From the NCBI RefSeq assembly GCF_015482765.1, contig NZ_JADMLB010000071.1:1-64000 (forward strand): DNA of 64,000 nt, in the 5' to 3' direction. The stretch is from Halodesulfovibrio sp. (GTDB lineage: Bacteria; Desulfobacterota; Desulfovibrionia; Desulfovibrionales; Desulfovibrionaceae). Within the stretch, counting starts at the first letter, position 1, and each line of letters begins with the position of its first letter. A program made the position numbers and the translations under genes. Below, piece by piece: positions 1 to 64,000 of the stretch. The notes beneath the pieces are model-generated. The model did not search any database. It was not told the DNA's origin and saw nothing but the letters and a program-made list of their open reading frames with translations.

Positions 1-22
1 GTAGCGACAGCAAGGTGATCAT

Positions 23-550
23 ATGTCATTAGTTAATTCTTTATTGAAAAAGCCTGTAGAGGTGACTGAGCTTCAGCAAAAAGCTCAGAAAATTCAAAAC
101 AAAGCAGAAGTGAATGTTTCTAACCTGTTTACGGGACAGCAAACAGATCACTCTCGTTATGTACGTGCTACAGTCAAGTCTGCTGAAGCTGTTCGCAGTG
201 CGATGGATAACAAGATGAACGCAATGACTTCGCTTCTTCAGGCTCAGATTAATTATGAGGAAGGAAGTCAGGCTGAGAACAATGCGTTATACTTGGGCCC
301 GCTTGACCTGTCTTACTCCCGTAGGGCACGTATTGGTGCACGTGCAGGACAAATTTTGGACTTTGATAAAGACCGTCAGTTGCAACATGATAGCGATGCC
401 AGTTCTGCTAAAGAGAGAGTTGATGCTAGAGCCGCTGAAGTTGCTTCGGGAGTTCAGCATGCAGTGCCAGAAAGGGTGCATGTAGCGTCTCCTGTCCGGA
501 CTGGCGGAGCTGCAGCAAAGGTTCAGGCCAGAGTCTCAATACGTGTTTAA
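23..550 (+). CDS. Hypothetical soluble protein, 175 aa
   Basis: I do not recognise the family. The protein has no signal peptide or membrane segment and is rich in Ala, Gln, Arg and Ser. Its N-terminal half is predicted helical and polar (LQQKAQKIQNKAEV at about residues 18-31). A short motif, LSYSRRARIGARAGQILDF (about residues 96-114), looks conserved in character, and the tail is basic and low in complexity. The start ATG follows an AAGGTGAT stretch that can serve as ribosome binding site. The gene is followed by a strong intrinsic terminator, so it ends its own transcription unit. Anything upstream lies outside the window. That it is a real gene rests on ORF length, the RBS and the terminator; the function is unknown. 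Confidence 0.6.
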   Translation: MSLVNSLLKKPVEVTELQQKAQKIQNKAEVNVSNLFTGQQTDHSRYVRATVKSAEAVRSAMDNKMNAMTSLLQAQINYEEGSQAENNALYLGPLDLSYSRRARIGARAGQILDFDKDRQLQHDSDASSAKERVDARAAEVASGVQHAVPERVHVASPVRTGGAAAKVQARVSIRV

Positions 551-630
551 ATTTACTAGGAACGTTGGTGAAGGAGTTCCTTTTCAGTAGGATGAAAGGA
601 ATTGCTTGCTGGCTGAATAGGTATAAAAAA

Positions 631-665
631 ACGTCAGATCTACTAAGATGGATCTGACGTTTTTG
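631..665 (+). terminator. Intrinsic terminator after the first gene
   Basis: A perfect 10-bp inverted repeat (ACGTCAGATC / GATCTGACGT) with a 10-nt loop is followed by TTTTG and preceded by a run of A. It can therefore act on both strands: for the gene ending at 550 and for the convergent minus-strand gene ending at 694. Confidence 0.85.
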
Positions 666-693
666 TTTTCAGGGGAATTACGTATTTATAGTG

Positions 694-1479
694 TTAGTCC
701 GGCAGGGGAATGTTGAATATTTTTTCCCACTGTTTGTGGTGCACAAGAAATCGCTCGGGGCAGATCTCTACACTATTAACTGGCAAATCATTTAAAAGTT
801 CACGGTATTTATCGGGATTACTACCGTAAACAAGACAATTAATTTCTTGGAATCTACGGATGTCGTTTTGTAGATTTACTGTTGAGTCCGGTTCTGTGGC
901 AAGTAATTGAAAAGCTTTTGCGGCACTGGAAGCAATGTCTGCTCCATCTGCATAAACGCTGATAAGCAAGATTACGGAAAGAGTGTCTACCGCTTCTTCT
1001 TCCATTGCATCAGAGATTCCGGTTTTCTGGGAATAGATTACGGCATGCCCTAGTTCGTGGTAAATAGCATGGTGAAGTGTGTTTAATGCTGATGTCGTAG
1101 GAGAGACTTGCTCAAGATATTTTTTGGAAGCAAACAGTTTTTCCATCTCTTTAAAGAAACTGTAGGGGATATGGATTTCAAGTTTGCCGTTTTGTAATAC
1201 CGCAAAATGAGGCCCGAGTTGGGTTCCGAATCGAAGTGTAACGTTTTGGGAGAGCAGGCTCCAATCTTCAACAACTTGGGCTACTTCTTCTGCGACTTCT
1301 GATTGGTGGATAATTCGTGCTGCGGCAACATCTTCTGGGTCGGGGAGTTCGTACGTAACCCGTAGGCTTCCTTTTGCTTCCGCAATCACTGGTAATAATG
1401 CAGCGCAGAAGAGTAATAATGCGGTAAAAGTGATCGCGATGCGAAGGAAGTAAGGGCTGTACGTACGCATGCTCTGCAC
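694..1479 (-). CDS. Secreted DUF4344-like putative metallopeptidase
   Basis: The protein is 261 aa with an N-terminal hydrophobic signal segment (about residues 10-34, ending near AEAKG), so it is probably exported to the periplasm. At about residues 140-146 it carries AIYHELGHAV, a zincin HExxH zinc-binding motif. Downstream acidic residues (MEEEAVDTLS, about 159-168) could provide the third ligand, as in the DUF4344 putative metallopeptidase family, whose members have this length and layout. The C-terminal part contains two Cys (EINCLVYG and EICPERF) that could form a disulfide after export. No peptidase activity is established for this family as far as I know. The gene stands alone and converges on the preceding gene. 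The true start may be a few codons downstream of the given one. Confidence 0.7.
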   Translation of the reverse strand: MQSMRTYSPYFLRIAITFTALLLFCAALLPVIAEAKGSLRVTYELPDPEDVAAARIIHQSEVAEEVAQVVEDWSLLSQNVTLRFGTQLGPHFAVLQNGKLEIHIPYSFFKEMEKLFASKKYLEQVSPTTSALNTLHHAIYHELGHAVIYSQKTGISDAMEEEAVDTLSVILLISVYADGADIASSAAKAFQLLATEPDSTVNLQNDIRRFQEINCLVYGSNPDKYRELLNDLPVNSVEICPERFLVHHKQWEKIFNIPLPD

Positions 1480-1600
1480 TGTAGCGTGAGTTTTTCAATA
1501 TATCAATTGAATTGCCTAGCATTTTAGTCTGTGGCGTAGGGGAGGCATAGCGCTATGAAATGCTTTTGTATGTATCATAATGCTCGTTTGTGGTGGTCAT

Positions 1601-1634
1601 AAAAAAGGGGTGAAGCATAGGCTTCACCCCTTTT
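1601..1634 (-). terminator. Intrinsic terminator of the panC-DUF502-metK operon
   Basis: A 10-bp perfect stem (GGGGTGAAGC / GCTTCACCCC, 1607-1616 and 1621-1630) lies just downstream of the metK stop. On the minus strand it is followed by six T residues. Confidence 0.9.
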
Positions 1635-1656
1635 GAATTCTAGTCTCTTACTGATG

Positions 1657-2829
1657 CTAAACTTTTGCAGCAGTGCGGAGAGCTTCAACTGCATCGGTAG
1701 CTTCCCAACGGAATTCAGGAAGCTCGCGACCGAAGTGGCCGTAGCATGCAGATTTTTTGTAGATAGGACGTTTAAGGTCAAGAGTTTTGCTGATGCCGTA
1801 AGGGCGCAGGTCAAATACTTCTTTAACAGCTTTAGTAAGGATTTCATCAGGTACTTCGGAAGTACCAAAAGAAGTTGCGAGTACGGATACTGGTTCTGCA
1901 ACGCCGATAACGTAAGCGATCTGAACTTCACAAGTAGGTGCGAGACCCGCTGCAACAACGTTTTTAGCAATGTAACGACCCATGTATGCTGCGGAGCGGT
2001 CTACTTTGGAAGGGTCTTTACCGGAGAATGCGCCACCGCCGTGGTGCCCCATGCCGCCGTATGTATCCTGAATGATTTTACGGCCTGTAAGACCGCAGTC
2101 ACCCATTGGGCCGCCGATTACGAAACGACCTGTAGTGTTGATGAAGATACGGGTAGCATCGTCGATGAGTTCTTCAGGAAGAGTTTTTTTGATAACTTCT
2201 TCACGGATGCCTTCAACGATGTCGTCCTGAGATACACCGTCTTTGTGCTGAGAAGAAATAACAACGGTATCGATACGGGTTGGTTTGCCGTCGATGTATT
2301 CGAAGGAAACTTCAGTTTTGCCGTCTGGGCGAAGGAAATCGAGGTCGTTGTCTTTACGGGCAGCAGTGAGGCGCTCGGAAAGTTTGTGGGACCAGTAGAT
2401 TGGAGCCGGCATAAGGGTTGGAGTTTCGTTACATGCGTAACCGAACATCATACCCTGGTCGCCTGCGCCCTGATCTTCAGGAGCAGTCTGGTCTACACCC
2501 TGCGCGATGTCTGGAGACTGTTTATCAATAGAGGAGATAACAGCGCAGGTGTCGGCATCAAAGCCCATATCTGAGCTGGTGTAGCCGATTTCGCGGATAG
2601 TATCACGAACTACAGTCGGGAAGTCAGCGTAACCGGTTGTGCTGATTTCACCGGCAATAACAGCCATGCCAGTGGTAACAAGAGTTTCACAAGCAACACG
2701 ACACTCAGGGTCCTGAGCCATGATGGTATCGAGAATAGCATCAGAAATTGCGTCAGCAACTTTATCCGGGTGACCTTCAGTAACAGACTCAGAGGTAAAA
2801 TGGTATTTACCTTTGTTGTTGATCATCAT
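1657..2829 (-). CDS. metK: S-adenosylmethionine synthase
   Basis: MetK makes S-adenosylmethionine from methionine and ATP in the cytoplasm. The 390-aa length is normal for bacterial MetK. The N-terminal signature [13 protein letters not shown] (about residues 11-23), the central [12 protein letters not shown] (about 122-133) and the glycine-rich [16 protein letters not shown] loop (about 258-273) are all present, so the ATP, phosphate and Mg/K sites look intact. The ATG overlaps the stop of the upstream DUF502 gene by one base (TAATG), which suggests translational coupling, and a GAGGAGC ribosome site lies inside that gene's end. It is the last gene of a three-gene minus-strand operon. I see no SAM riboswitch upstream. 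Confidence 0.97.
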
Positions 2830-3527
2830 TATGGAAGCTCCTCTAAATCAGATGATGTTTTATTAAATTTTTTTCGTCTCAGTTCAGGGCATTCAGGATT
2901 AAGGATGCCGCCTGAAATCAAAATTTTAAAGGCGTCTTCGACAGAGAGATCCAGCTTAATGGTATCTTCTTGCGGTACCATTAAGTAAAATCCGGATGTT
3001 GGGTTCGGTGTAGTGGGAACAAAAACGTTCAATACACTTTCCTCTGTCTTTCGTTGGATTTCTCCGACTGCGATGCCTGTAACAAACGCCAGAGCGTAGA
3101 GTCTCGGGCGTGGGTATTCAATAAGAACGACTTGTTTAAATTCTTTTGCGGGACTTTTAAAGACACTGATGAACAGCTGGTTCGTTGCAGCGTAAAACCG
3201 GTTGACTCCCGGTACCTTTAAAATGGCCTTTTCTATGGCTCGGGCAATTGCTTTGCCTACATAGTTCCGCACCAGCAGGCCGGTGCAAAGCAAGATAATG
3301 AAAACAAGTAGAATGCCTGTTCCGGTTTCGGGAATTCCAAGTTGACTGGGAATTCTCATGGATTCCGGTATCCATTTCCATGCGCTGTCTGCCCATCTGA
3401 GCAGGATACGCAGGATAAAGACTGTTACAACAATAGGCGCAAGAAAAAGAAAACCGGCAATGAGGTTTACACGTAGAAAATGTTTTAGCCGTTGCCAAGC
3501 AGTTCGTTTTTCCGGCGTTGCTGTCAT
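2829..3527 (-). CDS. DUF502 family inner-membrane protein
   Basis: The protein is 232 aa from the chosen ATG, which has a GGAGA ribosome site 5-9 bases upstream. An in-frame extension to 3602 would run into panC and is not supported. Two hydrophobic segments lie near the N-terminus (about residues 20-45 and 70-95). They are followed by the typical DUF502 stretch with [13 protein letters not shown] and a C-terminal soluble part containing [18 protein letters not shown], which is the family hallmark. DUF502 proteins are conserved in many Proteobacteria and plants, and their role is unclear to me. It sits 11 bases after panC and overlaps metK by one base, so it is surely co-transcribed, but neither partner tells its function. 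Confidence 0.88.
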
Positions 3528-3538
3528 GCGTTCTCCGT

Positions 3539-4387
3539 TTACAGGTAGAATGGCCAGTTGTCTAACAGTCTTGCTTTTCCAACATACACGGCTACAGCAC
3601 ACCGTGCTTTATCGGTAATAGTTGAAACCGGCTCAATGGAGTCGGGATCAATAAATTCAAGGTAATCTTCTTTTCCCAGCGGAAGGTGTTGTTTCCAATG
3701 TGCTCGGATAACGTCTTTTAGTTTTTCAACATTACGTTCTCCAGCTTCAAAGGCTTCAGCACCTGCGCGAATACCTGCATTGATGTGACTTGCCTGCTCA
3801 CGTTCTTCCTGTGTCAGGTAAGCATTTCGAGAGCTCATTGCAAGCCCGTCTTTTTCCCGAATCAATGGTCCATTAATAATAGTGGTCGGTAAATTCAAAT
3901 CTCGGGTAAGACGGCGGATAATTGCTAACTGCTGCCAGTCTTTTTCACCAAAGACTGCGTATTCCGGAAGTGTGAGAATCAGCAGCTTTGTGACAACGGT
4001 GGATACTCCCCTGAAATGGGTAGGGCGTGTTGCAGAACATAACCCCTGTGCCAGTTGAGGAACTTCAACCCATGTCGCATGGTCGTCTGCGTACATGCTT
4101 CCGGGTTCAGGGATAAAAAGAATATCTGCACCGAGTGCTTTGGCGTCCGCAGCGTCACCTTCATGATTACTCGGGTATGCGTCGAGGTCTTCATTTTCAC
4201 CGAACTGCGTCGGGTTAACAAAAAGACTTACTATTAATTTGTCCGCTTTTTCGCGGGCAATACGCATGAGATTTTTATGGCCTTCATGAAAGTAACCCAT
4301 TGTCGGAACAATACCGACTTTGATGCCTTCACAGCGCCATTTGAGACATATTTTCTGTAACTCAACAGGAGATGTAACTATTTGCAT
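3539..4387 (-). CDS. panC: Pantothenate synthetase
   Basis: PanC condenses pantoate with beta-alanine using ATP, the last step of vitamin B5 synthesis. The protein is 282 aa, normal for the family. It shows the nucleotidyltransferase HIGH-type motif in PTMGYFHEGH (about residues 29-38), the FVNPTQFG pantoate-binding segment (about 57-64), GEKDWQQL (about 149-156) and the KMSKS-like loop KDGLAMSSRNAYL (about 179-191). It is the first gene of the operon with DUF502 and metK. No panB or panD is visible nearby. Confidence 0.97.
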   Translation of the reverse strand: MQIVTSPVELQKICLKWRCEGIKVGIVPTMGYFHEGHKNLMRIAREKADKLIVSLFVNPTQFGENEDLDAYPSNHEGDAADAKALGADILFIPEPGSMYADDHATWVEVPQLAQGLCSATRPTHFRGVSTVVTKLLILTLPEYAVFGEKDWQQLAIIRRLTRDLNLPTTIINGPLIREKDGLAMSSRNAYLTQEEREQASHINAGIRAGAEAFEAGERNVEKLKDVIRAHWKQHLPLGKEDYLEFIDPDSIEPVSTITDKARCAVAVYVGKARLLDNWPFYL

Positions 4388-4561
4388 ATCAATTTATCCA
4401 GATATATTTGAGGAAGTAATATACGTATCAGAATAACTTGTCTAGTTAAAAAAGGAATAATGTGCACTAAAGTGAGCATTTCCGGTGCCACTTGCGGGAG
4501 AAAAATGTTTGTGTCACATCTCCCTTTGTAAACGTTTTTTAATGAGAGGACATAAACCCTG

Positions 4562-5161
4562 ATGGAAGCTTTGTTTCAAGGAAAACTCGATAACTTTTGT
4601 GCACTGTATGCTGTTTTGAATGCTATGCAACGAACCCATGGTATTAACCATTGGGAAGCACGAAAGCTTTTTCATGCTGGTCTGGTAAGTTTTTCACAGG
4701 ATACTGAGCACTGGGAAAAGATCGTTTGCTGTCGCACAGATTATATTTCAGAAGTTCAGTCGTTTTTTCATGTGATACAGGGTAAAGGTACTCCTTTGGA
4801 GTATACACAACCTTTTCCTGATGGGAAGGCGAGTATTGATGACGTGTTGAAAGTCATAAAAGATTGGAGCCCTGTGAATAAGGAAAAGGGGGTGACTCTT
4901 TATGATCAATCAGAGGGAAAGGGTGTTGTTTTACAATTTAAGCGCTATCTTCCTTTTCGGGGAGCCCCTCTTATTAGTCACTGGACTGCTGTAAAAGAGT
5001 ATGTGGGGAATGAGATTCGCTTTATTGATTCCAGTTTGGAGAAAACTGCGACATACGCACTTCCGGAAAATGGTTTTTGCACGGAGGAGAAAGAAATAAA
5101 GCAAGGCAGGTTGTTTTTAATTAATCCTGCGACGATTTATTTGATAGATTCCAATGTATAA
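4562..5161 (+). CDS. Papain-like cysteine peptidase candidate, 199 aa
   Basis: I do not recognise a named family. The layout suggests a papain/C39-like fold. A Cys sits in QGKLDNFCALYAVLNAM near the N-terminus (Cys13), preceded by a Gln that could form the oxyanion hole. A His sits in LISHWTAVKEY (about residue 141), followed by an Asp in IRFIDSS (about 157), giving the Cys-His-Asp order of papain-like enzymes. No signal peptide or membrane segment is seen, so the protein is probably cytoplasmic. C39-like domains process leader peptides in exporters, but no transporter is adjacent. The gene stands alone and its start ATG follows GAGAGGACAT. Activity is inference; the fold could equally belong to a non-catalytic relative. 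Confidence 0.55.
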   Translation: MEALFQGKLDNFCALYAVLNAMQRTHGINHWEARKLFHAGLVSFSQDTEHWEKIVCCRTDYISEVQSFFHVIQGKGTPLEYTQPFPDGKASIDDVLKVIKDWSPVNKEKGVTLYDQSEGKGVVLQFKRYLPFRGAPLISHWTAVKEYVGNEIRFIDSSLEKTATYALPENGFCTEEKEIKQGRLFLINPATIYLIDSNV

Positions 5162-5486
5162 AAGTTGGAATGATACAAAGAAACGCTTTTTTTTTCTTCA
5201 CGGATTATTTTTTCTATTAACGCGTTAGTAATTGAAATATTTTATTTTCAAATGGTTGCTAGTTATGCTACGAGTGTTACTCTCGGGATGACGCAATGTT
5301 TGGGTTGCTGCCTCGATTTTTAGACAGATGTTACAATGCAGCATAGATATAGATGCTGTATTCGCATAGGCAGGGTGCGCGTTGAGCGCTTTTCTGCTAT
5401 TGGTTTGGAAAGGTTGAATCTGTGTGGGATTTAAACCTGTTGTAGATGCGTACGCGCATTTAGTTTTTTATTTTTGGAGTTTTTTC
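5162..5486 (+). promoter_or_regulatory. Long leader upstream of the RRM protein gene
   Basis: This 325-base stretch carries no convincing gene. It contains several small dyads: GCAGCAT/ATGCTGT at 5338-5359, a GCGC/GCGC hairpin followed by TTTTC near 5378-5391, and ATGCG-TACG-CGCAT at 5446-5459 just before the ribosome site (TGGAG at 5474-5478). Such a structured leader would fit post-transcriptional or cold-dependent control of an RNA-binding protein. That role is inferred. Confidence 0.35.
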
Positions 5487-5750
5487 GTGTCTAAGAACAT
5501 TTATGTCGGCAACCTTGCCTGGTCTGTTAGAGATGATGATTTGCGTGATCTTTTTGAAGAATTCGGTGAAGTAATTTCTGCTCGAGTGATCGAAGATCGT
5601 GAAACAGGTCGTTCCCGCGGCTTCGGCTTTGTAGAAATGGAAGACAATGGCGCTCTTGAAGCCATTGATGCTCTTAACGGTAGCGTTCATGGCGGACGTA
5701 ACCTTAAAGTTAACGAAGCTCGCCCTCGCGAACGTCGTCCTCGTTACTAG
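5487..5750 (+). CDS. RRM-domain RNA-binding protein
   Basis: The chosen start is GTG at 5487, behind TTTTTGGAG; an upstream in-frame extension has no ribosome site. The 87-aa product is a single RNA recognition motif. RNP2 is NIYVGNL (about residues 4-10) and RNP1 is RSRGFGFVEM (about 43-52), with the aromatic residues that stack on RNA bases. The short basic tail ends RPRERRPRY. Bacterial single-RRM proteins of this type are small cytoplasmic RNA-binders, often cold-induced, and their targets are poorly known. The gene is monocistronic with a terminator 85 bases downstream. Confidence 0.92.
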   Translation: MSKNIYVGNLAWSVRDDDLRDLFEEFGEVISARVIEDRETGRSRGFGFVEMEDNGALEAIDALNGSVHGGRNLKVNEARPRERRPRY

Positions 5751-5834
5751 TTCAATAGAAAAATATTCTGTTTTGGCAGATTGCCATGCTGTGTTGCATA
5801 CATGGTAGAACAGAGTCTTCTAGAGAAATCTAAA

Positions 5835-5858
5835 GCCCGCCTTCCGCGGGCTTTTTTA
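5835..5858 (+). terminator. Intrinsic terminator of the RRM gene
   Basis: Stem GCCCGC (5835-5840) / GCGGGC (5846-5851) with a 5-base loop, followed by six T. Confidence 0.9.
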
Positions 5859-6635
5859 TTAGTGGCTATTGGGATGGTAGGGGCTGATTTCTTGGTTGTA
5901 CAAGGTTTGTGCTTCCCGAGAGAGGGCTATATGCAGCATTGCTTGTTTCATGTTTTCTATAAAATGCTGCGGGACAGCGTCATTAAATAAAAAACCGTTC
6001 GGCAGTTCGGCGACTCTTGCCACAATAATTAAATTAGAGGGATCACCGCCGGAAACTTGGTAGTTGTATGTGATGAGCGGTGCGCTGCCTACAATGAGTG
6101 GAGCTCTCCCCTTTTGAAATTTTTTTATGGAACAGGCTAGCGATGTAGCAAAGTCGAAGTTTGCTTCCGAGTAGCCGTTTCGTAGCAAAACAGGTAAGAC
6201 ACTTGCAGCCTTTGTGACACAAATTCGTACATTTTTTAGTTGCTCAGGGGTTGAGAAGAGCAATTTGTCTTTTTTGTGCGCCATAATGACAATATCAAAA
6301 AACATTGGGCTGCTGACGTAACGATATTTTTTTTTCCGCTCTTCTGTCAGTGCTACAGGGAAAAGACATGTCGGTGGAGCCGTGTCGAAGTCTTTTATAG
6401 AGCGGGGCCATGGCTGAACTGTAATTTTTTGTTCAGGCAGATTCATTTTTGCCCAGATTTTTTTTATCAGCGCAATGTTGTAGCCTTTAAGTCTGCCTTT
6501 GTGGAAATACACAACGGGAGGTACCTCTTCTGTAATAAATTTTACAGATTGGCTACTGGCAGCTGAAGATAGCGTCGGTAAGAGCACTAACTGTGCTATT
6601 GCAAGTGCTGAGAATATAAAAATCCGTAGTTGCAT
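5859..6635 (-). CDS. Periplasmic solute-binding-like protein (SBP family 3)
   Basis: From the ATG at 6635 (GGGA ribosome site) the product is 258 aa with a clear Sec signal peptide of about 25 residues ending near SSAAS. The mature part resembles family 3 amino-acid-binding proteins: an opening ITEEVPPVVYFHKGRLKGYN, then a second lobe starting with LKNVRICVTKAASVLP. There is no ABC permease or ATPase beside it, so it may be one of the many orphan periplasmic binding proteins of Desulfovibrio-type genomes rather than an importer component. The family's arginine that usually binds the ligand carboxylate cannot be placed by eye. Its stop overlaps the T-run of the RRM terminator on the other strand. 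Confidence 0.75.
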   Translation of the reverse strand: MQLRIFIFSALAIAQLVLLPTLSSAASSQSVKFITEEVPPVVYFHKGRLKGYNIALIKKIWAKMNLPEQKITVQPWPRSIKDFDTAPPTCLFPVALTEERKKKYRYVSSPMFFDIVIMAHKKDKLLFSTPEQLKNVRICVTKAASVLPVLLRNGYSEANFDFATSLACSIKKFQKGRAPLIVGSAPLITYNYQVSGGDPSNLIIVARVAELPNGFLFNDAVPQHFIENMKQAMLHIALSREAQTLYNQEISPYHPNSH

Positions 6636-6752
6636 AGTTATCCCGTAACAGATACGTGGCATTGTTTTGCTGTGTTGTTGGGTATTTTTTTGTACTATAG
6701 ACTCCTAGTACTTTTGGCAATGTATTACGGCGTAGACTTTATGGAGGAATAT

Positions 6753-7364
6753 ATGGGTCGAATCTTTACTGCTAAGAATTTTCCTTTCATTCTTGCAGCA
6801 GTATTTGTTGTTTTCTTTGGTTTGATGGGGATTGCTCCAGTTTCACGGGAAGTGTGGATTGCTGAAGTTATTCCTGTTGCAGCAATTTTTCTTTTGCTGT
6901 GCATTACGTTTCCTTTTTTCCGCTTTTCCAATGTATCCTATGGGTTGATGGCATTTTGGTTGTTTTGGCATACAATAGGTGGGCACTATACATTTGCCGG
7001 TGTACCTTTTGAGTGGGTGAATGACCTGTTTGGATTTGAACGGAATCATTTTGACAGAATCGGACACTTTTCAGTGGGATTTTATGCGTACCCGATTGCC
7101 GAGCTATTCGTACGCAGGAAGTTAGCCGGACCTGTTGTGACAACACTTTTTGCACTATTTACGATTATGTCGGTTGCGGCGGCTTATGAGATAATAGAGT
7201 GGCAGTACGCTGTTATTGAGGGCGGCACAGCGGGTATTGAGTTCCTTGGTAGTCAGGGAGATATCTGGGATGCACAAAAAGATATGCTTGCAGATACGCT
7301 TGGTGCAGTTGTTACGCTGATTCTATTTTGGGTTTTCGGTAAGCGGTGGGGAAGTCGTGGATAG
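6753..7364 (+). CDS. DUF2238 (YjdF-like) inner-membrane protein
   Basis: The ATG at 6753 has a GGAGGA ribosome site 6 bases upstream; a longer reading back to 6630 is unsupported and would overlap the divergent gene. The 203-aa product has about five or six membrane segments. It contains the family's polar motifs HTIGGHYTF, DRIGHFSVGF, YEIIEWQYA and WDAQKDMLADTLGA, whose conserved His, Asp and Glu residues lie close to the membrane. The E. coli homologue is YjdF. I know of no established biochemical function. The gene stands alone. Confidence 0.88.
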   Translation: MGRIFTAKNFPFILAAVFVVFFGLMGIAPVSREVWIAEVIPVAAIFLLLCITFPFFRFSNVSYGLMAFWLFWHTIGGHYTFAGVPFEWVNDLFGFERNHFDRIGHFSVGFYAYPIAELFVRRKLAGPVVTTLFALFTIMSVAAAYEIIEWQYAVIEGGTAGIEFLGSQGDIWDAQKDMLADTLGAVVTLILFWVFGKRWGSRG

Positions 7365-7418
7365 CGAATGCGACCGAAATGAAGACAGTATAGTTGTGAA
7401 CTTAGGGTAAGTTATTAA

Positions 7419-7450
7419 AAAAGCGGCACGGAGTTTTCCGTGCCGCTTTT
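7419..7450. terminator. Bidirectional intrinsic terminator
   Basis: A 12-bp perfect stem (AAGCGGCACGGA / TCCGTGCCGCTT) is flanked by A-run and T-run. It serves both the YjdF-like gene and the convergent arsR-permease operon. Confidence 0.9.
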
Positions 7451-7466
7451 TATGTTTGATCGTGTT

Positions 7467-8684
7467 TTAAATGAGAATGTTGAAGAGGAACCCGACGAGA
7501 AGAATGCCTGATGCAACAATTGCTACGTAAATTGAAATCAATTTTACACTGAGCACTTTTCTGAGGATTACCATTTCAGGAAGGCTCAAGGCGACAACAG
7601 ACATCATAAACGCCAGCGCGGTTCCTAGAGCAGCTCCTTTACCGAGCAATGCAGATACAATTGGGATAATTCCAGCTGCACTTGCATACATTGGAACACC
7701 AATAATAACAGCGGCCGGAACGCTCCACCATGCTTCTTTACCCATGATTGAAGCCATAGCGCCTTCTGGAACATACCCGTGAATACCAGCGCCGACGGCA
7801 ATACCGATAACGATGTAGAGCCATGTTTTACCAATAATATCTACAACAGAGTCCCATGCAAAGTCTAAACGATGAGCAAGGGTCGGGTATGTCGGTGCGT
7901 TGTTGCTTCCATCATCACGGATTTGTTTAACCCATGGTTCAAGCATGTCATCAAGCTTCATTTTGCCAAGTACCCAGCCTGCGATAACTGCAATAGTAAC
8001 TCCGGTAACCAGATACAATGCGGCAACTTTAAAGCCGAAGAGACCGTACAGAAGAACAAGCGCAATTTCGTTTACCATTGGTGCGGCGATAAGGAACGAG
8101 AAGGTAACGCCAAGTGGGATACCTGCGGCAACAAACCCTAAGAAAAGAGGAACAGCGGAACATGAGCAGAATGGAGTGATGATGCCTACACATGCTGCAA
8201 TTACGTTCCCGAGTGATTCTCTTCCGCTAAGGTATTTGCGGCTTCGTTCCGGTGTGATCCAAGTTCTCAGTACGCCAACTCCAAAAACGACAAGGCTGAG
8301 CAGCAGTAAGATTTTTGGAGTGTCATACAGGAAGAATTTTACGGATTCATAAAGATGGCTTCCCTTTTCAATTCCCGGAATAAGTCCTGTCAGAGTTTCT
8401 GCAATAAGAGGAAGTTGGGAGTATAACAGCGCCCATCCGATTAATGCAATAGTGCCGACGATTGCGTAAAAAGAAATAGAAAAACGTGGCTCTGTTCCTT
8501 GAGAAGGTGCTGCTCCGCAAGCGCAAGGGGATTCAAAAGGATTTTCAGGAATATTTCCTTCCTGTTTAGGTGCTCCAAAAGCCTGGGCAGCGAACTCGCC
8601 GCCTTTATTTGGGTTTCAGCCGTAGATTGAGCAGGAGCTTTTTTCTTCTTCTTTTTTTTGTGGTGTAATTTCGAGCGGTTTCAT
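7467..8684 (-). CDS. ArsP-type (DUF318) permease with in-frame UGA, predicted selenoprotein
   Basis: Read through the TGA at 8616-8618, this is one 405-aa protein from the ATG at 8684 (GAGGG ribosome site). Codon 23 is UGA in the context SCSIYG-Sec-NPNKGG. The frame is open from there to the stop, and the part after the UGA has no start codon or ribosome site before residue 203. About 60 cytoplasmic residues hold two Cys clusters (SCS at 17-19 and CACG near 55-58). About eight membrane helices follow, with the DUF318/ArsP hallmark TPFCSCSAVP. Family members export trivalent organoarsenicals or other soft metals. It lies 13 bases after an ArsR-type repressor with a CxC metal site. An ordinary annotation would call only residues 203-405. 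Sec could bind or reduce a metalloid; the substrate is unknown. Confidence 0.8.
8574..8615 (-). promoter_or_regulatory. SECIS-like hairpin 3' of the permease UGA
   Basis: On the mRNA, 12 nt after the UGA begins an 8-bp stem: GGCGGCGA pairs with UCGCUGCC (8586-8603) around an apical GU. An outer stem CCAAA/UUUGG flanks it through an internal loop, for a total of about 40 nt. Bacterial SECIS elements place the apical stem about 11 nt after the UGA with a GU in the loop, and this fits closely. No other role for such a stable hairpin inside the coding region is evident. Confidence 0.7.
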
Positions 8685-8697
8685 TTCTATACCCTCG

Positions 8698-9039
8698 TTA
8701 AAGGATGTTTTTAGCTTTTTTTAAAGCAACAAGATTTTTTTGTAATACCATAGATTCGCTGTCTGTTGCGATTGCTTGCTGCAACAGATTAAGAAAAGAC
8801 GTTATATATAACTCAGTGCTGCTAACTGCTAGGCTGTAATGCGTCCATCCACCTGCTTTTCGGGCTGTTGTCAGTCCGGCGTCTGTACACTGTTTTAAAT
8901 GACGGGAAATCGTTGGCTGGGATAAGCCCATAATCTCCACAATATTGCATACACAAAGTTCTCCTTCCAGCAGTAAGCCAAGAATTCGGACTCGCGTGGG
9001 GTCTGATAGTGCTTTAGTTATTTTGATGAAATCATGCAT
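8698..9039 (-). CDS. arsR: ArsR/SmtB-family metalloregulator
   Basis: From the ATG at 9039 (GGAGG ribosome site 6 bases upstream) the product is 113 aa. The winged helix spans about residues 8-85. ELCVCNIVEI (about residues 27-36) is the alpha3 metal site (CxC), as in As(III)/Sb(III)-sensing ArsR proteins. IMGLSQPTISRHLKQC is the recognition helix, with another Cys at its end. ArsR proteins repress their own operon and leave DNA on binding the metal(loid). It is the first gene of the operon and is followed after 13 bases by the selenoprotein permease, so the permease is expected to be metalloid-induced. Confidence 0.93.
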   Translation of the reverse strand: MHDFIKITKALSDPTRVRILGLLLEGELCVCNIVEIMGLSQPTISRHLKQCTDAGLTTARKAGGWTHYSLAVSSTELYITSFLNLLQQAIATDSESMVLQKNLVALKKAKNIL

Positions 9040-9051
9040 ACGTCCTCCTGA

Positions 9052-9091
9052 ATACACATTTAGCAATATGGCTATATGTGTATGTTGTCAA
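9052..9091 (-). promoter_or_regulatory. arsR promoter overlapped by a 32-bp operator palindrome
   Basis: On the minus strand a perfect -35 TTGACA (9086-9091) is followed, 17 bases on, by TATTGC (9063-9068). The spacer and -10 lie inside an inverted repeat at 9052-9083 with arms ATACACATTTAGC and GCTATATGTGTAT, 12 of 13 positions matching around a 6-base centre. Repressor binding there would block RNA polymerase, the usual ArsR autoregulation. Confidence 0.75.
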
Positions 9092-9228
9092 TGGGGTTTC
9101 ATGAGAAATGTCCGACTGTACAGTTGCGGATAAAGGGCGTATGAACTTCGGCTAGTATCTGTTGTTTACATGTGTATTCAGTGCAACAGTTTGAAATGAT
9201 AAGCTAAGTTTTTTTGTAGAGGAGATGA

Positions 9229-9864
9229 ATGATGACAGCCTGTGATCCTCAGGTAAATTTGCAAGGGCGTGAGAAGCTTACCCGTCTCGCTGACTTTTTG
9301 TTTGAAGCAGGCATGCTGCGTAAAACTCCTCGCAGCGGTTATCAGTTTTTAGGCTCCGGTAGCGAGAATGTTGCAGAGCATTCTTTCCGCACTGCAATTG
9401 TTGGTTTTGTGCTTGCTAATGAAGCTGGTGCAGATCCTGTGCATACTGCTATGATGTGTCTTTTCCACGACTTTCATGAAGCCCGAATCGGTGACTTTAA
9501 CTATGTAAACCGAATCTACAACACCAGTGACCCTAAAGCTGCGTTTACGCATGCTTTGGAAGGTACCGGGCTTGAGTCTTTGGTTATGCCGTACTGGGAT
9601 GAACTTGAAGAAGCAGAATCTCTGGAAGCGAAGCTTGCACAGGACGCGGATCAAATTGACTTGATCCTGAACCTTAAAGAAGAATTTGATTTAGGTAACC
9701 AGTACGCCGGTAAATGGATGCAGGGCGCAATGCCTCGTTTGCGTACAGAAGTTGGCCGTGCTCTTGCCGAGCGTATTCGCGAAACCGACCATACTGACTG
9801 GTGGTACAAAGGGCCGGATAGAAGTTGGTGGGCGCGTAAAAACGGTAAGAAAAAAGCGAAATAG
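9229..9864 (+). CDS. HD-domain hydrolase (YfbR/5'-nucleotidase-like)
   Basis: The protein is 211 aa with an HD fold. Metal ligands are visible as EHSFRTAIV (about residues 50-58, first His), CLFHDFHEARIGDF (about 77-90, the HD pair) and QDADQIDLILNLKEEF (about 145-160, distal Asp). This arrangement matches the YfbR/HDDC2 group of metal-dependent 5'-deoxynucleotidases acting on nucleoside monophosphates. The C-terminus is rich in Trp and basic residues (TDWWYKGPDRSWWARK). The gene has a GAGGAG ribosome site and stands alone with a terminator downstream. Substrate is inferred from the family. Confidence 0.85.
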   Translation: MMTACDPQVNLQGREKLTRLADFLFEAGMLRKTPRSGYQFLGSGSENVAEHSFRTAIVGFVLANEAGADPVHTAMMCLFHDFHEARIGDFNYVNRIYNTSDPKAAFTHALEGTGLESLVMPYWDELEEAESLEAKLAQDADQIDLILNLKEEFDLGNQYAGKWMQGAMPRLRTEVGRALAERIRETDHTDWWYKGPDRSWWARKNGKKKAK

Positions 9865-9934
9865 TATAGATAAAACGTGTCTTGATGTGCCTACTGAATA
9901 GGTACTGAGTTTTTCAAGACGTATTTTGACAGAT

Positions 9935-9964
9935 AAAGCCACTCTTTTTGAGTGGCTTTTTTTG
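9935..9964. terminator. Bidirectional intrinsic terminator
   Basis: A 10-bp perfect stem (AAAGCCACTC / GAGTGGCTTT) with a T5 loop and a following T-run. It lies between the HD gene and the convergent VOC gene. Confidence 0.9.
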
Positions 9965-9975
9965 TTTGCTGTTTG

Positions 9976-10305
9976 CTATTCGGACGCTTGAGGGGGATCA
10001 TATTCCATAAGTTCAACCGGGGCGTTGTTTTCTTCGATAAAAGCAACTGTCAGCCCCTTACTTGGCGAATTAGGAGCGATAATTACATTTTTGCCGATAA
10101 GTGCTTCTGTCAGATTTTCTACAACAAAAGCAACATGTGGAATCGTCTTAACGAGTTCCGGATAAGGCGCGCCTTCTTCAAAACGCATCCACTGGATACC
10201 GTATGGATTGCTTTGGTGATCTGTCACAAACATTTTTAGATGCGGCAAGTGGATTTCATTTTCCTGCGGAGTGGATGTGGGAATACCAAGGTGATTGTAC
10301 TTCAT
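9976..10305 (-). CDS. VOC/glyoxalase-fold small protein
   Basis: The protein is 109 aa without signal or membrane segments. The order His6 (YNHLGIPT), DHQSNPYGIQW, IPHVAFVVENLTEALIGKNVI and GLTVAFIEENNAPVELMEYD reads as one beta-alpha-beta-beta-beta unit pair of the vicinal oxygen chelate superfamily, with His and Glu as possible metal ligands. The substrate cannot be told from sequence; relatives include glyoxalases, isomerases and resistance proteins. It is monocistronic. Confidence 0.6.
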   Translation of the reverse strand: MKYNHLGIPTSTPQENEIHLPHLKMFVTDHQSNPYGIQWMRFEEGAPYPELVKTIPHVAFVVENLTEALIGKNVIIAPNSPSKGLTVAFIEENNAPVELMEYDPPQASE

Positions 10306-10410
10306 AAAAAACTCCGTAGTTGCTGGTGCGAATACTCAGCGTAGGAATAGTGTGTGTGATATGTTCTGTAAAAGGTATTCTGTGCATCGTGTTTGAATAG
10401 AATGTCAAAT

Positions 10411-10445
10411 AAAATGGGAGCAGTACTTGCGTACTGCTCCCTTTT
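10411..10445 (-). terminator. Intrinsic terminator of the exporter operon
   Basis: An 11-bp perfect stem, GGGAGCAGTAC (10416-10426) / GTACTGCTCCC (10431-10441), with a 4-base loop. It is followed on the minus strand by ATTTTATTT. Confidence 0.85.
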
Positions 10446-10456
10446 GTCTGAGATGT

Positions 10457-10705
10457 TTATTTCCCTTTAGGGAGATAGGTTACTGTGGAACGTGCACCAA
10501 GCTCTGCATCGGCAGTAATTTCAACATCTGTCCAGTAGATTGCTCCGGAATTGATGTCGTTTTGCTCAATAAACGTTGCGAGGGTGCTTGCGGATTCCAC
10601 ATGGGTAAGCAGCATCGGCGAGAGCACGAACATAAACAACCAGATTATGAAGACTCCTGTTGCGAAAGACAGGAAGCGTGTTGCGCTGCTTTTCTGCATA
10701 TGCAT
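10457..10705 (-). CDS. Small single-pass membrane protein, 82 aa
   Basis: The product has one membrane helix (about residues 12-34, FLSFATGVFIIWLFMFVLSP). About 45 residues on the far side contain IEQNDINSGAIYWTDVEI. It starts with an AAGGATA ribosome site 19 bases after the YeiH-like exporter gene and shares its terminator, so it is in the same operon. I do not recognise the family. The tight linkage suggests an accessory subunit of the exporter. Confidence 0.7.
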   Translation of the reverse strand: MHMQKSSATRFLSFATGVFIIWLFMFVLSPMLLTHVESASTLATFIEQNDINSGAIYWTDVEITADAELGARSTVTYLPKGK

Positions 10706-10724
10706 TATCCTTTGTTCTTAAGTG

Positions 10725-12473
10725 TTAGATCTTCGCAGTGATTTCCGGGAATACGAGGTAGAACATGATGTATGCCATAGTCAGAGTCAGAAGCAGGTTG
10801 AAGGACTGTCCGCAAACATACAGGATAAGCGGCTTACCGCCTTTGAAGTAATGACCCAGTTCACGGAAGTTGGTTGCGAGGCCGATAGATACAAAGGCAA
10901 GGCAGAAGAACCATCCGCGGAAGGCTTTAGAGAAGCCGCGAATTACACCATGGTCGATCATTGCGTAGCCTACATCTGCTCCCATTGATCCGTAGATCCA
11001 TGAGAAGAGAATAGAAGCAGCAAGGAAGCCGAGTACGAATTTAGGGAAACGGTACCAGATTTCCCATGCGTTTACGGAACGTCCAGGAGTGCAGTCAACG
11101 CGTGTGCACCAGTAAATAGCAACACCGAATGCTGTTACACCGATAAGAACGTTCTGGATCATTTTAATGGTAGCAGCAACATACAGTGCTTTCTGTGAAA
11201 GGAAAGCACCCGCTGCCGCAACAGCACCTGTGGCGTCAATCGTACCGCCCATCCATGCACCGCCAAGAATAAACGGCATATCAACCGCTTTAATGAAGGC
11301 CGGCATAATAATCATCATGATGGAGGTGAATACGAGGGAAAGACCAACTGCAAGGGTCAGCTCTTCTTTTTTAGCACGACATGCTGCTGCCGTTGCAATC
11401 GCAGCTGAAACACCACAAACCGACATGTCTGCCGAAATAACAATGTTCAGCGTTTTTGATGGCATTTTTACGACTTTTTGACCGAATATATAGGTCGTGA
11501 TGAGTACGATAGGTGTTACTACCCACGCTACGAAAATACCCGGAATACCAATCGCAACAATTTTACTGAAGAGTACTTCTGCACCGAGCAGAACCAGACC
11601 GGTTTTAATGAAGTATTCTGTTTGAACGGCAGGCTCTACCCACTTAGGAGTTCCAATAGTGTTGGAAATAAGCAGGCCGAAAAGGATTGCCCACGCTGCA
11701 TAGCCGATTCCAAGTCCTTTCATGGTGCTTTGTTGTGCGGCAACATAGGAAAGTGTTGCAATGGCAAAAACAAAGAAGAATCCCACAAAGAATTTAGCGG
11801 GGCTGTGCCCCATGGCTGCGCGACCGATAGCAAAGAAAATTCCGAGAGCTACGCATAACAGAATTAACCAAGTAAGCTGGTTGTATCCTTTTGCTTTTGT
11901 TTTGCTTTTAGCTTTTCCGGCAGCAAATTTTTTGTTCCGCCAGTCGCTGATAGCATCGGATGCCTTTTGGTTAAGAGTATCATCTGTGAAGTTTGCGGCA
12001 GCTGCAGCGGCTTGAGCAGCAGTAGCAACTGTAAGAGATTCATCGGCTGCTGCCTGTGCTTTTTCATATTTGGCCATGGCCTTAGCTTTTTTGGCATCAG
12101 CTTTTGCGGTGTCCATGAAGAAAGCATCAAGCGGGTTGGTAGACCAGCCGTGTGGTTTTCCCTGGAAGCTTTTGATTGTTTTTGCAAATGAGGAGGAGGT
12201 TGCTTTCATGCCTTTTGCATCAGCAGCCTTGTAGTACTCAATAGTTTTAAACGGAGCTTTGGCTGCTTCCGCCTCCATGATTGCGTTTGATTTAGCGATG
12301 GTTTCCCGCAAATTTTCCGGCTCGTTAGGGAGATAGATAACAAGCCCGGCGATAAGGATAATGAAACCAAGCCATATTGCCCAATAATCTTCGAGTTTGA
12401 TTAAGTCAGACCAACTGGCATGCCCTTTATCAACAACAACTTCTTGCTGCGTTTTTTGCTCTGCCATTACCAT
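10725..12473 (-). CDS. YeiH-like putative sulfate exporter with a large N-terminal insertion
   Basis: The protein is 582 aa, against about 340 for typical YeiH/PF03601 proteins. Residues about 33-52 form a first membrane helix. About 140 soluble, Ala/Lys-rich, probably coiled-coil residues follow, up to about residue 200. The conserved core of about ten helices follows, with family motifs SADMSVCGVSAAIATAAACRA and GGAWMGGTIDATGAVAAAGAF. The family is annotated as putative sulfate or anion exporters on weak evidence, and in a sulfate reducer sulfate, sulfite or sulfonate movement is plausible. The gene heads a two-gene operon with the small membrane protein. The GGAGG ribosome site before the start is good. 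Confidence 0.8.
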   Translation of the reverse strand: MVMAEQKTQQEVVVDKGHASWSDLIKLEDYWAIWLGFIILIAGLVIYLPNEPENLRETIAKSNAIMEAEAAKAPFKTIEYYKAADAKGMKATSSSFAKTIKSFQGKPHGWSTNPLDAFFMDTAKADAKKAKAMAKYEKAQAAADESLTVATAAQAAAAAANFTDDTLNQKASDAISDWRNKKFAAGKAKSKTKAKGYNQLTWLILLCVALGIFFAIGRAAMGHSPAKFFVGFFFVFAIATLSYVAAQQSTMKGLGIGYAAWAILFGLLISNTIGTPKWVEPAVQTEYFIKTGLVLLGAEVLFSKIVAIGIPGIFVAWVVTPIVLITTYIFGQKVVKMPSKTLNIVISADMSVCGVSAAIATAAACRAKKEELTLAVGLSLVFTSIMMIIMPAFIKAVDMPFILGGAWMGGTIDATGAVAAAGAFLSQKALYVAATIKMIQNVLIGVTAFGVAIYWCTRVDCTPGRSVNAWEIWYRFPKFVLGFLAASILFSWIYGSMGADVGYAMIDHGVIRGFSKAFRGWFFCLAFVSIGLATNFRELGHYFKGGKPLILYVCGQSFNLLLTLTMAYIMFYLVFPEITAKI

Positions 12474-12857
12474 TCCTCCTTAAAAAAAAGTAGCAAGGTC
12501 ATGTACGCCACAATAATCGTAGGCAGTAACAACATAGGCATAGGACATTTTTCTGCTTATTTTACGAGCAGAAAAAAGATGCCTGTAGCATTACAATGCC
12601 GGATACCTCTAGTAGACACGTATGCAGGTGAGCAGACGGCGCAGGGGAGTGGAAAAATGGCGCGAAACGCAGAGTCGGTTGAGTAGGAAGAAATCAGAAC
12701 AGGCGAAGCGCGATACTCAGTATAGCGAAGCTCATGCTGCTAACTTACTGCATAGTATAAGAGGTAAAAGACAGAAAATGTCAACAATTACCTGTAAATA
12801 AAACAAGAAGAGAATATAACGGAGTGGTGGTAAGCCTTGCCCTGTGCAGGGTTGGAG
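12474..12857. other. Intergenic region upstream of the exporter
   Basis: No gene is supported here. It must contain the minus-strand promoter of the exporter operon, but I could not place -10/-35 boxes with confidence. No riboswitch fold is recognised. Confidence 0.4.
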
Positions 12858-12902
12858 AAGAAAAAGAGCCGATGGGATAATTCGCCCGTCGGCTCTTTTT
12901 TT
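12858..12902. terminator. Intrinsic terminator after the LysR gene
   Basis: A long stem, AAAAAGAGCCGATGGG / CCCGTCGGCTCTTTTT (one mismatch-type pair), flanks an 8-base loop. It is directly downstream of the LysR stop on the minus strand. Confidence 0.88.
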
Positions 12903-13728
12903 AGCGCATGAAAGTTGAAACGACATCGGAAACAACGTCGGACGTCGTTTTATCTGCCGGATACGTTAATCCGATTCTTCTGAACATTCTTGGTGCTTTT
13001 AGTGGAACTGTGACGAGGTCGTAGCCGGATTCAAGGACGCCGTCCGGTAAAAAAGAGATACCGAAGCCGGCTTGGACGAGGTGCATGACCTGACTTTTGT
13101 GTTCACCACTTGCAACAATATTCATACGTAAGTCGGAACAGGCCAGAAGCCCGATTGTTTGCTGGTGTGCCTCGCAAGGCGGGCATTCGATAAAATCGAA
13201 TTCATGCAACTCTTCAGGAAGCACAAATTGTTTTTTTGCCAGTGGATGGTCTGGGCGCATGCACAGAACATAATCTTCTTCCCAGAGTGGAATCCATGTT
13301 TCACCTTGTTGGCGAAGCATATCGAGTGTGATGCGGGCATCGCACTCGGAGGCAATATCCACAAGCTTCGGCGTAAGACCGGGGACATTTTTTCGCATGG
13401 CTTCAAGGACTGATGCAAGACGTTCCGGACTTAAGTCTGGAAATATCCCGATGGTAATATGCCGTTCTTCCATGCTTCCTTTAAATAGGTCTTCTATTGT
13501 GTGTGCTTCGTCCAAGAGTCTTTTTGCACGCGGATATAGGTGGTGTGCTTCTTCTGTAATCTGCACTCCTTGCTTTCCTCTTTTGAATAAGGAAACGCCA
13601 AGCATTTCTTCCAGTTGTTTTATAGCGCTTGAGATGGAGGGTTGTGATACATGGCTGCGTTGTGCGGCGCGTGTAATATTTTGTTCTTCAAATACGGCTA
13701 TGAAGTAGCGGAGTAATCGTAAGTCCAT
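12901..13728 (-). CDS. LysR-family transcriptional regulator
   Basis: The protein is 275 aa. Residues 1-60 are the LysR winged helix (LRYFIAVFEEQNITRAAQ, SQPSISSAIKQLEEMLG). The co-inducer domain that follows begins with ITIGIFPDLSP and ends with the usual short C-terminal helix. It is slightly shorter than the common 290-310 aa. It is divergent from an SDR gene, and a T-N11-A type palindrome lies between them, so the SDR is its most likely target. The effector is unknown. Confidence 0.92.
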   Translation of the reverse strand: MDLRLLRYFIAVFEEQNITRAAQRSHVSQPSISSAIKQLEEMLGVSLFKRGKQGVQITEEAHHLYPRAKRLLDEAHTIEDLFKGSMEERHITIGIFPDLSPERLASVLEAMRKNVPGLTPKLVDIASECDARITLDMLRQQGETWIPLWEEDYVLCMRPDHPLAKKQFVLPEELHEFDFIECPPCEAHQQTIGLLACSDLRMNIVASGEHKSQVMHLVQAGFGISFLPDGVLESGYDLVTVPLKAPRMFRRIGLTYPADKTTSDVVSDVVSTFMR

Positions 13729-13771
13729 AAATCCTCACTGCCTTTCAGCATTCTACTATCTAAGTCCTTTC

Positions 13772-13786
13772 ATAGGCTGAACCTAT
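13772..13786. promoter_or_regulatory. LysR box between the divergent LysR and SDR genes
   Basis: ATAGG-CTGAA-CCTAT is an interrupted palindrome containing T-N11-A, the classical LysR-type binding core. It is placed about 43 bases from the regulator start and 100 from the SDR start. Confidence 0.55.
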
Positions 13787-13887
13787 CACAAGTAAAAGAA
13801 CTCTGTATTATACAAAGAAAAAAAAGGGTGTATTCTTATGCAAAACGAAAGCAAAGGGCACAGCCCATAATACATTGGAGAAAAAGA

Positions 13888-14610
13888 ATGTCTAAACCAC
13901 TCGTAGTCATCACTGGTGCAAGTTCTGGCTTTGGTGAAGCAACAGCTCGAACTTTAAGCGCAAAAGGTTTTCCGCTTCTTCTTATTGCTCGCCGTCTGGA
14001 TAGACTGGAAGCATTAAATTTACCAAATACTATTTGCGCTCAGGTAGATGTAACAGATCGTGAGGCATTGGTAAAAGCTATAGCTGATGCAGAATCTCAG
14101 TATGGTCCTGTAGACTGCATTGTAAATAACGCCGGTGTGATGTTGCTTGGTCAGATTCATGATCAGGATCCGGCAGAATGGCAGAAGATGGTGGACGTAA
14201 ACGTCTTGGGACTTTTGAACGGTATTCACGCTGTGCTTCCAGGAATGCGTGAGCGCAAGCAGGGAACTATCATCAATATTAGCTCAGTAGCTGGACGTAA
14301 AACATTCCCTAACCATGCAGCATACTGCGGAACCAAATTTGCGGTTCATGCAATGAGTGAAAATATTCGTGAAGAAGTGGCAGCAGATAACGTCCGCGTG
14401 ATTGTTATTGCACCGGGTGCAGCAGAAACTGAATTGTTGAGTCACACCACATCCCAAGACATTAAAGATGGCTACAATCAGTGGAAGGTGCAGATGGGAG
14501 GTGTTATGAGTGCGCAGGATGTTGCAAACTCAATCGCCTTTGCCTACGAGCAGCCTCAGTCTGTGTGTGTTCGTGAGATTGTTCTTGCTCCAACCTTGCA
14601 GGAGCCGTAA
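13888..14610 (+). CDS. Short-chain dehydrogenase/reductase
   Basis: From the ATG at 13888 (TGGAGAA ribosome site) the product is 240 aa. It is a classical SDR: the cofactor-binding TGASSGFGEA (about residues 8-17) is the TGxxxGxG motif, and IARRLDRLE with basic Arg residues after beta2 suggests NADP(H) preference. NNAG occurs at about 82-85, catalytic Ser in INISSVAG (about 132-138), and YCGTK (about 148-152) is the YxxxK pair. The group includes YdfG-like serine/3-hydroxy acid dehydrogenases; the substrate is undetermined. It is divergent from the LysR regulator. Confidence 0.92.
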   Translation: MSKPLVVITGASSGFGEATARTLSAKGFPLLLIARRLDRLEALNLPNTICAQVDVTDREALVKAIADAESQYGPVDCIVNNAGVMLLGQIHDQDPAEWQKMVDVNVLGLLNGIHAVLPGMRERKQGTIINISSVAGRKTFPNHAAYCGTKFAVHAMSENIREEVAADNVRVIVIAPGAAETELLSHTTSQDIKDGYNQWKVQMGGVMSAQDVANSIAFAYEQPQSVCVREIVLAPTLQEP

Positions 14611-14725
14611 GCCGGTTACAGGGTAGTAACGAACCGTAACGAGTGCTTATTGTACAAGAGATTTTGTTGAAGAGGATTGCCATTGTCCGCGTAAATGCAG
14701 CTTCTCTTATTTGAAAAGACATAAG

Positions 14726-14782
14726 AACGCCTGTTGTTTTCCAAACTGATAAGACAGTATGGAAAACAACAGGCGTTTCTTT
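14726..14782. terminator. Long-stem terminator between SDR and YcaO genes
   Basis: A 17-bp perfect stem (AACGCCTGTTGTTTTCC at 14726-14742, partner at 14761-14777) with an 18-base loop and TCTTT after it. It separates the convergent SDR and YcaO genes. Confidence 0.85.
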
Positions 14783-14822
14783 ATGATGCTGTGAATGTAG
14801 GTAAACTAGGCGTATTGATTCG

Positions 14823-16541
14823 CTAGTCTTCCATTTTTAGATAGTTGTTAAAGAGCCTGCGGCTTACTCGGGTGAACGAGTCAAAGTCGGCTGTTAATTC
14901 CATGTTTGGAATGAGTGCTTTAACAACAGGGAACTGGAGATCTTTTCGAGCAAGTTCAACATAAACTGGGCGTCTGTTGTTGGCGATAAGCATTTGCTCA
15001 AGCATCTGCACGTTGCGGAAAGGATCTTCCATAGAGACATCAGGGAGATCTTCTTGTTTTCTTGTTCCAATCCCGCGCAGTGTCGGTGCAGATGGAGGGC
15101 TTTGCGGGTATGGATATGGTGTTTCTGTCAGTGCAGAAACAATGGCGCGTCTGCCATCCAACCCAGCCCCTGTGCCTCGGATAACTTCACCGCGTCTGCC
15201 CATGACAAAAGCGTAGTAACAAGGGATGCCGAATTCTGTTGTGATATCCTGAAACATGACATGGACGCCGCGTGCGGCATAGTCATTTAACAGCATGGAT
15301 AGTTTTGGATCTTCAGTTGTGAGCGTAAAGCATTCTTTCTTGTCGAAAGGCTTGGTTGCTTCAGCATCGCGTTCAAAGATTTCCATGAGTGCTGCAACCT
15401 TTGCTTCTTCAAGAATATTGCCGGAAGCAAGGCCGGTAGATCCCGGTGAGGAGAAGAGGGAGACTTCATCCAGATTGCAGAACATGTACACCATCTGCAC
15501 GGGGACAAGGATAGGTTCATACCCGTCTTCTTCGAGTTTCGGGGTGTGGCCTTCCATCCAGTACAGCTTTTCGTCTTCGTATGGAACTTCAAGCGATAGT
15601 AAATTGGGATCAAACGCATTAATGCCTTGAGCTTTCAGTTCGGACAATCGTGCATGTGTCAGCGGATGGTCTTTGAGAGTGTTAATAACACCGGCATCAT
15701 CAAAGGAGACAAAGGAGGAGGAGCGTTCAACCACTTCCATTGTTAACCCTACTCGTGCATCCGGCAGAGCCAGTCCGCGTCCGTAGGATGTTGCCAACCC
15801 TTGCAGAGTGTAGTCGAGCGAGCCGTTTTTGACAGCAAGATCGATGTTCCAGCGTCTCAGCAGTGCGATAGGTGACAGTGACGCAATATGGCGCATTTCA
15901 ACATCTGCAAAGAGTGGAGTTTTATCCAGTCTGCTTAGTGCGAGGTCTGTTGTCTCTTGCGCAGGGGGACGTGACCATGGGGTGTCGTATGGTGTTTTTA
16001 ATAGCTCTTCACGTACTGCTGCTGCGGTGGTGAACTCTTCAGTGGACGCTTCATACAACATCGGCAGGTCAAAGTCCTCTGCTACATCAGGGAGCGGCAG
16101 CATGCGATGCTCGTGTATGTTTTCTTTAAATTTAGTAATCCATGCAAGGTGGTCATATCTGTCTTCGCGTTTAGCCCAGCGAAGGTAGATAAGGGGAGTG
16201 TGTTCCTGCAATTGTTCAATTGCATCATCTGGAAACAGCGGAAGAAGTTTGGAAAATTTTCCATAGAGCATACACGTTTCATACAGCAATGCTGCAAGAA
16301 CAGGCTTTACGACGGTGTATTCTTCTACAGCTGTCTTCAGAAGAGTTTTGAATTTTTTTTGATCAAAATTCTGAACACGTGTCAGCAGGTATTTATGCAT
16401 AAAGTCATCAAGAGGATGTTCCTCAAGATAGGCAAGTGCTTCTTCAAAGGTAATATCTGCCGGAGGCTCGCAGGAAACATATCCAACGGTTCCTACCGTA
16501 TCTGAAAGATTAAATTTGTATTTCATGGATGACGACATCAT
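14823..16541 (-). CDS. YcaO-domain protein with N-terminal helical extension
   Basis: The protein is 572 aa. The first 180 or so residues are helical and TPR-like. From about residue 215 to the end lies a YcaO domain with ATP-binding glutamate motifs GLTMEVVERSSSF (SxxxExxER-like) and EEAKVAALMEIFERDAEAT, plus a downstream ExxR-type segment. YcaO enzymes use ATP to activate an amide backbone, making azolines, amidines or thioamides, or assist RimO-type methylthiolation. The C-terminus ends NNYLKMED and lacks the PxPxP tail typical of azoline-forming YcaO proteins. No partner dehydrogenase, E1-like protein, TfuA or precursor peptide lies nearby, so it belongs to the orphan YcaO class. The reaction is unknown. 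Confidence 0.85.
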   Translation of the reverse strand: MMSSSMKYKFNLSDTVGTVGYVSCEPPADITFEEALAYLEEHPLDDFMHKYLLTRVQNFDQKKFKTLLKTAVEEYTVVKPVLAALLYETCMLYGKFSKLLPLFPDDAIEQLQEHTPLIYLRWAKREDRYDHLAWITKFKENIHEHRMLPLPDVAEDFDLPMLYEASTEEFTTAAAVREELLKTPYDTPWSRPPAQETTDLALSRLDKTPLFADVEMRHIASLSPIALLRRWNIDLAVKNGSLDYTLQGLATSYGRGLALPDARVGLTMEVVERSSSFVSFDDAGVINTLKDHPLTHARLSELKAQGINAFDPNLLSLEVPYEDEKLYWMEGHTPKLEEDGYEPILVPVQMVYMFCNLDEVSLFSSPGSTGLASGNILEEAKVAALMEIFERDAEATKPFDKKECFTLTTEDPKLSMLLNDYAARGVHVMFQDITTEFGIPCYYAFVMGRRGEVIRGTGAGLDGRRAIVSALTETPYPYPQSPPSAPTLRGIGTRKQEDLPDVSMEDPFRNVQMLEQMLIANNRRPVYVELARKDLQFPVVKALIPNMELTADFDSFTRVSRRLFNNYLKMED

Positions 16542-16709
16542 ATACTCCCATATGCTATGAATGAGGCGTTATAGCGTATGTTTTTACGGTGGACAATGGA
16601 TGCCGTGAACAATAAATGAATACTAACACGCTGTGACATGTGTTCGGCGTGAATAGTGTATGAATCTATTTCCGGCGCTGATATGTCGGAGTATATATAA
16701 GGGGGCAGA

Positions 16710-17564
16710 ATGCCACATTTTGGTGCTCACATGTCCATTGCCGGTGGACTTGAAAAGGCTGTTGAACGCATCATGCGAGTAAATGGGACTGCATTGCAGA
16801 TTTTTTCCAAAAATCAGCGTCAGTGGAAATCGAAGCCGTTGGAGCAAAAGCAAATTGATGCCTTTATCGATGCGTGTGCATCGTGGGGGAATCATCCTGT
16901 TGCAGTGCATGATTCTTATTTAATTAATCTCGGTTCTCCCAAAGAAGATGGCGTTGAAAAGTCCGTTGCAGCCTTTGCGCATGAACTGGAGCGTGCAGAA
17001 CAGCTTAAAATACCCTATGTTGTTATGCATCCTGGAGCTCATCTTGGAAGTGGTGTTGAAGAATCTTTAGAGAGGGTTGCGAAGAATCTTGATAGAGCCT
17101 TCGAAGAATCCAGAACTGAACACGTGATGGTGTTGTTGGAGAATACCGCTGGACAGGGGACAACACTGGGACGTTCCTTTGCCGAGCTTGCTTCCATTAT
17201 TCAGCAAGCCAAACAGACCGACAGGATTGGAGTGTGTGTAGACACTTGTCACGCCTATGCTGCAGGCTATGATCTTGCTTCTGAAGAAGGATATATCTCT
17301 ACTTTCAAAGAACTGGATGCTACAGTAGGGCTTAGCAAGTTGTTATTTATGCATATTAATGATTCAAAAGGGGCTTTGGGCAGTCACTTAGATAGACATG
17401 ACCATATTGGACAGGGGCTGTTAGGAGAAAATACCTTTGCTCGCTTAATAAATGATCCAAGATTTATTGATTTACCTATGGTATTAGAAACACCAAAAGG
17501 TGAAGACCTTTCAGAAGACATAAAAAATCTGGAAGTCCTGTATAACTTGCTTATTAAGCAATAG
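16710..17564 (+). CDS. nfo: Endonuclease IV (AP endonuclease)
   Basis: The protein is 284 aa, the normal size. It cleaves abasic sites in DNA during base excision repair. Zinc-ligand motifs of the Xylose isomerase-like TIM barrel are present: FGAHMSIAGG at the N-terminus, VVMHPGAHLGSG (about residues 109-120), VLLENTAGQG (about 143-152), VCVDTCHAYAAGYD (about 177-190), MHINDSKG..GSHLDRHDHIGQG (about 213-237) and VLETPKG (about 262-268). The ribosome site is GGGGG at 16701-16705. It is monocistronic, with no obvious terminator after it. Confidence 0.97.
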   Translation: MPHFGAHMSIAGGLEKAVERIMRVNGTALQIFSKNQRQWKSKPLEQKQIDAFIDACASWGNHPVAVHDSYLINLGSPKEDGVEKSVAAFAHELERAEQLKIPYVVMHPGAHLGSGVEESLERVAKNLDRAFEESRTEHVMVLLENTAGQGTTLGRSFAELASIIQQAKQTDRIGVCVDTCHAYAAGYDLASEEGYISTFKELDATVGLSKLLFMHINDSKGALGSHLDRHDHIGQGLLGENTFARLINDPRFIDLPMVLETPKGEDLSEDIKNLEVLYNLLIKQ

Positions 17565-18088
17565 CAGGGTGGTTATAAAATCGGTGCGTCGAAAGAGAAT
17601 ATAGTGCAGAAGTTGCAAGTTAGACGGTGTTGATGTTGGTAAATCTATAGTTTTCACGAAATAATGATTTTTTTACTTGTCTTGACGATATTCTCATTTT
17701 AGTAATTAGTTGCTGACATTATTTCGTCATGTTGACCCATTAAGTACTCTGGTTTGTAGGGATGCATGCAGAAGACATTTTGCGGGGGCTTAACTCGTAT
17801 GTCACTGTAAATACCGGTGCTGCTTATGTAGATTGGTGGATTGTTGGGTTTCGCCTCTCTATTGTCGTCAGACGAAATGGTGTCAGCTTTTTTTTATGCT
17901 TTGTTGTGTAATGCCATTATGGTGTTATCGGATGAAACATATTTCATTAAAGATCTTTGTACTGCTAATTCTTTCGACCTTTTGATTATATAAAGAATCT
18001 TGTACTGTATTGTGCATTTGCTGAGTATGTTTTTTATGTATGTCTACTGCTACGCAGTAGTGTTTTTGCTTTGATCAAAGGGTAGATT
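17565..18088 (+). other. 524-base non-coding stretch with a terminator-like hairpin
   Basis: No gene of more than about 50 codons is credible here. A 49-codon frame at 17762-17911 has a poor ribosome site and I do not call it. Near the right end, CTACTGC-TAC-GCAGTAG (18044-18060) followed by TGTTTTT looks like an intrinsic terminator or attenuator 28 bases before the ygjV-like start. TTTGATCAAA (18070-18079) is a small palindrome. A leader or small RNA is possible. Confidence 0.4.
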
Positions 18089-18610
18089 ATGTCTGTTTTT
18101 GTTGTTTCACAATTGCTTGTCGGTGTAGCTCTCATATTTGATGTGCTTTCTTTTCAGTTTAAAGACAGAAAGTACATTGTACTGTCTATTGCTGCTGCGT
18201 GTTTTTTTATGGCAGCACATTTTATGCTGCTTGATCAATGGACAGCAACAATTCTCATGATAGTTTCTGGAATACGGTATGCTGTGAGCGGATACACAAC
18301 AGAACGAAAATGGATGTACTTTTTTTGTATTGTAGCCGTGTTGGGTACTGCGTGGACATATACAGGTGTTGTCAGTTTGTTGAGCTTTGGCGCAACATTC
18401 GTGCTTACCGTTGCTGCGTTTTCTAAAACGGATAAGCAGTTACGAGAGATAACCTTTGTGGGTGTTCTGTTGTGGATAATTCATAATGTTGTGGTTTGGT
18501 CGCCTTCAGCTATTGCATTGGAAAGCTTTTTCCTTATGAGTAATATCGTTGGGTATTACCGGTACTATATGCGCTCCCCCAAACCGTTTCCTGCTATGGG
18601 AAAAGAATAG
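18089..18610 (+). CDS. YgjV-family inner-membrane protein
   Basis: The protein is 173 aa with about six short membrane helices and almost no soluble part. Family-type features are FQFKDRKYIVLSIAAACFF, the HFMLLDQWTA turn and VGYYRYYM at the C-terminus. YgjV relatives have no assigned function that I know of. It is monocistronic and ends at a good terminator. Confidence 0.85.
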   Translation: MSVFVVSQLLVGVALIFDVLSFQFKDRKYIVLSIAAACFFMAAHFMLLDQWTATILMIVSGIRYAVSGYTTERKWMYFFCIVAVLGTAWTYTGVVSLLSFGATFVLTVAAFSKTDKQLREITFVGVLLWIIHNVVVWSPSAIALESFFLMSNIVGYYRYYMRSPKPFPAMGKE

Positions 18611-18627
18611 ATCGTTTTGCAGATTGT

Positions 18628-18655
18628 GCCCCGCTTTGAAGCGGGGCTTTTTTTA
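18628..18655 (+). terminator. Intrinsic terminator of the ygjV-like gene
   Basis: Stem GCCCCGC (18628-18634) / GCGGGGC (18641-18647), loop TTTGAA, then seven T. Confidence 0.92.
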
Positions 18656-18842
18656 TGGTTTTTTCATTTTTGAGTAAGAAAAAAGTAATGCTCCGCATTG
18701 TGTGATGTTCAGGGACGTTGCGGAGGGACAGGCTGATTTTCAGGCGGAATGACGAAAAATATAATTCGTATACACCTCTAACATGGTAGTATTTATCAAT
18801 TGTCTTAGGTTCACCCTTTAAATATTGGCAAAGGGGAGGTTT

Positions 18843-19409
18843 ATGCCTCAGAGCAGCGATAGGAAAAAGCGAAAAAAGCTACTGTTGATAGGGGGTGTAG
18901 CCGGTTTTGTATTGACCATCGTCCTTGTGTTGGCTTCTGGCCACATGATCGCTTTGACGAATACAGATCAGTTTTGTGTGACGTGCCACGTAATGAAGCC
19001 GTTCAGGCAGGCCTGGCTTGCTTCACCTCATGGGGGGAATAACCCTCAGGGTGTGGTTGCTCAATGCGTAGATTGTCATCTGCCACATGGCACTCTTGTA
19101 GAGTACGTCGTAGCCAAAGCCTATACCGGTACACATGATGTTATCATGAACATGATTATTGACCCCTATACTCATGATTGGGGAGCAAACCGGGCTAACC
19201 GTGAAAAGTTTACGTATGATAATTCATGTCGGAAGTGCCATACCAGATTGCAGGCGCCGAAAATGGGCATCAAAGCAATTCTTGCGCACCGTGAATATCT
19301 GAGAAAAGAGAATAAACTCAGATGCGTTAAGTGCCATGAACATGTGGGACATAAAGATATGATGTATTACGTGAACAAGTATTTCAACAGGGATTCACAA
19401 CCGAACTAG
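18843..19409 (+). CDS. NrfH/NapC-type tetraheme cytochrome c
   Basis: The start ATG at 18843 follows a strong AGGGGAGG; an earlier in-frame GTG/ATG is less well placed. The 188-aa product has one N-terminal membrane anchor (about residues 13-37) and four CxxCH heme c sites: CVTCH, CVDCH, CRKCH and CVKCH. The protein faces the periplasm and would take electrons from menaquinol. The layout is that of NrfH/NapC quinol dehydrogenases, which feed NrfA or, in Epsilonproteobacteria and Desulfovibrio-like bacteria, Hao-type octaheme enzymes. It sits 34 bases ahead of an octaheme cytochrome gene, so the two should form one redox module. Confidence 0.9.
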
Positions 19410-19443
19410 GACTGAAAACCTGAAAGTGTGTGGAGGGAACGGA

Positions 19444-20835
19444 ATGAAGATATGGAGGACTTTGGTAATCCTGTTAGGAATGGTGATCTGTTGCATGCTG
19501 GGCACGGGGGTAGCCGGTGCTCAGGAAAAAGTGCAAAAGACGCCTAAAGCCTCTTCCCAAGGGACACAGTCCGTTGGGGGGCTGCATAAGCAGATTCTTG
19601 TGCAGCGTGGTTTCTCTGAAACAGCTAAAAAATGTATTGAGTGTCACGCAAAAGAAACACCGGGTATCGTCGACAACTGGAGAAACGGTCGCATGGCGCA
19701 TGCGCAGGTCTCCTGTTATGACTGTCACGTGGTGGAAAAAACATCTCCTATGGCAAGCCAGTGTGAAGGTATGAGAGGAACAAATGTATATACCAGCCCT
19801 ATGGTATCTTCTAAAACTTGTTCCCGTTGCCACCCTGTAGAAGTTTCGCAATTCCTTGAAAGCTCACATTCAAAACCGGCTTCTGAGCCTGTAATGAACA
19901 ACCCGACCTTCGATAAACTTATGTATTACTACGAAGGATTGGAGTTTGCAGGTGTTGATCGTAATACTCCTGAAGGCAGAGCACCTCGTGCTTCCGGCTG
20001 TCAGATGTGTCACGGTACAATTATTGAGCTCGGTGCTGACAATAAACCTATCAACATGACATGGCCGGCAGGTCCGGGACAGCGTTATCCGGATGGCTCC
20101 GTCGGTAACTGCTCTGTATGTCATACCCGTCATATGTTCTCCATTGCTGAAGCACGTAAGCCGGAATCTTGCGGTACGTGTCACCTTGGCCCTGACCATC
20201 CGAACATTGAAATTTACGAACAGTCCAAGCATGGTCAAGTGTATGCAGCACATGAAGAAAATTGGAACTTTACTGCCGCTCCGGATACATGGGAACCGGG
20301 TGATTACGATGCTCCTACCTGTGCAGTATGTCACTTAAGCGGTATCGGTGAATTAACTACGACACATAACCCTGCAACACGTCTGAAGTGGAAGCTGTAC
20401 AGCAAACGTTCTGAAATTCGTGAAGGAACACGCGGTAACGGTGAGGAAGGCAGAAAACGTATGCGTCTTGTTTGTACGAACTGCCACTCAAAACTTCATA
20501 CTGATGCAACAATGGATACGCTTGAAGCTTCTGTAAAGCTCTACAATATCTACTGGGATAAAGCAGTAGCCATGAAGAAAGAGCTTGCTGAGAAGAACCT
20601 CCTTGGTGATGATCCTTGGAAAGACGGTTTCCAGCGTATGATGTACTATCTCTGGCACCATGAAGGCCGTCGTGCCCGTCAGGGTGCAGCTATGAACGGG
20701 CCTGACTATGCACACTGGCATGGATTCTTCCAGATGTTCCAGATGTTCATGGACATGCAGGCAATCCGTGATTGGCGCATTAAAAATGGTAAAATCGAAG
20801 ATCTGAGCAACGTAGCTTGTCCAGGTCCCGATTAG
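19444..20835 (+). CDS. Octaheme hydroxylamine oxidoreductase-like cytochrome c
   Basis: The product from the ATG at 19444 (GGAGGGA ribosome site) is 463 aa with a Sec signal peptide of about 27 residues. Eight CxxCH sites are present: CIECH, CYDCH, CSRCH, CQMCH, CSVCH, CGTCH, CAVCH and CTNCH. Size and heme order match the Hao family. There is no C-terminal membrane anchor. In obligate ammonia oxidisers Hao oxidises hydroxylamine and has a tyrosine crosslinked to the catalytic heme. In anaerobes, Hao homologues paired with NrfH-like proteins reduce nitrite or hydroxylamine to ammonium. A reductive role is favoured here by the partner, but whether the catalytic tyrosine is present needs an alignment. 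Confidence 0.88.
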
Positions 20836-20863
20836 TAGGTCATTGTCGTACTCCATAGAGAAA

Positions 20864-20890
20864 GCCCGCTGGAAACAGCGGGCTTTTGTT
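20864..20890 (+). terminator. Intrinsic terminator of the cytochrome operon
   Basis: Stem GCCCGCT (20864-20870) / AGCGGGC (20877-20883) with a 6-base loop and TTTTGTTTT after it. Confidence 0.88.
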
Positions 20891-20940
20891 TTGTACTATA
20901 TGCATACGGCTATCGATATGTGATGCCGTTACGGCGTGTT

Positions 20941-21390
20941 CTATTCGGAAGGAACGCCTTTAAAAGAAGGGAGAAGTGCTTTTTTAGCAAGCTTGGCGTC
21001 TACAGTAAGGATTGGGCCTTCTTCTGTTTCATGCACTTTGTAATCAGTAATTACACGAAGATCATTCGGGTACATTACTTCTTTTTGACGGATCATTTCT
21101 TCAACAATGTCAACGAGTGTTGCTTTGGTGTCGTCTGTCAGTTCAAACTGTTCAAGAGAGCGATGCAGGCCGTTCTCCCAGCGGTCGCGCGGAAGGAAAG
21201 ACGCGTTCCACGCAAATACACCAAGGCCGATTGCATTGTCGTCTCCGCTCAAGCTTTCAGATTCAGCGAGAAGCGGTTTACAGAAAGACATTACGGTATC
21301 GGAAAAGTCGTCAGCAGTAGAGGCTTTACGGCGTTTGATTGCTGCAATGCGTTTTTTTAACTTCTGTTGGGCTTTTTTGGGTTTAGCCAT
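20941..21390 (-). CDS. Hypothetical cytoplasmic protein, 149 aa
   Basis: The ATG at 21390 follows AAGGAGC and is preferred to an upstream ATG. The protein opens with a strongly basic segment (AKPKKAQQKLKKRIAAIKRRK) and continues with a conserved-looking acidic, helical domain containing IGLGVFAWNASFLP and VDIVEEMIRQKEVMYPNDLR. There is no signal or membrane helix. The family is not recognised; the basic N-terminus could contact nucleic acid. It is a single gene. Confidence 0.65.
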   Translation of the reverse strand: MAKPKKAQQKLKKRIAAIKRRKASTADDFSDTVMSFCKPLLAESESLSGDDNAIGLGVFAWNASFLPRDRWENGLHRSLEQFELTDDTKATLVDIVEEMIRQKEVMYPNDLRVITDYKVHETEEGPILTVDAKLAKKALLPSFKGVPSE

Positions 21391-21529
21391 GCGGGGCTCC
21401 TTTTTCATAAGATGTCTGCCGCGTCATAGTGTTTTTATGAAAGAAGAGCAACAACACAAGCGGCTTCATGGAAAACAGCTGAAATTTGGTGTTGAAAGCA
21501 AGAGGTGCACAAGAGCTTGAATGAAGTTC

Positions 21530-22165
21530 TTATTGTCTTTTGCGATACTGGATAAATGCTGCCAGACCAAGAAGACCTAAAATATATCCCAGTCCCCCGA
21601 AGATGTCTTTTACTGTCGTTTTCGGCTGAAGGATTTGCGCATTAAGTTTTGCGAGCTGTCCTTTGACATGGACAAGTTCCTGTTGGACAGCTGTTCTGAC
21701 AATGGATTCAAGTTCAGCTTTAGTCATAGTGACTGTTTCTGGGGAAGAAGGGGGAGCTGAAGATGTTGTGCTGGTTGCTGCCGGTGTTTTTTCAGAGGTA
21801 GTCGGTGCGGTTGACGGCATAGCAGCATCTGCGAAGTCCTGCGCTTCCAGTGTCCATGTAGAGGAATGTCCCTGACCGGCATCAAGCGTAATCACAATAG
21901 GATCTTTACTCTTAAGCGCTTCAGCAGAAAGGGGGAACGACCATTCACCTTTTGTATTGGTTTTTCCTTCGGCGAGGAGTTTTCCGGTGTTCTGGTCTGT
22001 GGCGCGTATTGTGCTGCTTTGTGCTTTATTGCCACTTGAAAAAAAGGATTCTGTATAGACAGTATTTCCTTCTATCCATGCAAAAATGTTTACGCGATGC
22101 GCAAATGCAGATGTTGCAAGAAGGCAGGTGAGGATACAAGAAAAAAGGATGGCTGATATACGCAT
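21530..22165 (-). CDS. NikL-like accessory protein of nickel/cobalt transport
   Basis: The protein is 211 aa. It has a signal peptide ending SAFAH, so the mature protein begins with the HRVNIFAWIEGNTVY stretch typical of NikL/CbiL-like periplasmic proteins: an N-terminal His for metal binding followed by a beta-sandwich (IRATDQNTGKLLAEGKTNTKGEW). A Pro/Thr/Ser-rich linker (about residues 118-145), a short helix and one C-terminal membrane anchor ending YRKRQ follow. Such proteins act with ECF-type Ni/Co importers (CbiMNQO). None is adjacent, so it is either an orphan or works with a complex encoded elsewhere. Confidence 0.75.
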   Translation of the reverse strand: MRISAILFSCILTCLLATSAFAHRVNIFAWIEGNTVYTESFFSSGNKAQSSTIRATDQNTGKLLAEGKTNTKGEWSFPLSAEALKSKDPIVITLDAGQGHSSTWTLEAQDFADAAMPSTAPTTSEKTPAATSTTSSAPPSSPETVTMTKAELESIVRTAVQQELVHVKGQLAKLNAQILQPKTTVKDIFGGLGYILGLLGLAAFIQYRKRQ

Positions 22166-22367
22166 GGGTGCTCCTGCTATGCTGTGTTATTCATTCAATA
22201 CCGGATGCAGGTTGAACGTGTATGTCCGGCTTCAGACATATGTTTGTGTGACGATATAAAAAAAAGTAACACGCAGCAAGAAAAGTCTTTTTTCTGCCTA
22301 GAGTACAGGTAATGTAAGGAATACAGCGTGTTGTTTTATAAAACGTGAGATTGATTAAATAAACAGC

Positions 22368-22396
22368 TTTACAGGATTGTTAAACCTGACTATACC
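22368..22396 (+). promoter_or_regulatory. Probable promoter of the thiamine operon
   Basis: TTTACA (22368-22373), a 17-base spacer and TATACC (22391-22396) predict a transcription start near 22403, exactly at the first base of the TPP aptamer. Confidence 0.55.
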
Positions 22397-22403
22397 TATC
22401 TCA

Positions 22404-22495
22404 ACAGCTAGGGGGGTCCTTCGGGGCTGAGAGTGAGCGTAAGAGTTCTGACCCTTGAACCTGATGTGGTTTATACCACCGGAGGGAAGCAATTC
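22404..22495 (+). promoter_or_regulatory. TPP riboswitch 1 (THI element)
   Basis: The conserved parts of the THI box are present in order: AGGGG at the 5' arm, GGGGCTGAGAGT, the ACCCTTGAACCTGAT block, a short P4/P5 hairpin GTGGTTTATACCAC, and GGAGGGAAG as the 3' arm. It binds thiamine pyrophosphate and turns expression off. It is followed after about 17 bases by its own terminator. Confidence 0.95.
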
Positions 22496-22511
22496 AGTTA
22501 AAAAGAACTAT

Positions 22512-22542
22512 AAGCTTATCCTTCGGGGTAAGCTTTTTTTTA
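22512..22542 (+). terminator. Expression-platform terminator of TPP riboswitch 1
   Basis: AAGCTTATCC and GGGTAAGCTT form a stem with a short TTCG-type loop, followed by eight T. The AAGC at the end of the aptamer's 3' arm can pair with GCTT in the terminator, which offers an antiterminator. Confidence 0.88.
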
Positions 22543-22543
22543 T

Positions 22544-22583
22544 GCCTGTAGCATAAAACGCACGTCGTTTTATGAGATACAGG
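22544..22583 (+). repeat. Imperfect hairpin between the two riboswitches
   Basis: CATAAAACG (22551-22559) and CGTTTTATG (22566-22574) pair, and CCTGT/ACAGG extend the stem on the outside. It has no T-run. It may insulate the folding of the two aptamers; the role is inferred. Confidence 0.55.
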
Positions 22584-22596
22584 GTGTGTCTACATA

Positions 22597-22684
22597 CAGC
22601 TAGGGGAGCCTTCGGGCTGAGAGTGAACATTCAGTTCAGACCCTTTGAACCTGACGCGGTTTATACCGCCGGAGGAAGGCTGAG
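22597..22684 (+). promoter_or_regulatory. TPP riboswitch 2 (THI element)
   Basis: A second complete THI box: CTAGGGGAGCC, GGGCTGAGAGT, ACCCTTTGAACCTGA, a GCGGTTTATACCGC stem and GGAGGAAGG. It differs from copy 1 in the variable stems, so it is not a fresh duplication. The GAAGGC of its 3' arm (22675-22680) can pair with GCCTTC in the following terminator (22708-22713), giving an explicit antiterminator. Confidence 0.95.
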
Positions 22685-22702
22685 TACTTAACTCGTATTC
22701 TG

Positions 22703-22729
22703 AGCTTGCCTTCGTGCAAGCTTTTTTTA
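22703..22729 (+). terminator. Expression-platform terminator of TPP riboswitch 2
   Basis: AGCTTGC / GCAAGCT stem (22703-22709 and 22716-22722) with a CTTCGT loop and a T-run, 30 bases before thiS. Confidence 0.9.
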
Positions 22730-22757
22730 TGCGATTGAAGCAGCAAAGGAACCCTAT

Positions 22758-22958
22758 ATGCAACTAACTGTAAATGGTCAGATGCAACTGTGCAATGACG
22801 ACACAACCCTGCTTGAATATCTGCAGGGCAACGGCGTGGATGTAAAAGCGGTTGTCGTGGAACTGAATCGTACCGTTGTGACGGCTGATGATTTTGGAAC
22901 TACCGTACTTAATGACGGGGATGTATTAGAAATCCTGCAATTCGTAGGAGGGGGCTAA
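22758..22958 (+). CDS. thiS: Thiamine sulfur-carrier protein ThiS
   Basis: The protein is 66 aa with a ubiquitin-like fold. It ends in FVGGG, whose C-terminal Gly-Gly is adenylated by ThiF and then thiocarboxylated to deliver sulfur for the thiazole ring. The stop overlaps the thiG start (TAATG). It is the first gene of thiSGHFE, under both TPP riboswitches. Confidence 0.95.
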
Positions 22959-23746
22959 TGGAAGCGAACAACAACGACGCACTGGTTATCGGCGGAGTCA
23001 GCCTGACCAGCAGACTTTTTACCGGAACTGGTAAATATGGCTCAGATACTATCATCCCTGATGTTTGTGCATCGTCCGGATCTCAGGTGATCACAGTCGC
23101 GTTACGACGTGTCGACACAAACGCTGCTACCGGGAACGTAATGCAGCACATTCCCAAGCACATGCAGTTGTTGCCAAATACGTCCGGTGCGCGCAATGCC
23201 GATGAAGCAGTGAGAATTGCTCGATTGGCGCGCGCGGCCGGATGTGGCGACTGGATTAAAATTGAAGTTATTTCCGACAATAAATACTTATTGCCGGATG
23301 GATACGAAACTGCAAAGGCCACAGAAATTCTTGCAAAAGAAGGCTTTACTGTACTGCCTTATGTGAATGCTGATTTGTATATAGCACGTGATCTGGTGAA
23401 TGCCGGAGCTGCTGCGGTAATGCCGCTCGGCGCTCCTATCGGTAGTAACCGCGGGCTTAAAACAAAAGAGATGGTTCGTATTCTTATTGATGAAATTTCT
23501 TTACCGATTATTGTTGATGCAGGAATCGGTGCCCCGTCACAGGCGTGTGAAGCTATGGAAATGGGCGCAGCAGCTTGTCTTGTAAACACTGCTATTGCCG
23601 CTTCCGGCGATCCTGTGGCTATGGGACGTGCTTTTGGCGAAGCTGTACGCGCCGGTCGTGCTGCATATCTTGCGCAGACCGCAGCAGTTTCTACAGGTAC
23701 TGCCGATGCTTCATCTCCACTGACCGGCTTTTTAGGCGGTATGTAA
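22958..23746 (+). CDS. thiG: Thiazole synthase
   Basis: The protein is 262 aa, a TIM barrel. It makes the thiazole phosphate from 1-deoxyxylulose 5-phosphate, ThiS thiocarboxylate and dehydroglycine. Signatures: [16 protein letters not shown] near the start, [32 protein letters not shown] (shortened here by its segments), the Schiff-base Lys in IKIEVI (about residue 103-108), and [10 protein letters not shown] and [11 protein letters not shown] for phosphate binding. The C-terminus is normal. It overlaps thiS by one base and is followed by thiH one base later. Confidence 0.96.
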
Positions 23747-23747
23747 T

Positions 23748-24854
23748 ATGGGTTTTTCTGATCTTCTTTCGCAGTACGATACGCTGGATATGGCAGCGTA
23801 TCTTGCAGGTGTGACTCCTGCGGATGTGGAGCGGGTGCTTGCAAAGCATTCTATTACTCCACTGGACTATCTGGCTTTGCTTTCTCCGGCGGCAGAGGGG
23901 ATGCTGGAGGCAATGGCGCAGAAAGCAAACGGCATTTCTATGCGCCATTTCGGAAAGACGATTCAGCTTTTTACCCCGTTATATCTGGCAAACTACTGTA
24001 CAAACCAGTGTGTCTACTGCGGGTTTAATACCGCGAACAAGATTACCCGTTCGCAGTTGACCGCAGAAGAATTACGCAAAGAAGCCGAGGCTATTGCAGC
24101 AACCGGTTTAAAGCATATTCTGATTCTTACCGGAGATGCTCCGGCAAAGTCGACTGTTGAATACATTGGTGACTGTTCCCGCATCTTGAGTGAATACTTT
24201 TCGTCTATCAGTATTGAAGTCTATGCCATGACTCAGGATGAATATGCGTACCTGATTGATAAGGGCGTAGACGGACTGACTCTCTATCAGGAAACATACA
24301 ACAGATCGTTGTATAAAGAGCTGCACCCAAAAGGGCCGAAGCGTGATTACGACTTCAGGCTTGATGCTCCTGAACGTGGATGTATGGCAGGTATGCGTAC
24401 CGTCAACGTTGGTGCATTACTTGGTCTGGAGTCTGTATGGCAGCGTGATGCCTTTTTCACTGGATTGCATGCTGACTACTTGCAGCGGAAATACCCAGCC
24501 ACAAGTATTGCGATTTCTCCACCGAGAATGCGCCCGCATGTCGGCTCATATGAACCTGCTTCTATTGTTTCTGATAAAAATCTGGTTCAGCTTGTTCTTG
24601 CGCAGCGTATATTCCTGCATAATGTCGGCATCACCGTTTCTACTCGTGAATCTGCCCAGCTGCGTGATAACATGATGCCGCTTGGAGTTACGAAAATGTC
24701 TGCCGGTGTAACAACTGCTGTTGGTGGGCATACTTCTGATGATGACAGTACTGCCCAATTCGATATTTCAGATCCACGCAGTGTTGATGAAATGTGCAGA
24801 GCTATCGAGTCGAAGGGATTCCAGCCGATATTTAAGGATTGGGAACCGTTTTAA
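23748..24854 (+). CDS. thiH: 2-iminoacetate synthase (radical SAM)
   Basis: The protein is 368 aa. The radical SAM cluster is [10 protein letters not shown] (about residues 86-95, CxxxCxxC). ThiH cleaves tyrosine to give dehydroglycine for ThiG. Its presence instead of glycine oxidase ThiO fits an anaerobe. [11 protein letters not shown] and the C-terminal [16 protein letters not shown] are typical. It is translationally linked to thiG. Confidence 0.96.
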
Positions 24855-24872
24855 CCTGTCAGGAAACAAGTG

Positions 24873-25484
24873 ATGGTAGCTGAATCAACGTTACAGAAAG
24901 GGCTGAGCCGTTATTTGAGTGCAGAGCAGCTGGAAAAGCTCGGGGCTGTGACTGTAGGCATTGCCGGTTGCGGCGGGCTTGGGTCTAACTGCGCTTTTAT
25001 GCTTGCACGTAGCGGTGTCCGTAATTTTGTTATTGTAGACTACGATGTTGTGGATGCATCCAACTTGAATCGGCAGTTCTTTTTCGAAGATCAGCTTGGT
25101 CTGGAGAAGGTACGTGTCTGTAAAGAAAACTTGCTGCGTATAGACAGCGGGTTGAACATTACTGTGCATAATGACAAGATAATAGCGCAAACTGCATTGC
25201 AATACTTTGCCGACTGCTCCTGTGTGATTGAAGCACTGGATAGCATTGAAGGCAAAAAAATGATGGCTGAGCAGTTCCTTTCAGATTCCCGTCTTTTTGT
25301 ATCGGCTTCCGGTATGGCAGGCTGGGGAGAGCCGTATATGAAAAAACGGCAGATACGTGAGGATGCTGTACTGGTTGGTGATTTTACCACGGACATTGCT
25401 GATTATCCGCCTATGGCACCTAAGGTTCTTATGGCTGCTGCTATGCAGGCCGATGTGGTGTTAACGCATATTCTGGGGAAGTAA
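24873..25484 (+). CDS. thiF: ThiS adenylyltransferase ThiF
   Basis: The protein is 203-204 aa; the ATG at 24873 and a GTG three bases earlier are both possible. The E1-like Rossmann fold has VGIAGCGGLGSN (about residues 26-37), DYDVVDASNLNRQFF and EALDSIEGKK. It activates the ThiS C-terminus with ATP. It is shorter than E. coli ThiF (about 250 aa) and lacks the C-terminal Cys-rich zinc site, as in the short ThiF proteins of many anaerobes. It lies in the operon between thiH and thiE. Confidence 0.92.
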   Translation: MVAESTLQKGLSRYLSAEQLEKLGAVTVGIAGCGGLGSNCAFMLARSGVRNFVIVDYDVVDASNLNRQFFFEDQLGLEKVRVCKENLLRIDSGLNITVHNDKIIAQTALQYFADCSCVIEALDSIEGKKMMAEQFLSDSRLFVSASGMAGWGEPYMKKRQIREDAVLVGDFTTDIADYPPMAPKVLMAAAMQADVVLTHILGK

Positions 25485-25485
25485 T

Positions 25486-26124
25486 ATGAACTTTCAGGAA
25501 ATTTTAGATACCGATATTTATGCTCTGACAGACGAAGGGCTATCCAAAGGACGCTCTAATATTGAAGTGGTGGATGCTATGCTTAAGGCTGGCATTAAAG
25601 TGCTTCAATATCGCGAAAAAGATAAGAAGTCCGGAGCAATGCTGGAAGAATGTTTACAGATTCGGGCCATGACAAAGCAGGCAGGCTGTAAATTTATTGT
25701 TAATGACTATGTAGATATCGCTATTCTGTGTGATGCAGACGGGGTACACGTGGGGCAGGGAGATATTCCGGTTCCGCAGGTGCGTCAGCTTATCGGTGCT
25801 GACAAAATTATTGGTCTTTCTACGCATTCACCTGAAGAATGTAAGCGTGCAATTGAAGTAGGTGCAGACTACATTGGAGTAGGCCCTATTTTTGCCACGA
25901 AAACCAAAAAAGATGTTTGTGCGCCAGTAGGGTATGAATATCTTGAATATGTAACACAGAATCATTCAATTCCACATGTCGCTATCGGTGGTATCAAACT
26001 GCATAACATCCATGATGTTGCCCAGCATGGTGCTCGTTGCTGCGCGATTGTTTCTGAGATTGTCGGGGCAGATGATATTACTGCTACCGTTCATGCGTTA
26101 CGCAAGGCAATGGCTTCAAAATAG
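25486..26124 (+). CDS. thiE: Thiamine phosphate synthase
   Basis: The protein is 212 aa. ThiE joins the thiazole and pyrimidine halves. Motifs are VLQYREKDKKSG (pyrimidine pyrophosphate site), KFIVNDYVDIAILCDADGVHVGQGD, GLSTHSPEE, DYIGVGPIFATKTK and VAIGGI. It starts one base after thiF and is the last gene of the operon. No thiC or thiD is in the window. Confidence 0.96.
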   Translation: MNFQEILDTDIYALTDEGLSKGRSNIEVVDAMLKAGIKVLQYREKDKKSGAMLEECLQIRAMTKQAGCKFIVNDYVDIAILCDADGVHVGQGDIPVPQVRQLIGADKIIGLSTHSPEECKRAIEVGADYIGVGPIFATKTKKDVCAPVGYEYLEYVTQNHSIPHVAIGGIKLHNIHDVAQHGARCCAIVSEIVGADDITATVHALRKAMASK

Positions 26125-26151
26125 CCGTAGCTGTCTTTCTATAAAAGATGA

Positions 26152-26183
26152 AGACCGCCCTTTAAAAGGCGGTCTTTTTTTGT
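26152..26183 (+). terminator. Intrinsic terminator of the thi operon
   Basis: AGACCGCC / GGCGGTCT stem (26152-26159, 26168-26175) followed by seven T. Confidence 0.92.
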
Positions 26184-26340
26184 GCCATCAAAAATGTCGG
26201 AAAGAATATACTCCGCTATCAGCGGGGAGAAAATAAAAATAAGCGTAAAGTAATAACTTAATGCTATTATTACAGATGCTTTTTAGGTAACAAATGAGTA
26301 TTCATATTGTTCCATCCGTCAGATTTGAAGGAGCGCATTT

Positions 26341-27339
26341 ATGTGGCGTAAGGTTATCTTTCTCACGCTGATTCTTATTCTCGCCAGTGCAGATCTCGCA
26401 CATAGTAAGAAAGTTTTTGTTGCAAAACCGGCGAAGCGGTATGTGCACATGACAGGCTTTACCCGCCCTCGAACAGTACTCACTGTTTCAAGCGAAGAAA
26501 ATGCCCGATGTCTTGCTGTGTATGCGGATATCGGTGACACCATAAAACCTGACGGTGTTTTTGCTAAGCTTGATCCCACCTTTATCGATTTTGATATCCG
26601 CCGCAATCTGGATAAACAGCAGGCCACTGAAAGTGATGTGTATTTTTATTCAAAGGAAGCGGAGAGGTATCGTACCCTTATTGAAAAAAAGCATGCGGCA
26701 CAAACAACACTTGATGCGCTTGAAAGCGATTTGGCCTCTGCAAGAGAAGCGACAGAAGCGCTTAAGGTGGAAGAGCTGATTCTTCGCGAACATAAGCGTC
26801 GTCATTCCATACAGGCTCCTGCCGGTTGGCGCGTCATTGAGCGGTATATTGAGCCTGGAGAGCTGGTTCGCAATGGTGATGAATTGGCTAAGATAGGGAA
26901 TTTTAAAATATTGCTTGTTCCGTTAGCGCTTACCCCCTCTGAGTTGATTACCTTGCAGAAAATGAAAGATATTAAACTGCATCTTCCGGAGCTGGATGCA
27001 ACTGTTCCGGCATGGATTGAAAATATTTCCCCTGACTATGATCCTGATATGAGAAAGATTCAGGTAGATTTGGGAATTGATAAATTCCCGATGGAAAAGC
27101 GGGGAGGAATCCGTGCCGACTTGTATATTCCCATGGCGGAAGGAAAGGGGGCTGTTATTGTGCCCGACAGTGCGTTGGTTCAAGGATATGAAGAGGCGTA
27201 TCTAGTGCGGGAAGACGGTGAAGAGGTTCCTGTGATCATTATGGGAGATGGTGATGAAGAGGGGACGAAACGTGTTCGTTCAAAAGAAATTGCAGCGGGT
27301 GATCGATTTTTAGCAGAACCGCCTCAGACAGGGTTTTAG
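26341..27339 (+). CDS. RND efflux periplasmic adaptor
   Basis: The protein is 332 aa with a signal peptide of about 21 residues. The lipoyl half-motif and alpha-hairpin are seen as ENARCLAVYADIGDTIKPDGVFAKLD, then a coiled-coil with KEAERYRTLIEKKHAAQTTLDALESDL, then HSIQAPAGWRVIERYIEPGELVRNGDELAKIG. This is the membrane-fusion layout that links an inner-membrane RND pump to an outer-membrane channel. It has no lipobox. The pump gene follows after 9 bases. Confidence 0.88.
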   Translation: MWRKVIFLTLILILASADLAHSKKVFVAKPAKRYVHMTGFTRPRTVLTVSSEENARCLAVYADIGDTIKPDGVFAKLDPTFIDFDIRRNLDKQQATESDVYFYSKEAERYRTLIEKKHAAQTTLDALESDLASAREATEALKVEELILREHKRRHSIQAPAGWRVIERYIEPGELVRNGDELAKIGNFKILLVPLALTPSELITLQKMKDIKLHLPELDATVPAWIENISPDYDPDMRKIQVDLGIDKFPMEKRGGIRADLYIPMAEGKGAVIVPDSALVQGYEEAYLVREDGEEVPVIIMGDGDEEGTKRVRSKEIAAGDRFLAEPPQTGF

Positions 27340-27348
27340 GGGGATGCT

Positions 27349-30300
27349 ATGCGCTCTGTAATTGCATTTACTCTACAACAGAAGGTTCTGGTCAACCTTG
27401 CTTTCTTAGTGCTCATGATCCTTGGTGTCATAAGCATTCTAACCATTCCTGTTGATCGCATGCCGTATGTGCGTATGGGGAAAGTGCACATCAGTGCTTT
27501 TTTACCGGGTGCATCACCGTCTGATGTTGAATCTCTTGTTACAAAAGAAATTGAAGAGGCTTTGGAAAGTCTTGAGCAAGTAGAGTATATCCGCTCCCGT
27601 TCGTATCGTGAACGCAGTTCTATTTTGGTAAAGTTTATTGACGATTCCGACTATCAAATGCTTTACGATGAGTTGCGGTTTAAAGTGCTCTCTATTCAGA
27701 ACGATTTACCTGAAGATATGGACCCGCCTAAATTTACGGAGATAACCGTTGATGAATGGCTTCCTGCGTTGAACGTAATTCTTGTGGGTGAACGCTCAAA
27801 TAGAGCGTTAAGCCTTATCGCAGAAGAGTTGAAAAATGAATTTTCCCGCATTCCGGGGGTAAAAGATGTTCGCCTTAACGGCGAGTACACCCGTGAATTT
27901 CATGTTGATCTCTCTCCGGCTAAAATGAATAGATATATGGTGACGCTTGAAGAGGTACGTAAAGCGTTGCTGGATGCAAATGTATCCATTCCTGCCGGTG
28001 ATTTTGATACGGGAAAGACAGAGTATGTTGTCGTCGTCGATGAACGTTTTCGTACTCAAGAAGACATTGAGAAAGTAATTCTTCGGCGTGACAGTGAAGG
28101 TTCCTTCGTGCGTGTCGGCGATATTATGACAAAGGCGGAATACGGCTACCGTGATCCGCATGTCATTACTTCTGTGAACGGCAAAGATTGTATTACTGTT
28201 GCCGTGATGAAACAGAACACAGGGAATGCTATCGCTATTTGTGATGCTGTAGAAGCGATTGTTGATAAGCATAGAGAGAGACTTGCGGTAAATAAGGTAA
28301 CGCCTGTCATAACACAGGATCAGCGTATCTACATTGACGAGTCCATGAATATTATGGGGTCAAACCTGCTTGTCGGTATTTCGCTGGTGTTAGTAATTAT
28401 CTGGATTGTTATGGGGCTGCGTAACGCGGTTATCACTACTGTGGGCATACCATTTTCGTTCTTGGTTACGATGATATTTATGAAGCTGTCCGGCAATTCC
28501 CTAAACGAGATCACATTATTTGCATTTGTTCTGGTTGCGGGGATTATTGTTGATGATGCGATTGTTGTTATTGAGAATATCTTCCGGCATGTCCAACTTG
28601 GTGAACCGTTGAGAACAGCAGTCGTTGACGGGGCAGCCGAGGTTGCTGTTCCCGTGATTTCCGCTACTTCCACAACGGTGGCTGCTTTTCTTCCTATGCT
28701 TATTATGTCCGGTTCTACAGGGGATTTCTTCGCGCAAATTCCTATTGCAGTGAGTTTTGCAATTGCAGCGTCCCTTATCGAGTGTTTGTTGATATTGCCG
28801 TTGCATTTTTATGATTGGCCGGGGGCAAAGAAATTTGCACAGGAGTATGTGCCTCCCAAAGATCAGGCATTTATGATTCGTTTTAAAGAGATAGCCGTAT
28901 CCATTCTCCGCGTGTTTATGAAGCACCGTACTAAATGCATTGTATCTGTATTTATAGCATTTCTCGGTGCGTTGTTCATTTTAGGAGTGTCGGTTACGGG
29001 GACAATTCCACTTCTGCGGATTAAATTTTTCCCTGATAACTACAATATTTTTTATGTAAATGTTGAGGCTCCGGCGGGAACTTCTCTTCAGGAAGTTTCA
29101 AGAAGACTGAAAGAAATGACAGTTGTTATTGATGGCAAAGGGAAGAATGTAGTCAGAGCTGCCACAGCGTTTGCAGGGTTTTATGTGAATGAGGATTATG
29201 AACAGGTTTACGGTTCAAACTACGGAACAATAAATGTTGAGTTACCGGAAATAAATTCGAGGATTTTTGCTGACTACCCGAAGAATGATCCAATTGCTCA
29301 TCTACAGACAATGCGTGAAGAACTGACAGAGTATGCGCATAAGAACTGGGGCAAGCGGTGGGTTGTCCGTGTTCGTGCCGAATCTGATGGGCCGCCTACA
29401 GGAAAAGATGTGACTGTCAGAATAATGGGTGTTGATACTAAAAATGTCGGGCTTCTTACACGCGATATAATGGGCTTTCTACAGAATAACAAAGAGTTTG
29501 CTCAGTACCTCGTCGACCTGCGTCCTGACACAGGGTATCCGAACAGTATTGTCCGCTTTATTCCGGATGAAATGCGGGTGTCACAGTATGAACTGACACC
29601 ACGCCTTGTAGCCAGAATGGCTGGCTCTATTCTTGATGGTTCTCTCGTTGGTGAGTTTAGAGCAGATGATGAAGATATTGATTTGCGGATGCGTGTGGAT
29701 GAACGTTATCTACAGGAGCCTGAAGATGCGTTGAATATTCCTGTTATCGAAGAAGATATGGGGCCTATTCGTCTTAGTGATATTGTGAAGATACAGACGT
29801 ATACAGAACCCGGTCAATTTAACAGGTTCCAAGGGGAACGTGCTATTACGCTTTCTGCAAACTTGAAGCCCGGTTCATCCTATTCACCTCCGTACATTGT
29901 AAATGAAGTGGTGAAGTACTATTCAACCATTCGTACCAAGTACCCCGGAGCGACACTTAATTTTTCCGGCGAGTATGAATCTACACAGAAATCGTATTCA
30001 TCCTTGATGTTTGCTTTTTTGATTGCCTTGCTTGTAATTTACATGATTTTAGCAACACAGTTTAACTCGTATGTACAGCCTTTCATTATTCTTTCAGCAG
30101 TGGTTTTCGCGCTGATCGGCGTTGTGTACGGTGTTTTCCTGACGCGCACGCTGTTCACCATTAACAGTTTTATTGCCACAATCGGGGTTACAGGAGTTGT
30201 TGTAAACGACTCCCTTGTGCTCATTGCATTCCTCAATAACCTTTGCAAAAAAGGAATGCACAGGGATGAAGCCGTTTATGAAGGGGTGCGTATGCGGTTA

Positions 30301-30510
30301 CGCCCGATTTTGTTAACGACTCTTACAACGACACTTGGTTTATTACCTATGGCTGTAGGTATCCCATATTACTCACTCAACTGGGGAACAATGGCTGCAA
30401 CTTTCGTTACTGGACTATGCACAGCAACGTTGCTCACCTTGTTTATTGTTCCAGTGTTGTGGCACTTGTTTATGGGACTGCAAGAACGGTTGGCGAAGGA
30501 GAGCCATTAG
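27349..30510 (+). CDS. RND-family efflux pump, inner-membrane subunit
   Basis: The protein is 1053 aa, the normal size. It has 12 membrane helices in two halves of 1+5, each with a large periplasmic loop. The TM4 proton-relay segment VAGIIVDDAIVVIENIFRH (about residues 390-410) carries the two Asp residues. Phylogenetic class (HAE1, HAE2 or a Desulfovibrio-type AcrB) cannot be settled by eye. No TolC-like gene follows, so the outer channel is encoded elsewhere. The stop overlaps the stop of the convergent oxidoreductase by 3 bases. Confidence 0.93.
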   Translation: MRSVIAFTLQQKVLVNLAFLVLMILGVISILTIPVDRMPYVRMGKVHISAFLPGASPSDVESLVTKEIEEALESLEQVEYIRSRSYRERSSILVKFIDDSDYQMLYDELRFKVLSIQNDLPEDMDPPKFTEITVDEWLPALNVILVGERSNRALSLIAEELKNEFSRIPGVKDVRLNGEYTREFHVDLSPAKMNRYMVTLEEVRKALLDANVSIPAGDFDTGKTEYVVVVDERFRTQEDIEKVILRRDSEGSFVRVGDIMTKAEYGYRDPHVITSVNGKDCITVAVMKQNTGNAIAICDAVEAIVDKHRERLAVNKVTPVITQDQRIYIDESMNIMGSNLLVGISLVLVIIWIVMGLRNAVITTVGIPFSFLVTMIFMKLSGNSLNEITLFAFVLVAGIIVDDAIVVIENIFRHVQLGEPLRTAVVDGAAEVAVPVISATSTTVAAFLPMLIMSGSTGDFFAQIPIAVSFAIAASLIECLLILPLHFYDWPGAKKFAQEYVPPKDQAFMIRFKEIAVSILRVFMKHRTKCIVSVFIAFLGALFILGVSVTGTIPLLRIKFFPDNYNIFYVNVEAPAGTSLQEVSRRLKEMTVVIDGKGKNVVRAATAFAGFYVNEDYEQVYGSNYGTINVELPEINSRIFADYPKNDPIAHLQTMREELTEYAHKNWGKRWVVRVRAESDGPPTGKDVTVRIMGVDTKNVGLLTRDIMGFLQNNKEFAQYLVDLRPDTGYPNSIVRFIPDEMRVSQYELTPRLVARMAGSILDGSLVGEFRADDEDIDLRMRVDERYLQEPEDALNIPVIEEDMGPIRLSDIVKIQTYTEPGQFNRFQGERAITLSANLKPGSSYSPPYIVNEVVKYYSTIRTKYPGATLNFSGEYESTQKSYSSLMFAFLIALLVIYMILATQFNSYVQPFIILSAVVFALIGVVYGVFLTRTLFTINSFIATIGVTGVVVNDSLVLIAFLNNLCKKGMHRDEAVYEGVRMRLRPILLTTLTTTLGLLPMAVGIPYYSLNWGTMAATFVTGLCTATLLTLFIVPVLWHLFMGLQERLAKESH

Positions 30511-31520
30511 GGCGAAATGACAATGGCTTGTTTGCCGACCATCGTGCCGGACTCTTGCTTTATGTGCGCTTTCTGAATGTTTTTTACAGTAAGCCCGTAG
30601 AGTGTCTCTGTAAGTGGTGAGCGGATTTTCATGGAATCGATGAGTTGCGAAATTTTTGTGAGCGTGAAGCCCTGCATGTTCAGGTCTTCTGTTTCGTACA
30701 TTGTCCGTACAAGAGCAAATTCCCAGCATATGCGAATTGATTTTGTTTTGAAGAGCCGTATGTCCAAAGGGCCGTCAGGGTCGTCAATTAATGCGATGGC
30801 ATTTTGTGGTTCAATGAGTTCTGCCATTGCTGCCCAGTGTTGGCTCATGTGAGTAGTACAGAAGATGGAATGTACCCAGTGAAAGCCTAAGGCACGAACT
30901 TGTTTTACAAGGTCTTCGTGGTGGCTGATAACGTAATCTGCACCCATATCTTTGCACCAGTCCACAGTTTCATCACGGGAAGCCGTAGCTATAACGGTAA
31001 GCCCAGCCCATTTTGCAAGTTGTATTGCCATGGAGCCTACGCCGCCGGCACCGCCTATGATGAGAATTGTTTTATCTGTGTTTGCGTGACCGGCTGCAAT
31101 ATAGCCGAGTCTGATAAATAGCGCATCATAAGCGGTAAACGTGACAACCGGAAGAGCTGCTGCTTCGGCATCGGAGCATCGTTGCGGTGTGAGAGCTACA
31201 GTACGTGCGTCAGCAAGTTGATATTGGGCAAAGGAACCTGCGTATTTGCTTTGTCCCATGAAGTATACACTGTCACCTTTTTCAACTCGGGTAACGTCCT
31301 CGCCTGTATCTACAACAATCCCGCAGGTATCATGACCGAGAACAGCGTGCTCTGATTCGGGAGTACGCATGCGAACTTTTGTATCTACAGGATTGATCGA
31401 AGTTGCCAGCACTTTTACAAGAATTTCCTGCCCTTTCGGCGTTGGAATAGTACTTAATTTTTCAGAAAACGTTTTACTGTCTTTAGCGTCTCCGCCACCG
31501 CGAGCTAAAATCTGAAGCAT
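30507..31520 (-). CDS. Zinc-type alcohol dehydrogenase-like quinone oxidoreductase
   Basis: From the ATG at 31520 the product is 337 aa; the longer in-frame reading to 31931 overlaps the glycosyltransferase gene and is a poor extension. The GroES-like N-terminus has VKVLATSINPVDTKVR and VLGHDTCGIVVDTGEDV. It is followed by the NADP Rossmann motif ILIIGGAGGVGSMAIQLAKWAG (GGAGGVG at about residue 150). It lacks the structural zinc Cys cluster, as in the ZADH1/QOR group of NADPH-dependent reductases. It is oriented tail to tail with the RND gene. Confidence 0.9.
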   Translation of the reverse strand: MLQILARGGGDAKDSKTFSEKLSTIPTPKGQEILVKVLATSINPVDTKVRMRTPESEHAVLGHDTCGIVVDTGEDVTRVEKGDSVYFMGQSKYAGSFAQYQLADARTVALTPQRCSDAEAAALPVVTFTAYDALFIRLGYIAAGHANTDKTILIIGGAGGVGSMAIQLAKWAGLTVIATASRDETVDWCKDMGADYVISHHEDLVKQVRALGFHWVHSIFCTTHMSQHWAAMAELIEPQNAIALIDDPDGPLDIRLFKTKSIRICWEFALVRTMYETEDLNMQGFTLTKISQLIDSMKIRSPLTETLYGLTVKNIQKAHIKQESGTMVGKQAIVISP

Positions 31521-31660
31521 AGTTATACCGCCTGTTGCAAAGTTTGGTATCAATTCTAGCAGGAAAGAAGGTGTACTATCCAGTAGAAGTTCTGGAGGGT
31601 GTCGATGGGCTTGCTTTTCTGATTTGTATCGAAATGATGCAACACTTCTTTTTGGCATAA

Positions 31661-31696
31661 AAAAAGGGATGCGCCATAGAGGCACATCCCTTTTTA
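31661..31696 (-). terminator. Intrinsic terminator of the HD-glycosyltransferase operon
   Basis: AAAAAGGGATGCGCC / GGCACATCCCTTTTT with one mismatch around ATAGA, T-run on the minus strand, 24 bases after the glycosyltransferase stop. Confidence 0.88.
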
Positions 31697-31719
31697 GGTA
31701 CATTGTAGTACTACGTTGA

Positions 31720-32673
31720 CTACTCAGCAGGGAATTGTGTTCCAAGCTGTGTCGCCAGCATTGCTTTTGCTGATTCGCAAACAACGCTCCAAGCGTAGCC
31801 GCGTTTGTCTTTAGATCCGACACCCGGAATAAGGTATGCAGCGAAGCGGATGGAGAAAATAAGCATATCCATGCCGCCGAAGAACAGTGCGGTAAGCGGG
31901 CAGTAGTGTTTCCAGAAGTACATCTGTTCACTGCGAGTACGTGCTTTGATTACGGAGGAACCATTCAATGCGTAGTCAGTGCATTCACACTGAAGAGCAA
32001 ATTTATCAAGAACACGGGCAGTTGCCTGCGGTACGTAGTAAATTGCAAAGGACGGGTTGAGTGATTTTACAATGCGTCGGCAGAAATCTGCATCTGCAAG
32101 ACCTGCGTAAAAACGCTCATCAAGTTGTCCAAGTTTTGCGATAACGTCTTTGCGGACGGCAGCAAAAGTGAAAGGAACAAAGTTCACAGTCATTGGCTGG
32201 TCAGCATTGCGTGTTTTAGAGCAAGTGCAGCCGAACATACGCTTGAAGTTTGCAACAAGACCAGGGAGACGGTCCACGGTTTTGAGACCGAGGTTGTCTG
32301 CACCGACAACTTTACCACCGGCAACAGCGCAGGAAGCGTTGGTTGCAAATTGGTCCATGAGGCGACGTACGGAGCCTGCAAGAACTTCAACACGAGGGTC
32401 AACAAAAACGATAAGGTCGCCGGTTGCACGTTCTACGGCCTGATTGGCAGCAGCAGCGTAGCCTTTATTATCAGAGTTTTGAATAAGCTCAATCTCTGGA
32501 AGAGCTGTTTTGGCAATAGTTCCGCAATCATCAGCAGAAGCGTTGTCCACAACGATAATTTCTGCATCAAACTTAGCTGCGGTTTGGTTTTCAATAGTCT
32601 GTTTAATAGAATCGAGACAACGCCCGATGAATTTGCTTGTGTTATTTGTTACAATAACAAAAGAAAGTTTCAT
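31720..32673 (-). CDS. Glycosyltransferase family 2
   Basis: The protein is 317 aa. The GT-A fold begins SFVIVTNNTSKFIGRCLDSI, followed by IIVVDNASADDC (nucleotide-sugar binding) and LIVFVDPRVEV, where the usual DxD is DPR. FTFAAVRKDV and LDERFYAGLADADFCRRI form the acceptor and catalytic Asp part. A hydrophobic C-terminal segment (LTALFFGGMDMLIFSIRFAAYLIPG) may tether it to the membrane. It resembles dTDP-rhamnose transferases (WbbL-like), but the donor is not known. It forms an operon with the HD protein 17 bases upstream. Confidence 0.87.
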   Translation of the reverse strand: MKLSFVIVTNNTSKFIGRCLDSIKQTIENQTAAKFDAEIIVVDNASADDCGTIAKTALPEIELIQNSDNKGYAAAANQAVERATGDLIVFVDPRVEVLAGSVRRLMDQFATNASCAVAGGKVVGADNLGLKTVDRLPGLVANFKRMFGCTCSKTRNADQPMTVNFVPFTFAAVRKDVIAKLGQLDERFYAGLADADFCRRIVKSLNPSFAIYYVPQATARVLDKFALQCECTDYALNGSSVIKARTRSEQMYFWKHYCPLTALFFGGMDMLIFSIRFAAYLIPGVGSKDKRGYAWSVVCESAKAMLATQLGTQFPAE

Positions 32674-32690
32674 GATTATGAATCCTTATG

Positions 32691-33254
32691 CTATGTACGT
32701 TTAGCTAATCCTACGGAGTCAGCTATGGGAGTGATGGATTCAATGGCCAGTTGAAAAAACTGTCCTAAATCCAAGTCCAGTTTCTCGCACTCTCTAATTC
32801 GGTCACGACTGACAGACGCGGCAAATGCCTTGTCTTTCATTTTCTTTTTTAAGCTTTTAGGTTTCATGCCTTCCATGCCGTTTGGTCGAACAAGCGCATT
32901 CGTGGCAATAAGGCCGGTAACTGTTTCAGCACAGCGAAGTGCCAGATCGAGTTTTGTGGTGGGTTCGTGGTTCGTGTATTCCGAATTATGGGCAAGTATA
33001 GCATTCAGTGCTATTTCTGGAAGCTTTCCTTTGAGTAGTTCTACAGATTGCTTTCCATGTTCCTCAGGTGTGTCCTTTGTGCTCGGAAAATCAAGATCGT
33101 GCAACAAGCCGGTTATGGACCAAAGCATTTCATCTTCACCAAAGTGCCGTGCCAGTCCAGTCATAACTGCCTCAGTTTGCATGGCATGGTGAATAAGATG
33201 AGGCTCAGGATTTTGTGAATCCAGCAGTTGAAAAGCGCTTTCACGATCAATCAT
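32691..33254 (-). CDS. HD-domain phosphohydrolase-like protein
   Basis: From the ATG at 33254 (AGGAG ribosome site) the product is 187 aa. Residues about 22-100 form an HD domain: HHAMQTEAVM (first His), GLLHDLDFPSTKDTPEEHG (HD pair) and AHNSEYTNH (third His). The C-terminus is basic (MKPKSLKKKMKDKAF). Small single HD proteins of this type are phosphatases or phosphodiesterases of unknown substrate. It is the first gene of the operon with the glycosyltransferase. Confidence 0.82.
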   Translation of the reverse strand: MIDRESAFQLLDSQNPEPHLIHHAMQTEAVMTGLARHFGEDEMLWSITGLLHDLDFPSTKDTPEEHGKQSVELLKGKLPEIALNAILAHNSEYTNHEPTTKLDLALRCAETVTGLIATNALVRPNGMEGMKPKSLKKKMKDKAFAASVSRDRIRECEKLDLDLGQFFQLAIESITPIADSVGLAKRT

Positions 33255-33469
33255 TTTTATTCTCCTGAAATACATTTACAAAATCATGCGAACGATTTTT
33301 CATAAACATGAATGCGCCAGAACACAACCATATATTCGATTTGTTGACACGAGCGTCAATAAAGCCGAAAAGAAAATGTTCTTTCAATAAATAAATGCTG
33401 AGCAAAAACGTTGCATCAGCATATAACATATACGTGTTGCCTTGGCAGCATTTCGAAGAGTGGATCGCC

Positions 33470-34552
33470 ATGTCATCAATAGCTGGTGTTAAGTTCCGGG
33501 AATATGGGAACATATACTATTTTGAAATAAAAGATCTGGAAGTCTCCATGGGAGACTGGGTCGTTGTTGATCAGGGGCAGGGACTTGGTGAAGTCGTTGT
33601 TCTGAGAGACGATGTGCCGGCAGATGCAGAAAGTGATGAGCTGAAGCAGGTAAACAGATTAGCGGAAAATGAAGATTTAGTACGTCATCAGGAAAATGAA
33701 GGGCTTTCTCGTGAAGCGTTTCAATACTGCCTTGATTGCGTTCGTCAGCGTAAGCTTGATATGAAGCTTGTAGACGTTGAAGTGTTTTTTGACCGCAGCA
33801 AAATAATTTTTTACTTCACTGCTCCAAACCGTATCGACTTTAGAGAGCTTGTAAAAGATCTTGTTAAAAACTACCGCACCCGTATTGAACTGCGTCAGAT
33901 TGGTGTTCGCCATGAGACACAGATGGTCGGCGCTGTAGGTAACTGCGGCATGGTTTGCTGCTGCCGAAGATTCCTGCGCAAGTTTGCTCCTGTAACCATT
34001 AAGATGGCAAAAGAGCAGAACTTGTTTCTCAACCCTGCTAAAATTTCCGGAATCTGCGGAAGACTGCTTTGCTGTCTTTCTTACGAGCAGCAGAACTATG
34101 AAGAATTTCATCGTGCTTGTCCGAAACTTGGTAAGAAATACTTCACCGAGGACGGCTCTGTAAAAGTTCTTCGTGCGAACATGTTCCGCAACAGTGTTTC
34201 TTTGCTTTCTGAGTTTAACGAAGAAATGGAAGTGACATTGGAAGAGTGGGCAGAAATGAAAGCAACGCGTCCTGATCAGGCATTACAGGATGCTGCGCGT
34301 GCTGCTGCAAAAAAAGCTGCTGAAGAAGCTGCCCGCAAAGAGCAGGAAGCTAAAGAAGCAGAGGAAGAAGAAGCTCGCCGTGCTGAAGTTGAAAAAGAAC
34401 TTGAAGCACGTGCAGAAGCAGAAGGCGTTGATGTTGATACACTGCGCGAGCAGATGATCCGCAAACCGGGTGTGAAGAGCGCAGAGCCTATGAAGCGCAC
34501 AAGCCGCGGTAAACGCAAACGTAAACGCAGACCGAAGTCTACAGAAGAGTAG
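33470..34552 (+). CDS. PSP1-domain protein (RicT/YaaT-like)
   Basis: The product from the ATG at 33470 is 360 aa. PSP1 C-terminal-type domain with KFREYGNIYYF at the start. It also has the conserved Cys-rich segment GNCGMVCCCRRFLRKFAPVT...GICGRLLCCLSYE (about residues 160-205), which in RicT binds Fe-S clusters with its Ric partners. A long Ala/Glu-rich coiled coil (about residues 270-340) and a Lys/Arg tail (GKRKRKRRPKS) follow. In Bacillus, RicT supports RNA processing with RNase Y; the role in Deltaproteobacteria is not shown. It is about 180 bases ahead of metG and probably co-transcribed with it. Confidence 0.9.
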   Translation: MSSIAGVKFREYGNIYYFEIKDLEVSMGDWVVVDQGQGLGEVVVLRDDVPADAESDELKQVNRLAENEDLVRHQENEGLSREAFQYCLDCVRQRKLDMKLVDVEVFFDRSKIIFYFTAPNRIDFRELVKDLVKNYRTRIELRQIGVRHETQMVGAVGNCGMVCCCRRFLRKFAPVTIKMAKEQNLFLNPAKISGICGRLLCCLSYEQQNYEEFHRACPKLGKKYFTEDGSVKVLRANMFRNSVSLLSEFNEEMEVTLEEWAEMKATRPDQALQDAARAAAKKAAEEAARKEQEAKEAEEEEARRAEVEKELEARAEAEGVDVDTLREQMIRKPGVKSAEPMKRTSRGKRKRKRRPKSTEE

Positions 34553-34731
34553 TCACTGCGAATAACGACAGAAGATATCGTCGAGAGAGACTTCATTGCT
34601 CAGTTGTAATGGAGTCTTTCTCACGAATACTTATAGAATGAATGTTTGCTGTGTACCTGCGTATACAGCCAGAAAATACAACAAAGAATCCAGCGCCTGT
34701 TTCCAGCGGGCGAAGCCGTCGGGAGATTCTC

Positions 34732-36687
34732 TTGGAACGCTTTTATATTACGACTCCGATTTACTATGTGAATGCTAAGCCGCATCTTGGACACGCCTAT
34801 ACTACAATCATTGCTGACACCATGAAGCGTTTTCAGCAGATGATGGGAAAAGAGACCTTTTTCCTTACCGGTACAGACGAACACGGCGATAAAATTGTTC
34901 AGGCTGCTGACAAAAACAAATGCACCCCGCAGGAATATGTTGATCAGATCAGTCAGCTGTTCAAAGACCTGTGGCCGGAGCTTGGTATTTGCAATGACCA
35001 CTTTGTTCGCACAACAGATGTTGCCCATAAAAAGGTAGTGCAGGACGTACTGCAGAAAGTATACGATTCCGGCGACATCTATTTTGGTGAGTACGGTGGC
35101 CATTACTGCTACGGCTGTGAGCGTTTCTACACTGAAAAAGAATTGGAAGACGGACTGTGTCCGCAGCATCAGACAAAGCCTGAGTACATTGCTGAGAAGA
35201 ACTACTTCTTTAAGATGTCCAAGTATCAGGACTGGCTTAAGCAGCATATTCTGGACAACCCTGAGTTCATCCGTCCGGAACGCTACCGTAAAGAAGTACT
35301 TTCTTTGCTCGATAGCGGCGAACTTGAAGATTTGTGTATTTCCCGTCCTAAATCCCGTCTTGAATGGGGTGTGGAACTTCCTTTCGATAACAACTTTGTT
35401 ACCTACGTGTGGTTTGATGCGCTGCTCAACTATGTTTCTGCATTAGACTACCCTGAAGGTGAAAACTTTAAGAAATTCTGGCCTGCAGTACAGCATATTG
35501 TGGCGAAAGATATTCTTAAGCCGCACGCAATCTTCTGGCCGACTATGCTTAAAGCTGCCGGTTTTGAGCCGTACAACAACCTGAACGTGCATGGTTACTG
35601 GCTTGTAAACGACACCAAGATGTCCAAGTCACTCGGTAACGTTGTTGCTCCGCTTGATATGGCGAAAAAATACGGTAACGACACATTCCGTTTCTTCCTG
35701 CTGCGCGATATGCACTTTGGTAACGATGCAAGTTTCTCTGAAGAAGCACTTGCCATGCGCCAGAATGCTGAGCTTGCAAACGATTTGGGCAACCTTTTCA
35801 GTCGCGTTCTTTCTATGGTTAAAAAGTACTTCGGTGGCGTTGTACCGCAGCCTGCAGAGTACACAGAAGCTGACATGGAATTACGTGAACTTGCTTCTAA
35901 CTCTTGTAAGAACTTCCAGCAGCTTTTTGATAACGTGCGTTTCTCTTACGGCATTGAATCTTTATGGGAACTGGTTCGTGCATTGAACAAGTACGTTGAT
36001 TCAAGCCAGCCTTGGACTCTTGCAAAAGAGGGTGATACCGCTCGTCTTGGTACTGTAATGTACACAATGCTTGAGTGTATGCGTAAGGTTGCATTGCACT
36101 TATGGCCGGTAATGCCGGAATCTGCTGAAAAGCTTGTTGCGCAGCTCGGTCTGGATTTTGATCCACTGACAGCAAATCTTCCTGCGGAAGTAGAAGCATG
36201 GGGTACATTGCCTGTAGGTATTGAGATTGCTCCTGGTTCCAACTTATTCCCGCGTGTTGATATCGACAAGCTCCGCAAAGAGATTGAAGAAGCTGCTAAA
36301 GCTGCTAAAGCTGCTGAAAAGGCTGCTAAGAAAGAAGCTGCTCCGGCTCAGGAAGTTGCAGAACCTATCGAATTTGATGATTTCACAAAAGTTGACCTTC
36401 GTGTGGGTAAAGTGCTTGTTGTTGAAGATCATCCTAAAGCGGATCGCCTTTTCCGTTGTGAAGTAGATCTTGGTGAAGAAAAGCCGCGTCAGATTCTTGC
36501 AGGGCTTAAAGAGCACTTTACAGCTGAAGACCTTCTTGGTCGTCAGGTTGTAGTTGTTGCGAACTTGAAGCCTCGTAAAATCCGTGGACTTGAGTCCCAC
36601 GGCATGATGCTCGCTCTGAAGACTGCTGAAGGCATGGAAATGCTTACCGCTTCCGGTGAGGTTCCAGCTGGAACTAAAGCTTCTTAA
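34732..36687 (+). CDS. metG: Methionyl-tRNA synthetase
   Basis: The start is taken as TTG at 34732 behind GGGAGA, giving the usual MERFYITTPIYY N-terminus. An ATG at 34642 would add 30 atypical residues. The product is 651 aa. It has the HLGH version of HIGH in PHLGHAYTT, a zinc knuckle CYGCERFY...CPQHQ, KMSKS in DTKMSKSLGN (about residues 295-304), and a C-terminal tRNA-binding domain (about residues 550-651, VDLRVGKVLVVEDHPKADRL), joined by a Lys/Ala-rich linker (AAKAAKAAEKAAKK). It charges tRNA-Met. Confidence 0.96.
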   Translation: MERFYITTPIYYVNAKPHLGHAYTTIIADTMKRFQQMMGKETFFLTGTDEHGDKIVQAADKNKCTPQEYVDQISQLFKDLWPELGICNDHFVRTTDVAHKKVVQDVLQKVYDSGDIYFGEYGGHYCYGCERFYTEKELEDGLCPQHQTKPEYIAEKNYFFKMSKYQDWLKQHILDNPEFIRPERYRKEVLSLLDSGELEDLCISRPKSRLEWGVELPFDNNFVTYVWFDALLNYVSALDYPEGENFKKFWPAVQHIVAKDILKPHAIFWPTMLKAAGFEPYNNLNVHGYWLVNDTKMSKSLGNVVAPLDMAKKYGNDTFRFFLLRDMHFGNDASFSEEALAMRQNAELANDLGNLFSRVLSMVKKYFGGVVPQPAEYTEADMELRELASNSCKNFQQLFDNVRFSYGIESLWELVRALNKYVDSSQPWTLAKEGDTARLGTVMYTMLECMRKVALHLWPVMPESAEKLVAQLGLDFDPLTANLPAEVEAWGTLPVGIEIAPGSNLFPRVDIDKLRKEIEEAAKAAKAAEKAAKKEAAPAQEVAEPIEFDDFTKVDLRVGKVLVVEDHPKADRLFRCEVDLGEEKPRQILAGLKEHFTAEDLLGRQVVVVANLKPRKIRGLESHGMMLALKTAEGMEMLTASGEVPAGTKAS

Positions 36688-36781
36688 TCTAGTTGTATAC
36701 CTAGTGGGAGTTGCGTGGTGTACCAACTGTAAGTTGGTTACATATAACAACCTTGTATCCCTCCTAGAAAATGAATAACGT

Positions 36782-36818
36782 ACCCCCCCCCGCTTCTGTG
36801 AGAAGCGGGGGTTTTTAT
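36782..36818 (+). terminator. Intrinsic terminator of metG
   Basis: CCCCCGCTTCT / AGAAGCGGGGG stem with loop GTG and a TTTTTATT tail. The 5' arm is preceded by extra C residues, making a run of nine C. Confidence 0.92.
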
Positions 36819-36830
36819 TGAGCACATTAT

Positions 36831-36862
36831 AAAAAAAAGGGCGCATCCGTGGATGCGCCCTT
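36831..36862 (-). terminator. Intrinsic terminator of the ndk-proC operon
   Basis: A 10-bp stem GGGCGCATCC / GGATGCGCCC with a 2-base loop, T-run on the minus strand, just after the proC stop. Confidence 0.92.
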
Positions 36863-36877
36863 ACTAGTCTTTACGAA

Positions 36878-37651
36878 TTATTTACTCATTTCAATGCCGC
36901 GATCGTGGGCTTTGAAAATAGAGTCGATAATGTTTCCGCGAAGTGCAGTGCGATCCATATGGTTAACCGCTGCGATAGTAACTCCACCCGGTGAGCACAC
37001 CATTTCACGAAGAACAGAAATATGATGTTCAGACTCTTCAGCAAGCTTGGTAGTGCCTTTGAAGAGATTGATCGCCATTTCAGTTGCTTCGTTTCTGTGG
37101 AAACCGACGCTGACAGCAGCTTCGGTTACAGCTTCGATGAAGTAGAAAACATACGCAGGTCCACAGCCGGCAACGGCAGTGAAAGCATTGAATTTTGCTT
37201 CCGGCAGCACCATTACCTGACCGAGCTGCTCGAACATGGTGTGAACGGCTGTTTGTTGCTTCTCTGTAAGAGACGGGTCTTCAAAACAGAAAGCAAAAAT
37301 GCCTTCGCCTACCATAGCAGGTGTATTCGGCATGCAGCGAATTACAGGGCATTTACCGCCGCTGTATTTAGTGAGCGTCTCCATAGAAACACCTGCTGCA
37401 ATGGAAATGATGACCTTATCCTTTGTGAGTGCGGGCTGGATATCTTCAAGCACTGTTTCGACATAATCGGGCTTAACCGCAAGCAGAATATAGTCTGCCT
37501 GCTTGGCAAGTTCGATGTTAGAGTCGCACGCTGTGCACGGAACATTACCGCTCGGATCATAGCCGAGAAGGGTGATGTCCTTTTGGGATGTAAGACCGCC
37601 GAGAATGGCGGAACCCATGTTACCGCAGCCGATACAGCCGAACGTATTCAT
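36878..37651 (-). CDS. proC: Pyrroline-5-carboxylate reductase
   Basis: From the ATG at 37651 the product is 257 aa, the normal size. The Rossmann motif GCIGCGNMGSAILGG is at residues 5-19. IRCMPNTPAMVGEGIFAF and AVAGCGPAYVFYFIEA form the catalytic part, and VCSPGGVTIAAV the C-terminal one. It makes proline from pyrroline-5-carboxylate with NAD(P)H. The ATG is one base after the ndk stop, and the GGAGA ribosome site is inside ndk, so translation is coupled. Confidence 0.95.
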   Translation of the reverse strand: MNTFGCIGCGNMGSAILGGLTSQKDITLLGYDPSGNVPCTACDSNIELAKQADYILLAVKPDYVETVLEDIQPALTKDKVIISIAAGVSMETLTKYSGGKCPVIRCMPNTPAMVGEGIFAFCFEDPSLTEKQQTAVHTMFEQLGQVMVLPEAKFNAFTAVAGCGPAYVFYFIEAVTEAAVSVGFHRNEATEMAINLFKGTTKLAEESEHHISVLREMVCSPGGVTIAAVNHMDRTALRGNIIDSIFKAHDRGIEMSK

Positions 37652-37652
37652 G

Positions 37653-38072
37653 TTAGCCAGTGATCTCCAGATTATTAAAGAAGTAGTTAATCTCGTACTC
37701 TGCAGTTTCAGGAGCATCGGAGCCGTGAACTGAGTTCGCTTCGATGTTTTCTGCAAAATCTTTACGGATGGTTCCATCTGCTGCATCTGCAGGGTTGGTA
37801 GCACCCATAATAGCACGATAGTTCTCAATTGCGTTTTCGCCTTCAAGAACAGAGCAGACAACAGGGCCTGATGTCATGAACTCAATAAGGCTTTGGAAGA
37901 AAGGACGCTCTTTATGAACGTAATAGAATCCTTCAGCCTGTTCTTTTGTCATGCGAATTTTTTTCATAGCAACAACTGCAAGTCCTGCTTCTTGGATGCG
38001 CGCAAGAATTTTGCCTTCAAGGTTGCGTGCTGTTGCGTCTGGTTTAATGATGGAAAACGTTCTCTGAATCAT
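37653..38072 (-). CDS. ndk: Nucleoside diphosphate kinase
   Basis: The product is 139 aa from the ATG at 38072; a TTG two codons upstream (closer to GGAGG) is an alternative. N-terminal [14 protein letters not shown] and the active-site His in [16 protein letters not shown] (about residue 117) are conserved, giving phosphate transfer between nucleotides. It is the first gene of the operon with proC. Confidence 0.96.
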
Positions 38073-38160
38073 TGCCAATGATCCTCCAAATAGAAAGGTA
38101 ATTGAAGGATACAACTGTCGAGATGTATGTGGTATCCGACTTCCTGTTGTATCTAGCCCG

Positions 38161-39357
38161 CTAGAAGTTCAGCATCTCTGACAGTTTGACAACCGCAACC
38201 TTTTTGTTGCGCTGTTTTTCCCATTCCTGCAAAGCAAGCAGGGTGGTAGGATACGGGTGTCCGATTGCAATGGCGGTACCTTTTGCCAAGGCAATACGTT
38301 CTGCTTTTTTCAGCTGGTGCAGAGTGCTGGGAACTTCTTTTACATTATCGATGAAAACATTTCTCCTGAAGGCAATAAGCCCTTGCCTTTTTGCCTCGTC
38401 AAAAAACACTGATTTTGCGTGTGTCATGCTGTCTAGAACAAAGAGCCCACTTTTCTTTGCCTCAAGTGCAACAGCACGGACTGCTTCCCGCTTTTGCGTA
38501 AACTTGGAACCCATATGGTTGTTTAGCCCAACAGCCTCGGGAACAAGCTTAAGGTTAGTGCGGATAGTTTCACGTATTTCCTCAGGTGTCATAGTAACGT
38601 ATACGGCTCCAGGTCCCGGTTTTGCATCAGCAGATATCGGCTCCATAGGCTGATGAATGATGATCTCACGGGAAACAGCACTTGCTACCTGTGCAATTTC
38701 TTTTGCATAGGATGACCGTGGCCATATTGCAAAAGTGACTGGGTAGCTTAAGCCTGCAAGCGAATGTGCTGCCGAAATACTTTCACCAAGGTCGTCTATC
38801 ACAATCGTGAGATGACCGCCAATATCCTGCGATACAGCACTGTTATCAGCGCCTGCTGTACCACTGGTTTTGGTAAATTTAAGCAGGTGTGTTTCTACAC
38901 CGTTGAATGTTACGCGATATATTCTATCAGAAAGTTTAGTCAGGTTTGTTTTGTCTGACCACTGAAGTAATGCTGTCGCAATTGGTGCAACAAGGTTTTC
39001 AGGGTCAAGTGCGGTTTCGATGCGTAACTGTTGAAAATGAAATGTCTCGTCGCCGAAGCGTTGTTGCTCAACTGCAATAAGCTTAATGGCAGATGTTGGA
39101 ATGTGCGCATCTTGAAGTGCCCGTATAATGGCATAGTCAATGCGCTTTACACCTTCTTCCATAGGAGCATCCATGCGTTCTTCATACGGTAATGAAGCTA
39201 CGTTCACCGCCGCACGGATTTCAGTTGCAGGTTCCGAATGTCGTTTTTCTGGACTACTGGTGAGAACATAAATTAAGGCGATCAATGTGATACAGCAAAT
39301 AGCTGCGAGTGCATAATAAGGCCAGCGCGCGGGCTGGTTCTGTCGCGAATCAGACAT
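38161..39357 (-). CDS. Divergent polysaccharide deacetylase-family protein
   Basis: From the ATG at 39357 (TAGGAGC ribosome site) the product is 398 aa. It has an N-terminal membrane anchor (about residues 14-34), a soluble region and a C-terminal deacetylase-like domain (about 180-398) beginning [18 protein letters not shown] and containing [11 protein letters not shown] and [11 protein letters not shown]. These match the Div_deacetylase (YibQ/DUF610) group, in which the DD and HxxMG motifs bind metal. It is downstream of the S41 protease and the EnvC-like gene, a grouping common in Proteobacteria and linked to cell-wall splitting at division. The enzyme activity is unproven. Confidence 0.87.
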
Positions 39358-39428
39358 CAAGGCTCCTAAAGGAAAATTAAATACCCAAAAGACATACATC
39401 AGAGTCGCATGATTTAAAAGACGCAAAA

Positions 39429-39462
39429 AAAGGGGGAGCACAATTGTGCTCCCCCTTTGATG
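39429..39462 (-). terminator. Terminator or attenuator, perfect 30-bp palindrome
   Basis: AAAGGGGGAGCACAA and its exact complement (39429-39458) form a perfect hairpin between the S41 protease stop and the deacetylase start, with a T-run on the minus strand. It would separate the two genes or attenuate readthrough. Confidence 0.88.
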
Positions 39463-39471
39463 TATATCGCT

Positions 39472-40761
39472 TTACTGTAAGGTTTTGATGCGTGGCAGTG
39501 TCTGCACTAAGCGGGTTGCAAGTCTGAGCTGGTTATCTTTATCCAGACGTTCTTGAACAGCTTTTTCACGCTTAAAGTTTCTTTTCTTTTTCTTTTTATC
39601 AACTTCTTCAAGGTGACCCTGCAGATCCTGCTCACGTGGTGCGTGGAGGAATTTAGCGGCAGGATTTTCATCTTTTGCCGGTGCTTCAAAAGGAACTACC
39701 AGATCCGGCTCAATGCCTTTTGCCTGAATAGATGTTCCGTTCGGAGTGTAGTAGCGGGCAATTGTAAGCTTGATTGCGCTGCCATCATTAAGAGGAATGA
39801 TGTTTTGAACAGAGCCTTTACCGAAGCTTGGTTCACCCATAATAAGTGCGCGTTTATGATCGCGCAGAGCGCCTGCAACAATTTCAGAAGCAGAGGCAGA
39901 ACCGGCGTTGATAAGAACAACCATTGGTGCGTCAATATCGGCAGTCTGCTTTGATGCATCAAAGTTACGGGACTCATTGCCTTTTCCTTTAATGGAAACA
40001 ACGGTTCCGCCTTTAAGGAAGAGGTCTGCAATTTTGATAGACTGGTCGAGTAATCCGCCCGGGTTATTTCGCAGATCGAGTACTACGCCTTTAATTTTGT
40101 GTTTTTTCTTGTACGCGTTCAGCTTTTCTTTCAACTCGTCGGTAGTGTTTTCAGAGAAACGGCTGAGGCGAATCCAGAGAATACCGTCGTCGAGTTCACG
40201 TACTTTCGCACTGATAAGCGGGATTGAGTCGCGAACAATTTCTACTTCGCGTGGTGCTTTTGCTTTCTTGGAGAGAATGGTCAGTTTTACTTTAGTACCT
40301 TTCTCGCCTTTGATGCGTGAAACAGATTCGCGCAAACCAAGATCTTGAGTGAGTTTTCCGTCTACTTCAAGAATGAGGTCACCGGCAGCAAGACCTGCTT
40401 TGTCGGCAGGGGTATCTTCAATTGGAGTAACCACGCGCAGTACGCCTGATTCATCCTGAGTAATTTCAACGCCGATTCCATAGAATTCACCTGTAGTGGA
40501 TTCCTGCATGCTCTTGTATTCTTCCTGATCCATAAAAGTGGAGTGTGGATCAAGAGATTGCAGCATACCGTCGATGGCACCGTTAATAAGGTCTGTCCTT
40601 GGAACGTCTTGTACGTAGTAGCGTTCAACAAGATCTAAAATCTGGCTAAATCGCTTGAGAGACTCGAACTTGCTTTGTGCATCTGTTGCCATGCCCGGAA
40701 TAGATGAGAAAGCAAGTAAAGCTGTAGTCATGATGGCGACTAACCACATAGTTAAGCGCAT
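39472..40761 (-). CDS. S41 C-terminal processing peptidase
   Basis: From the ATG at 40761 the product is 429 aa with a signal peptide of about 25 residues. A PDZ domain lies at about residues 85-170 (VEITQDESGVLRVVTPIEDTPADKAGL). The catalytic core contains GSASASEIVAGALRDH (Ser) and FGKGSVQNI (Lys), the Ser-Lys dyad of CtpA/Prc. The C-terminus is basic. It acts in the periplasm on cell-wall enzymes or misfolded proteins. In the conserved order it sits next to the EnvC-like gene. Confidence 0.94.
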   Translation of the reverse strand: MRLTMWLVAIMTTALLAFSSIPGMATDAQSKFESLKRFSQILDLVERYYVQDVPRTDLINGAIDGMLQSLDPHSTFMDQEEYKSMQESTTGEFYGIGVEITQDESGVLRVVTPIEDTPADKAGLAAGDLILEVDGKLTQDLGLRESVSRIKGEKGTKVKLTILSKKAKAPREVEIVRDSIPLISAKVRELDDGILWIRLSRFSENTTDELKEKLNAYKKKHKIKGVVLDLRNNPGGLLDQSIKIADLFLKGGTVVSIKGKGNESRNFDASKQTADIDAPMVVLINAGSASASEIVAGALRDHKRALIMGEPSFGKGSVQNIIPLNDGSAIKLTIARYYTPNGTSIQAKGIEPDLVVPFEAPAKDENPAAKFLHAPREQDLQGHLEEVDKKKKKRNFKREKAVQERLDKDNQLRLATRLVQTLPRIKTLQ

Positions 40762-41056
40762 TATCAAAGATCCTCCAAGTTCAAATTGATGACAAGACAG
40801 CACGTTGCTGTATTGCTGCAAAGAAAACAGACTGTTTCATGCTAGTTACTGTGCGTGTTCTTGATTATGTGTTTGTTTCATTCGCATCGTCAGCAGCGAA
40901 GAAGTGTGCTGCTTCGGAAGGTTACCTGCACGATTTTGTCTCAATTTGCTCGCGTGTTGTATCTATTTGATAAAACAATTTTTGCGGCAAATAGGCGTCT
41001 GTCTGTCGGTTCAAGGCAGAGTCTGTCGGCCGGAGGCAAAATATGTAAATGTCGTG

Positions 41057-42181
41057 TTAATCCAGTGCGGAAAGCCACGTCTCTGGATTAATTGCTTTTT
41101 GATGAAAGCGCAATTCGAAATACATTCCTGTACCGTCTACGGCAGGGTAGAAGCCCGCATTACCAATCATCTGTTTGGGTTTTACAATGTCGCCGACATT
41201 GAGTTTGCTGTCGGCAAGAAATGCATAGAGTGAATAATACTCTTCTCCATGCATGACAATAACAACTCGTCCAAAACCTCTCAGGACATCGTTGTGAACA
41301 ACTTTGCCACTTGATACAGCTTTAATCGTACTTCCTTCCTGCAGAGCCAGACCGATACCCCTTACAGGAGGTTTTGCCTTTGGTTTGAATCGCTTGGCAA
41401 TAACCCCGTGAGCCGGCCATGGAAGCACTCCTTTAAGCAAAGGAAAGTTTGCTCCGGCTTTGCTTTTTTCTTCCAGCTTGTAGTTCAGTGTCTCAATAAT
41501 TGAGAGAACATTTCTCAGAGAAGATTCAGCAGAAGCCCGTTGTGCACTGACTTTTTTTAGCTGTTTATGGTGGCGAAGCTTTTGTTGCAGAAGGGTATCT
41601 TTTTTACGGTTCACTTCTGCAAGCTGTTTTTTGGCTTTTGCCGAAAGCTCAGCCTGTTCTTCAGAAAGTTTTTTGAGTTCTTCTTCTTGCTCAAGGAGCA
41701 CCAGCTGCTTTTCTTCGACTGTAGCGTACAATGTAGAAGCCCATGTGTAGCGTCTGTCAAGCTCATCCCAGTTTTCAGCAGCATTGCTGGCGAGTACTCG
41801 GCTATTAATGTACAACGGCCATAACTTTTTAACCAATGATATCAATTCTTTTTGTGCTTTATTATTTTGTGCGCTCAGAATTTTATGCTTGTCGGTCAAT
41901 GCTTGACTTGTTGCACTAATGGCTGCGTATTTTTTTTCTTGCGCATTAATGGTTTTAGAGAGTTTGGCAATCATGACTTCTTCCTGCGTGAGAGCACGTT
42001 GAAGTCGTTTGGCTTTGCGCTTGAGAGTGGTGAGTTTTTTCTTTTTGCTTTCAGCTTGTTTTTTTTCTTGTTTCAACTTTTTGGCAATGCTTGCGGCATC
42101 TTCGGCATATGCTGAAGAGCAGGGTGGAATGCACGAGAGTACTGTGAAGACGATGAGTATGTACAAGAAGTATTTTTTCAT
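41057..42181 (-). CDS. EnvC-like murein hydrolase activator (M23/LytM domain)
   Basis: The protein is 374 aa. It has a signal peptide of about 26 residues, a long coiled coil (about 30-240, Lys/Glu-rich) and a C-terminal LytM/M23 domain (about 255-374, RGIGLALQEGSTIKAVSSGKVVHND...YYSLYAFLADSKLNVGDIV). The zinc ligands of active M23 peptidases (HxxxD early and HxH late) are not intact: RGIGLAL replaces the first His region and ELRFH the last. It is therefore more likely an EnvC-type activator of amidases than an enzyme itself. Confidence 0.9.
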   Translation of the reverse strand: MKKYFLYILIVFTVLSCIPPCSSAYAEDAASIAKKLKQEKKQAESKKKKLTTLKRKAKRLQRALTQEEVMIAKLSKTINAQEKKYAAISATSQALTDKHKILSAQNNKAQKELISLVKKLWPLYINSRVLASNAAENWDELDRRYTWASTLYATVEEKQLVLLEQEEELKKLSEEQAELSAKAKKQLAEVNRKKDTLLQQKLRHHKQLKKVSAQRASAESSLRNVLSIIETLNYKLEEKSKAGANFPLLKGVLPWPAHGVIAKRFKPKAKPPVRGIGLALQEGSTIKAVSSGKVVHNDVLRGFGRVVIVMHGEEYYSLYAFLADSKLNVGDIVKPKQMIGNAGFYPAVDGTGMYFELRFHQKAINPETWLSALD

Positions 42182-42478
42182 TTGATGCCTTAGGCAGGAA
42201 ATGGTTGGTTTAACCCGCCGGGCTTTCCCATGGGGATAAGCTGAAGATGTATGTATCTTGAGTAGTATAAGTGCTTTTGAATGTATGGCAACTAAATATA
42301 TCGTGAAGAGAGAGTAAATCTATTATGTTAGCGCGTGTGTCTCAGTTCCCCTTGTGTACACATAACGAATGAGTATTGGTGTAGAAGGGAACCTTTGTAT
42401 ATGTTTTTTTGTTGTAGAATGCAAAACTACACAACGTGTTGGGTAATGGTTGTTCAAAAAGCGAATGCAGCAAAGAAG
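42182..42478. other. Short intergenic region
   Basis: About 300 bases upstream of the EnvC-like gene and downstream of the glycosylase. It is AT-rich and must carry the minus-strand promoter of the EnvC-like gene. I see no gene or clear terminator. Confidence 0.35.
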
Positions 42479-43129
42479 CTATTCTAAGAAAATTTTAAGA
42501 GGGCAACTTTCGCATTGCGGTGCTTTCTTCAGGCACCAGTCTTTAGCGACTCTCACAATAGATGCATGATATTCATTATAAAGAGCGACGTCTTGAGGAA
42601 GAACATCCATGAAAAAATCTCTCAGGTCTTCATAGTAGATATCTTCTTCAACAAGGCTGTGTCGGTTAAATATCCTTCTTGTGTACGCATCAACGACAAA
42701 AGACGGGCGTTCAAACGCGTATAGTAGAATAGAGTCCGCTGTTTCCTGTCCAATACCGTTTACGCTGAGGAGCTCTGCTCTCAGCTCTTCCATAGAAAGA
42801 GTATCCAGTTTTGAAAAAGAAAATTCGGAAGCGTTGTGGAACCAGCGAAGTAAGTTGTGTAGTCGCTTCGCCTTTACGTTGAAATACCCCGCGGGGCGAA
42901 TCAGGGCTGCAAGTTCGTCCTGTTGTAGGCAAAGCATTTTCTCGGGTGTTAATACCTGAGCGTTTTTTAGGTTGTGAATTGCCTTTTCTACATTTTTCCA
43001 GTTTGTGTTCTGAGTAAGAACAGCCCCCACCATTACCTCAAAAGGGCTTTCCGCAGGCCACCAGTTACTGCTGCCCAACGTGTGTTGCATGGCAGCAAAC
43101 ATGTCATTTAGTAATTTTTCACGATTCAT
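42479..43129 (-). CDS. Endonuclease III-like HhH-GPD DNA glycosylase
   Basis: The product is 216 aa from the ATG at 43129; an ATG at 43168 is an alternative, and neither has a strong ribosome site. The HhH motif is LLSVNGIGQETADSILLYA with Gln where endonuclease III has its catalytic Lys. The catalytic Asp is kept in FVVDAYTRRIF. At the C-terminus the Cys pattern is C-x6-C-x2-C, but the fourth Cys of the Fe-S loop is absent (Leu at that place). It may be a monofunctional base glycosylase such as the Helicobacter MagIII type, which also lacks the cluster. The damage recognised is unknown. Confidence 0.82.
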   Translation of the reverse strand: MNREKLLNDMFAAMQHTLGSSNWWPAESPFEVMVGAVLTQNTNWKNVEKAIHNLKNAQVLTPEKMLCLQQDELAALIRPAGYFNVKAKRLHNLLRWFHNASEFSFSKLDTLSMEELRAELLSVNGIGQETADSILLYAFERPSFVVDAYTRRIFNRHSLVEEDIYYEDLRDFFMDVLPQDVALYNEYHASIVRVAKDWCLKKAPQCESCPLKIFLE

Positions 43130-43948
43130 AATGTATTCAGGTTTACGCTTATCTACTATGGCAGGCAAGAGTCAGAAGGTGAAGTGTGTTAGTTGTACAA
43201 GAGTTGTATGGAAATGTGTGAAGATTTATTTTGTTTGATTAAATGAAGAAGAATATGGTTTTCAAACAAAAATGTACTAAAAGTCGAAAAAACAACACGT
43301 ACCGAGATTTCATTGAAAGATATATTTAGATGTATGTTGTTTGTACAATATGGTTTTTTACGAGTGTTATAGATAATATTTTATTGCAAAAAAGCGAAAT
43401 GCAGTAATTTAATATTATAAAAAATGGTAGAGAAAGAGTATAAGATGTATTTTATTTTGTACTAAAAATATAAAGAATATGCTATATGGGGTTTTATGTT
43501 GTGTAAATAGCTATATAACGTCATGTTTTTCTCTGTGTCTTACTCTTTTCGGCATTATTATTTATAAATATGCATTATTTTATTAAATGTTGACATTGTT
43601 ATAACTCATGATTAAATGATTTCTATAGTTTCTTTTAACGTAGAAGCTTAAAGTTGAATTTTTATGCTGAGGCATATCATTACGCCTATTGGTGTTTCAG
43701 CATGTAATTCTTCCCTACACTTTATATGCACCCCATATAACCGAAGAGCGTCCTGTTTAGTACAGGACGCTCTTTTGCGTTTATGATTTGGGATGAAGTA
43801 TGTGTAGGAGAGTATACTTTGAAAAAAAGTATATCATATTGTATTGAGTGATTTTTTACAGAGAAGACACTGTTTACGTGCAGTGATTTTTATGTAGTGC
43901 TACAGAAAATAAGTTTTTACTTGTTTTTAGTAGCACTTTTTTATCCTC
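43130..43948 (+). other. AT-rich non-coding region holding a probable small RNA
   Basis: No protein gene is supported over about 800 bases. The left two thirds are strongly AT-rich with no recognised element. The right part holds the candidate small RNA listed separately. The last 170 bases before the AraC gene stop contain nothing I can identify. Confidence 0.4.
43590..43776 (+). ncRNA. Predicted small RNA of about 150 nt
   Basis: A perfect -35 TTGACA (43590-43595) is followed at a 16-base spacing by TTAAAT (43612-43617), predicting a start near 43624. The transcript would end at a 13-bp perfect terminator stem, AAGAGCGTCCTGT / ACAGGACGCTCTT (43744-43774), with TTTT. Within it, TGCTGA/TCAGCA (near 43664-43702) can close another hairpin. 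There is no upstream plus-strand gene whose terminator this could be. Function is unknown. Confidence 0.45.
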
Positions 43949-44800
43949 TTACATAAGTGCAATACGAAGCTCTGTACGCAACTCATCGGGAGGAGTGTTT
44001 TCTACCGTGTTAAGATAAAATTGTATTGAAGGTGCTTCTTTGAGTTCCTCTCCAGAAGCAGGGAGCCACTCTCCGAACAGTGCGGCATAGGTGATATACA
44101 GCGTTTCGTATGATCCTTTGTGAACAACCGTGGCGTAACGTCCTTCAGGAATGGTCTGCATGTTCGCTTCACCTGATACGTTAGCGGAAGCATCTACAAC
44201 AATGCATGCGTCGTAACGGCATTTCTCTTTCGGGGTAATTTTAGGGTCGTCGTAGCAGATTCCAAGGAATTGCGTTTGGTTGTTCAAAAGGTTTTGTGTG
44301 TCAGCCCACTGGCACAGCATGTCGTATGCTTCTCCACATCGGCTATAGTCACCGGTATGTCTGATACTTGCTACGTGCATTTCAGGCAGTGTTTTGATTT
44401 TTACTGTCAGATTGTTTTCTTTCAAAAGACTGTGTGTGGAATTCATGAGCATTTCTCCAGATAGTAATTCATGTTTTGGCGAACACTTCCTGTAGTAGTA
44501 AGGAGTGTAGCCGCACCAACGTTTGAATGCACGGGTGAACGCTTCTTGAGAACCATATCCAGCCTGAAGAGCTATATCGATAATTTGTCTGTTGCTGTAC
44601 AACAGAGCATTTGCCGCACGCTGTAATTTCAACCGTCGTTGATATTCTGCGACACCTTCACCTATGAGGCCTCTGAAAATATGGTGAAAGTGATGCGGGG
44701 CATACATGCTTTGTTGCGCAACCTCTTCGAGGGACAACGGCTCGTCTAAATTTTGCTCTATATAATGTAGAGCAAGGCGGATGCGTTCCTGTGTATTCAT
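43949..44800 (-). CDS. AraC-family regulator with GyrI-like ligand domain
   Basis: The protein is 283 aa. Two helix-turn-helix units fill residues about 1-108 (EPLSLEEVAQQSMYAPHHFHHIFRGL and IIDIALQAGYGSQEAFTRAFKRWCGYTP). A GyrI/effector-binding domain follows (about 125-283, VKIKTLPEMHVASIRHTGDYSRCGEAY). This is the MarA/Rob/SoxS-like architecture with a C-terminal small-molecule sensor. It is monocistronic, and the ligand is unknown. Confidence 0.92.
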   Translation of the reverse strand: MNTQERIRLALHYIEQNLDEPLSLEEVAQQSMYAPHHFHHIFRGLIGEGVAEYQRRLKLQRAANALLYSNRQIIDIALQAGYGSQEAFTRAFKRWCGYTPYYYRKCSPKHELLSGEMLMNSTHSLLKENNLTVKIKTLPEMHVASIRHTGDYSRCGEAYDMLCQWADTQNLLNNQTQFLGICYDDPKITPKEKCRYDACIVVDASANVSGEANMQTIPEGRYATVVHKGSYETLYITYAALFGEWLPASGEELKEAPSIQFYLNTVENTPPDELRTELRIALM

Positions 44801-44937
44801 GTCAGTGTCTCCATGAAATATATCCTGCCTGAATCCAACATATTCTTCTTGATCGTTTTTGCTAACCTTTTACTGTTTTGCCTGTTCACGTTGACTTATG
44901 ATGCTTTGAACCCTGTGAAGGTTGGTTTGCCTGCGTT

Positions 44938-47454
44938 TTACCCCTTTCGTAAGGCTCTATTCGTTTTTTTTGTGGCTTGAGCTGTTAGAGGATCTTCCGG
45001 CCAAGGGTGCTTGGGATATCGTCCTCGCATTTCTGCACGAACAGAAGGGTAGCCATTTTTCCAGAATGAAATCAGGTCGCGCGTTACCTGTAATGGTCTT
45101 CCCGCAGGTGAGAGAAGATGTACGGTGAGGGGGATTTTTCCGTTTCCGATAGATGGTGTTTCTGTTGCACCAAACATTTCTTGCAGTTTGACAGGAAGAA
45201 CTGGCGCTTCTGATTCGCTGTAGTCAATGCGTATATGTGAGCCTGAAGGAACAGTGAAATGGGTAGGAGCGAGTTTTTCAAGAGCTTGTTGCTGTGCCCA
45301 CTCAAGTGACGAAAGGAGAATCGTTTCCATGGTAAGCTTTTTGAGATCAGCAGCTTTTCGGAAACCGGTGAGATAAGGTGCAAGCCAGTTCTCTAGCGTT
45401 TCTAATAATTGTTTGGTGGACATATCTGGCCATGTAAAAGCGTTTTTTTCTGTGAATTGAAGTGCATGGCGATGTATAAATGCAAGGCGATTTCTTAGCT
45501 GCATTGCTTCTTTTGTCCAAGGTAATGCCTGAAGACCGAGTTGGCGGATTCCATCAAGCATGGCATGCAGCACGTCCTCTTCGGAGGCGGAGGAAATTCG
45601 TTCCTGTTCGAGAACAAGTTCACCTAAATTTTCGGTTTGTATCATTGCAACAGAAGATGTCTTCTCATCCCATGTTACTGTTGCCTGTTTGGTTATGTGT
45701 TGATGAAACAGTTTATATATGTCTGAAAGATCAATTGGAGCACCTTGCCAGATTCGGCTTGTGGCTTGAGCATCATTAAGTTCTGCAACAACGATAAAAG
45801 GTGATCCGGCAAGAGAGCTGTCTTCTTGCACAGAACCTTTGCGACCATTGCTGAGTTTGTACTCTGTTCTTCCATTGCTGAGCTTACCGATTCTGTCGGG
45901 GTATGCCAGTGCGATGCAGCTTCCAGTTTTTGCAGGGGCAACTGAGGTGCTGGAAATAGTAAGAAGATTGCAAAGATGGCGTCTGGTTTTGATTACAGAG
46001 GAAGAGAATGTCCCCTTTTCCAGAATTTGCTGTAAATCCGTTCCCCGCATTTTTTCAGAAAGCAGAGCTGCCACGGTTGCAGCAGTATGCCCAAAGTCTT
46101 GTTTCTCAGCTGTGATCAACATATGCGCTAAACGAGGATGCAGGGGAAGTTTTGCAATCTGTTTTCCATGCTCAGTAATGGCAAAGTCATTATCTAGCGC
46201 TCCAAGAGTTTGAAGCAATTCTAATGCCTGCTGGTAGCTGCTTTGCGGAGGTGTATCCAGCCATAAAAGAGTGTGGACTCCTTCAATTCCACATGCTCCC
46301 CATTGCGCCAACTCTAGAGCAAGGGGGGCAAGATCACTTTCTTTTATTTCCGGTGCTGCAAAAGCGCGGAAAGAGTGTTCCTGAGTTTCTGACCAGAGTC
46401 TGTAACAAATACCGCTTTCCAAACGTCCGGCGCGTCCTGTTCGCTGTGTGGCAGCAGCTAGGGAAACAGGTTCTGTAATGAGTTTGTTCATGCCGGTTGA
46501 TGGAGAGAAGCTTGATGAACGGGAAAGACCGCTGTCGATAACGATTCGGATTCCTTCAATGGTGAGTGAGGTTTCTGCAATGGATGTTGCAAGAACAACT
46601 TTCCGTCGGCCTGTTGGAGCAGGAAGTATCGCAGCATCCTGCTCTTTTTGCGAGAGCTGTCCGTACAAACGAGTCAGATCAGTGTCAGAGGGAAGTGTTT
46701 CATGCAGTTGTTCTGCGACGCGGTTAATTTCTCCGGCACCGGGCAAAAATGCTAAAATGCTGCCTTGCTCGTGGGTAAGAGCATGCTGAATTGTTTTTAC
46801 CATAAGCGTCAGCTGTGCCGGAATATTCTGTTCAACTCGACTTGAAACAGTTTGTGGAAGTGGAGTGTACTTTATAGTTACGGGGTAGCTTTTTCCTTCA
46901 CTGCGTATGACCGGGCAATTGTTAAGCAGGGTAGATATTTCTTCTGTATCCAGTGTTGCGGACATAACAAGAAGGCGCAGGTCAGGGCGCAATGCCTCCT
47001 GAATTTCTAGAGCCAGAGCTAATCCTAAATCAGCGTGGATACTTCTTTCGTGGAATTCATCAAAAATAATGCAAGAATATGCAGAAAGTTCCGGATCATT
47101 TTGTATTATGCGCGTAAGAACACCTTCGGTTACGACTTCAATTTTTGTTTCAGAAGAAACTTTGGTGTCATTCTTAATGCGATATCCAATTGTTTTACCT
47201 ACTTGTTCGTTGATTGATTGAGCAAGTCGGGATGCAGCTGCACGAGCCGCAAGGCGGCGCGGTTCGAGCATAATAATTTTTTTTTCGCTTAAATGAATAT
47301 TTTTTAATAATGCAAGAGGAACCCGCGTGGTTTTACCTGCTCCCGGTGGTGCATGGAGTACGCAATTCGGGGACTTGGTGAGTGTTGCGGTAATTTTTTC
47401 AAGACAGGAATCTATCGGAAGTGGATCAGAATGCGTAAAAAAGTTTGTGTGCAT
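44938..47454 (-). CDS. hrpB: HrpB-type DEAH-box ATP-dependent helicase
   Basis: From the ATG at 47454 the product is 838 aa. The in-frame N-terminal extension to 47601 is poorly supported. Motif I is PPGAGKTT, motif II is DEFHERS (a DEFH version of DEAH), motif III is SATLD and motif VI is QRTGRAGR. HA2-like and HrpB_C domains fill the C-terminal half. It unwinds RNA or DNA; the cellular role of HrpB is unclear. It is monocistronic with no strong ribosome site. Confidence 0.93.
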   Translation of the reverse strand: MHTNFFTHSDPLPIDSCLEKITATLTKSPNCVLHAPPGAGKTTRVPLALLKNIHLSEKKIIMLEPRRLAARAAASRLAQSINEQVGKTIGYRIKNDTKVSSETKIEVVTEGVLTRIIQNDPELSAYSCIIFDEFHERSIHADLGLALALEIQEALRPDLRLLVMSATLDTEEISTLLNNCPVIRSEGKSYPVTIKYTPLPQTVSSRVEQNIPAQLTLMVKTIQHALTHEQGSILAFLPGAGEINRVAEQLHETLPSDTDLTRLYGQLSQKEQDAAILPAPTGRRKVVLATSIAETSLTIEGIRIVIDSGLSRSSSFSPSTGMNKLITEPVSLAAATQRTGRAGRLESGICYRLWSETQEHSFRAFAAPEIKESDLAPLALELAQWGACGIEGVHTLLWLDTPPQSSYQQALELLQTLGALDNDFAITEHGKQIAKLPLHPRLAHMLITAEKQDFGHTAATVAALLSEKMRGTDLQQILEKGTFSSSVIKTRRHLCNLLTISSTSVAPAKTGSCIALAYPDRIGKLSNGRTEYKLSNGRKGSVQEDSSLAGSPFIVVAELNDAQATSRIWQGAPIDLSDIYKLFHQHITKQATVTWDEKTSSVAMIQTENLGELVLEQERISSASEEDVLHAMLDGIRQLGLQALPWTKEAMQLRNRLAFIHRHALQFTEKNAFTWPDMSTKQLLETLENWLAPYLTGFRKAADLKKLTMETILLSSLEWAQQQALEKLAPTHFTVPSGSHIRIDYSESEAPVLPVKLQEMFGATETPSIGNGKIPLTVHLLSPAGRPLQVTRDLISFWKNGYPSVRAEMRGRYPKHPWPEDPLTAQATKKTNRALRKG

Positions 47455-48014
47455 AAACAGTAGGTTGGTGTGTTTTATGTGAATTAAGTAACAAGAACAA
47501 TATACCGTAGAAAGCCACGCAACGTAAGAGAATATGCAAGAGATGAAAACGAAAAAATCAATCTGAAAAATCCATTTTGCAGGCTTGCGTGATTTTCGCA
47601 CTCAATTTGCGAGTTTTCTGCAAAAAATTCTACGCATATTGACGTAAATACAAAAGTGTGTGTATGGCACTGAGAACTACTTAGCTGTATGCACAAGTTT
47701 GCGGGATGAACAGATGGAGAGAGTTTAGTCATCTAAACTTTCATCTAAGATGGGTAGCCAAACTGGGAAGGCCGCTTTTTCTTTCTCCTCGCATCGAGCT
47801 GCATAACGTTTCGTACGGCAGGTTGACCAACGCTGCAATGCATGGATTGTTCAACCTGTATGATTGGCTTGATGTACTCATGCTCACACAGAATGCTTTT
47901 TTCTATCGATATTGAATGGGCGCTTATGGATCCTTATGTTGAGACGCGTAAATGTGGTGACATTCTCTGTGTAGAGCACTACCTGTTCTTTTACCTTTAA
48001 GGGAGGGTGAAAAG
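47455..48014. other. Intergenic region upstream of fhs
   Basis: About 560 bases between the hrpB start and fhs. A 69-codon plus-strand frame at 47706-47915 has no ribosome site or recognisable domain, and I do not call it a gene. There is no tetrahydrofolate or ZTP riboswitch consensus that I can see, although such elements often precede folate genes. The promoter for fhs must be here. Confidence 0.4.
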
Positions 48015-49814
48015 ATGGCCTCTGTGGAAACAGAAAATAAGACCTTGGATCCAAAAAATCACGCTGACTGGGAAGTTGCTCAGGATGCTGAGAAACGGAT
48101 GAAGACCATCTACGCCATTGCTGACGAGATGGGGCTTACAGAAAAAGAACTTCTTCCGTACGGACACTACATGGGTAAAATTGATTACCGTGCAGTGCTT
48201 AAACGCCTTGAGAACAAGCCTAACGGCAAGTACATTAACGTAACTGCGATTACCCCGACTCCGCTTGGTGAAGGTAAGTCTACAACGACCATCGGTCTTG
48301 TTCAGGGACTTGGCAAGCGTGGTAAGAAATCATCAGCTGCAATTCGTCAGCCTTCCGGCGGCCCGACTATGGGTGTGAAAGGTTCTGCAGCGGGCGGTGG
48401 TCGTTCACAATGCATACCGCTTACTCCTTTCTCTTTGGGTTTCACCGGCGATATCAACTCTATTATGAACGCGCATAACCTTGCGATGGTAGCTCTTACC
48501 TCCCGTATGCAGCATGAGCGTAACTATGATGATGAAAAGCTGGAAAAACTTTCAGGCATGAAACGTCTTGATATCGATCCTACCCGTGTAGAAATGGGCT
48601 GGGTAATCGACTTCTGCTGTCAGGCATTGCGCAATGTTATTATTGGCATTGACGGTGTTAACGGACAGCGCGACGGCTACATGATGCGTTCTAAATTTGA
48701 TATTGCTGTTTCTTCTGAAGTAATGGCGATTCTTGCAGTAGCGAAAGACTTACGTGACCTTCGTGAACGTATGTCAAAAATCATTCTTGCATACGATAAA
48801 AAAGGCAATCCGCTTACCACAAAAGACTTTGAGGTAGACGGTGCTATGACAGCATGGATTGTTGAGGCTGTGAACCCGAACCTTATCCAGACTCTGGAAG
48901 GTCAGCCTGTTATCGTTCATGCAGGACCTTTTGCAAACATTGCAATTGGCCAGTCTTCTATTATTGCAGATCAGGTGGGTCTGAAGCTTTCAGAATACCA
49001 CGTAACAGAATCCGGCTTTGGTGCGGATATCGGATATGAAAAATTCTGGAACCTGAAATGCCACTACTCCGGTCTTAAGCCGGATGCAGCAGTTGTTGTA
49101 GCAACTATCCGTGCGCTTAAGTGTCACGGTGGTGCTCCGGTTCCTGCTCCAGGTAAGCCGCTTCCGGAAGAGTACAACTCTGAGAATGTTGAATGGGTTG
49201 AAAAGGGTTGTGCTAACCTGCTTCATCACGTCAATATTGTTAAAAAATCTGGTGTTTCTCCAGTTGTTTGCATCAACGCGTTTGTTACAGACACTGATGC
49301 AGAAATCGCCAAAGTGCGTGAACTGTGTGAAGCTGCCGGTGCTCGAGTTGCTCTTTCCCGCCATTGGGAACACGGTGGTGACGGTGCTCTTGAACTCGCA
49401 GATGCTGTTATTGCTGCTTGTGAAGATGAAACTGAGTTTACACCGCTTTATACTTGGGATATGCCTGCACGCGAACGTATTGAGCGGGTAGCTACCGAAG
49501 TATATGGTGCTGATGGTGTAGATTACTCAGTTGAAGCGCTTAGGAAACTGAAGGCTATTGAAGCTGATCCTAAGACAAGTGAGCTTGGTATGTGTATGGT
49601 AAAAAGCCACTTGTCACTTTCAGATATTCCTACAAAGAAAGGTGTTCCAACTGGTTGGCGTCTCACTATTCGTGATGTTCTTGTCTTCGGTGGTGCAGGA
49701 TTCTTTGTTCCGGTAGCAGGTGCTATTTCACTTATGCCGGGCACTGGTTCTAATCCGTCATTTAGAAGAATTGATGTTGATCCTGACACCGGACAGGTTA
49801 AGGGGTTATTCTAG
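48015..49814 (+). CDS. fhs: Formate-tetrahydrofolate ligase
   Basis: The protein is 599 aa. The ATP loop is [14 protein letters not shown] (about residues 77-90). [16 protein letters not shown] and HLTGD-type [14 protein letters not shown] follow, typical of FTHFS, with [16 protein letters not shown] further on. It joins formate to tetrahydrofolate with ATP and can run in reverse in anaerobes. The ribosome site is AGGGAGG. folD follows, and a formate dehydrogenase cluster 1.2 kb on makes a formate/one-carbon node. Confidence 0.97.
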
Positions 49815-49845
49815 CAAGAAAAAGCGCGCGTGCGCGATTTAGTCG

Positions 49846-49867
49846 GGCTCCGCATTTGCGGAGCTCG
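49846..49867 (+). repeat. Intercistronic hairpin between fhs and folD
   Basis: GGCTCCGCA-TTTG-CGGAGC forms a short stem with no T-run. It could tune relative expression or mRNA stability. Confidence 0.5.
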
Positions 49868-49898
49868 CTTATATGCGCATTGCACAAAGGAGCAGACG

Positions 49899-50789
49899 AT
49901 GAGTGCTGAAATTATCAGTGGAACCCAGATGCGCGCAGCAATTCTTGAAGAACTGCGCGGAGAAGTAGCGGCGATTAAAGAAAAATATGACACCGTTCCT
50001 GGTCTCGTAACCATTCTTGTCGGTGAAAATCCGGCTTCTGTAAGCTATGTGACCCTTAAAGTGAAAACTGCTCTTGGTCTTGGTTTTCACGAAATTCAGG
50101 ATAACCAGCCTGAAGACATTACTGAAGATGAGCTGCTTTCGCTTATCGATCAGTACAACAACGACTCTTCCATTCACGGCATCTTAGTTCAGTTGCCGCT
50201 TCCAAAACACATTGATGAAGAAAAAGTCATCACTGCAATCAATCCAGATAAAGACGTTGACGGATTCCACCCTGTAAACCTTGGCCGTATGGTGCTTGGT
50301 GATACAGAAGGCTTCCTCCCGTGTACCCCTGCCGGTATTCAGGAAATGATCGTGCGTTCCGGTACGGAAACAAGCGGTGCGGAAGTTGTTGTGGTTGGTC
50401 GCTCCAATATTGTTGGTAAGCCTATTTCTATTATGATGGGACAAAAAGGTGTAGGCGCCAACAGTACCGTGACCATGGTACACACTCGTACAAAGGACTT
50501 GGAAGCACACTGCAAGCGTGCAGATATCCTTATTGTTGCGGCGGGTGTTCCAAATCTTGTTAAACCGGAATGGATTAAGCCCGGTTCAACAGTAATCGAT
50601 GTAGGTGTTAACCGCATCGGTACAGCGGAGTCCGGTAAAGCACTCTTGAGCGGCGATGTTGAATTTGACAAAGCTAAAGAGATTGCCGGTAAAATTACTC
50701 CAGTTCCCGGGGGCGTAGGTCCAATGACAATTGCAATGCTCATGAAAAATACTGTCGCGTCTGCATGGCGCCACCTTGGGGCTTCATAA
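49899..50789 (+). CDS. folD: Methylenetetrahydrofolate dehydrogenase/cyclohydrolase
   Basis: From the ATG at 49899 (AAAGGAGC ribosome site) the product is 296 aa. Motifs: SVSYVTLKVKTALGLGF (Lys of the active site), QLPLPKH, DVDGFHP, VVVGRSNIVGKP and DVGVNRI, and PVPGGVGPMTIAMLMKNT at the end. It interconverts methylene-, methenyl- and formyl-tetrahydrofolate with NAD(P)H. It is directly downstream of fhs. Confidence 0.97.
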   Translation: MSAEIISGTQMRAAILEELRGEVAAIKEKYDTVPGLVTILVGENPASVSYVTLKVKTALGLGFHEIQDNQPEDITEDELLSLIDQYNNDSSIHGILVQLPLPKHIDEEKVITAINPDKDVDGFHPVNLGRMVLGDTEGFLPCTPAGIQEMIVRSGTETSGAEVVVVGRSNIVGKPISIMMGQKGVGANSTVTMVHTRTKDLEAHCKRADILIVAAGVPNLVKPEWIKPGSTVIDVGVNRIGTAESGKALLSGDVEFDKAKEIAGKITPVPGGVGPMTIAMLMKNTVASAWRHLGAS

Positions 50790-50845
50790 GTCTCTTTGTG
50801 TTTCGCAGTATATGATATGAGGTATCGATTGTTACGATAGTTTAG

Positions 50846-50890
50846 AAAGGCCGTTAACTCAGATTTGTTTGGAGTTGGCGGCCTTTCGTC
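50846..50890 (+). terminator. Intrinsic terminator of fhs-folD
   Basis: AAAGGCCG...AACTC pairs with GAGTT...CGGCCTTT over about 15 bp with two mismatches. A short T content follows (TTTCGTCC), so it is moderately strong. Confidence 0.7.
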
Positions 50891-50980
50891 CTACTGATAG
50901 TACTGGATGGAATCAGTAGGAAATGACGAAGCGGCATATTCTAGTTCTACAGACATACGTTCGGTCTGTGCGGAGGAACA

Positions 50981-51463
50981 ATGAGCTGTTGTAGTGATGA
51001 AATTTCTCAGGATATGTGGAAAGAGGTTGATGGTGTTATCGAACGCCATCGTGAAACTCCCGGAGCATTAATTACAGTACTTCGAGAAGCGCAGAATATA
51101 GTAGGGTGGTTCCCGCAGGCGCTTATTGAATACATTGCAAAAGGGATGAATATTCCCGCCAGTGATGTTTTCGGGGTTGTATCATTTTATTCTCTGTTTT
51201 CTCTCAAGCCTAAGGGGCGCAACTCTATTAAGGTCTGTACCGGTACAGCCTGTTATGTAAAGGGTGCGCGTGAAGTCATTGGTCGAATTTCCGGTGAATT
51301 CGGTATTGCTGAGGGGGAAACAACTGAAGACAGACGTTTTGATCTTGAAGGGGTTCGTTGCGTAGGAGCTTGCGGTCTTGCTCCTGCCATGGTTGTGGAT
51401 GGTGACGTACATGGTGACGTGACTGCTGATTCCGTTTTGAAAATTTTAGAAAAATATTCATAG
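50981..51463 (+). CDS. NuoE-like [2Fe-2S] thioredoxin-fold subunit
   Basis: The protein is 160 aa. Cluster Cys residues occur in KVCTGTACYVKGA (C-x4-C) and RCVGACGLAP (C-x3-C), as in NuoE/HndA/HydC-type subunits. It would pass electrons between the NuoF-like FMN site and other clusters. It starts after GGAGGAAC and is followed by the NuoF-like gene 10 bases later. It is part of the formate dehydrogenase operon. Confidence 0.94.
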   Translation: MSCCSDEISQDMWKEVDGVIERHRETPGALITVLREAQNIVGWFPQALIEYIAKGMNIPASDVFGVVSFYSLFSLKPKGRNSIKVCTGTACYVKGAREVIGRISGEFGIAEGETTEDRRFDLEGVRCVGACGLAPAMVVDGDVHGDVTADSVLKILEKYS

Positions 51464-51473
51464 CGGAGTACAT

Positions 51474-53321
51474 ATGACACACGTAACTCCAGAAAGACTT
51501 CAAGAGATGCAGGCAGAATATGCTGCACGGATCTCTGAACCTAACATTCGCCATTTATTTATTTGCGGTGGTACAGGCTGCCATGCCACCGGTAGTTTGA
51601 AAGTAAAAGACGCGCTGCACGAAGAGATAGCCAAGCATGGTCTTGAAGATCGTGTCCGTGTTGTAGAAACCGGCTGTAATGGATTTTGTGCGTTAGGGCC
51701 GTTGATGGTGGTTCATCCTGATAATGTTTTTTATCAGAAAATGACCAGAGAAGACGTAGCGGAAATTGTGAGCGAACATCTTGTTAACAATGCTCCCATC
51801 GAGCGTCTTATGTATAAAGATCCGCAGTCTAAAAAGCGGGTTCCACTTTTCTCAGATATTCCTTTCTTTGCTTTGCAGAAGCCTTGGACGCTGCGTAATA
51901 AGGGCATCATTAACCCTGAATCAATCGAAGATTACATCGGGCGTGAAGGCTACATGGGGCTTTCAAAAGCTCTGCTGCAAATGCAGCCTGCCGAGATTAT
52001 CGACGAAATGAAGAAGGCCGGTATTCGCGGTCGCGGTGGTGCCGGATTCCCGACTGGTATGAAATGGTCATTTGCGGCGCAAAATGACAGCGATATTAAA
52101 TATGTGCTGTGTAATGCGGATGAAGGTGATCCGGGTGCGTTCATGGATCGCAGTATCCTTGAAGCTGACCCGCATGCTGTTCTTGAAGGAATGACCATTG
52201 CCGCTCGTGCTATTAATGCCACAGAAGGCTATATTTACTGCCGTTCAGAATATCCGTTGGCAATCAAACGTGTTCAGATTGCTATTGATCAGGCTCGTGA
52301 AATGGGGCTGCTTGGTGAGAATATTCTCGGTACTGATTTCTCCTTTGATATTTTTATTTATCAAGGGGCAGGTGCGTTTGTCTGCGGCGAAGAAACTGCA
52401 TTGATGCGCTCAATTGAGGGAAAACGCGGCATGCCTATTCCTCGACCGCCGTTTCCTGCTGCTCAAGGGCTTTGGAAGAAGCCGACTATCCTTAACAATG
52501 TTGAGACGCTGGCAAACGTTGCGCAGATTATGGTTAACGGCGGTGAGTGGTATTCCTCTGTCGGTACGGAAAACAGTAAGGGAACCAAGGTATTTGCTCT
52601 TTCCGGTGATGTGAACAACATCGGACTTGTTGAAGTACCTATGGGAACTTCTCTTCGTTCTATTGTGTACGACATCGGCGGCGGTATTCCTAAAAAACGC
52701 AAGTTGAAAGCCGTTCAGCTTGGTGGACCGTCCGGCGGGTGTATTCCAGAAGATCATATGGATGTTGTTGTTGATTACGAGGAAATTGCCAAGGTCGGAG
52801 CCATCATGGGTTCCGGTGGTGTTATCGTAATGGATGATAAAACCTGCATGGTCGATATGGCGCGCTTCTTCTTGGAATTTATTCAGGAAGAATCTTGCGG
52901 TAAATGTACCCCGTGTCGGGAGGGCACACGTAGACAGCTGGAAATTCTCGAACGGATTTGTGAAGGGCATGGGAAGCCTGAAGACATTACGCTGATTGAA
53001 GAGCTTTCTGAAATGATTACAAGTTCTGCTTTGTGCGGGCTTGGGCAGACAGCTTCCAATCCGGTTCTTTCTGTACTTCGTCACTTCCGTGAAGAATTTG
53101 AAGCACACATTTTTGAAAAGAAATGCCCTGCTAAACGTTGTCCGGCGCTGGTTGATTTTAAGGTCATAAATGAGCGCTGTAAGAAATGCGGCAAATGTGC
53201 TTCTGTTTGTCCTGTCGGGGCAGTGGAATGGAAGAAGAAAGAAGTTGCAAAAATCAATACGGATATATGTGTTCAGTGTATGAGCTGTTACTCTGCCTGT
53301 CCGTTTGATGCCATAGATTAG
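51474..53321 (+). CDS. NuoF-like NADH/FMN-binding subunit with extra Fe-S domains
   Basis: The protein is 615 aa. Domains: an N-terminal thioredoxin-like [2Fe-2S] unit (FICGGTGCHATG and ETGCNGFCALGP, residues about 27-90), then the NuoF core. The core has the NADH/FMN motifs GIRGRGGAGFPTGMKW, CNADEGDPGAFMDR and GAGAFVCGEETAL, and the ESCGKCTPCREGTRR [4Fe-4S] ligands (about 480-495). A C-terminal two-cluster ferredoxin domain follows (RCKKCGKCASVCPVGA and ICVQCMSCYSACPFDA). This is the arrangement of NAD-linked hydrogenases (HndC/HydB) and NAD-dependent formate dehydrogenases. Together with the next gene it should couple formate to NAD(H). Confidence 0.95.
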   Translation: MTHVTPERLQEMQAEYAARISEPNIRHLFICGGTGCHATGSLKVKDALHEEIAKHGLEDRVRVVETGCNGFCALGPLMVVHPDNVFYQKMTREDVAEIVSEHLVNNAPIERLMYKDPQSKKRVPLFSDIPFFALQKPWTLRNKGIINPESIEDYIGREGYMGLSKALLQMQPAEIIDEMKKAGIRGRGGAGFPTGMKWSFAAQNDSDIKYVLCNADEGDPGAFMDRSILEADPHAVLEGMTIAARAINATEGYIYCRSEYPLAIKRVQIAIDQAREMGLLGENILGTDFSFDIFIYQGAGAFVCGEETALMRSIEGKRGMPIPRPPFPAAQGLWKKPTILNNVETLANVAQIMVNGGEWYSSVGTENSKGTKVFALSGDVNNIGLVEVPMGTSLRSIVYDIGGGIPKKRKLKAVQLGGPSGGCIPEDHMDVVVDYEEIAKVGAIMGSGGVIVMDDKTCMVDMARFFLEFIQEESCGKCTPCREGTRRQLEILERICEGHGKPEDITLIEELSEMITSSALCGLGQTASNPVLSVLRHFREEFEAHIFEKKCPAKRCPALVDFKVINERCKKCGKCASVCPVGAVEWKKKEVAKINTDICVQCMSCYSACPFDAID

Positions 53322-53331
53322 GTGGTGACCC

Positions 53332-56028
53332 ATGAATACCTTAGAATTGACCATTAATGGCAAGGTGTACGCGTTCACGCAAGGGGAAACCATTCTTGAT
53401 GTGGCACGCAGAAACGACATTTTTATTCCAACCCTGTGTTATTTGAAAAATGCTTCACCAACGGGCGCATGTAGAATGTGTGTTGTTGAAGTAAAAGGTG
53501 CAAGATCGCTTGTTGCTTCATGTACAGCACCTGCGGGTGCTGGAATGGACGTGCAGACCGAGTCCAAATCTGTTGTGAAGTCTCGCAAGATGAATTTGGA
53601 ACTGCTGCTTTCTTCCGGCTCGCATGATTGTCTTTTGTGTCCTTCAACAGGTGATTGCCGTCTGCAGGATTTAGCGTTTCGCTACAATGCAACCGGTAAA
53701 CGTTTTGAACGAACCAAGCCGAAATATCAGCCAGATTTTTCAAATCCATTTTTAATCCGTGATTTTTCAAAATGCATTTTATGCGGGCGTTGTGTGCAGG
53801 CATGTAAAGAAGTGCAGGTTAACAATGCCATTGATTATGGATATCGCGGAAGTGACGCTAAAATTATTGCAAAATGTGATTTGCCGCTGGGCGATTCAGA
53901 CTGTGTTTTCTGTGGTGAATGTCTACAGGTTTGCCCTGTGGGTGCATTGAGCTTGAAGAAAGCACGACAGAAGCCACGTGTGTGTGAAACCGAAGTTGTG
54001 CGTACTACTTGTGCGTATTGCGGTGTCGGCTGCCAGATGAATCTGCATGTAAAAGATAATGTTGTGCAGATGGTTAACGGGGTGGATGCGATCCCGAACC
54101 ACGGAAGCTTGTGTGTAAAAGGGCGTTTTGGAATGCAGTTTATCAACTCTGATGAACGGTTAAAGACGCCTCTTATACGAAAAAATGGTGAACTTGTTGC
54201 GGCTGAATGGGGCGAAGCTCTTAGCCTTATCGCAGAAAAATTAGGTGAATATAAAGAAAAAAATGGAGCGGATTCGATAGGTGTTCTTGCTTCCGCTCGA
54301 TGTACAAATGAAGAAAACTACCTTTTTCAAAAGTTCGCACGCGCAGTTATCGGGACAAATAATGTCGACCACTGCGCCCGATACTGACACTCCCCTACAG
54401 TAGCCGGTCTGGCTGCTGCATTCGGAAGCGGTGCTGCTACAAACCCGATTGATGACCTGAAAAATGCTGATACAGTATTGATAACGGGTTCTAATATAAC
54501 GGAAAACCATCCTGTTATGGGCGCTGCGCTTAAGCGTGCGATTACACAGCATGGAACAAAACTTATTGTGTCTGACCCGCGTAAAATTGATATTGTGCGC
54601 TTTGCAGATGTATGGCTTCGGGCGCAACCCGGAACAGATGTCATATGGATTAACGCACTTGCTCATGTCATTCTGCGTGATGGTTTACACGATCGGGAGT
54701 ATATTGATGAACGCACAGAAGGCTTCACAGCCTATTCGCAATCCCTTGCGCAGTTCACACCGGAGTACGCAGAGAAGATGTGCGGTATTCCGGTTGTTGA
54801 CCTTGAAAAAGCAGCGCATTTGTACGCAAAAGGAAAGAGTGCCATCCTCTACTGCATGGGAATTACCCAGCATGTAAGTGGTACGGACAATGTAAAAGCA
54901 CTCGCTAACCTTGCCATGTTATGTGGTAATATCGGTATTGAAGGTGGCGGATTGAATCCATTGCGCGGGCAGAATAATGTACAGGGTGCGTGTGATATGG
55001 GGGCACTTCCTGTCACATATCCTGCGTATGGAAAGGTGACAGATGAAACAGTTCGTGCACGTTTTGAAGCTGCATGGAGTGTAACATTGTCACCAAATAA
55101 CGGACTGACATCACGACAAATGTTCGATGCTGTTGACGCAGGAACATTGCAATCAATGTATCTTATTGGTGAAAATCCGGTTGTTTCGCATGCTGACTCT
55201 GCCCACGCAGTGCACTGTTTGGAGAAAATTCCGTTCCTGATTGTGCAGGATATTTTCTTAACTGAAACAGCTAAACTTGCCGATGTTGTGCTTCCAGCAG
55301 CGTGTTTTGCTGAAAAAAATGGAACATTCAGTAACACAGAACGGCGTGTTCAACGTGTTAGAAAGGCAGTAAATCCGCCTCAAGGTGCGCGTGATGATGC
55401 GCAAATTGTCTGTGATATTGCAGCCCAAATGGGAGCCGTGTTGGCACCTGAGGGTGGTACCAATGCAGAAGCAATCTTTAATGAAATGACTTCTGTAACA
55501 CCTTCATATGCAGGACTTTCATACAAAAGAATTGAAAAAAACGGCATTCAGTGGCCGTGTCCTGATGAAAAAAGTGATGGAACTTCTATTCTTCATGCAG
55601 ATAATTTTGTTCGAGGAAAAGGAAAATTCCACCCCGTATCATATGTCGCTCCGGCAGAAGTTGTTGATGAAACATATCCGTTAATACTCACAACCGGCCG
55701 TGTTTTATACCAGTATCATACCGGAACAATGACACGAAAAGCGACGGAGCTGGCAACCAAATCACCTGCCGCCTATATAGAGATAAGCAGTAATGATGCT
55801 AAAAAATACGGAATGAAAGACGGTGATATGGCGAAAGTTTCCTCACGTCGGGGAACGATTCGTGTGACGGTTAAGCTTTCTGAAAAAGCTGTGGATGGAA
55901 CTGTGTTCATCCCGTTCCACTTTGCGGAAGCTGCTGCTAATGTATTAACAAACAGTGCAGAATGTCCTGAGTCCGGTATAGCCGAGGTAAAGGTGTGCGC
56001 TGTTAATATAGAACCAGTCGGTGACTAG
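53332..56028 (+). CDS. fdhA: Selenocysteine formate dehydrogenase, alpha subunit with NuoG-like Fe-S domains
   Basis: Read through the TGA at 54385-54387 the protein is 898 aa with Sec352 in DHCARY-Sec-HSPTVAGL, the active-site signature of molybdenum/tungsten formate dehydrogenases (Sec followed by His). Domains: [2Fe-2S] (about residues 1-80), a His-Cys [4Fe-4S] segment with CLLCPSTGDC, two [4Fe-4S] ferredoxin units (CILCGRCVQAC and CVFCGECLQVC), the pterin-domain cluster CAYCGVGC with a later Cys (about 225-265), then the bis-MGD domain with its C-terminal dinucleotide-binding part (from about 780). It oxidises formate to CO2, or the reverse, and passes electrons to the NuoE/NuoF-like subunits. 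No signal peptide, so it is cytoplasmic. It starts 10 bases after the NuoF-like gene. Confidence 0.96.
54388..54425 (+). promoter_or_regulatory. SECIS element of fdhA
   Basis: Ten bases after the UGA, CAGTAGCC (54398-54405) pairs perfectly with GGCTGCTG (54411-54418) around the loop GGTCT. The E. coli fdhF SECIS has an AGGUCU apical loop at about the same distance, so this is a very good match. Confidence 0.9.
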
Positions 56029-56064
56029 ACGAGAGTCTGGTAGCCACAACAACCACATATGACA

Positions 56065-56096
56065 GGAGCGGGGCAACATACAGTTGTCCCGCTCCG
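56065..56096 (+). terminator. Stable hairpin after fdhA
   Basis: A 13-bp stem, GGAGCGGGGCAAC / GTTGTCCCGCTCC with one G-T pair, but no clear T-run. A second hairpin with ACCTG/CAGGT and AGGCA/TGCCT arms (56132-56161) follows and may serve the Lrp gene on the other strand. Confidence 0.6.
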
Positions 56097-56172
56097 CTGT
56101 TATGAGCTGAGAAAAACAGGAGGGAAGTTTAAGGCAACCTGAAAAAAACAGGTAGATGCCTGAATCTAAATG

Positions 56173-56637
56173 TTATTCAGGAAGAGTGTTCGGATCAAGA
56201 ATGTACGGAGTCATCAGGTTTGAGCCTTTATAAACAACAAAGCTTTCCACAGAACGAATGCCTTCAATTTTAGACATTTCTTCAGAGTAAAATTCCAGAA
56301 GACCGTAACCGTCACGAAGAAGAAGTGTTAAAATAATGTCAAAGCGTCCTGTTACAACAGCGCCGGAAACAACACCGCGAAGCTGACTTAATTCCTGACA
56401 CTTAGCAAAAAGATCACGCTCATCAAGCAGCACGCCGGTGAAAACCATTGTGTGACCCGGAAGCTTTTCTACATCAAGACGCGCAACAATATCCATTACG
56501 CCTTCTTTTTGCATCTTATTGATACGTGAGCGGACTGTGTTTTCCGCAACAGCAAGCTCCTGTGCAATTTCTCTGAAAGATTTACGTCCTTCAAGGAGCT
56601 GTCCGGCTATTTGAAAACTCAACTTGTCAATCTTCAT
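56173..56637 (-). CDS. Lrp/AsnC-family transcriptional regulator
   Basis: The protein is 154 aa. N-terminal helix-turn-helix with FREIAQELAVAENTVRSRINKMQKEG (about residues 21-46), then the RAM ligand domain (about 64-145; VTGRFDIILTLLLRDGYGLLEF). The AGGGAATAT ribosome site is good. It converges on the formate dehydrogenase operon. The effector is probably an amino acid or a related small molecule; the target is unknown. Confidence 0.93.
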   Translation of the reverse strand: MKIDKLSFQIAGQLLEGRKSFREIAQELAVAENTVRSRINKMQKEGVMDIVARLDVEKLPGHTMVFTGVLLDERDLFAKCQELSQLRGVVSGAVVTGRFDIILTLLLRDGYGLLEFYSEEMSKIEGIRSVESFVVYKGSNLMTPYILDPNTLPE

Positions 56638-56801
56638 ATATTCCCTCCGGTTACGGCTTTGTCTGTTACAGGCACAATGAAAATTCTAGATGACAAAGCG
56701 ATAGTGATTCTATTGATACTAATTTTTACCAAAAAATTCAATAACACCAGATGAAAAGAGTGCATTTCTTCATTCAAGAGTGCTTGCAGCTGTTAGAAAC
56801 G

Positions 56802-56832
56802 CAGAAACGCCGTAGCAGGTACGGCGTTTCTA
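56802..56832. terminator. Hairpin after the MCE operon
   Basis: GAAACGCCGTA / TACGGCGTTTC, an 11-bp perfect stem with loop GCAGG, 50 bases beyond the last gene of the MCE operon. The T-run is weak. Confidence 0.6.
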
Positions 56833-56884
56833 TAGTTGAAAAGTTGTTTTTCCACGGGGAGCTATCCGCCATACAGGGTGGGGC

Positions 56885-57562
56885 CTATTGGGATGCGGCT
56901 CCGTTTCGTGAAGAGTACAGAGCTTTTTGCCGTTCTTGAGTTTGAATTGTGTTGGCTACCCACATGTTCATATCTGAGAGCAGTGTTTCGACGGTACTGT
57001 TAAAGGAAGCAACGATAGGTTCCAATCCTTTGGCAGAAGCTGCCTGTTGTCCTGTAAATACCGAAGACATTGCAGGCTGTGACAGGTTGTCTACATCGAT
57101 AAGCCAGCAGGTAAGAGTGACAGCAATAGTAGGCGGTGATTTTTCAGCGCTGTATTTTGCGTAAAAATCTTCAATGCTCCAGACCAGTCTATAGTCTGAA
57201 GAGATCCCCGGTTGTGTATTATAGAAAGCGCGTACTCGCTGCGTTGAGTTTAATGAACGAACAACGGCCTCCTGCATCATTTCCGGTAATACCGTCGCCC
57301 ATTGCCCTTTAGCATAATACAGTGCCTTCTGGTCAGGTTGTATGATTGCAATTCCTGTGGAGTTGAGGAAGGCGTTTGTCTGTGGCCGTGAAACAGAGAC
57401 CGTAGGTATATTGGCGCTGGTGGGGTGAACCGGAGTATCGGTTGAGACCGCCAGCATGTAGTTTTCTGAAGCTGCTGGGGGTGTCAGCCCAACATCAAAC
57501 GCGCAACCAGTACAGAAGAGTACCAAGGAAAGTATAAGTAGGTTAACGATACGTTTGCGCAT
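56885..57562 (-). CDS. ABC-type transport auxiliary lipoprotein (PqiC-like)
   Basis: The protein is 225 aa. The lipobox LFCTGC (Cys at about residue 20) marks it as a lipoprotein. The body with PTVSVSRPQTNAFLNSTGIAII and WATVLPEMMQEAVVRSLN resembles the PqiC/LptM-like auxiliary components (DUF330/ABC_trans_aux) found with MCE systems. It is the last gene of the operon, 8 bases after the MlaD-like gene. It probably works in the periplasm or outer membrane in lipid movement. Confidence 0.88.
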   Translation of the reverse strand: MRKRIVNLLILSLVLFCTGCAFDVGLTPPAASENYMLAVSTDTPVHPTSANIPTVSVSRPQTNAFLNSTGIAIIQPDQKALYYAKGQWATVLPEMMQEAVVRSLNSTQRVRAFYNTQPGISSDYRLVWSIEDFYAKYSAEKSPPTIAVTLTCWLIDVDNLSQPAMSSVFTGQQAASAKGLEPIVASFNSTVETLLSDMNMWVANTIQTQERQKALYSSRNGAASQ

Positions 57563-57570
57563 AAATGCTC

Positions 57571-58494
57571 CTATGGTGTCTGGTATTCAGGTACGGTTTT
57601 TCCAAGCAGGTATTGCTTAGGGTTGCTGTTAAGTCTTTGCGCAATATTTTCCAGCGTATTAACAAGCGTTTTGCTTTCATTAATAAGGGAGTTTATGTCA
57701 TCCAGTCCGCTTTTACTGAACCTTGTTAATCCCGGTTCCATGTTTTTAACCAGCAGATCAATTCGTTTAACCAGCACACCTATTTTGTCCGTTGTCGGTG
57801 TAAGTTGCTTCGCAACGTATCCGTCAATAGTAGAAGCGGCATGTTTAGTTTTTTCCATGGCCTGTTCTGTTTGTGCTGCGGCGTTTTTAATGTTCTCAAG
57901 AGCAAGCTGGATGTTTTCTTCGCTTTTTACGAGGGTGTCTGAGAACGAGTTGATGTTTGCAAGAAATTCTTTGATGTTCTGGCGGTTTTCCTCATCAACA
58001 ACTTTCCGTAGATCTTTGAGAAGCTTTTTCCCTGTGGTCAGCATTTCAGGTAATACCTTGAACATTTCTTCGATTGGTGAAGGAACAGTTTTGATAAGGG
58101 GAATGTTACCCTTGTAGATAGGTTTCAGCAGAGGACTTGCTGCGGTTCCGCCGGAAATGAAAACTGCCGACTGTCCTGTGATGCCGATAGGTACAAGCTT
58201 GGCTCGGGAATCGTCTCTGATAGGTGTCATCGGCTTCACAAGAATACGAACGCGAATATCTTCCGGACGATCCTGACTGAGAATAATATCTGTAACTTTC
58301 CCCACCCGTACGCCGTTTAACAGTACAGGGTTAGAAATGGATAGTCCGTCCACACTGTCTTTAAACAGAATGTCATAAGGAATATCCGTTGTTTCTGCTC
58401 TGCTTCCGACTCCCCACAAGATGAAAGCAAAACCGAGAATGAAAGAGGCGATAATAAAGGCGCCGACCATAATGTAGTGTGCTCGTGTTTCCAT
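57571..58494 (-). CDS. MCE/MlaD-family substrate-binding protein
   Basis: The protein is 307 aa. It has one N-terminal membrane helix (about residues 7-28) and then the MCE domain (about 40-115, VDGLSISNPVLLNGVRVGKVTDI). A long periplasmic coiled coil follows, with QTEQAMEKTKHAASTIDGYVA. MCE proteins form hexameric rings or tubes that carry phospholipids across the periplasm. It is one base after the ATPase gene. Confidence 0.92.
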   Translation of the reverse strand: METRAHYIMVGAFIIASFILGFAFILWGVGSRAETTDIPYDILFKDSVDGLSISNPVLLNGVRVGKVTDIILSQDRPEDIRVRILVKPMTPIRDDSRAKLVPIGITGQSAVFISGGTAASPLLKPIYKGNIPLIKTVPSPIEEMFKVLPEMLTTGKKLLKDLRKVVDEENRQNIKEFLANINSFSDTLVKSEENIQLALENIKNAAAQTEQAMEKTKHAASTIDGYVAKQLTPTTDKIGVLVKRIDLLVKNMEPGLTRFSKSGLDDINSLINESKTLVNTLENIAQRLNSNPKQYLLGKTVPEYQTP

Positions 58495-58495
58495 G

Positions 58496-59272
58496 TTATT
58501 TCTCCCCGCACTTCGCCGAATTGGCGCTGCGCCCGCGTGGCCCGTTGAAATAGTCCTGTATCCATGGATACGGATTTTTTGAAAGTTCTTCGACTGTTCC
58601 TGTTGCGTAGATGCGCTTTTCCGCTAAAACAGCAACTCTGTCACAAATTGTATTGAGTGTGTCTAAATCGTGTGTGACAAGAAATACTGTAAATCCAAGA
58701 GCATGTTGTAGAGTTTTTAACAGGTCATCAAATGCTCCGGCTGTTATCGGGTCCAGTCCTGCTGTAGGTTCATCCAGAAGCAAAATTTCCGGATCCATGG
58801 CAAGCGCTCTGGCTAAACTGGCTCTTTTACGCATACCGCCTGACAACTCTGAAGGCATAAGGTTTGCCGACTCAATGGGAAGCCCAGCCATAAATATCTT
58901 GAGTAAAGCAATTTCTCTGCGAGTATTGTCGCTGATTTTTGTATATTCCTTCAGTGAAGCATCAACATTTTCTAGAACTGTCAATGAGGAGTAGAGAGCG
59001 CCGTCTTGAAAGAGAACTCCCCAACGTTGTTCGACTGAATGTTTTTCTTCAACTGTAAGGGTATGGTATTCTTTGCCGAATATTTTAATGGAGCCGGCTG
59101 TATGTTTGTTTAAGCCAAGTATGGTTCGTAATAAAACAGACTTGCCGGAGCCGGAGCCTCCAATGACGCCAAGAATTTCTCCACGCCGGAGTTCTAAATT
59201 TACCCCGTCGTGGATAATATTTTTTCCGAACTGTGTTCGGACATTTTCTAAAGAAAGAATAACGTCATTCAT
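58496..59272 (-). CDS. MlaF-like ABC transporter ATPase
   Basis: The protein is 258 aa. Walker A is GGSGSGKSVLLRT, the ABC signature is ELSGGMRKRASLARAL, and Walker B is EILLLDEPTAGLD. The His in LVTHDLDT is the H-loop. The C-terminus contains an extra NPYPWIQDYFNG segment typical of MlaF. It powers lipid transport by the MCE complex. Confidence 0.95.
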   Translation of the reverse strand: MNDVILSLENVRTQFGKNIIHDGVNLELRRGEILGVIGGSGSGKSVLLRTILGLNKHTAGSIKIFGKEYHTLTVEEKHSVEQRWGVLFQDGALYSSLTVLENVDASLKEYTKISDNTRREIALLKIFMAGLPIESANLMPSELSGGMRKRASLARALAMDPEILLLDEPTAGLDPITAGAFDDLLKTLQHALGFTVFLVTHDLDTLNTICDRVAVLAEKRIYATGTVEELSKNPYPWIQDYFNGPRGRSANSAKCGEK

Positions 59273-59274
59273 GG

Positions 59275-60408
59275 TTAAATCCCGATGGCGGCGAAGAAGA
59301 TTGCAAAGCCGGCATCAATAACAATGACAGCGAAAATGGACTCAATAACCGATGTGGTTGTGAGTCTGCCGACAGACTCTGCGCTTCCGGTAACTTGCAG
59401 TCCTTGGAAACAGCCGATGGTTGCAATAATAATCGCAAAGAACGGTGCCTTGACCATCCCGACGTAGAAATCCCAAATATTAAGTGTTTGATGAAGACGT
59501 ACGACAAAGCCGTGGAGGCTGATGTCTAATGTTTGCCATACCATGAGCGCCCCGCCTAAAAGTCCCATGATGTCTGCAATGAACCCGAGAATAGGAAGCA
59601 TGATGAGAAGTGCTAAAACACGCGGGATGACCAGCGTGTCAACGGGATTTAAGCCCGATGTTTTCATTGCGTAGATTTCTTCATTGGAGATCATTGCACC
59701 AATTTGTGCTGTGAAGGCAGAACCGGAACGACCGGCGATGACGATAGCTGTGAGAAGAATTCCCAGTTCACGAAGAACCGAAATTTGAACAAGCTGAATT
59801 ACAAAAACTTGCGCACCAAATTTTTGGAGCTGCTGTGCTCCCATATACGCGAGCACCATACCGATAAGAAATGAAAGCAGGGCAATAATCGGGATGCCGC
59901 GAATACCTACGTGTTCCAGATGATAGAACAGAGCTGTTAAGCGAAAACGTTTTGGGTTGAATATAGAGCGTACCAGTGTGGTCACCACTTCACCAAGAAA
60001 GCCGACGATATTAATGGTGATTTTGAGCTGGTCAATAAAGCAACGTCCTGTATCGTAAAATAAGGTGATTATAAACGGGTCGCTTTTATCTTTTGCTTTT
60101 TCTTCAGATCGTTTTTCTACGGTGGTCAGCAGAATTTTATCTTTCTCTTTCGCTCCGGTAACGGAACAATCTTTTCCTTTTGCTTTGGCCTGCCGTTTGT
60201 ACTGCTCAATTATCCATGCACCGTTCGTATCCAGTTTGGTAATATTCGTCAGATTGAGCACAATCGAATGCGCAGCATTCAGCAGGGAGCTCAAAAATAA
60301 ACGCTCCACTGAATCCAGATGCAAAGTTGTCCAAGTGCCTGAAAGAGATATTGTTGTTTCTTCAGGGTTGCTCAGGACTTCAAAAGAAGGTGATTGCTGT
60401 GTAGTCAT
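59275..60408 (-). CDS. MlaE-like ABC permease with N-terminal STAS domain
   Basis: The protein is 377 aa. Residues about 1-110 form a STAS domain (ISLSGTWTTLHLDSVE, LNLTNITKLDTNGAWII). From about 125, the MlaE permease has five or six helices, with GIRGIPIIALLSFLIGMVLAY and IVIAGRSGSAFTAQIGAMISNEEIYAMKTSGL. The STAS-MlaE fusion puts in one protein what E. coli splits into MlaE and MlaB. It is the first gene of the mla-type operon. Confidence 0.94.
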   Translation of the reverse strand: MTTQQSPSFEVLSNPEETTISLSGTWTTLHLDSVERLFLSSLLNAAHSIVLNLTNITKLDTNGAWIIEQYKRQAKAKGKDCSVTGAKEKDKILLTTVEKRSEEKAKDKSDPFIITLFYDTGRCFIDQLKITINIVGFLGEVVTTLVRSIFNPKRFRLTALFYHLEHVGIRGIPIIALLSFLIGMVLAYMGAQQLQKFGAQVFVIQLVQISVLRELGILLTAIVIAGRSGSAFTAQIGAMISNEEIYAMKTSGLNPVDTLVIPRVLALLIMLPILGFIADIMGLLGGALMVWQTLDISLHGFVVRLHQTLNIWDFYVGMVKAPFFAIIIATIGCFQGLQVTGSAESVGRLTTTSVIESIFAVIVIDAGFAIFFAAIGI

Positions 60409-60536
60409 GGCTCTCGCTGGGGTAATAGTAAAAAAATCTATGAGTACGATAGCATACTCAGTGTGTTAATCGGAATGCTATACACCGAAAAATACAGAAT
60501 ACCCTGAAAAGACAATGACTAATTGGAAGAATGGAA

Positions 60537-60574
60537 CAAAAAAAGCCCTGCACAGTGTTTGTGCAGGGCTTTTT
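60537..60574 (-). terminator. Intrinsic terminator of the SulP gene
   Basis: AAAAGCCCTGCAC / GTGCAGGGCTTTT, 13 bp with a short loop and A/T runs on both sides. Confidence 0.93.
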
Positions 60575-60586
60575 AGGTGTGAGAAC

Positions 60587-62287
60587 TTATGCAACCGCGG
60601 GAGTCGTGGTTGCTGTTGACTCAGCGTCTTGAACCAGTTTGTGGGCTTTTTTCCACGCTGTCCCAAAGGAGTGGCAGATGTCATCTTTACTTATGAATTT
60701 AAGCAATCCGAAACGAACCATTTGCCGTTGAATAGAGTCATCAACTCCGGAAAAGAGTACATGCACGTTGAGCTGCTGCATTTGCAGAAGAACAAGCTCA
60801 ATGGCGTGCAGCGCTGTTGCATCAATAGTATGAACATGGCGCATTCTGAAAATGATAACGCGCGGTGGCTTACGCATTAATGAAAAGGTTTGTGAGAAGC
60901 GGTCTGCACATCCAAAGAAGAACGGGCCGTTGATTTCATAAATTTCAATTTCACTGTTCCATGAAGGTGCATGTTTAACCGGTGCAGCCTTTGTTCGTTC
61001 CCAGTTCTGGAACTGAGTCGCGTCGCTGATTCGACCAATTAACAGCAGCGCAGCGAGAACGACACCGAATTGCACGCCAACTGTAAGGTCAATAAGAACT
61101 GTGAGTAAGAAGGTTGAAACCATAACAGCGGCGTCAGACTTAGGAGCTTTGAGGATATGGATGAACTTTGGCAGTTCACTCATGTCCCATGCAACATAGG
61201 TAAGAACACCTGCAAGGCTTGCAAGCGGGATGGCAGAAGCAACCGGAGCAAAGAATTTTACAAATAATGCAAGAACGATTGCGTGAACCATACCGGAAAC
61301 AGGTGAGAATGCACCAGCACGGATGTTTGTAGCTGTTCGGGCTATAGCACCGGTAGCCGGAATGCCGCCAAAGAAAGAAGATGCAATGTTAGCAACACCT
61401 TGCCCGATAAGCTCGGTAGAAGAGTGATGGCGTTCGCCTGTCATACCGTCAGCAACAACTGCGCTTAACAGAGACTCAATGGCAGCAAGCAGCGCAATTG
61501 TGATTGCATCTGGAAACATGGTGACAGCAAGGCCGGTGAGGTTTTCCGGAAATGCAAATGTTGGCAGAGCTGCGGGAATACCGCCGAATCGGGTTCCGAT
61601 TGTAGCAACGTCGAGTCCGCCTAAAAGTGCTACCGCAGAGGCAGCAAGAATGCCTGCTATATGCGATGGAAAGCGTGGGAAAAATTTACGGGTAAGGAAA
61701 ATTGTAACAAGTGTGACACCGGCAACAGTGATGGAATCAATGTGAGCAGTAGGTGATGCTTGTGCCAAAGTTGTAACTTTGGGGATAAAGGACGCCGGAA
61801 TCTCTGAAAGCTGCAGTCCGAACAAATCCTTAATCTGGGTTGTAAAGATAAGGAGTGCGATACCGGTCGTAAATCCTGTTGTCACAGGGTATGGAATGAA
61901 TTTGAGCAGTCTGCCAAGACCACAAAATCCCATGACAAGCAAAATAACGCCCGCCATACAAGTGGCAACAACAAGCCCTTCATATCCGTGTCTTGCGATA
62001 ATGCCTGCAACAATAACAACAAATGCACCTGTAGGACCGCCAATCTGGAAGCGTGAACCGCCAATGGCAGAGATAATAAATCCAGCTACAATTGCTGTAA
62101 AAAGGCCTTTTTCCGGAGTACAGCCGCTGGCGATGGCAAAAGCCATAGCTAATGGCAAGGCGACAATGCCTACTGTTGAGCCGGAAACGACATCTTTGAC
62201 AAATTGTGAAAGATTATAGCCTGAAGAGAGGGTATTGAGTAACGCAGGGCGAAATGTTCGCCTGCTGAAGAGAGCGTGTGAACGCAC
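60587..62287 (-). CDS. SulP-family anion transporter with C-terminal STAS domain
   Basis: The start is GTG at 62287 after GGAGG (7-base spacing). The 566-aa product has about 12-14 membrane helices with the SulP motifs VSGSTVGIVALPLAMAFAIASG and GEMVGQGVAN-like ELIGQGVANIASSFFGGIPATGAIARTA. The C-terminal STAS domain runs from about residue 450 (VHTIDATALHAIELV). SulP members move sulfate, bicarbonate, oxalate or C4-dicarboxylates. In a marine sulfate reducer sulfate or bicarbonate uptake is plausible, but the substrate is not shown. Confidence 0.93.
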   Translation of the reverse strand: MRSHALFSRRTFRPALLNTLSSGYNLSQFVKDVVSGSTVGIVALPLAMAFAIASGCTPEKGLFTAIVAGFIISAIGGSRFQIGGPTGAFVVIVAGIIARHGYEGLVVATCMAGVILLVMGFCGLGRLLKFIPYPVTTGFTTGIALLIFTTQIKDLFGLQLSEIPASFIPKVTTLAQASPTAHIDSITVAGVTLVTIFLTRKFFPRFPSHIAGILAASAVALLGGLDVATIGTRFGGIPAALPTFAFPENLTGLAVTMFPDAITIALLAAIESLLSAVVADGMTGERHHSSTELIGQGVANIASSFFGGIPATGAIARTATNIRAGAFSPVSGMVHAIVLALFVKFFAPVASAIPLASLAGVLTYVAWDMSELPKFIHILKAPKSDAAVMVSTFLLTVLIDLTVGVQFGVVLAALLLIGRISDATQFQNWERTKAAPVKHAPSWNSEIEIYEINGPFFFGCADRFSQTFSLMRKPPRVIIFRMRHVHTIDATALHAIELVLLQMQQLNVHVLFSGVDDSIQRQMVRFGLLKFISKDDICHSFGTAWKKAHKLVQDAESTATTTPAVA

Positions 62288-63007
62288 AGTGTATCCTCCA
62301 TGAGATAATTAAACACATAGGGTAGGACACAGGCGCGGTCCGTTTGAAATTTCGGATCGGTCTGGAGGTCTTCGCCGTATATTGAATATAAAACAACTTG
62401 AAAAACAAGGGGTCTACGATTCAATAACTGTTTGTAATACATTGAAAAAATAAAACAAAAAGTACGCGCGTACTCACTTTTTAAAAGCGAGACGAAGGGT
62501 TAATAGTGAGTTTTTCTGAATGATGCAAGGAAGATTTTTGTACAAAAATGACAACGTCGAATTAAACATTAATGTTAAACTGCAAAACAAAAATGTAGAT
62601 TCACTGTACATTATTGTAAAAAAGACTATTGTACCGCTGCTATGTACGGTTTTCTATAACAGGTTGAAAGTGCTGTTTTTTGTCAGAAACGTAAAAAATA
62701 TGCATTACAGTGCTTGACCTTGTCTCACCTGAGCGTGTACTTGGTGCTGACTATAAAGATTAATCGCGCAACTGTACAAGCTAGTATCGTTACTGTCTCG
62801 CTGCACACAACTTTGTTGGTTTTACATTATAAAATAATAGTAGCCCTGCAAAGAGCGGATAGTGCCGTCACGCTTTTTATTCTTTCAAGTATCACTAGTA
62901 AAAGTGTTAACCGCTCTGTTTCAAAAATGGTTGAAGCAGGGAACGGGCACTGTTGTTTGTTCTAAGGTGTAGGCGCGAGCACAAATGACCTATGGGGGTT
63001 ATACATT
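62288..63007. promoter_or_regulatory. Divergent intergenic region with three perfect palindromes
   Basis: No gene is supported here. Perfect palindromes occur at 62461-62474 (AGTACGCGCGTACT), 62534-62549 (ATTTTTGTACAAAAAT) and 62565-62576 (AACATTAATGTT). They lie between the divergent SulP and permease genes and may be operator sites for one or more dimeric regulators. Two plus-strand frames of 65 and 83 codons have no ribosome site or recognisable domain. Confidence 0.45.
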
Positions 63008-64000
63008 ATGAAGTCACAATCTCTGGACGCAGTCTGTGTTGTAGCCGGTACCACGATTGGTGCGGGCATGCTTGGTTTACCAATGGCTATTGGTTTTCTA
63101 GGCTTTAAAGTCAGCATGGTACTGCTTCTGGTCATGTGGGCTCTGGCATTCTACACTTCGCTTCTTTTGCTTGAAGTAAATCTTCAGCTCGGTGCGGGCT
63201 TGAATGTAAATATGATGGTTAAGAAAGTTCTTGGCAGATGGGGGCAGGTAATTGCCGTTGTTTGTCTGGCTTTCCTTTTATATGCAGTTCTTGTGGCATA
63301 CGTAACAGCAATGGGTGGCATTATTGCCCGTGCAATTGGTGTCAACGGTGATCCGTTCAGCACCGGTGTTTGTGCCGTAGCCTTTGCTGTGGCCATGGCA
63401 GTCATTATCTTCCTTGGCACTAATGCTATTGTACGCTTCAACAGCTTGTTCTTCCTGAGCATGCTTGGCGCTATGGCAATTGCTTTTGCGACTCTTAGCA
63501 CAACTGTTGATGTTCATGTTCTGATGGATGTAGCTCCGGATTACAAATACCTTGTAGGTGCTATTCCGGTTTTATTTGCTTCCTTCTCTTTCCACTTCTG
63601 TATCCCTAGCGTGACATCCGTTGTAGGTACAAATACCAAGCAGCTCGTCCGCATTATGTTCTGGGGAACTTTGCTTCCTCTTCTTTGTTACATGCTGTGG
63701 TTGTTCCTTTCTCTCGGTAGCGTGCCGATGGATCAGATCGTAAACATGAGCGGTAGCGTTGACTCCTTGATTAAGTCTATGTGCAACGGTTCTGTTGTTA
63801 TTCAGACTATTCTTTCTGTCTTCGCGGCATTTGCTCTTATTACTTCTTTCTTCGGGGTCGCACTGTCTTTATTTGACCTGATGGCGGAGACCCTGCGTCG
63901 CGGTAATACAAGTAAAGAGCGCCTTGGAACAACATTCATTGTATTCATTCCAGTACTGATTGCATCCCTGCTTGCTCCGGGTGGCTTTATTGCTGCGCTG
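63008..64000 (+). CDS. Aromatic amino acid-type permease (TyrP/Mtr-like), partial
   Basis: The first 331 codons are visible and the end lies beyond the window. The N-terminus has VVAGTTIGAGMLGLPMAI, the HAAAP-family signature, where the conserved Thr/Gly segment forms the unwound first helix. About nine helices are seen in this part, with FASFSFHFCIPSV in the middle. The family imports Trp, Tyr or Phe (or Ser/Thr) with protons. GGGGG occurs upstream at a slightly long distance from the ATG. The three palindromes upstream may control it. Confidence 0.88.
   Translation, partial: MKSQSLDAVCVVAGTTIGAGMLGLPMAIGFLGFKVSMVLLLVMWALAFYTSLLLLEVNLQLGAGLNVNMMVKKVLGRWGQVIAVVCLAFLLYAVLVAYVTAMGGIIARAIGVNGDPFSTGVCAVAFAVAMAVIIFLGTNAIVRFNSLFFLSMLGAMAIAFATLSTTVDVHVLMDVAPDYKYLVGAIPVLFASFSFHFCIPSVTSVVGTNTKQLVRIMFWGTLLPLLCYMLWLFLSLGSVPMDQIVNMSGSVDSLIKSMCNGSVVIQTILSVFAAFALITSFFGVALSLFDLMAETLRRGNTSKERLGTTFIVFIPVLIASLLAPGGFIAAL

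What the first reader, a model, noticed from the sequence alone, without database searches (positions are those of the whole stretch)
7467..8684. Predicted selenoprotein permease in an arsenic-type operon
An ArsP/DUF318 permease is interrupted by a single in-frame TGA at codon 23. I checked codon by codon that the frame is otherwise open from the ATG at 8684 to past residue 203. The upstream 22 codons start with a good ribosome site directly after arsR, while the part after the TGA has no start signal for about 180 codons. The TGA is followed at 12 nt by an 8-bp hairpin with GU in the loop. The residues around it (SCSIYG-Sec) look like a soft-metal or redox site. I recall no described selenocysteine form of this permease family. 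A cytoplasmic selenol beside a CxC-regulated exporter could capture or reduce arsenic or mercury species before export.
Basis: partly seen in the sequence, partly recalled or inferred. Interest (0 to 1): 0.87.

Follow-up and report, generated by a model that had tools for sequence, protein, structure and literature searches.

The report
Selenocysteine in an arsenic-operon exporter tail
A membrane exporter gene beside an arsenic-type switch gene, in a bacterium of the sulfate-reducer family Desulfovibrionaceae, very probably puts the rare selenium amino acid selenocysteine into a floppy metal-binding tail, a placement found here in four related species and not seen in the papers searched.

Summary
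The ArsP_1/DUF318 frame runs from ATG 8684 to TAA 7467 with one in-frame TGA (8618-8616) and no ATG/GTG/TTG until residue 203. A 7-bp hairpin with an AGUU loop starts 12 nt after it. The genome has selA, selB, selD and tRNA-Sec. The strongest evidence is comparative: 4 of 10 genus genomes keep the TGA although their fourfold sites differ by 54-65%, and the hairpin is nearly frozen in those 4. Two orthologues with Gln or Cys there have lost the hairpin. So UGA is almost certainly read as Sec (inferred, not shown by experiment). Sec sits in a disordered, probably cytoplasmic tail; orthologues without Sec carry Cys-x-Cys there. Most likely it is a soft-metal(loid) ligand feeding the exporter. This protein lies outside that branch (101 against 300 bits) and its Sec is elsewhere. 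I also found a third placement (PGCG-U-P loop) in four SO_0444 genes, absent from the review table. New variant of a known kind.

The parts
7467..8684 (-). ArsP_1/DUF318 permease, 405 aa when the TGA is read as Sec
   Evidence: PF03773 244.5 bits against cut-off 32.3
8616..8618 (-). in-frame TGA, codon 23, read as Sec (inferred)
   Evidence: same setting in G142, G108, G079
8586..8603 (-). SECIS-like hairpin GGCGGCG-AGUU-CGCUGCC, 19 nt between UGA and apical loop
   Evidence: consensus limits from PMC13188914 Fig. 2 legend
8631..8633 (-). Cys18, partner candidate of Sec23 (C-x4-U)
   Evidence: Cys in 6 of 6 close orthologues
8517..8525 (-). second tail motif, Cys54-Ala-Cys56 of SPCACG, the membrane-proximal CxC common in the family
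8160..8168 (-). membrane motif Cys173-Ser174-Cys175 (TPFCSCSAVP)
   Evidence: invariant in 47 of 47 aligned sequences
8692..8696 (-). likely ribosome site GAGGG
   Evidence: sequence
8698..9039 (-). arsR regulator with ELCVCNI (CVC) motif, 13 nt upstream
   Evidence: PF01022 61.9 bits; CVC as As(III)/Sb(III) site is recalled
9052..9083 (.). palindrome, 16+16 nt, 88% complementary, just upstream of arsR: candidate ArsR operator
7418..7451 (.). 15-bp terminator-like hairpin after the permease
   Evidence: one search lists it on the + strand (2 such sites found, 1.8 expected by chance); on the - strand it is also followed by T

Best explanation
The gene makes a selenoprotein. The SelB/tRNA-Sec system reads UGA at codon 23 as Sec, directed by the hairpin 12 nt downstream (inferred from comparison; about 95%). 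ArsR with a CVC motif controls the pair (inferred from motif and operator-like palindrome). The product is a multi-helix ArsP_1 exporter preceded by a disordered tail of about 65 residues. The tail carries two thiol modules: Cys18/Sec23 and Cys54-x-Cys56. Most likely (about 60%) the Cys-Sec pair binds a soft metal(loid), such as As(III), methyl-As(III), Sb(III) or Hg(II), on the cytoplasmic side and passes it, via the second module, to the invariant membrane Cys-Ser-Cys for export. The ligand, the hand-over and the substrate are inferred; none is shown.
For: Machinery: selA 621.9 bits, selB 389.3, selD 340.9 with one TGA inside, tRNA-Sec 84.6 bits with anticodon TCA; three formate dehydrogenases over the model's cut-off, each with one TGA. 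Conservation: TGA in 4 of 10 genus genomes, same flanks. Among those 4, 57 of 299 aa-identical degenerate codon columns are codon-identical, against 5 of 6 in the hairpin; of 294 six-column windows the three best, all overlapping the hairpin, score 5 and the next 4 (P about 0.001, not adjusted for choosing the window). The one change, GGC to GGT in G142, keeps the pair as G-U. Energies of the 39 nt after the codon are -12.9, -10.3, -12.9, -14.8 in the TGA genes against -4.5 (Gln) and -3.6 (Cys). The four meet the published loop, G, spacing, stem and energy limits; the Gln and Cys genes do not reach the energy limit. Purifying selection continues after the TGA (core pN 0.05-0.07 against pS 0.61-0.74 among the four). 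Metal logic: CxC or CC in the 75 aa before the core of 90 of 161 homologues with an ATG start, 75 of 84 within the family; the outer module is CCC, CSC, CGC, CGC in G120, G057, G096, G132, which lack the TGA. Positive residues after helix 2 (TPERSRKYLSGR) suggest a cytoplasmic N-terminus; residues 1-62 have pLDDT under 50.
Against: No protein-level data. The column is Gln in G120, a genome with selA, so Sec is dispensable. Sec is in a variable tail, not a catalytic site. The z-score of the 58-nt fold is only -1.1. G079 has a GTG codon between TGA and helix 1, and this gene has an ATT preceded by AGGAAGGA at codon 45; both are possible weak restarts, though neither is shared by the other TGA genes. 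With four TGA genes and one changed pair, there is almost no covariation to test. Part of the hairpin's conservation could reflect the conserved peptide GGEFAAQ, though the codon test allows for that. Substrate and direction of transport are guessed from arsR and family.
Confidence: 0.8

Rival explanations
1. UGA is Sec, but the Cys18-Sec23 pair is a redox centre (selenenylsulfide switch or a reductant of the bound metalloid), not a ligand.
For: C-x4-U and, in G079, adjacent C-U spacing could form a selenenylsulfide; the review says most uncharacterised selenoproteins likely serve redox functions (PMC13188914).
Against: No redox fold is in sight: the tail is predicted disordered. Relatives carry CxC modules there, and G057 has three tandem NPFxSxCGC units, which looks like ligand multiplication. 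The same review says Sec may act as a metal ligand in SaoB, SaoC and UXX-star proteins.
Confidence: 0.2
2. UGA is Sec, but what is selected is the codon as a selenium-dependent expression valve: exporter made only when Sec-tRNA is plentiful.
For: UGA lies early (codon 23) in a variable tail; Gln occurs in G120.
Against: A conserved Cys accompanies it, and the orthologues without Sec carry CxC in the same module.
Confidence: 0.07
3. UGA is a real stop: a decayed gene, a sequencing error, or a short leader peptide with restart further on.
For: TGA is a stop in the standard code; weak restart candidates in two of the four genes.
Against: Same TGA in four species with near-saturated synonymous sites; upstream codons 1-22 conserved with in-frame indels; no ATG/GTG/TTG until residue 203 here; purifying selection downstream; hairpin kept only with TGA.
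Confidence: 0.03

Closest known systems
Sec form of SO_0444 family Cu/Zn efflux transporter (NF033936; PMC13188914 Table 1, motif UxC, WP_014809615.1)
   Same: A relative in the ArsP_1 superfamily (P0001 matches both models); predicted Sec; metal export. In SO_0444 matches fetched here, 11 of 15 with an internal TGA have it at P-x-P-L-U-SCG in the membrane motif, which fits UxC. I did not see WP_014809615.1 itself.
   Different: P0001 scores 101.4 against cut-off 300; its membrane motif is all Cys (FCSCS); Sec is in the N-terminal tail as C-x4-U or CU. The own genome has a separate SO_0444 member without TGA.
SaoE efflux transporter (NF040736) of the Sao selenium-linked system
   Same: Best NCBIfam match; efflux role in a system with selenoproteins (system recalled; SaoB, SaoC, SaoL, SaoP, SaoT, SaoX are in the review table).
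   Different: 136.2 bits against cut-off 325; no sao-like gene seen in the ORF lists beside it (not searched for); SaoE is not named in the review.
ArsP methylarsenite efflux permease
   Same: ArsP_1 domain; carries the PXCSCXXXP motif that PMC5552862 (passages) requires of ArsP orthologues; next to arsR.
   Different: No Sec tail is known to me in characterised ArsP; substrate here untested.
'CU' selenoproteins SaoC, SaoL, HgcA, MbdU in the review table
   Same: Cys-Sec pair at a presumed metal site; the G079 orthologue has PC-U.
   Different: Other protein families; here the pair is in the tail of a multi-helix exporter.

Membership tests
bacterial selenoprotein (UGA read as Sec) | in-frame UGA with coding conservation on both sides in several species | tested here: met
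   4 of 10 genus genomes
bacterial selenoprotein (UGA read as Sec) | bSECIS: loop 3-9 nt, stem 4-16 bp, G in first two loop positions, 16-37 nt from UGA, MFE -7.5 or lower | tested here: met
   4 of 4 TGA genes: loop AGUU, 7 bp, 19 nt, hairpin alone -9.3 to -11.9; rule from PMC13188914
bacterial selenoprotein (UGA read as Sec) | selA, selB, selD and tRNA-Sec in the genome | tested here: met
bacterial selenoprotein (UGA read as Sec) | Cys homologues at the Sec column | tested here: met
   1 of 2 close orthologues without TGA: G057 TGT (Cys), but G120 CAA (Gln); others not alignable there
bacterial selenoprotein (UGA read as Sec) | selenium shown in the protein | not testable with these tools
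   needs 75Se or mass spectrometry
ArsP_1 / DUF318 permease (PF03773) | score over gathering cut-off | tested here: met
   244.5 against 32.3
ArsP methylarsenite exporter | PXCSCXXXP motif (rule of PMC5552862) | tested here: met
   PFCSCSAVP at residues 171-179
ArsP methylarsenite exporter | exports trivalent organoarsenicals | not testable with these tools
   needs transport or resistance assay
SO_0444 Cu/Zn efflux transporter (NF033936) | score over curated cut-off | tested here: not met
   101.4 against 300
SaoE efflux transporter (NF040736) | score over curated cut-off | tested here: not met
   136.2 against 325

The most novel reading that the evidence does not exclude
DUF318-type exporters form a class of selenium-assisted metal(loid) pumps in which Sec has been recruited, more than once, into each soft-metal station along the export path: the N-terminal capture tail (this gene), a Cys-rich loop (PGCG-U-P, SO_0444 branch), and the membrane Cys-Ser-Cys gate (PL-U-SCG). 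The selenol gives stronger capture of As(III) or Hg(II) in sulfide-rich cells, where thiols are outcompeted.
Probability: 0.4. Interest if true: 0.72.

Novelty: new variant of a known kind. Interest (0 to 1): 0.56.

Why it matters
The review read here says most characterised selenoproteins have a thioredoxin-like fold with a redox motif (PMC13188914). Here Sec sits in a disordered, Cys-rich tail of an exporter, and natural Sec, Cys and Gln versions exist in sister species. That makes the value of selenium over sulfur for metal capture directly testable. Annotation that stops at UGA would lose the start of this protein.

Tried and rejected
The homologue search in genome contigs (80 of 568 kept) returned no near relative (best 66% identity), so the tail could not be compared there; the family and genus searches solved it. 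An automatic scan of 171 N-termini (some are near-duplicates, 159 distinct among the 161 with an ATG start) flagged five: L101, L102, L103 real; L092 and L223 dismissed on reading (the upstream frame does not look coding). It missed L104 because of a GTG in the tail; L104 was seen. So 4 of 171. TGAs upstream of a usable ATG (L109, L111, L113 and others) were not counted.

Of the NF033936 matches listed, the 15 over the cut-off with a TGA inside were fetched and parsed. The 14 lower-scoring ones with a TGA were fetched too: 7 were parsed, with an intact CSC and a TGA only 258-306 residues after it or none in range; 7 were not parsed by my script and were dropped. end with 'more matches are not listed', so counts from them are lower bounds, and both sampled a larger group of genomes.

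The first structure run, on the single sequence, was poor (pLDDT 47); the aligned run gave 75. Structure comparison: ArsB (10tp_A) ranks first with Z 12.4, 5.2 A, 277 aligned, tied with NaDC1 and NaS1 and below the level the tool calls safe for helical proteins; not used as evidence. Search of solved structures: one match, E 0.64, an artificial repeat protein. The tree leaves the six close orthologues unresolved, so the order of gain and loss is open. One search failed for minus-strand loci and was redone. The second tRNA-Sec candidate (47.6 bits) is tRNA-Ser by ARAGORN. Promoter scan: no site near arsR.

Paper searches for a Sec ArsP/DUF318 showed none beyond the review; apart from papers opened, hits were judged from titles and abstract starts. 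In PMC5552862 the word selenocysteine is only in a reference title. Only open-licence papers are held. One search's terms were mostly homonyms.

Full report
What was checked. The permease frame is as described and is open to the end: 405 residues with one TGA at codon 23. No ATG, GTG or TTG follows the TGA until residue 203, beyond the membrane Cys motif, so a conventional restart would lose several helices. arsR ends 13 nt upstream. The protein belongs to PF03773 (ArsP_1, 244.5 bits) and carries the PXCSCXXXP motif used to call ArsP orthologues in PMC5552862 (passages). It fails the cut-offs of the two NCBIfam branches it matches, SaoE (136.2 of 325) and SO_0444 (101.4 of 300).

Can the cell read UGA as Sec? 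By gene content, yes: selA, selB, selD, itself with one TGA inside, tRNA-Sec with anticodon TCA, and three formate dehydrogenases over the cut-off, each with a TGA. A further formate-dehydrogenase-like gene in this window, TGA at 54385, has a 9-bp hairpin by the same rule.

Is the hairpin a SECIS? It has 7 bp, loop AGUU, and 19 nt from UGA to loop. That meets the limits given in PMC13188914 (Fig. 2 legend, passages). Among 2287 TGA triplets in the window, 13 have such a hairpin, this one included. The energy z-score alone is weak (-1.1).

Comparative test. Ten genomes of the genus are held; all were searched, and 10 of 10 have selA. Eight have an N-terminus that could be read; G151 is cut at a contig start, and G021 has only weak matches (best E 1.7e-9). 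The N-termini read: G000 SSCSIYG-U, G142 SSCSIYG-U, G108 SSCSIHG-U, G079 APC-U; G120 CCCSTSG-Q; G057 CSCSTQC-C; G096 and G132 have GCGCG and SCGCQ. The four TGA genes differ from each other at 54-65% of fourfold sites, so an unselected TGA would not be expected to persist. At 299 amino-acid-identical degenerate columns, 57 are codon-identical in all four; in the six hairpin codons, five are, and the sixth (GGC/GGT) keeps pairing as G-U. No six-column window away from the hairpin scores as high. In G120 and G057, which lack the TGA, changes that include synonymous ones destroy the hairpin (-4.5 and -3.6 kcal/mol against -10.3 to -14.8). This is the pattern expected of a SECIS that is selected only where Sec is used. 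The core tree does not resolve the order of gain and loss.

Wider distribution. In 171 homologous places read at the N-terminus (80; 31, this gene included; 60) only these four have the tail TGA. A CxC or CC motif in the tail is common: 90 of 161 with an ATG start, 75 of 84 within the family. So the Sec module looks like an added, outer copy of a family-wide thiol tail. In G057 the tail has three NPFxSxCGC units.

Relation to known Sec forms. The review PMC13188914 (section 7 read in full; passages elsewhere) lists 'SO_0444 family Cu/Zn efflux transporter, UxC, GenBank annotated'. I searched 395 genomes sampled from the phylum with that model: 297 match, 85 over its cut-off. Of 15 listed over-cut-off places with an internal TGA, 11 have it at the first Cys of the membrane motif (PL-U-SCG) and 4 (G321, G416, G456, G494) in a loop, PGCG-U-P. 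Hairpins follow both kinds, of varying shape and not tested by conservation. G268, one of the 11, has a second TGA in the loop. The loop form is not in the review table. SO_0444 was named from Shewanella mutants that need it under zinc or copper stress (PMC3219624, passages), and a member is induced by Cd and Cu in Nitratiruptor (PMC10092412, passages).

How it likely works. ArsR with a CVC motif and a palindrome upstream of its start suggest induction by As(III) or Sb(III) (recalled from E. coli ArsR). The tail is predicted disordered and, from charged residues after helix 2, cytoplasmic. In 4 of 4 orthologues of the genus that lack Sec and could be read, the outer module holds CxC; with Sec, it holds one Cys and Sec. 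That exchange suggests a two-ligand soft-metal site. Transfer to Cys54/56 and to the membrane CSC is inference.

Neighbourhood. An HD-domain-like hydrolase gene, arsR, the permease and a small membrane protein gene lie together in G000, G142, G057 and G096, the four whose ORFs I listed (hydrolase and membrane protein named by my reading, no search).

Taxon. The family is Desulfovibrionaceae, because the unnamed G160:C18 equals the named record MNUQ01000167.1 in contig length and N-terminus. The genus name was not determined.

Verdict. Well supported as Sec by comparison; role inferred; a new variant of a kind already on record, with natural Sec/Cys/Gln alleles that make it testable.

Noticed in passing
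window 53971-56013 (+), TGA at 54385: Formate-dehydrogenase-like gene with an in-frame TGA and a strong hairpin (loop GGUCU), probably an ordinary selenoprotein; used as a positive control.
   Followed up: partly
L171, L172, L174, L175 (G321, G416, G456, G494): SO_0444-family transporters with a TGA in a loop motif PGCG-U-P followed by a hairpin; this placement is not in the review table.
   Followed up: partly
L106 (G057): Orthologue with three tandem NPFxSxCGC units in the tail, as if thiol modules multiply where Sec is absent.
   Followed up: no
L177 (G268): SO_0444-family gene with two TGAs, one at the membrane motif and one in the loop: possible double-Sec transporter.
   Followed up: no
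L260 (G000:C45:96765-97691): selD on the same contig, with an in-frame TGA, so probably itself a selenoprotein.
   Followed up: no
window 9048-9062 and 9167-9181: Inverted repeat (15 nt, 93%) that repeats part of the putative ArsR operator 104 nt away, towards the divergent gene.
   Followed up: no
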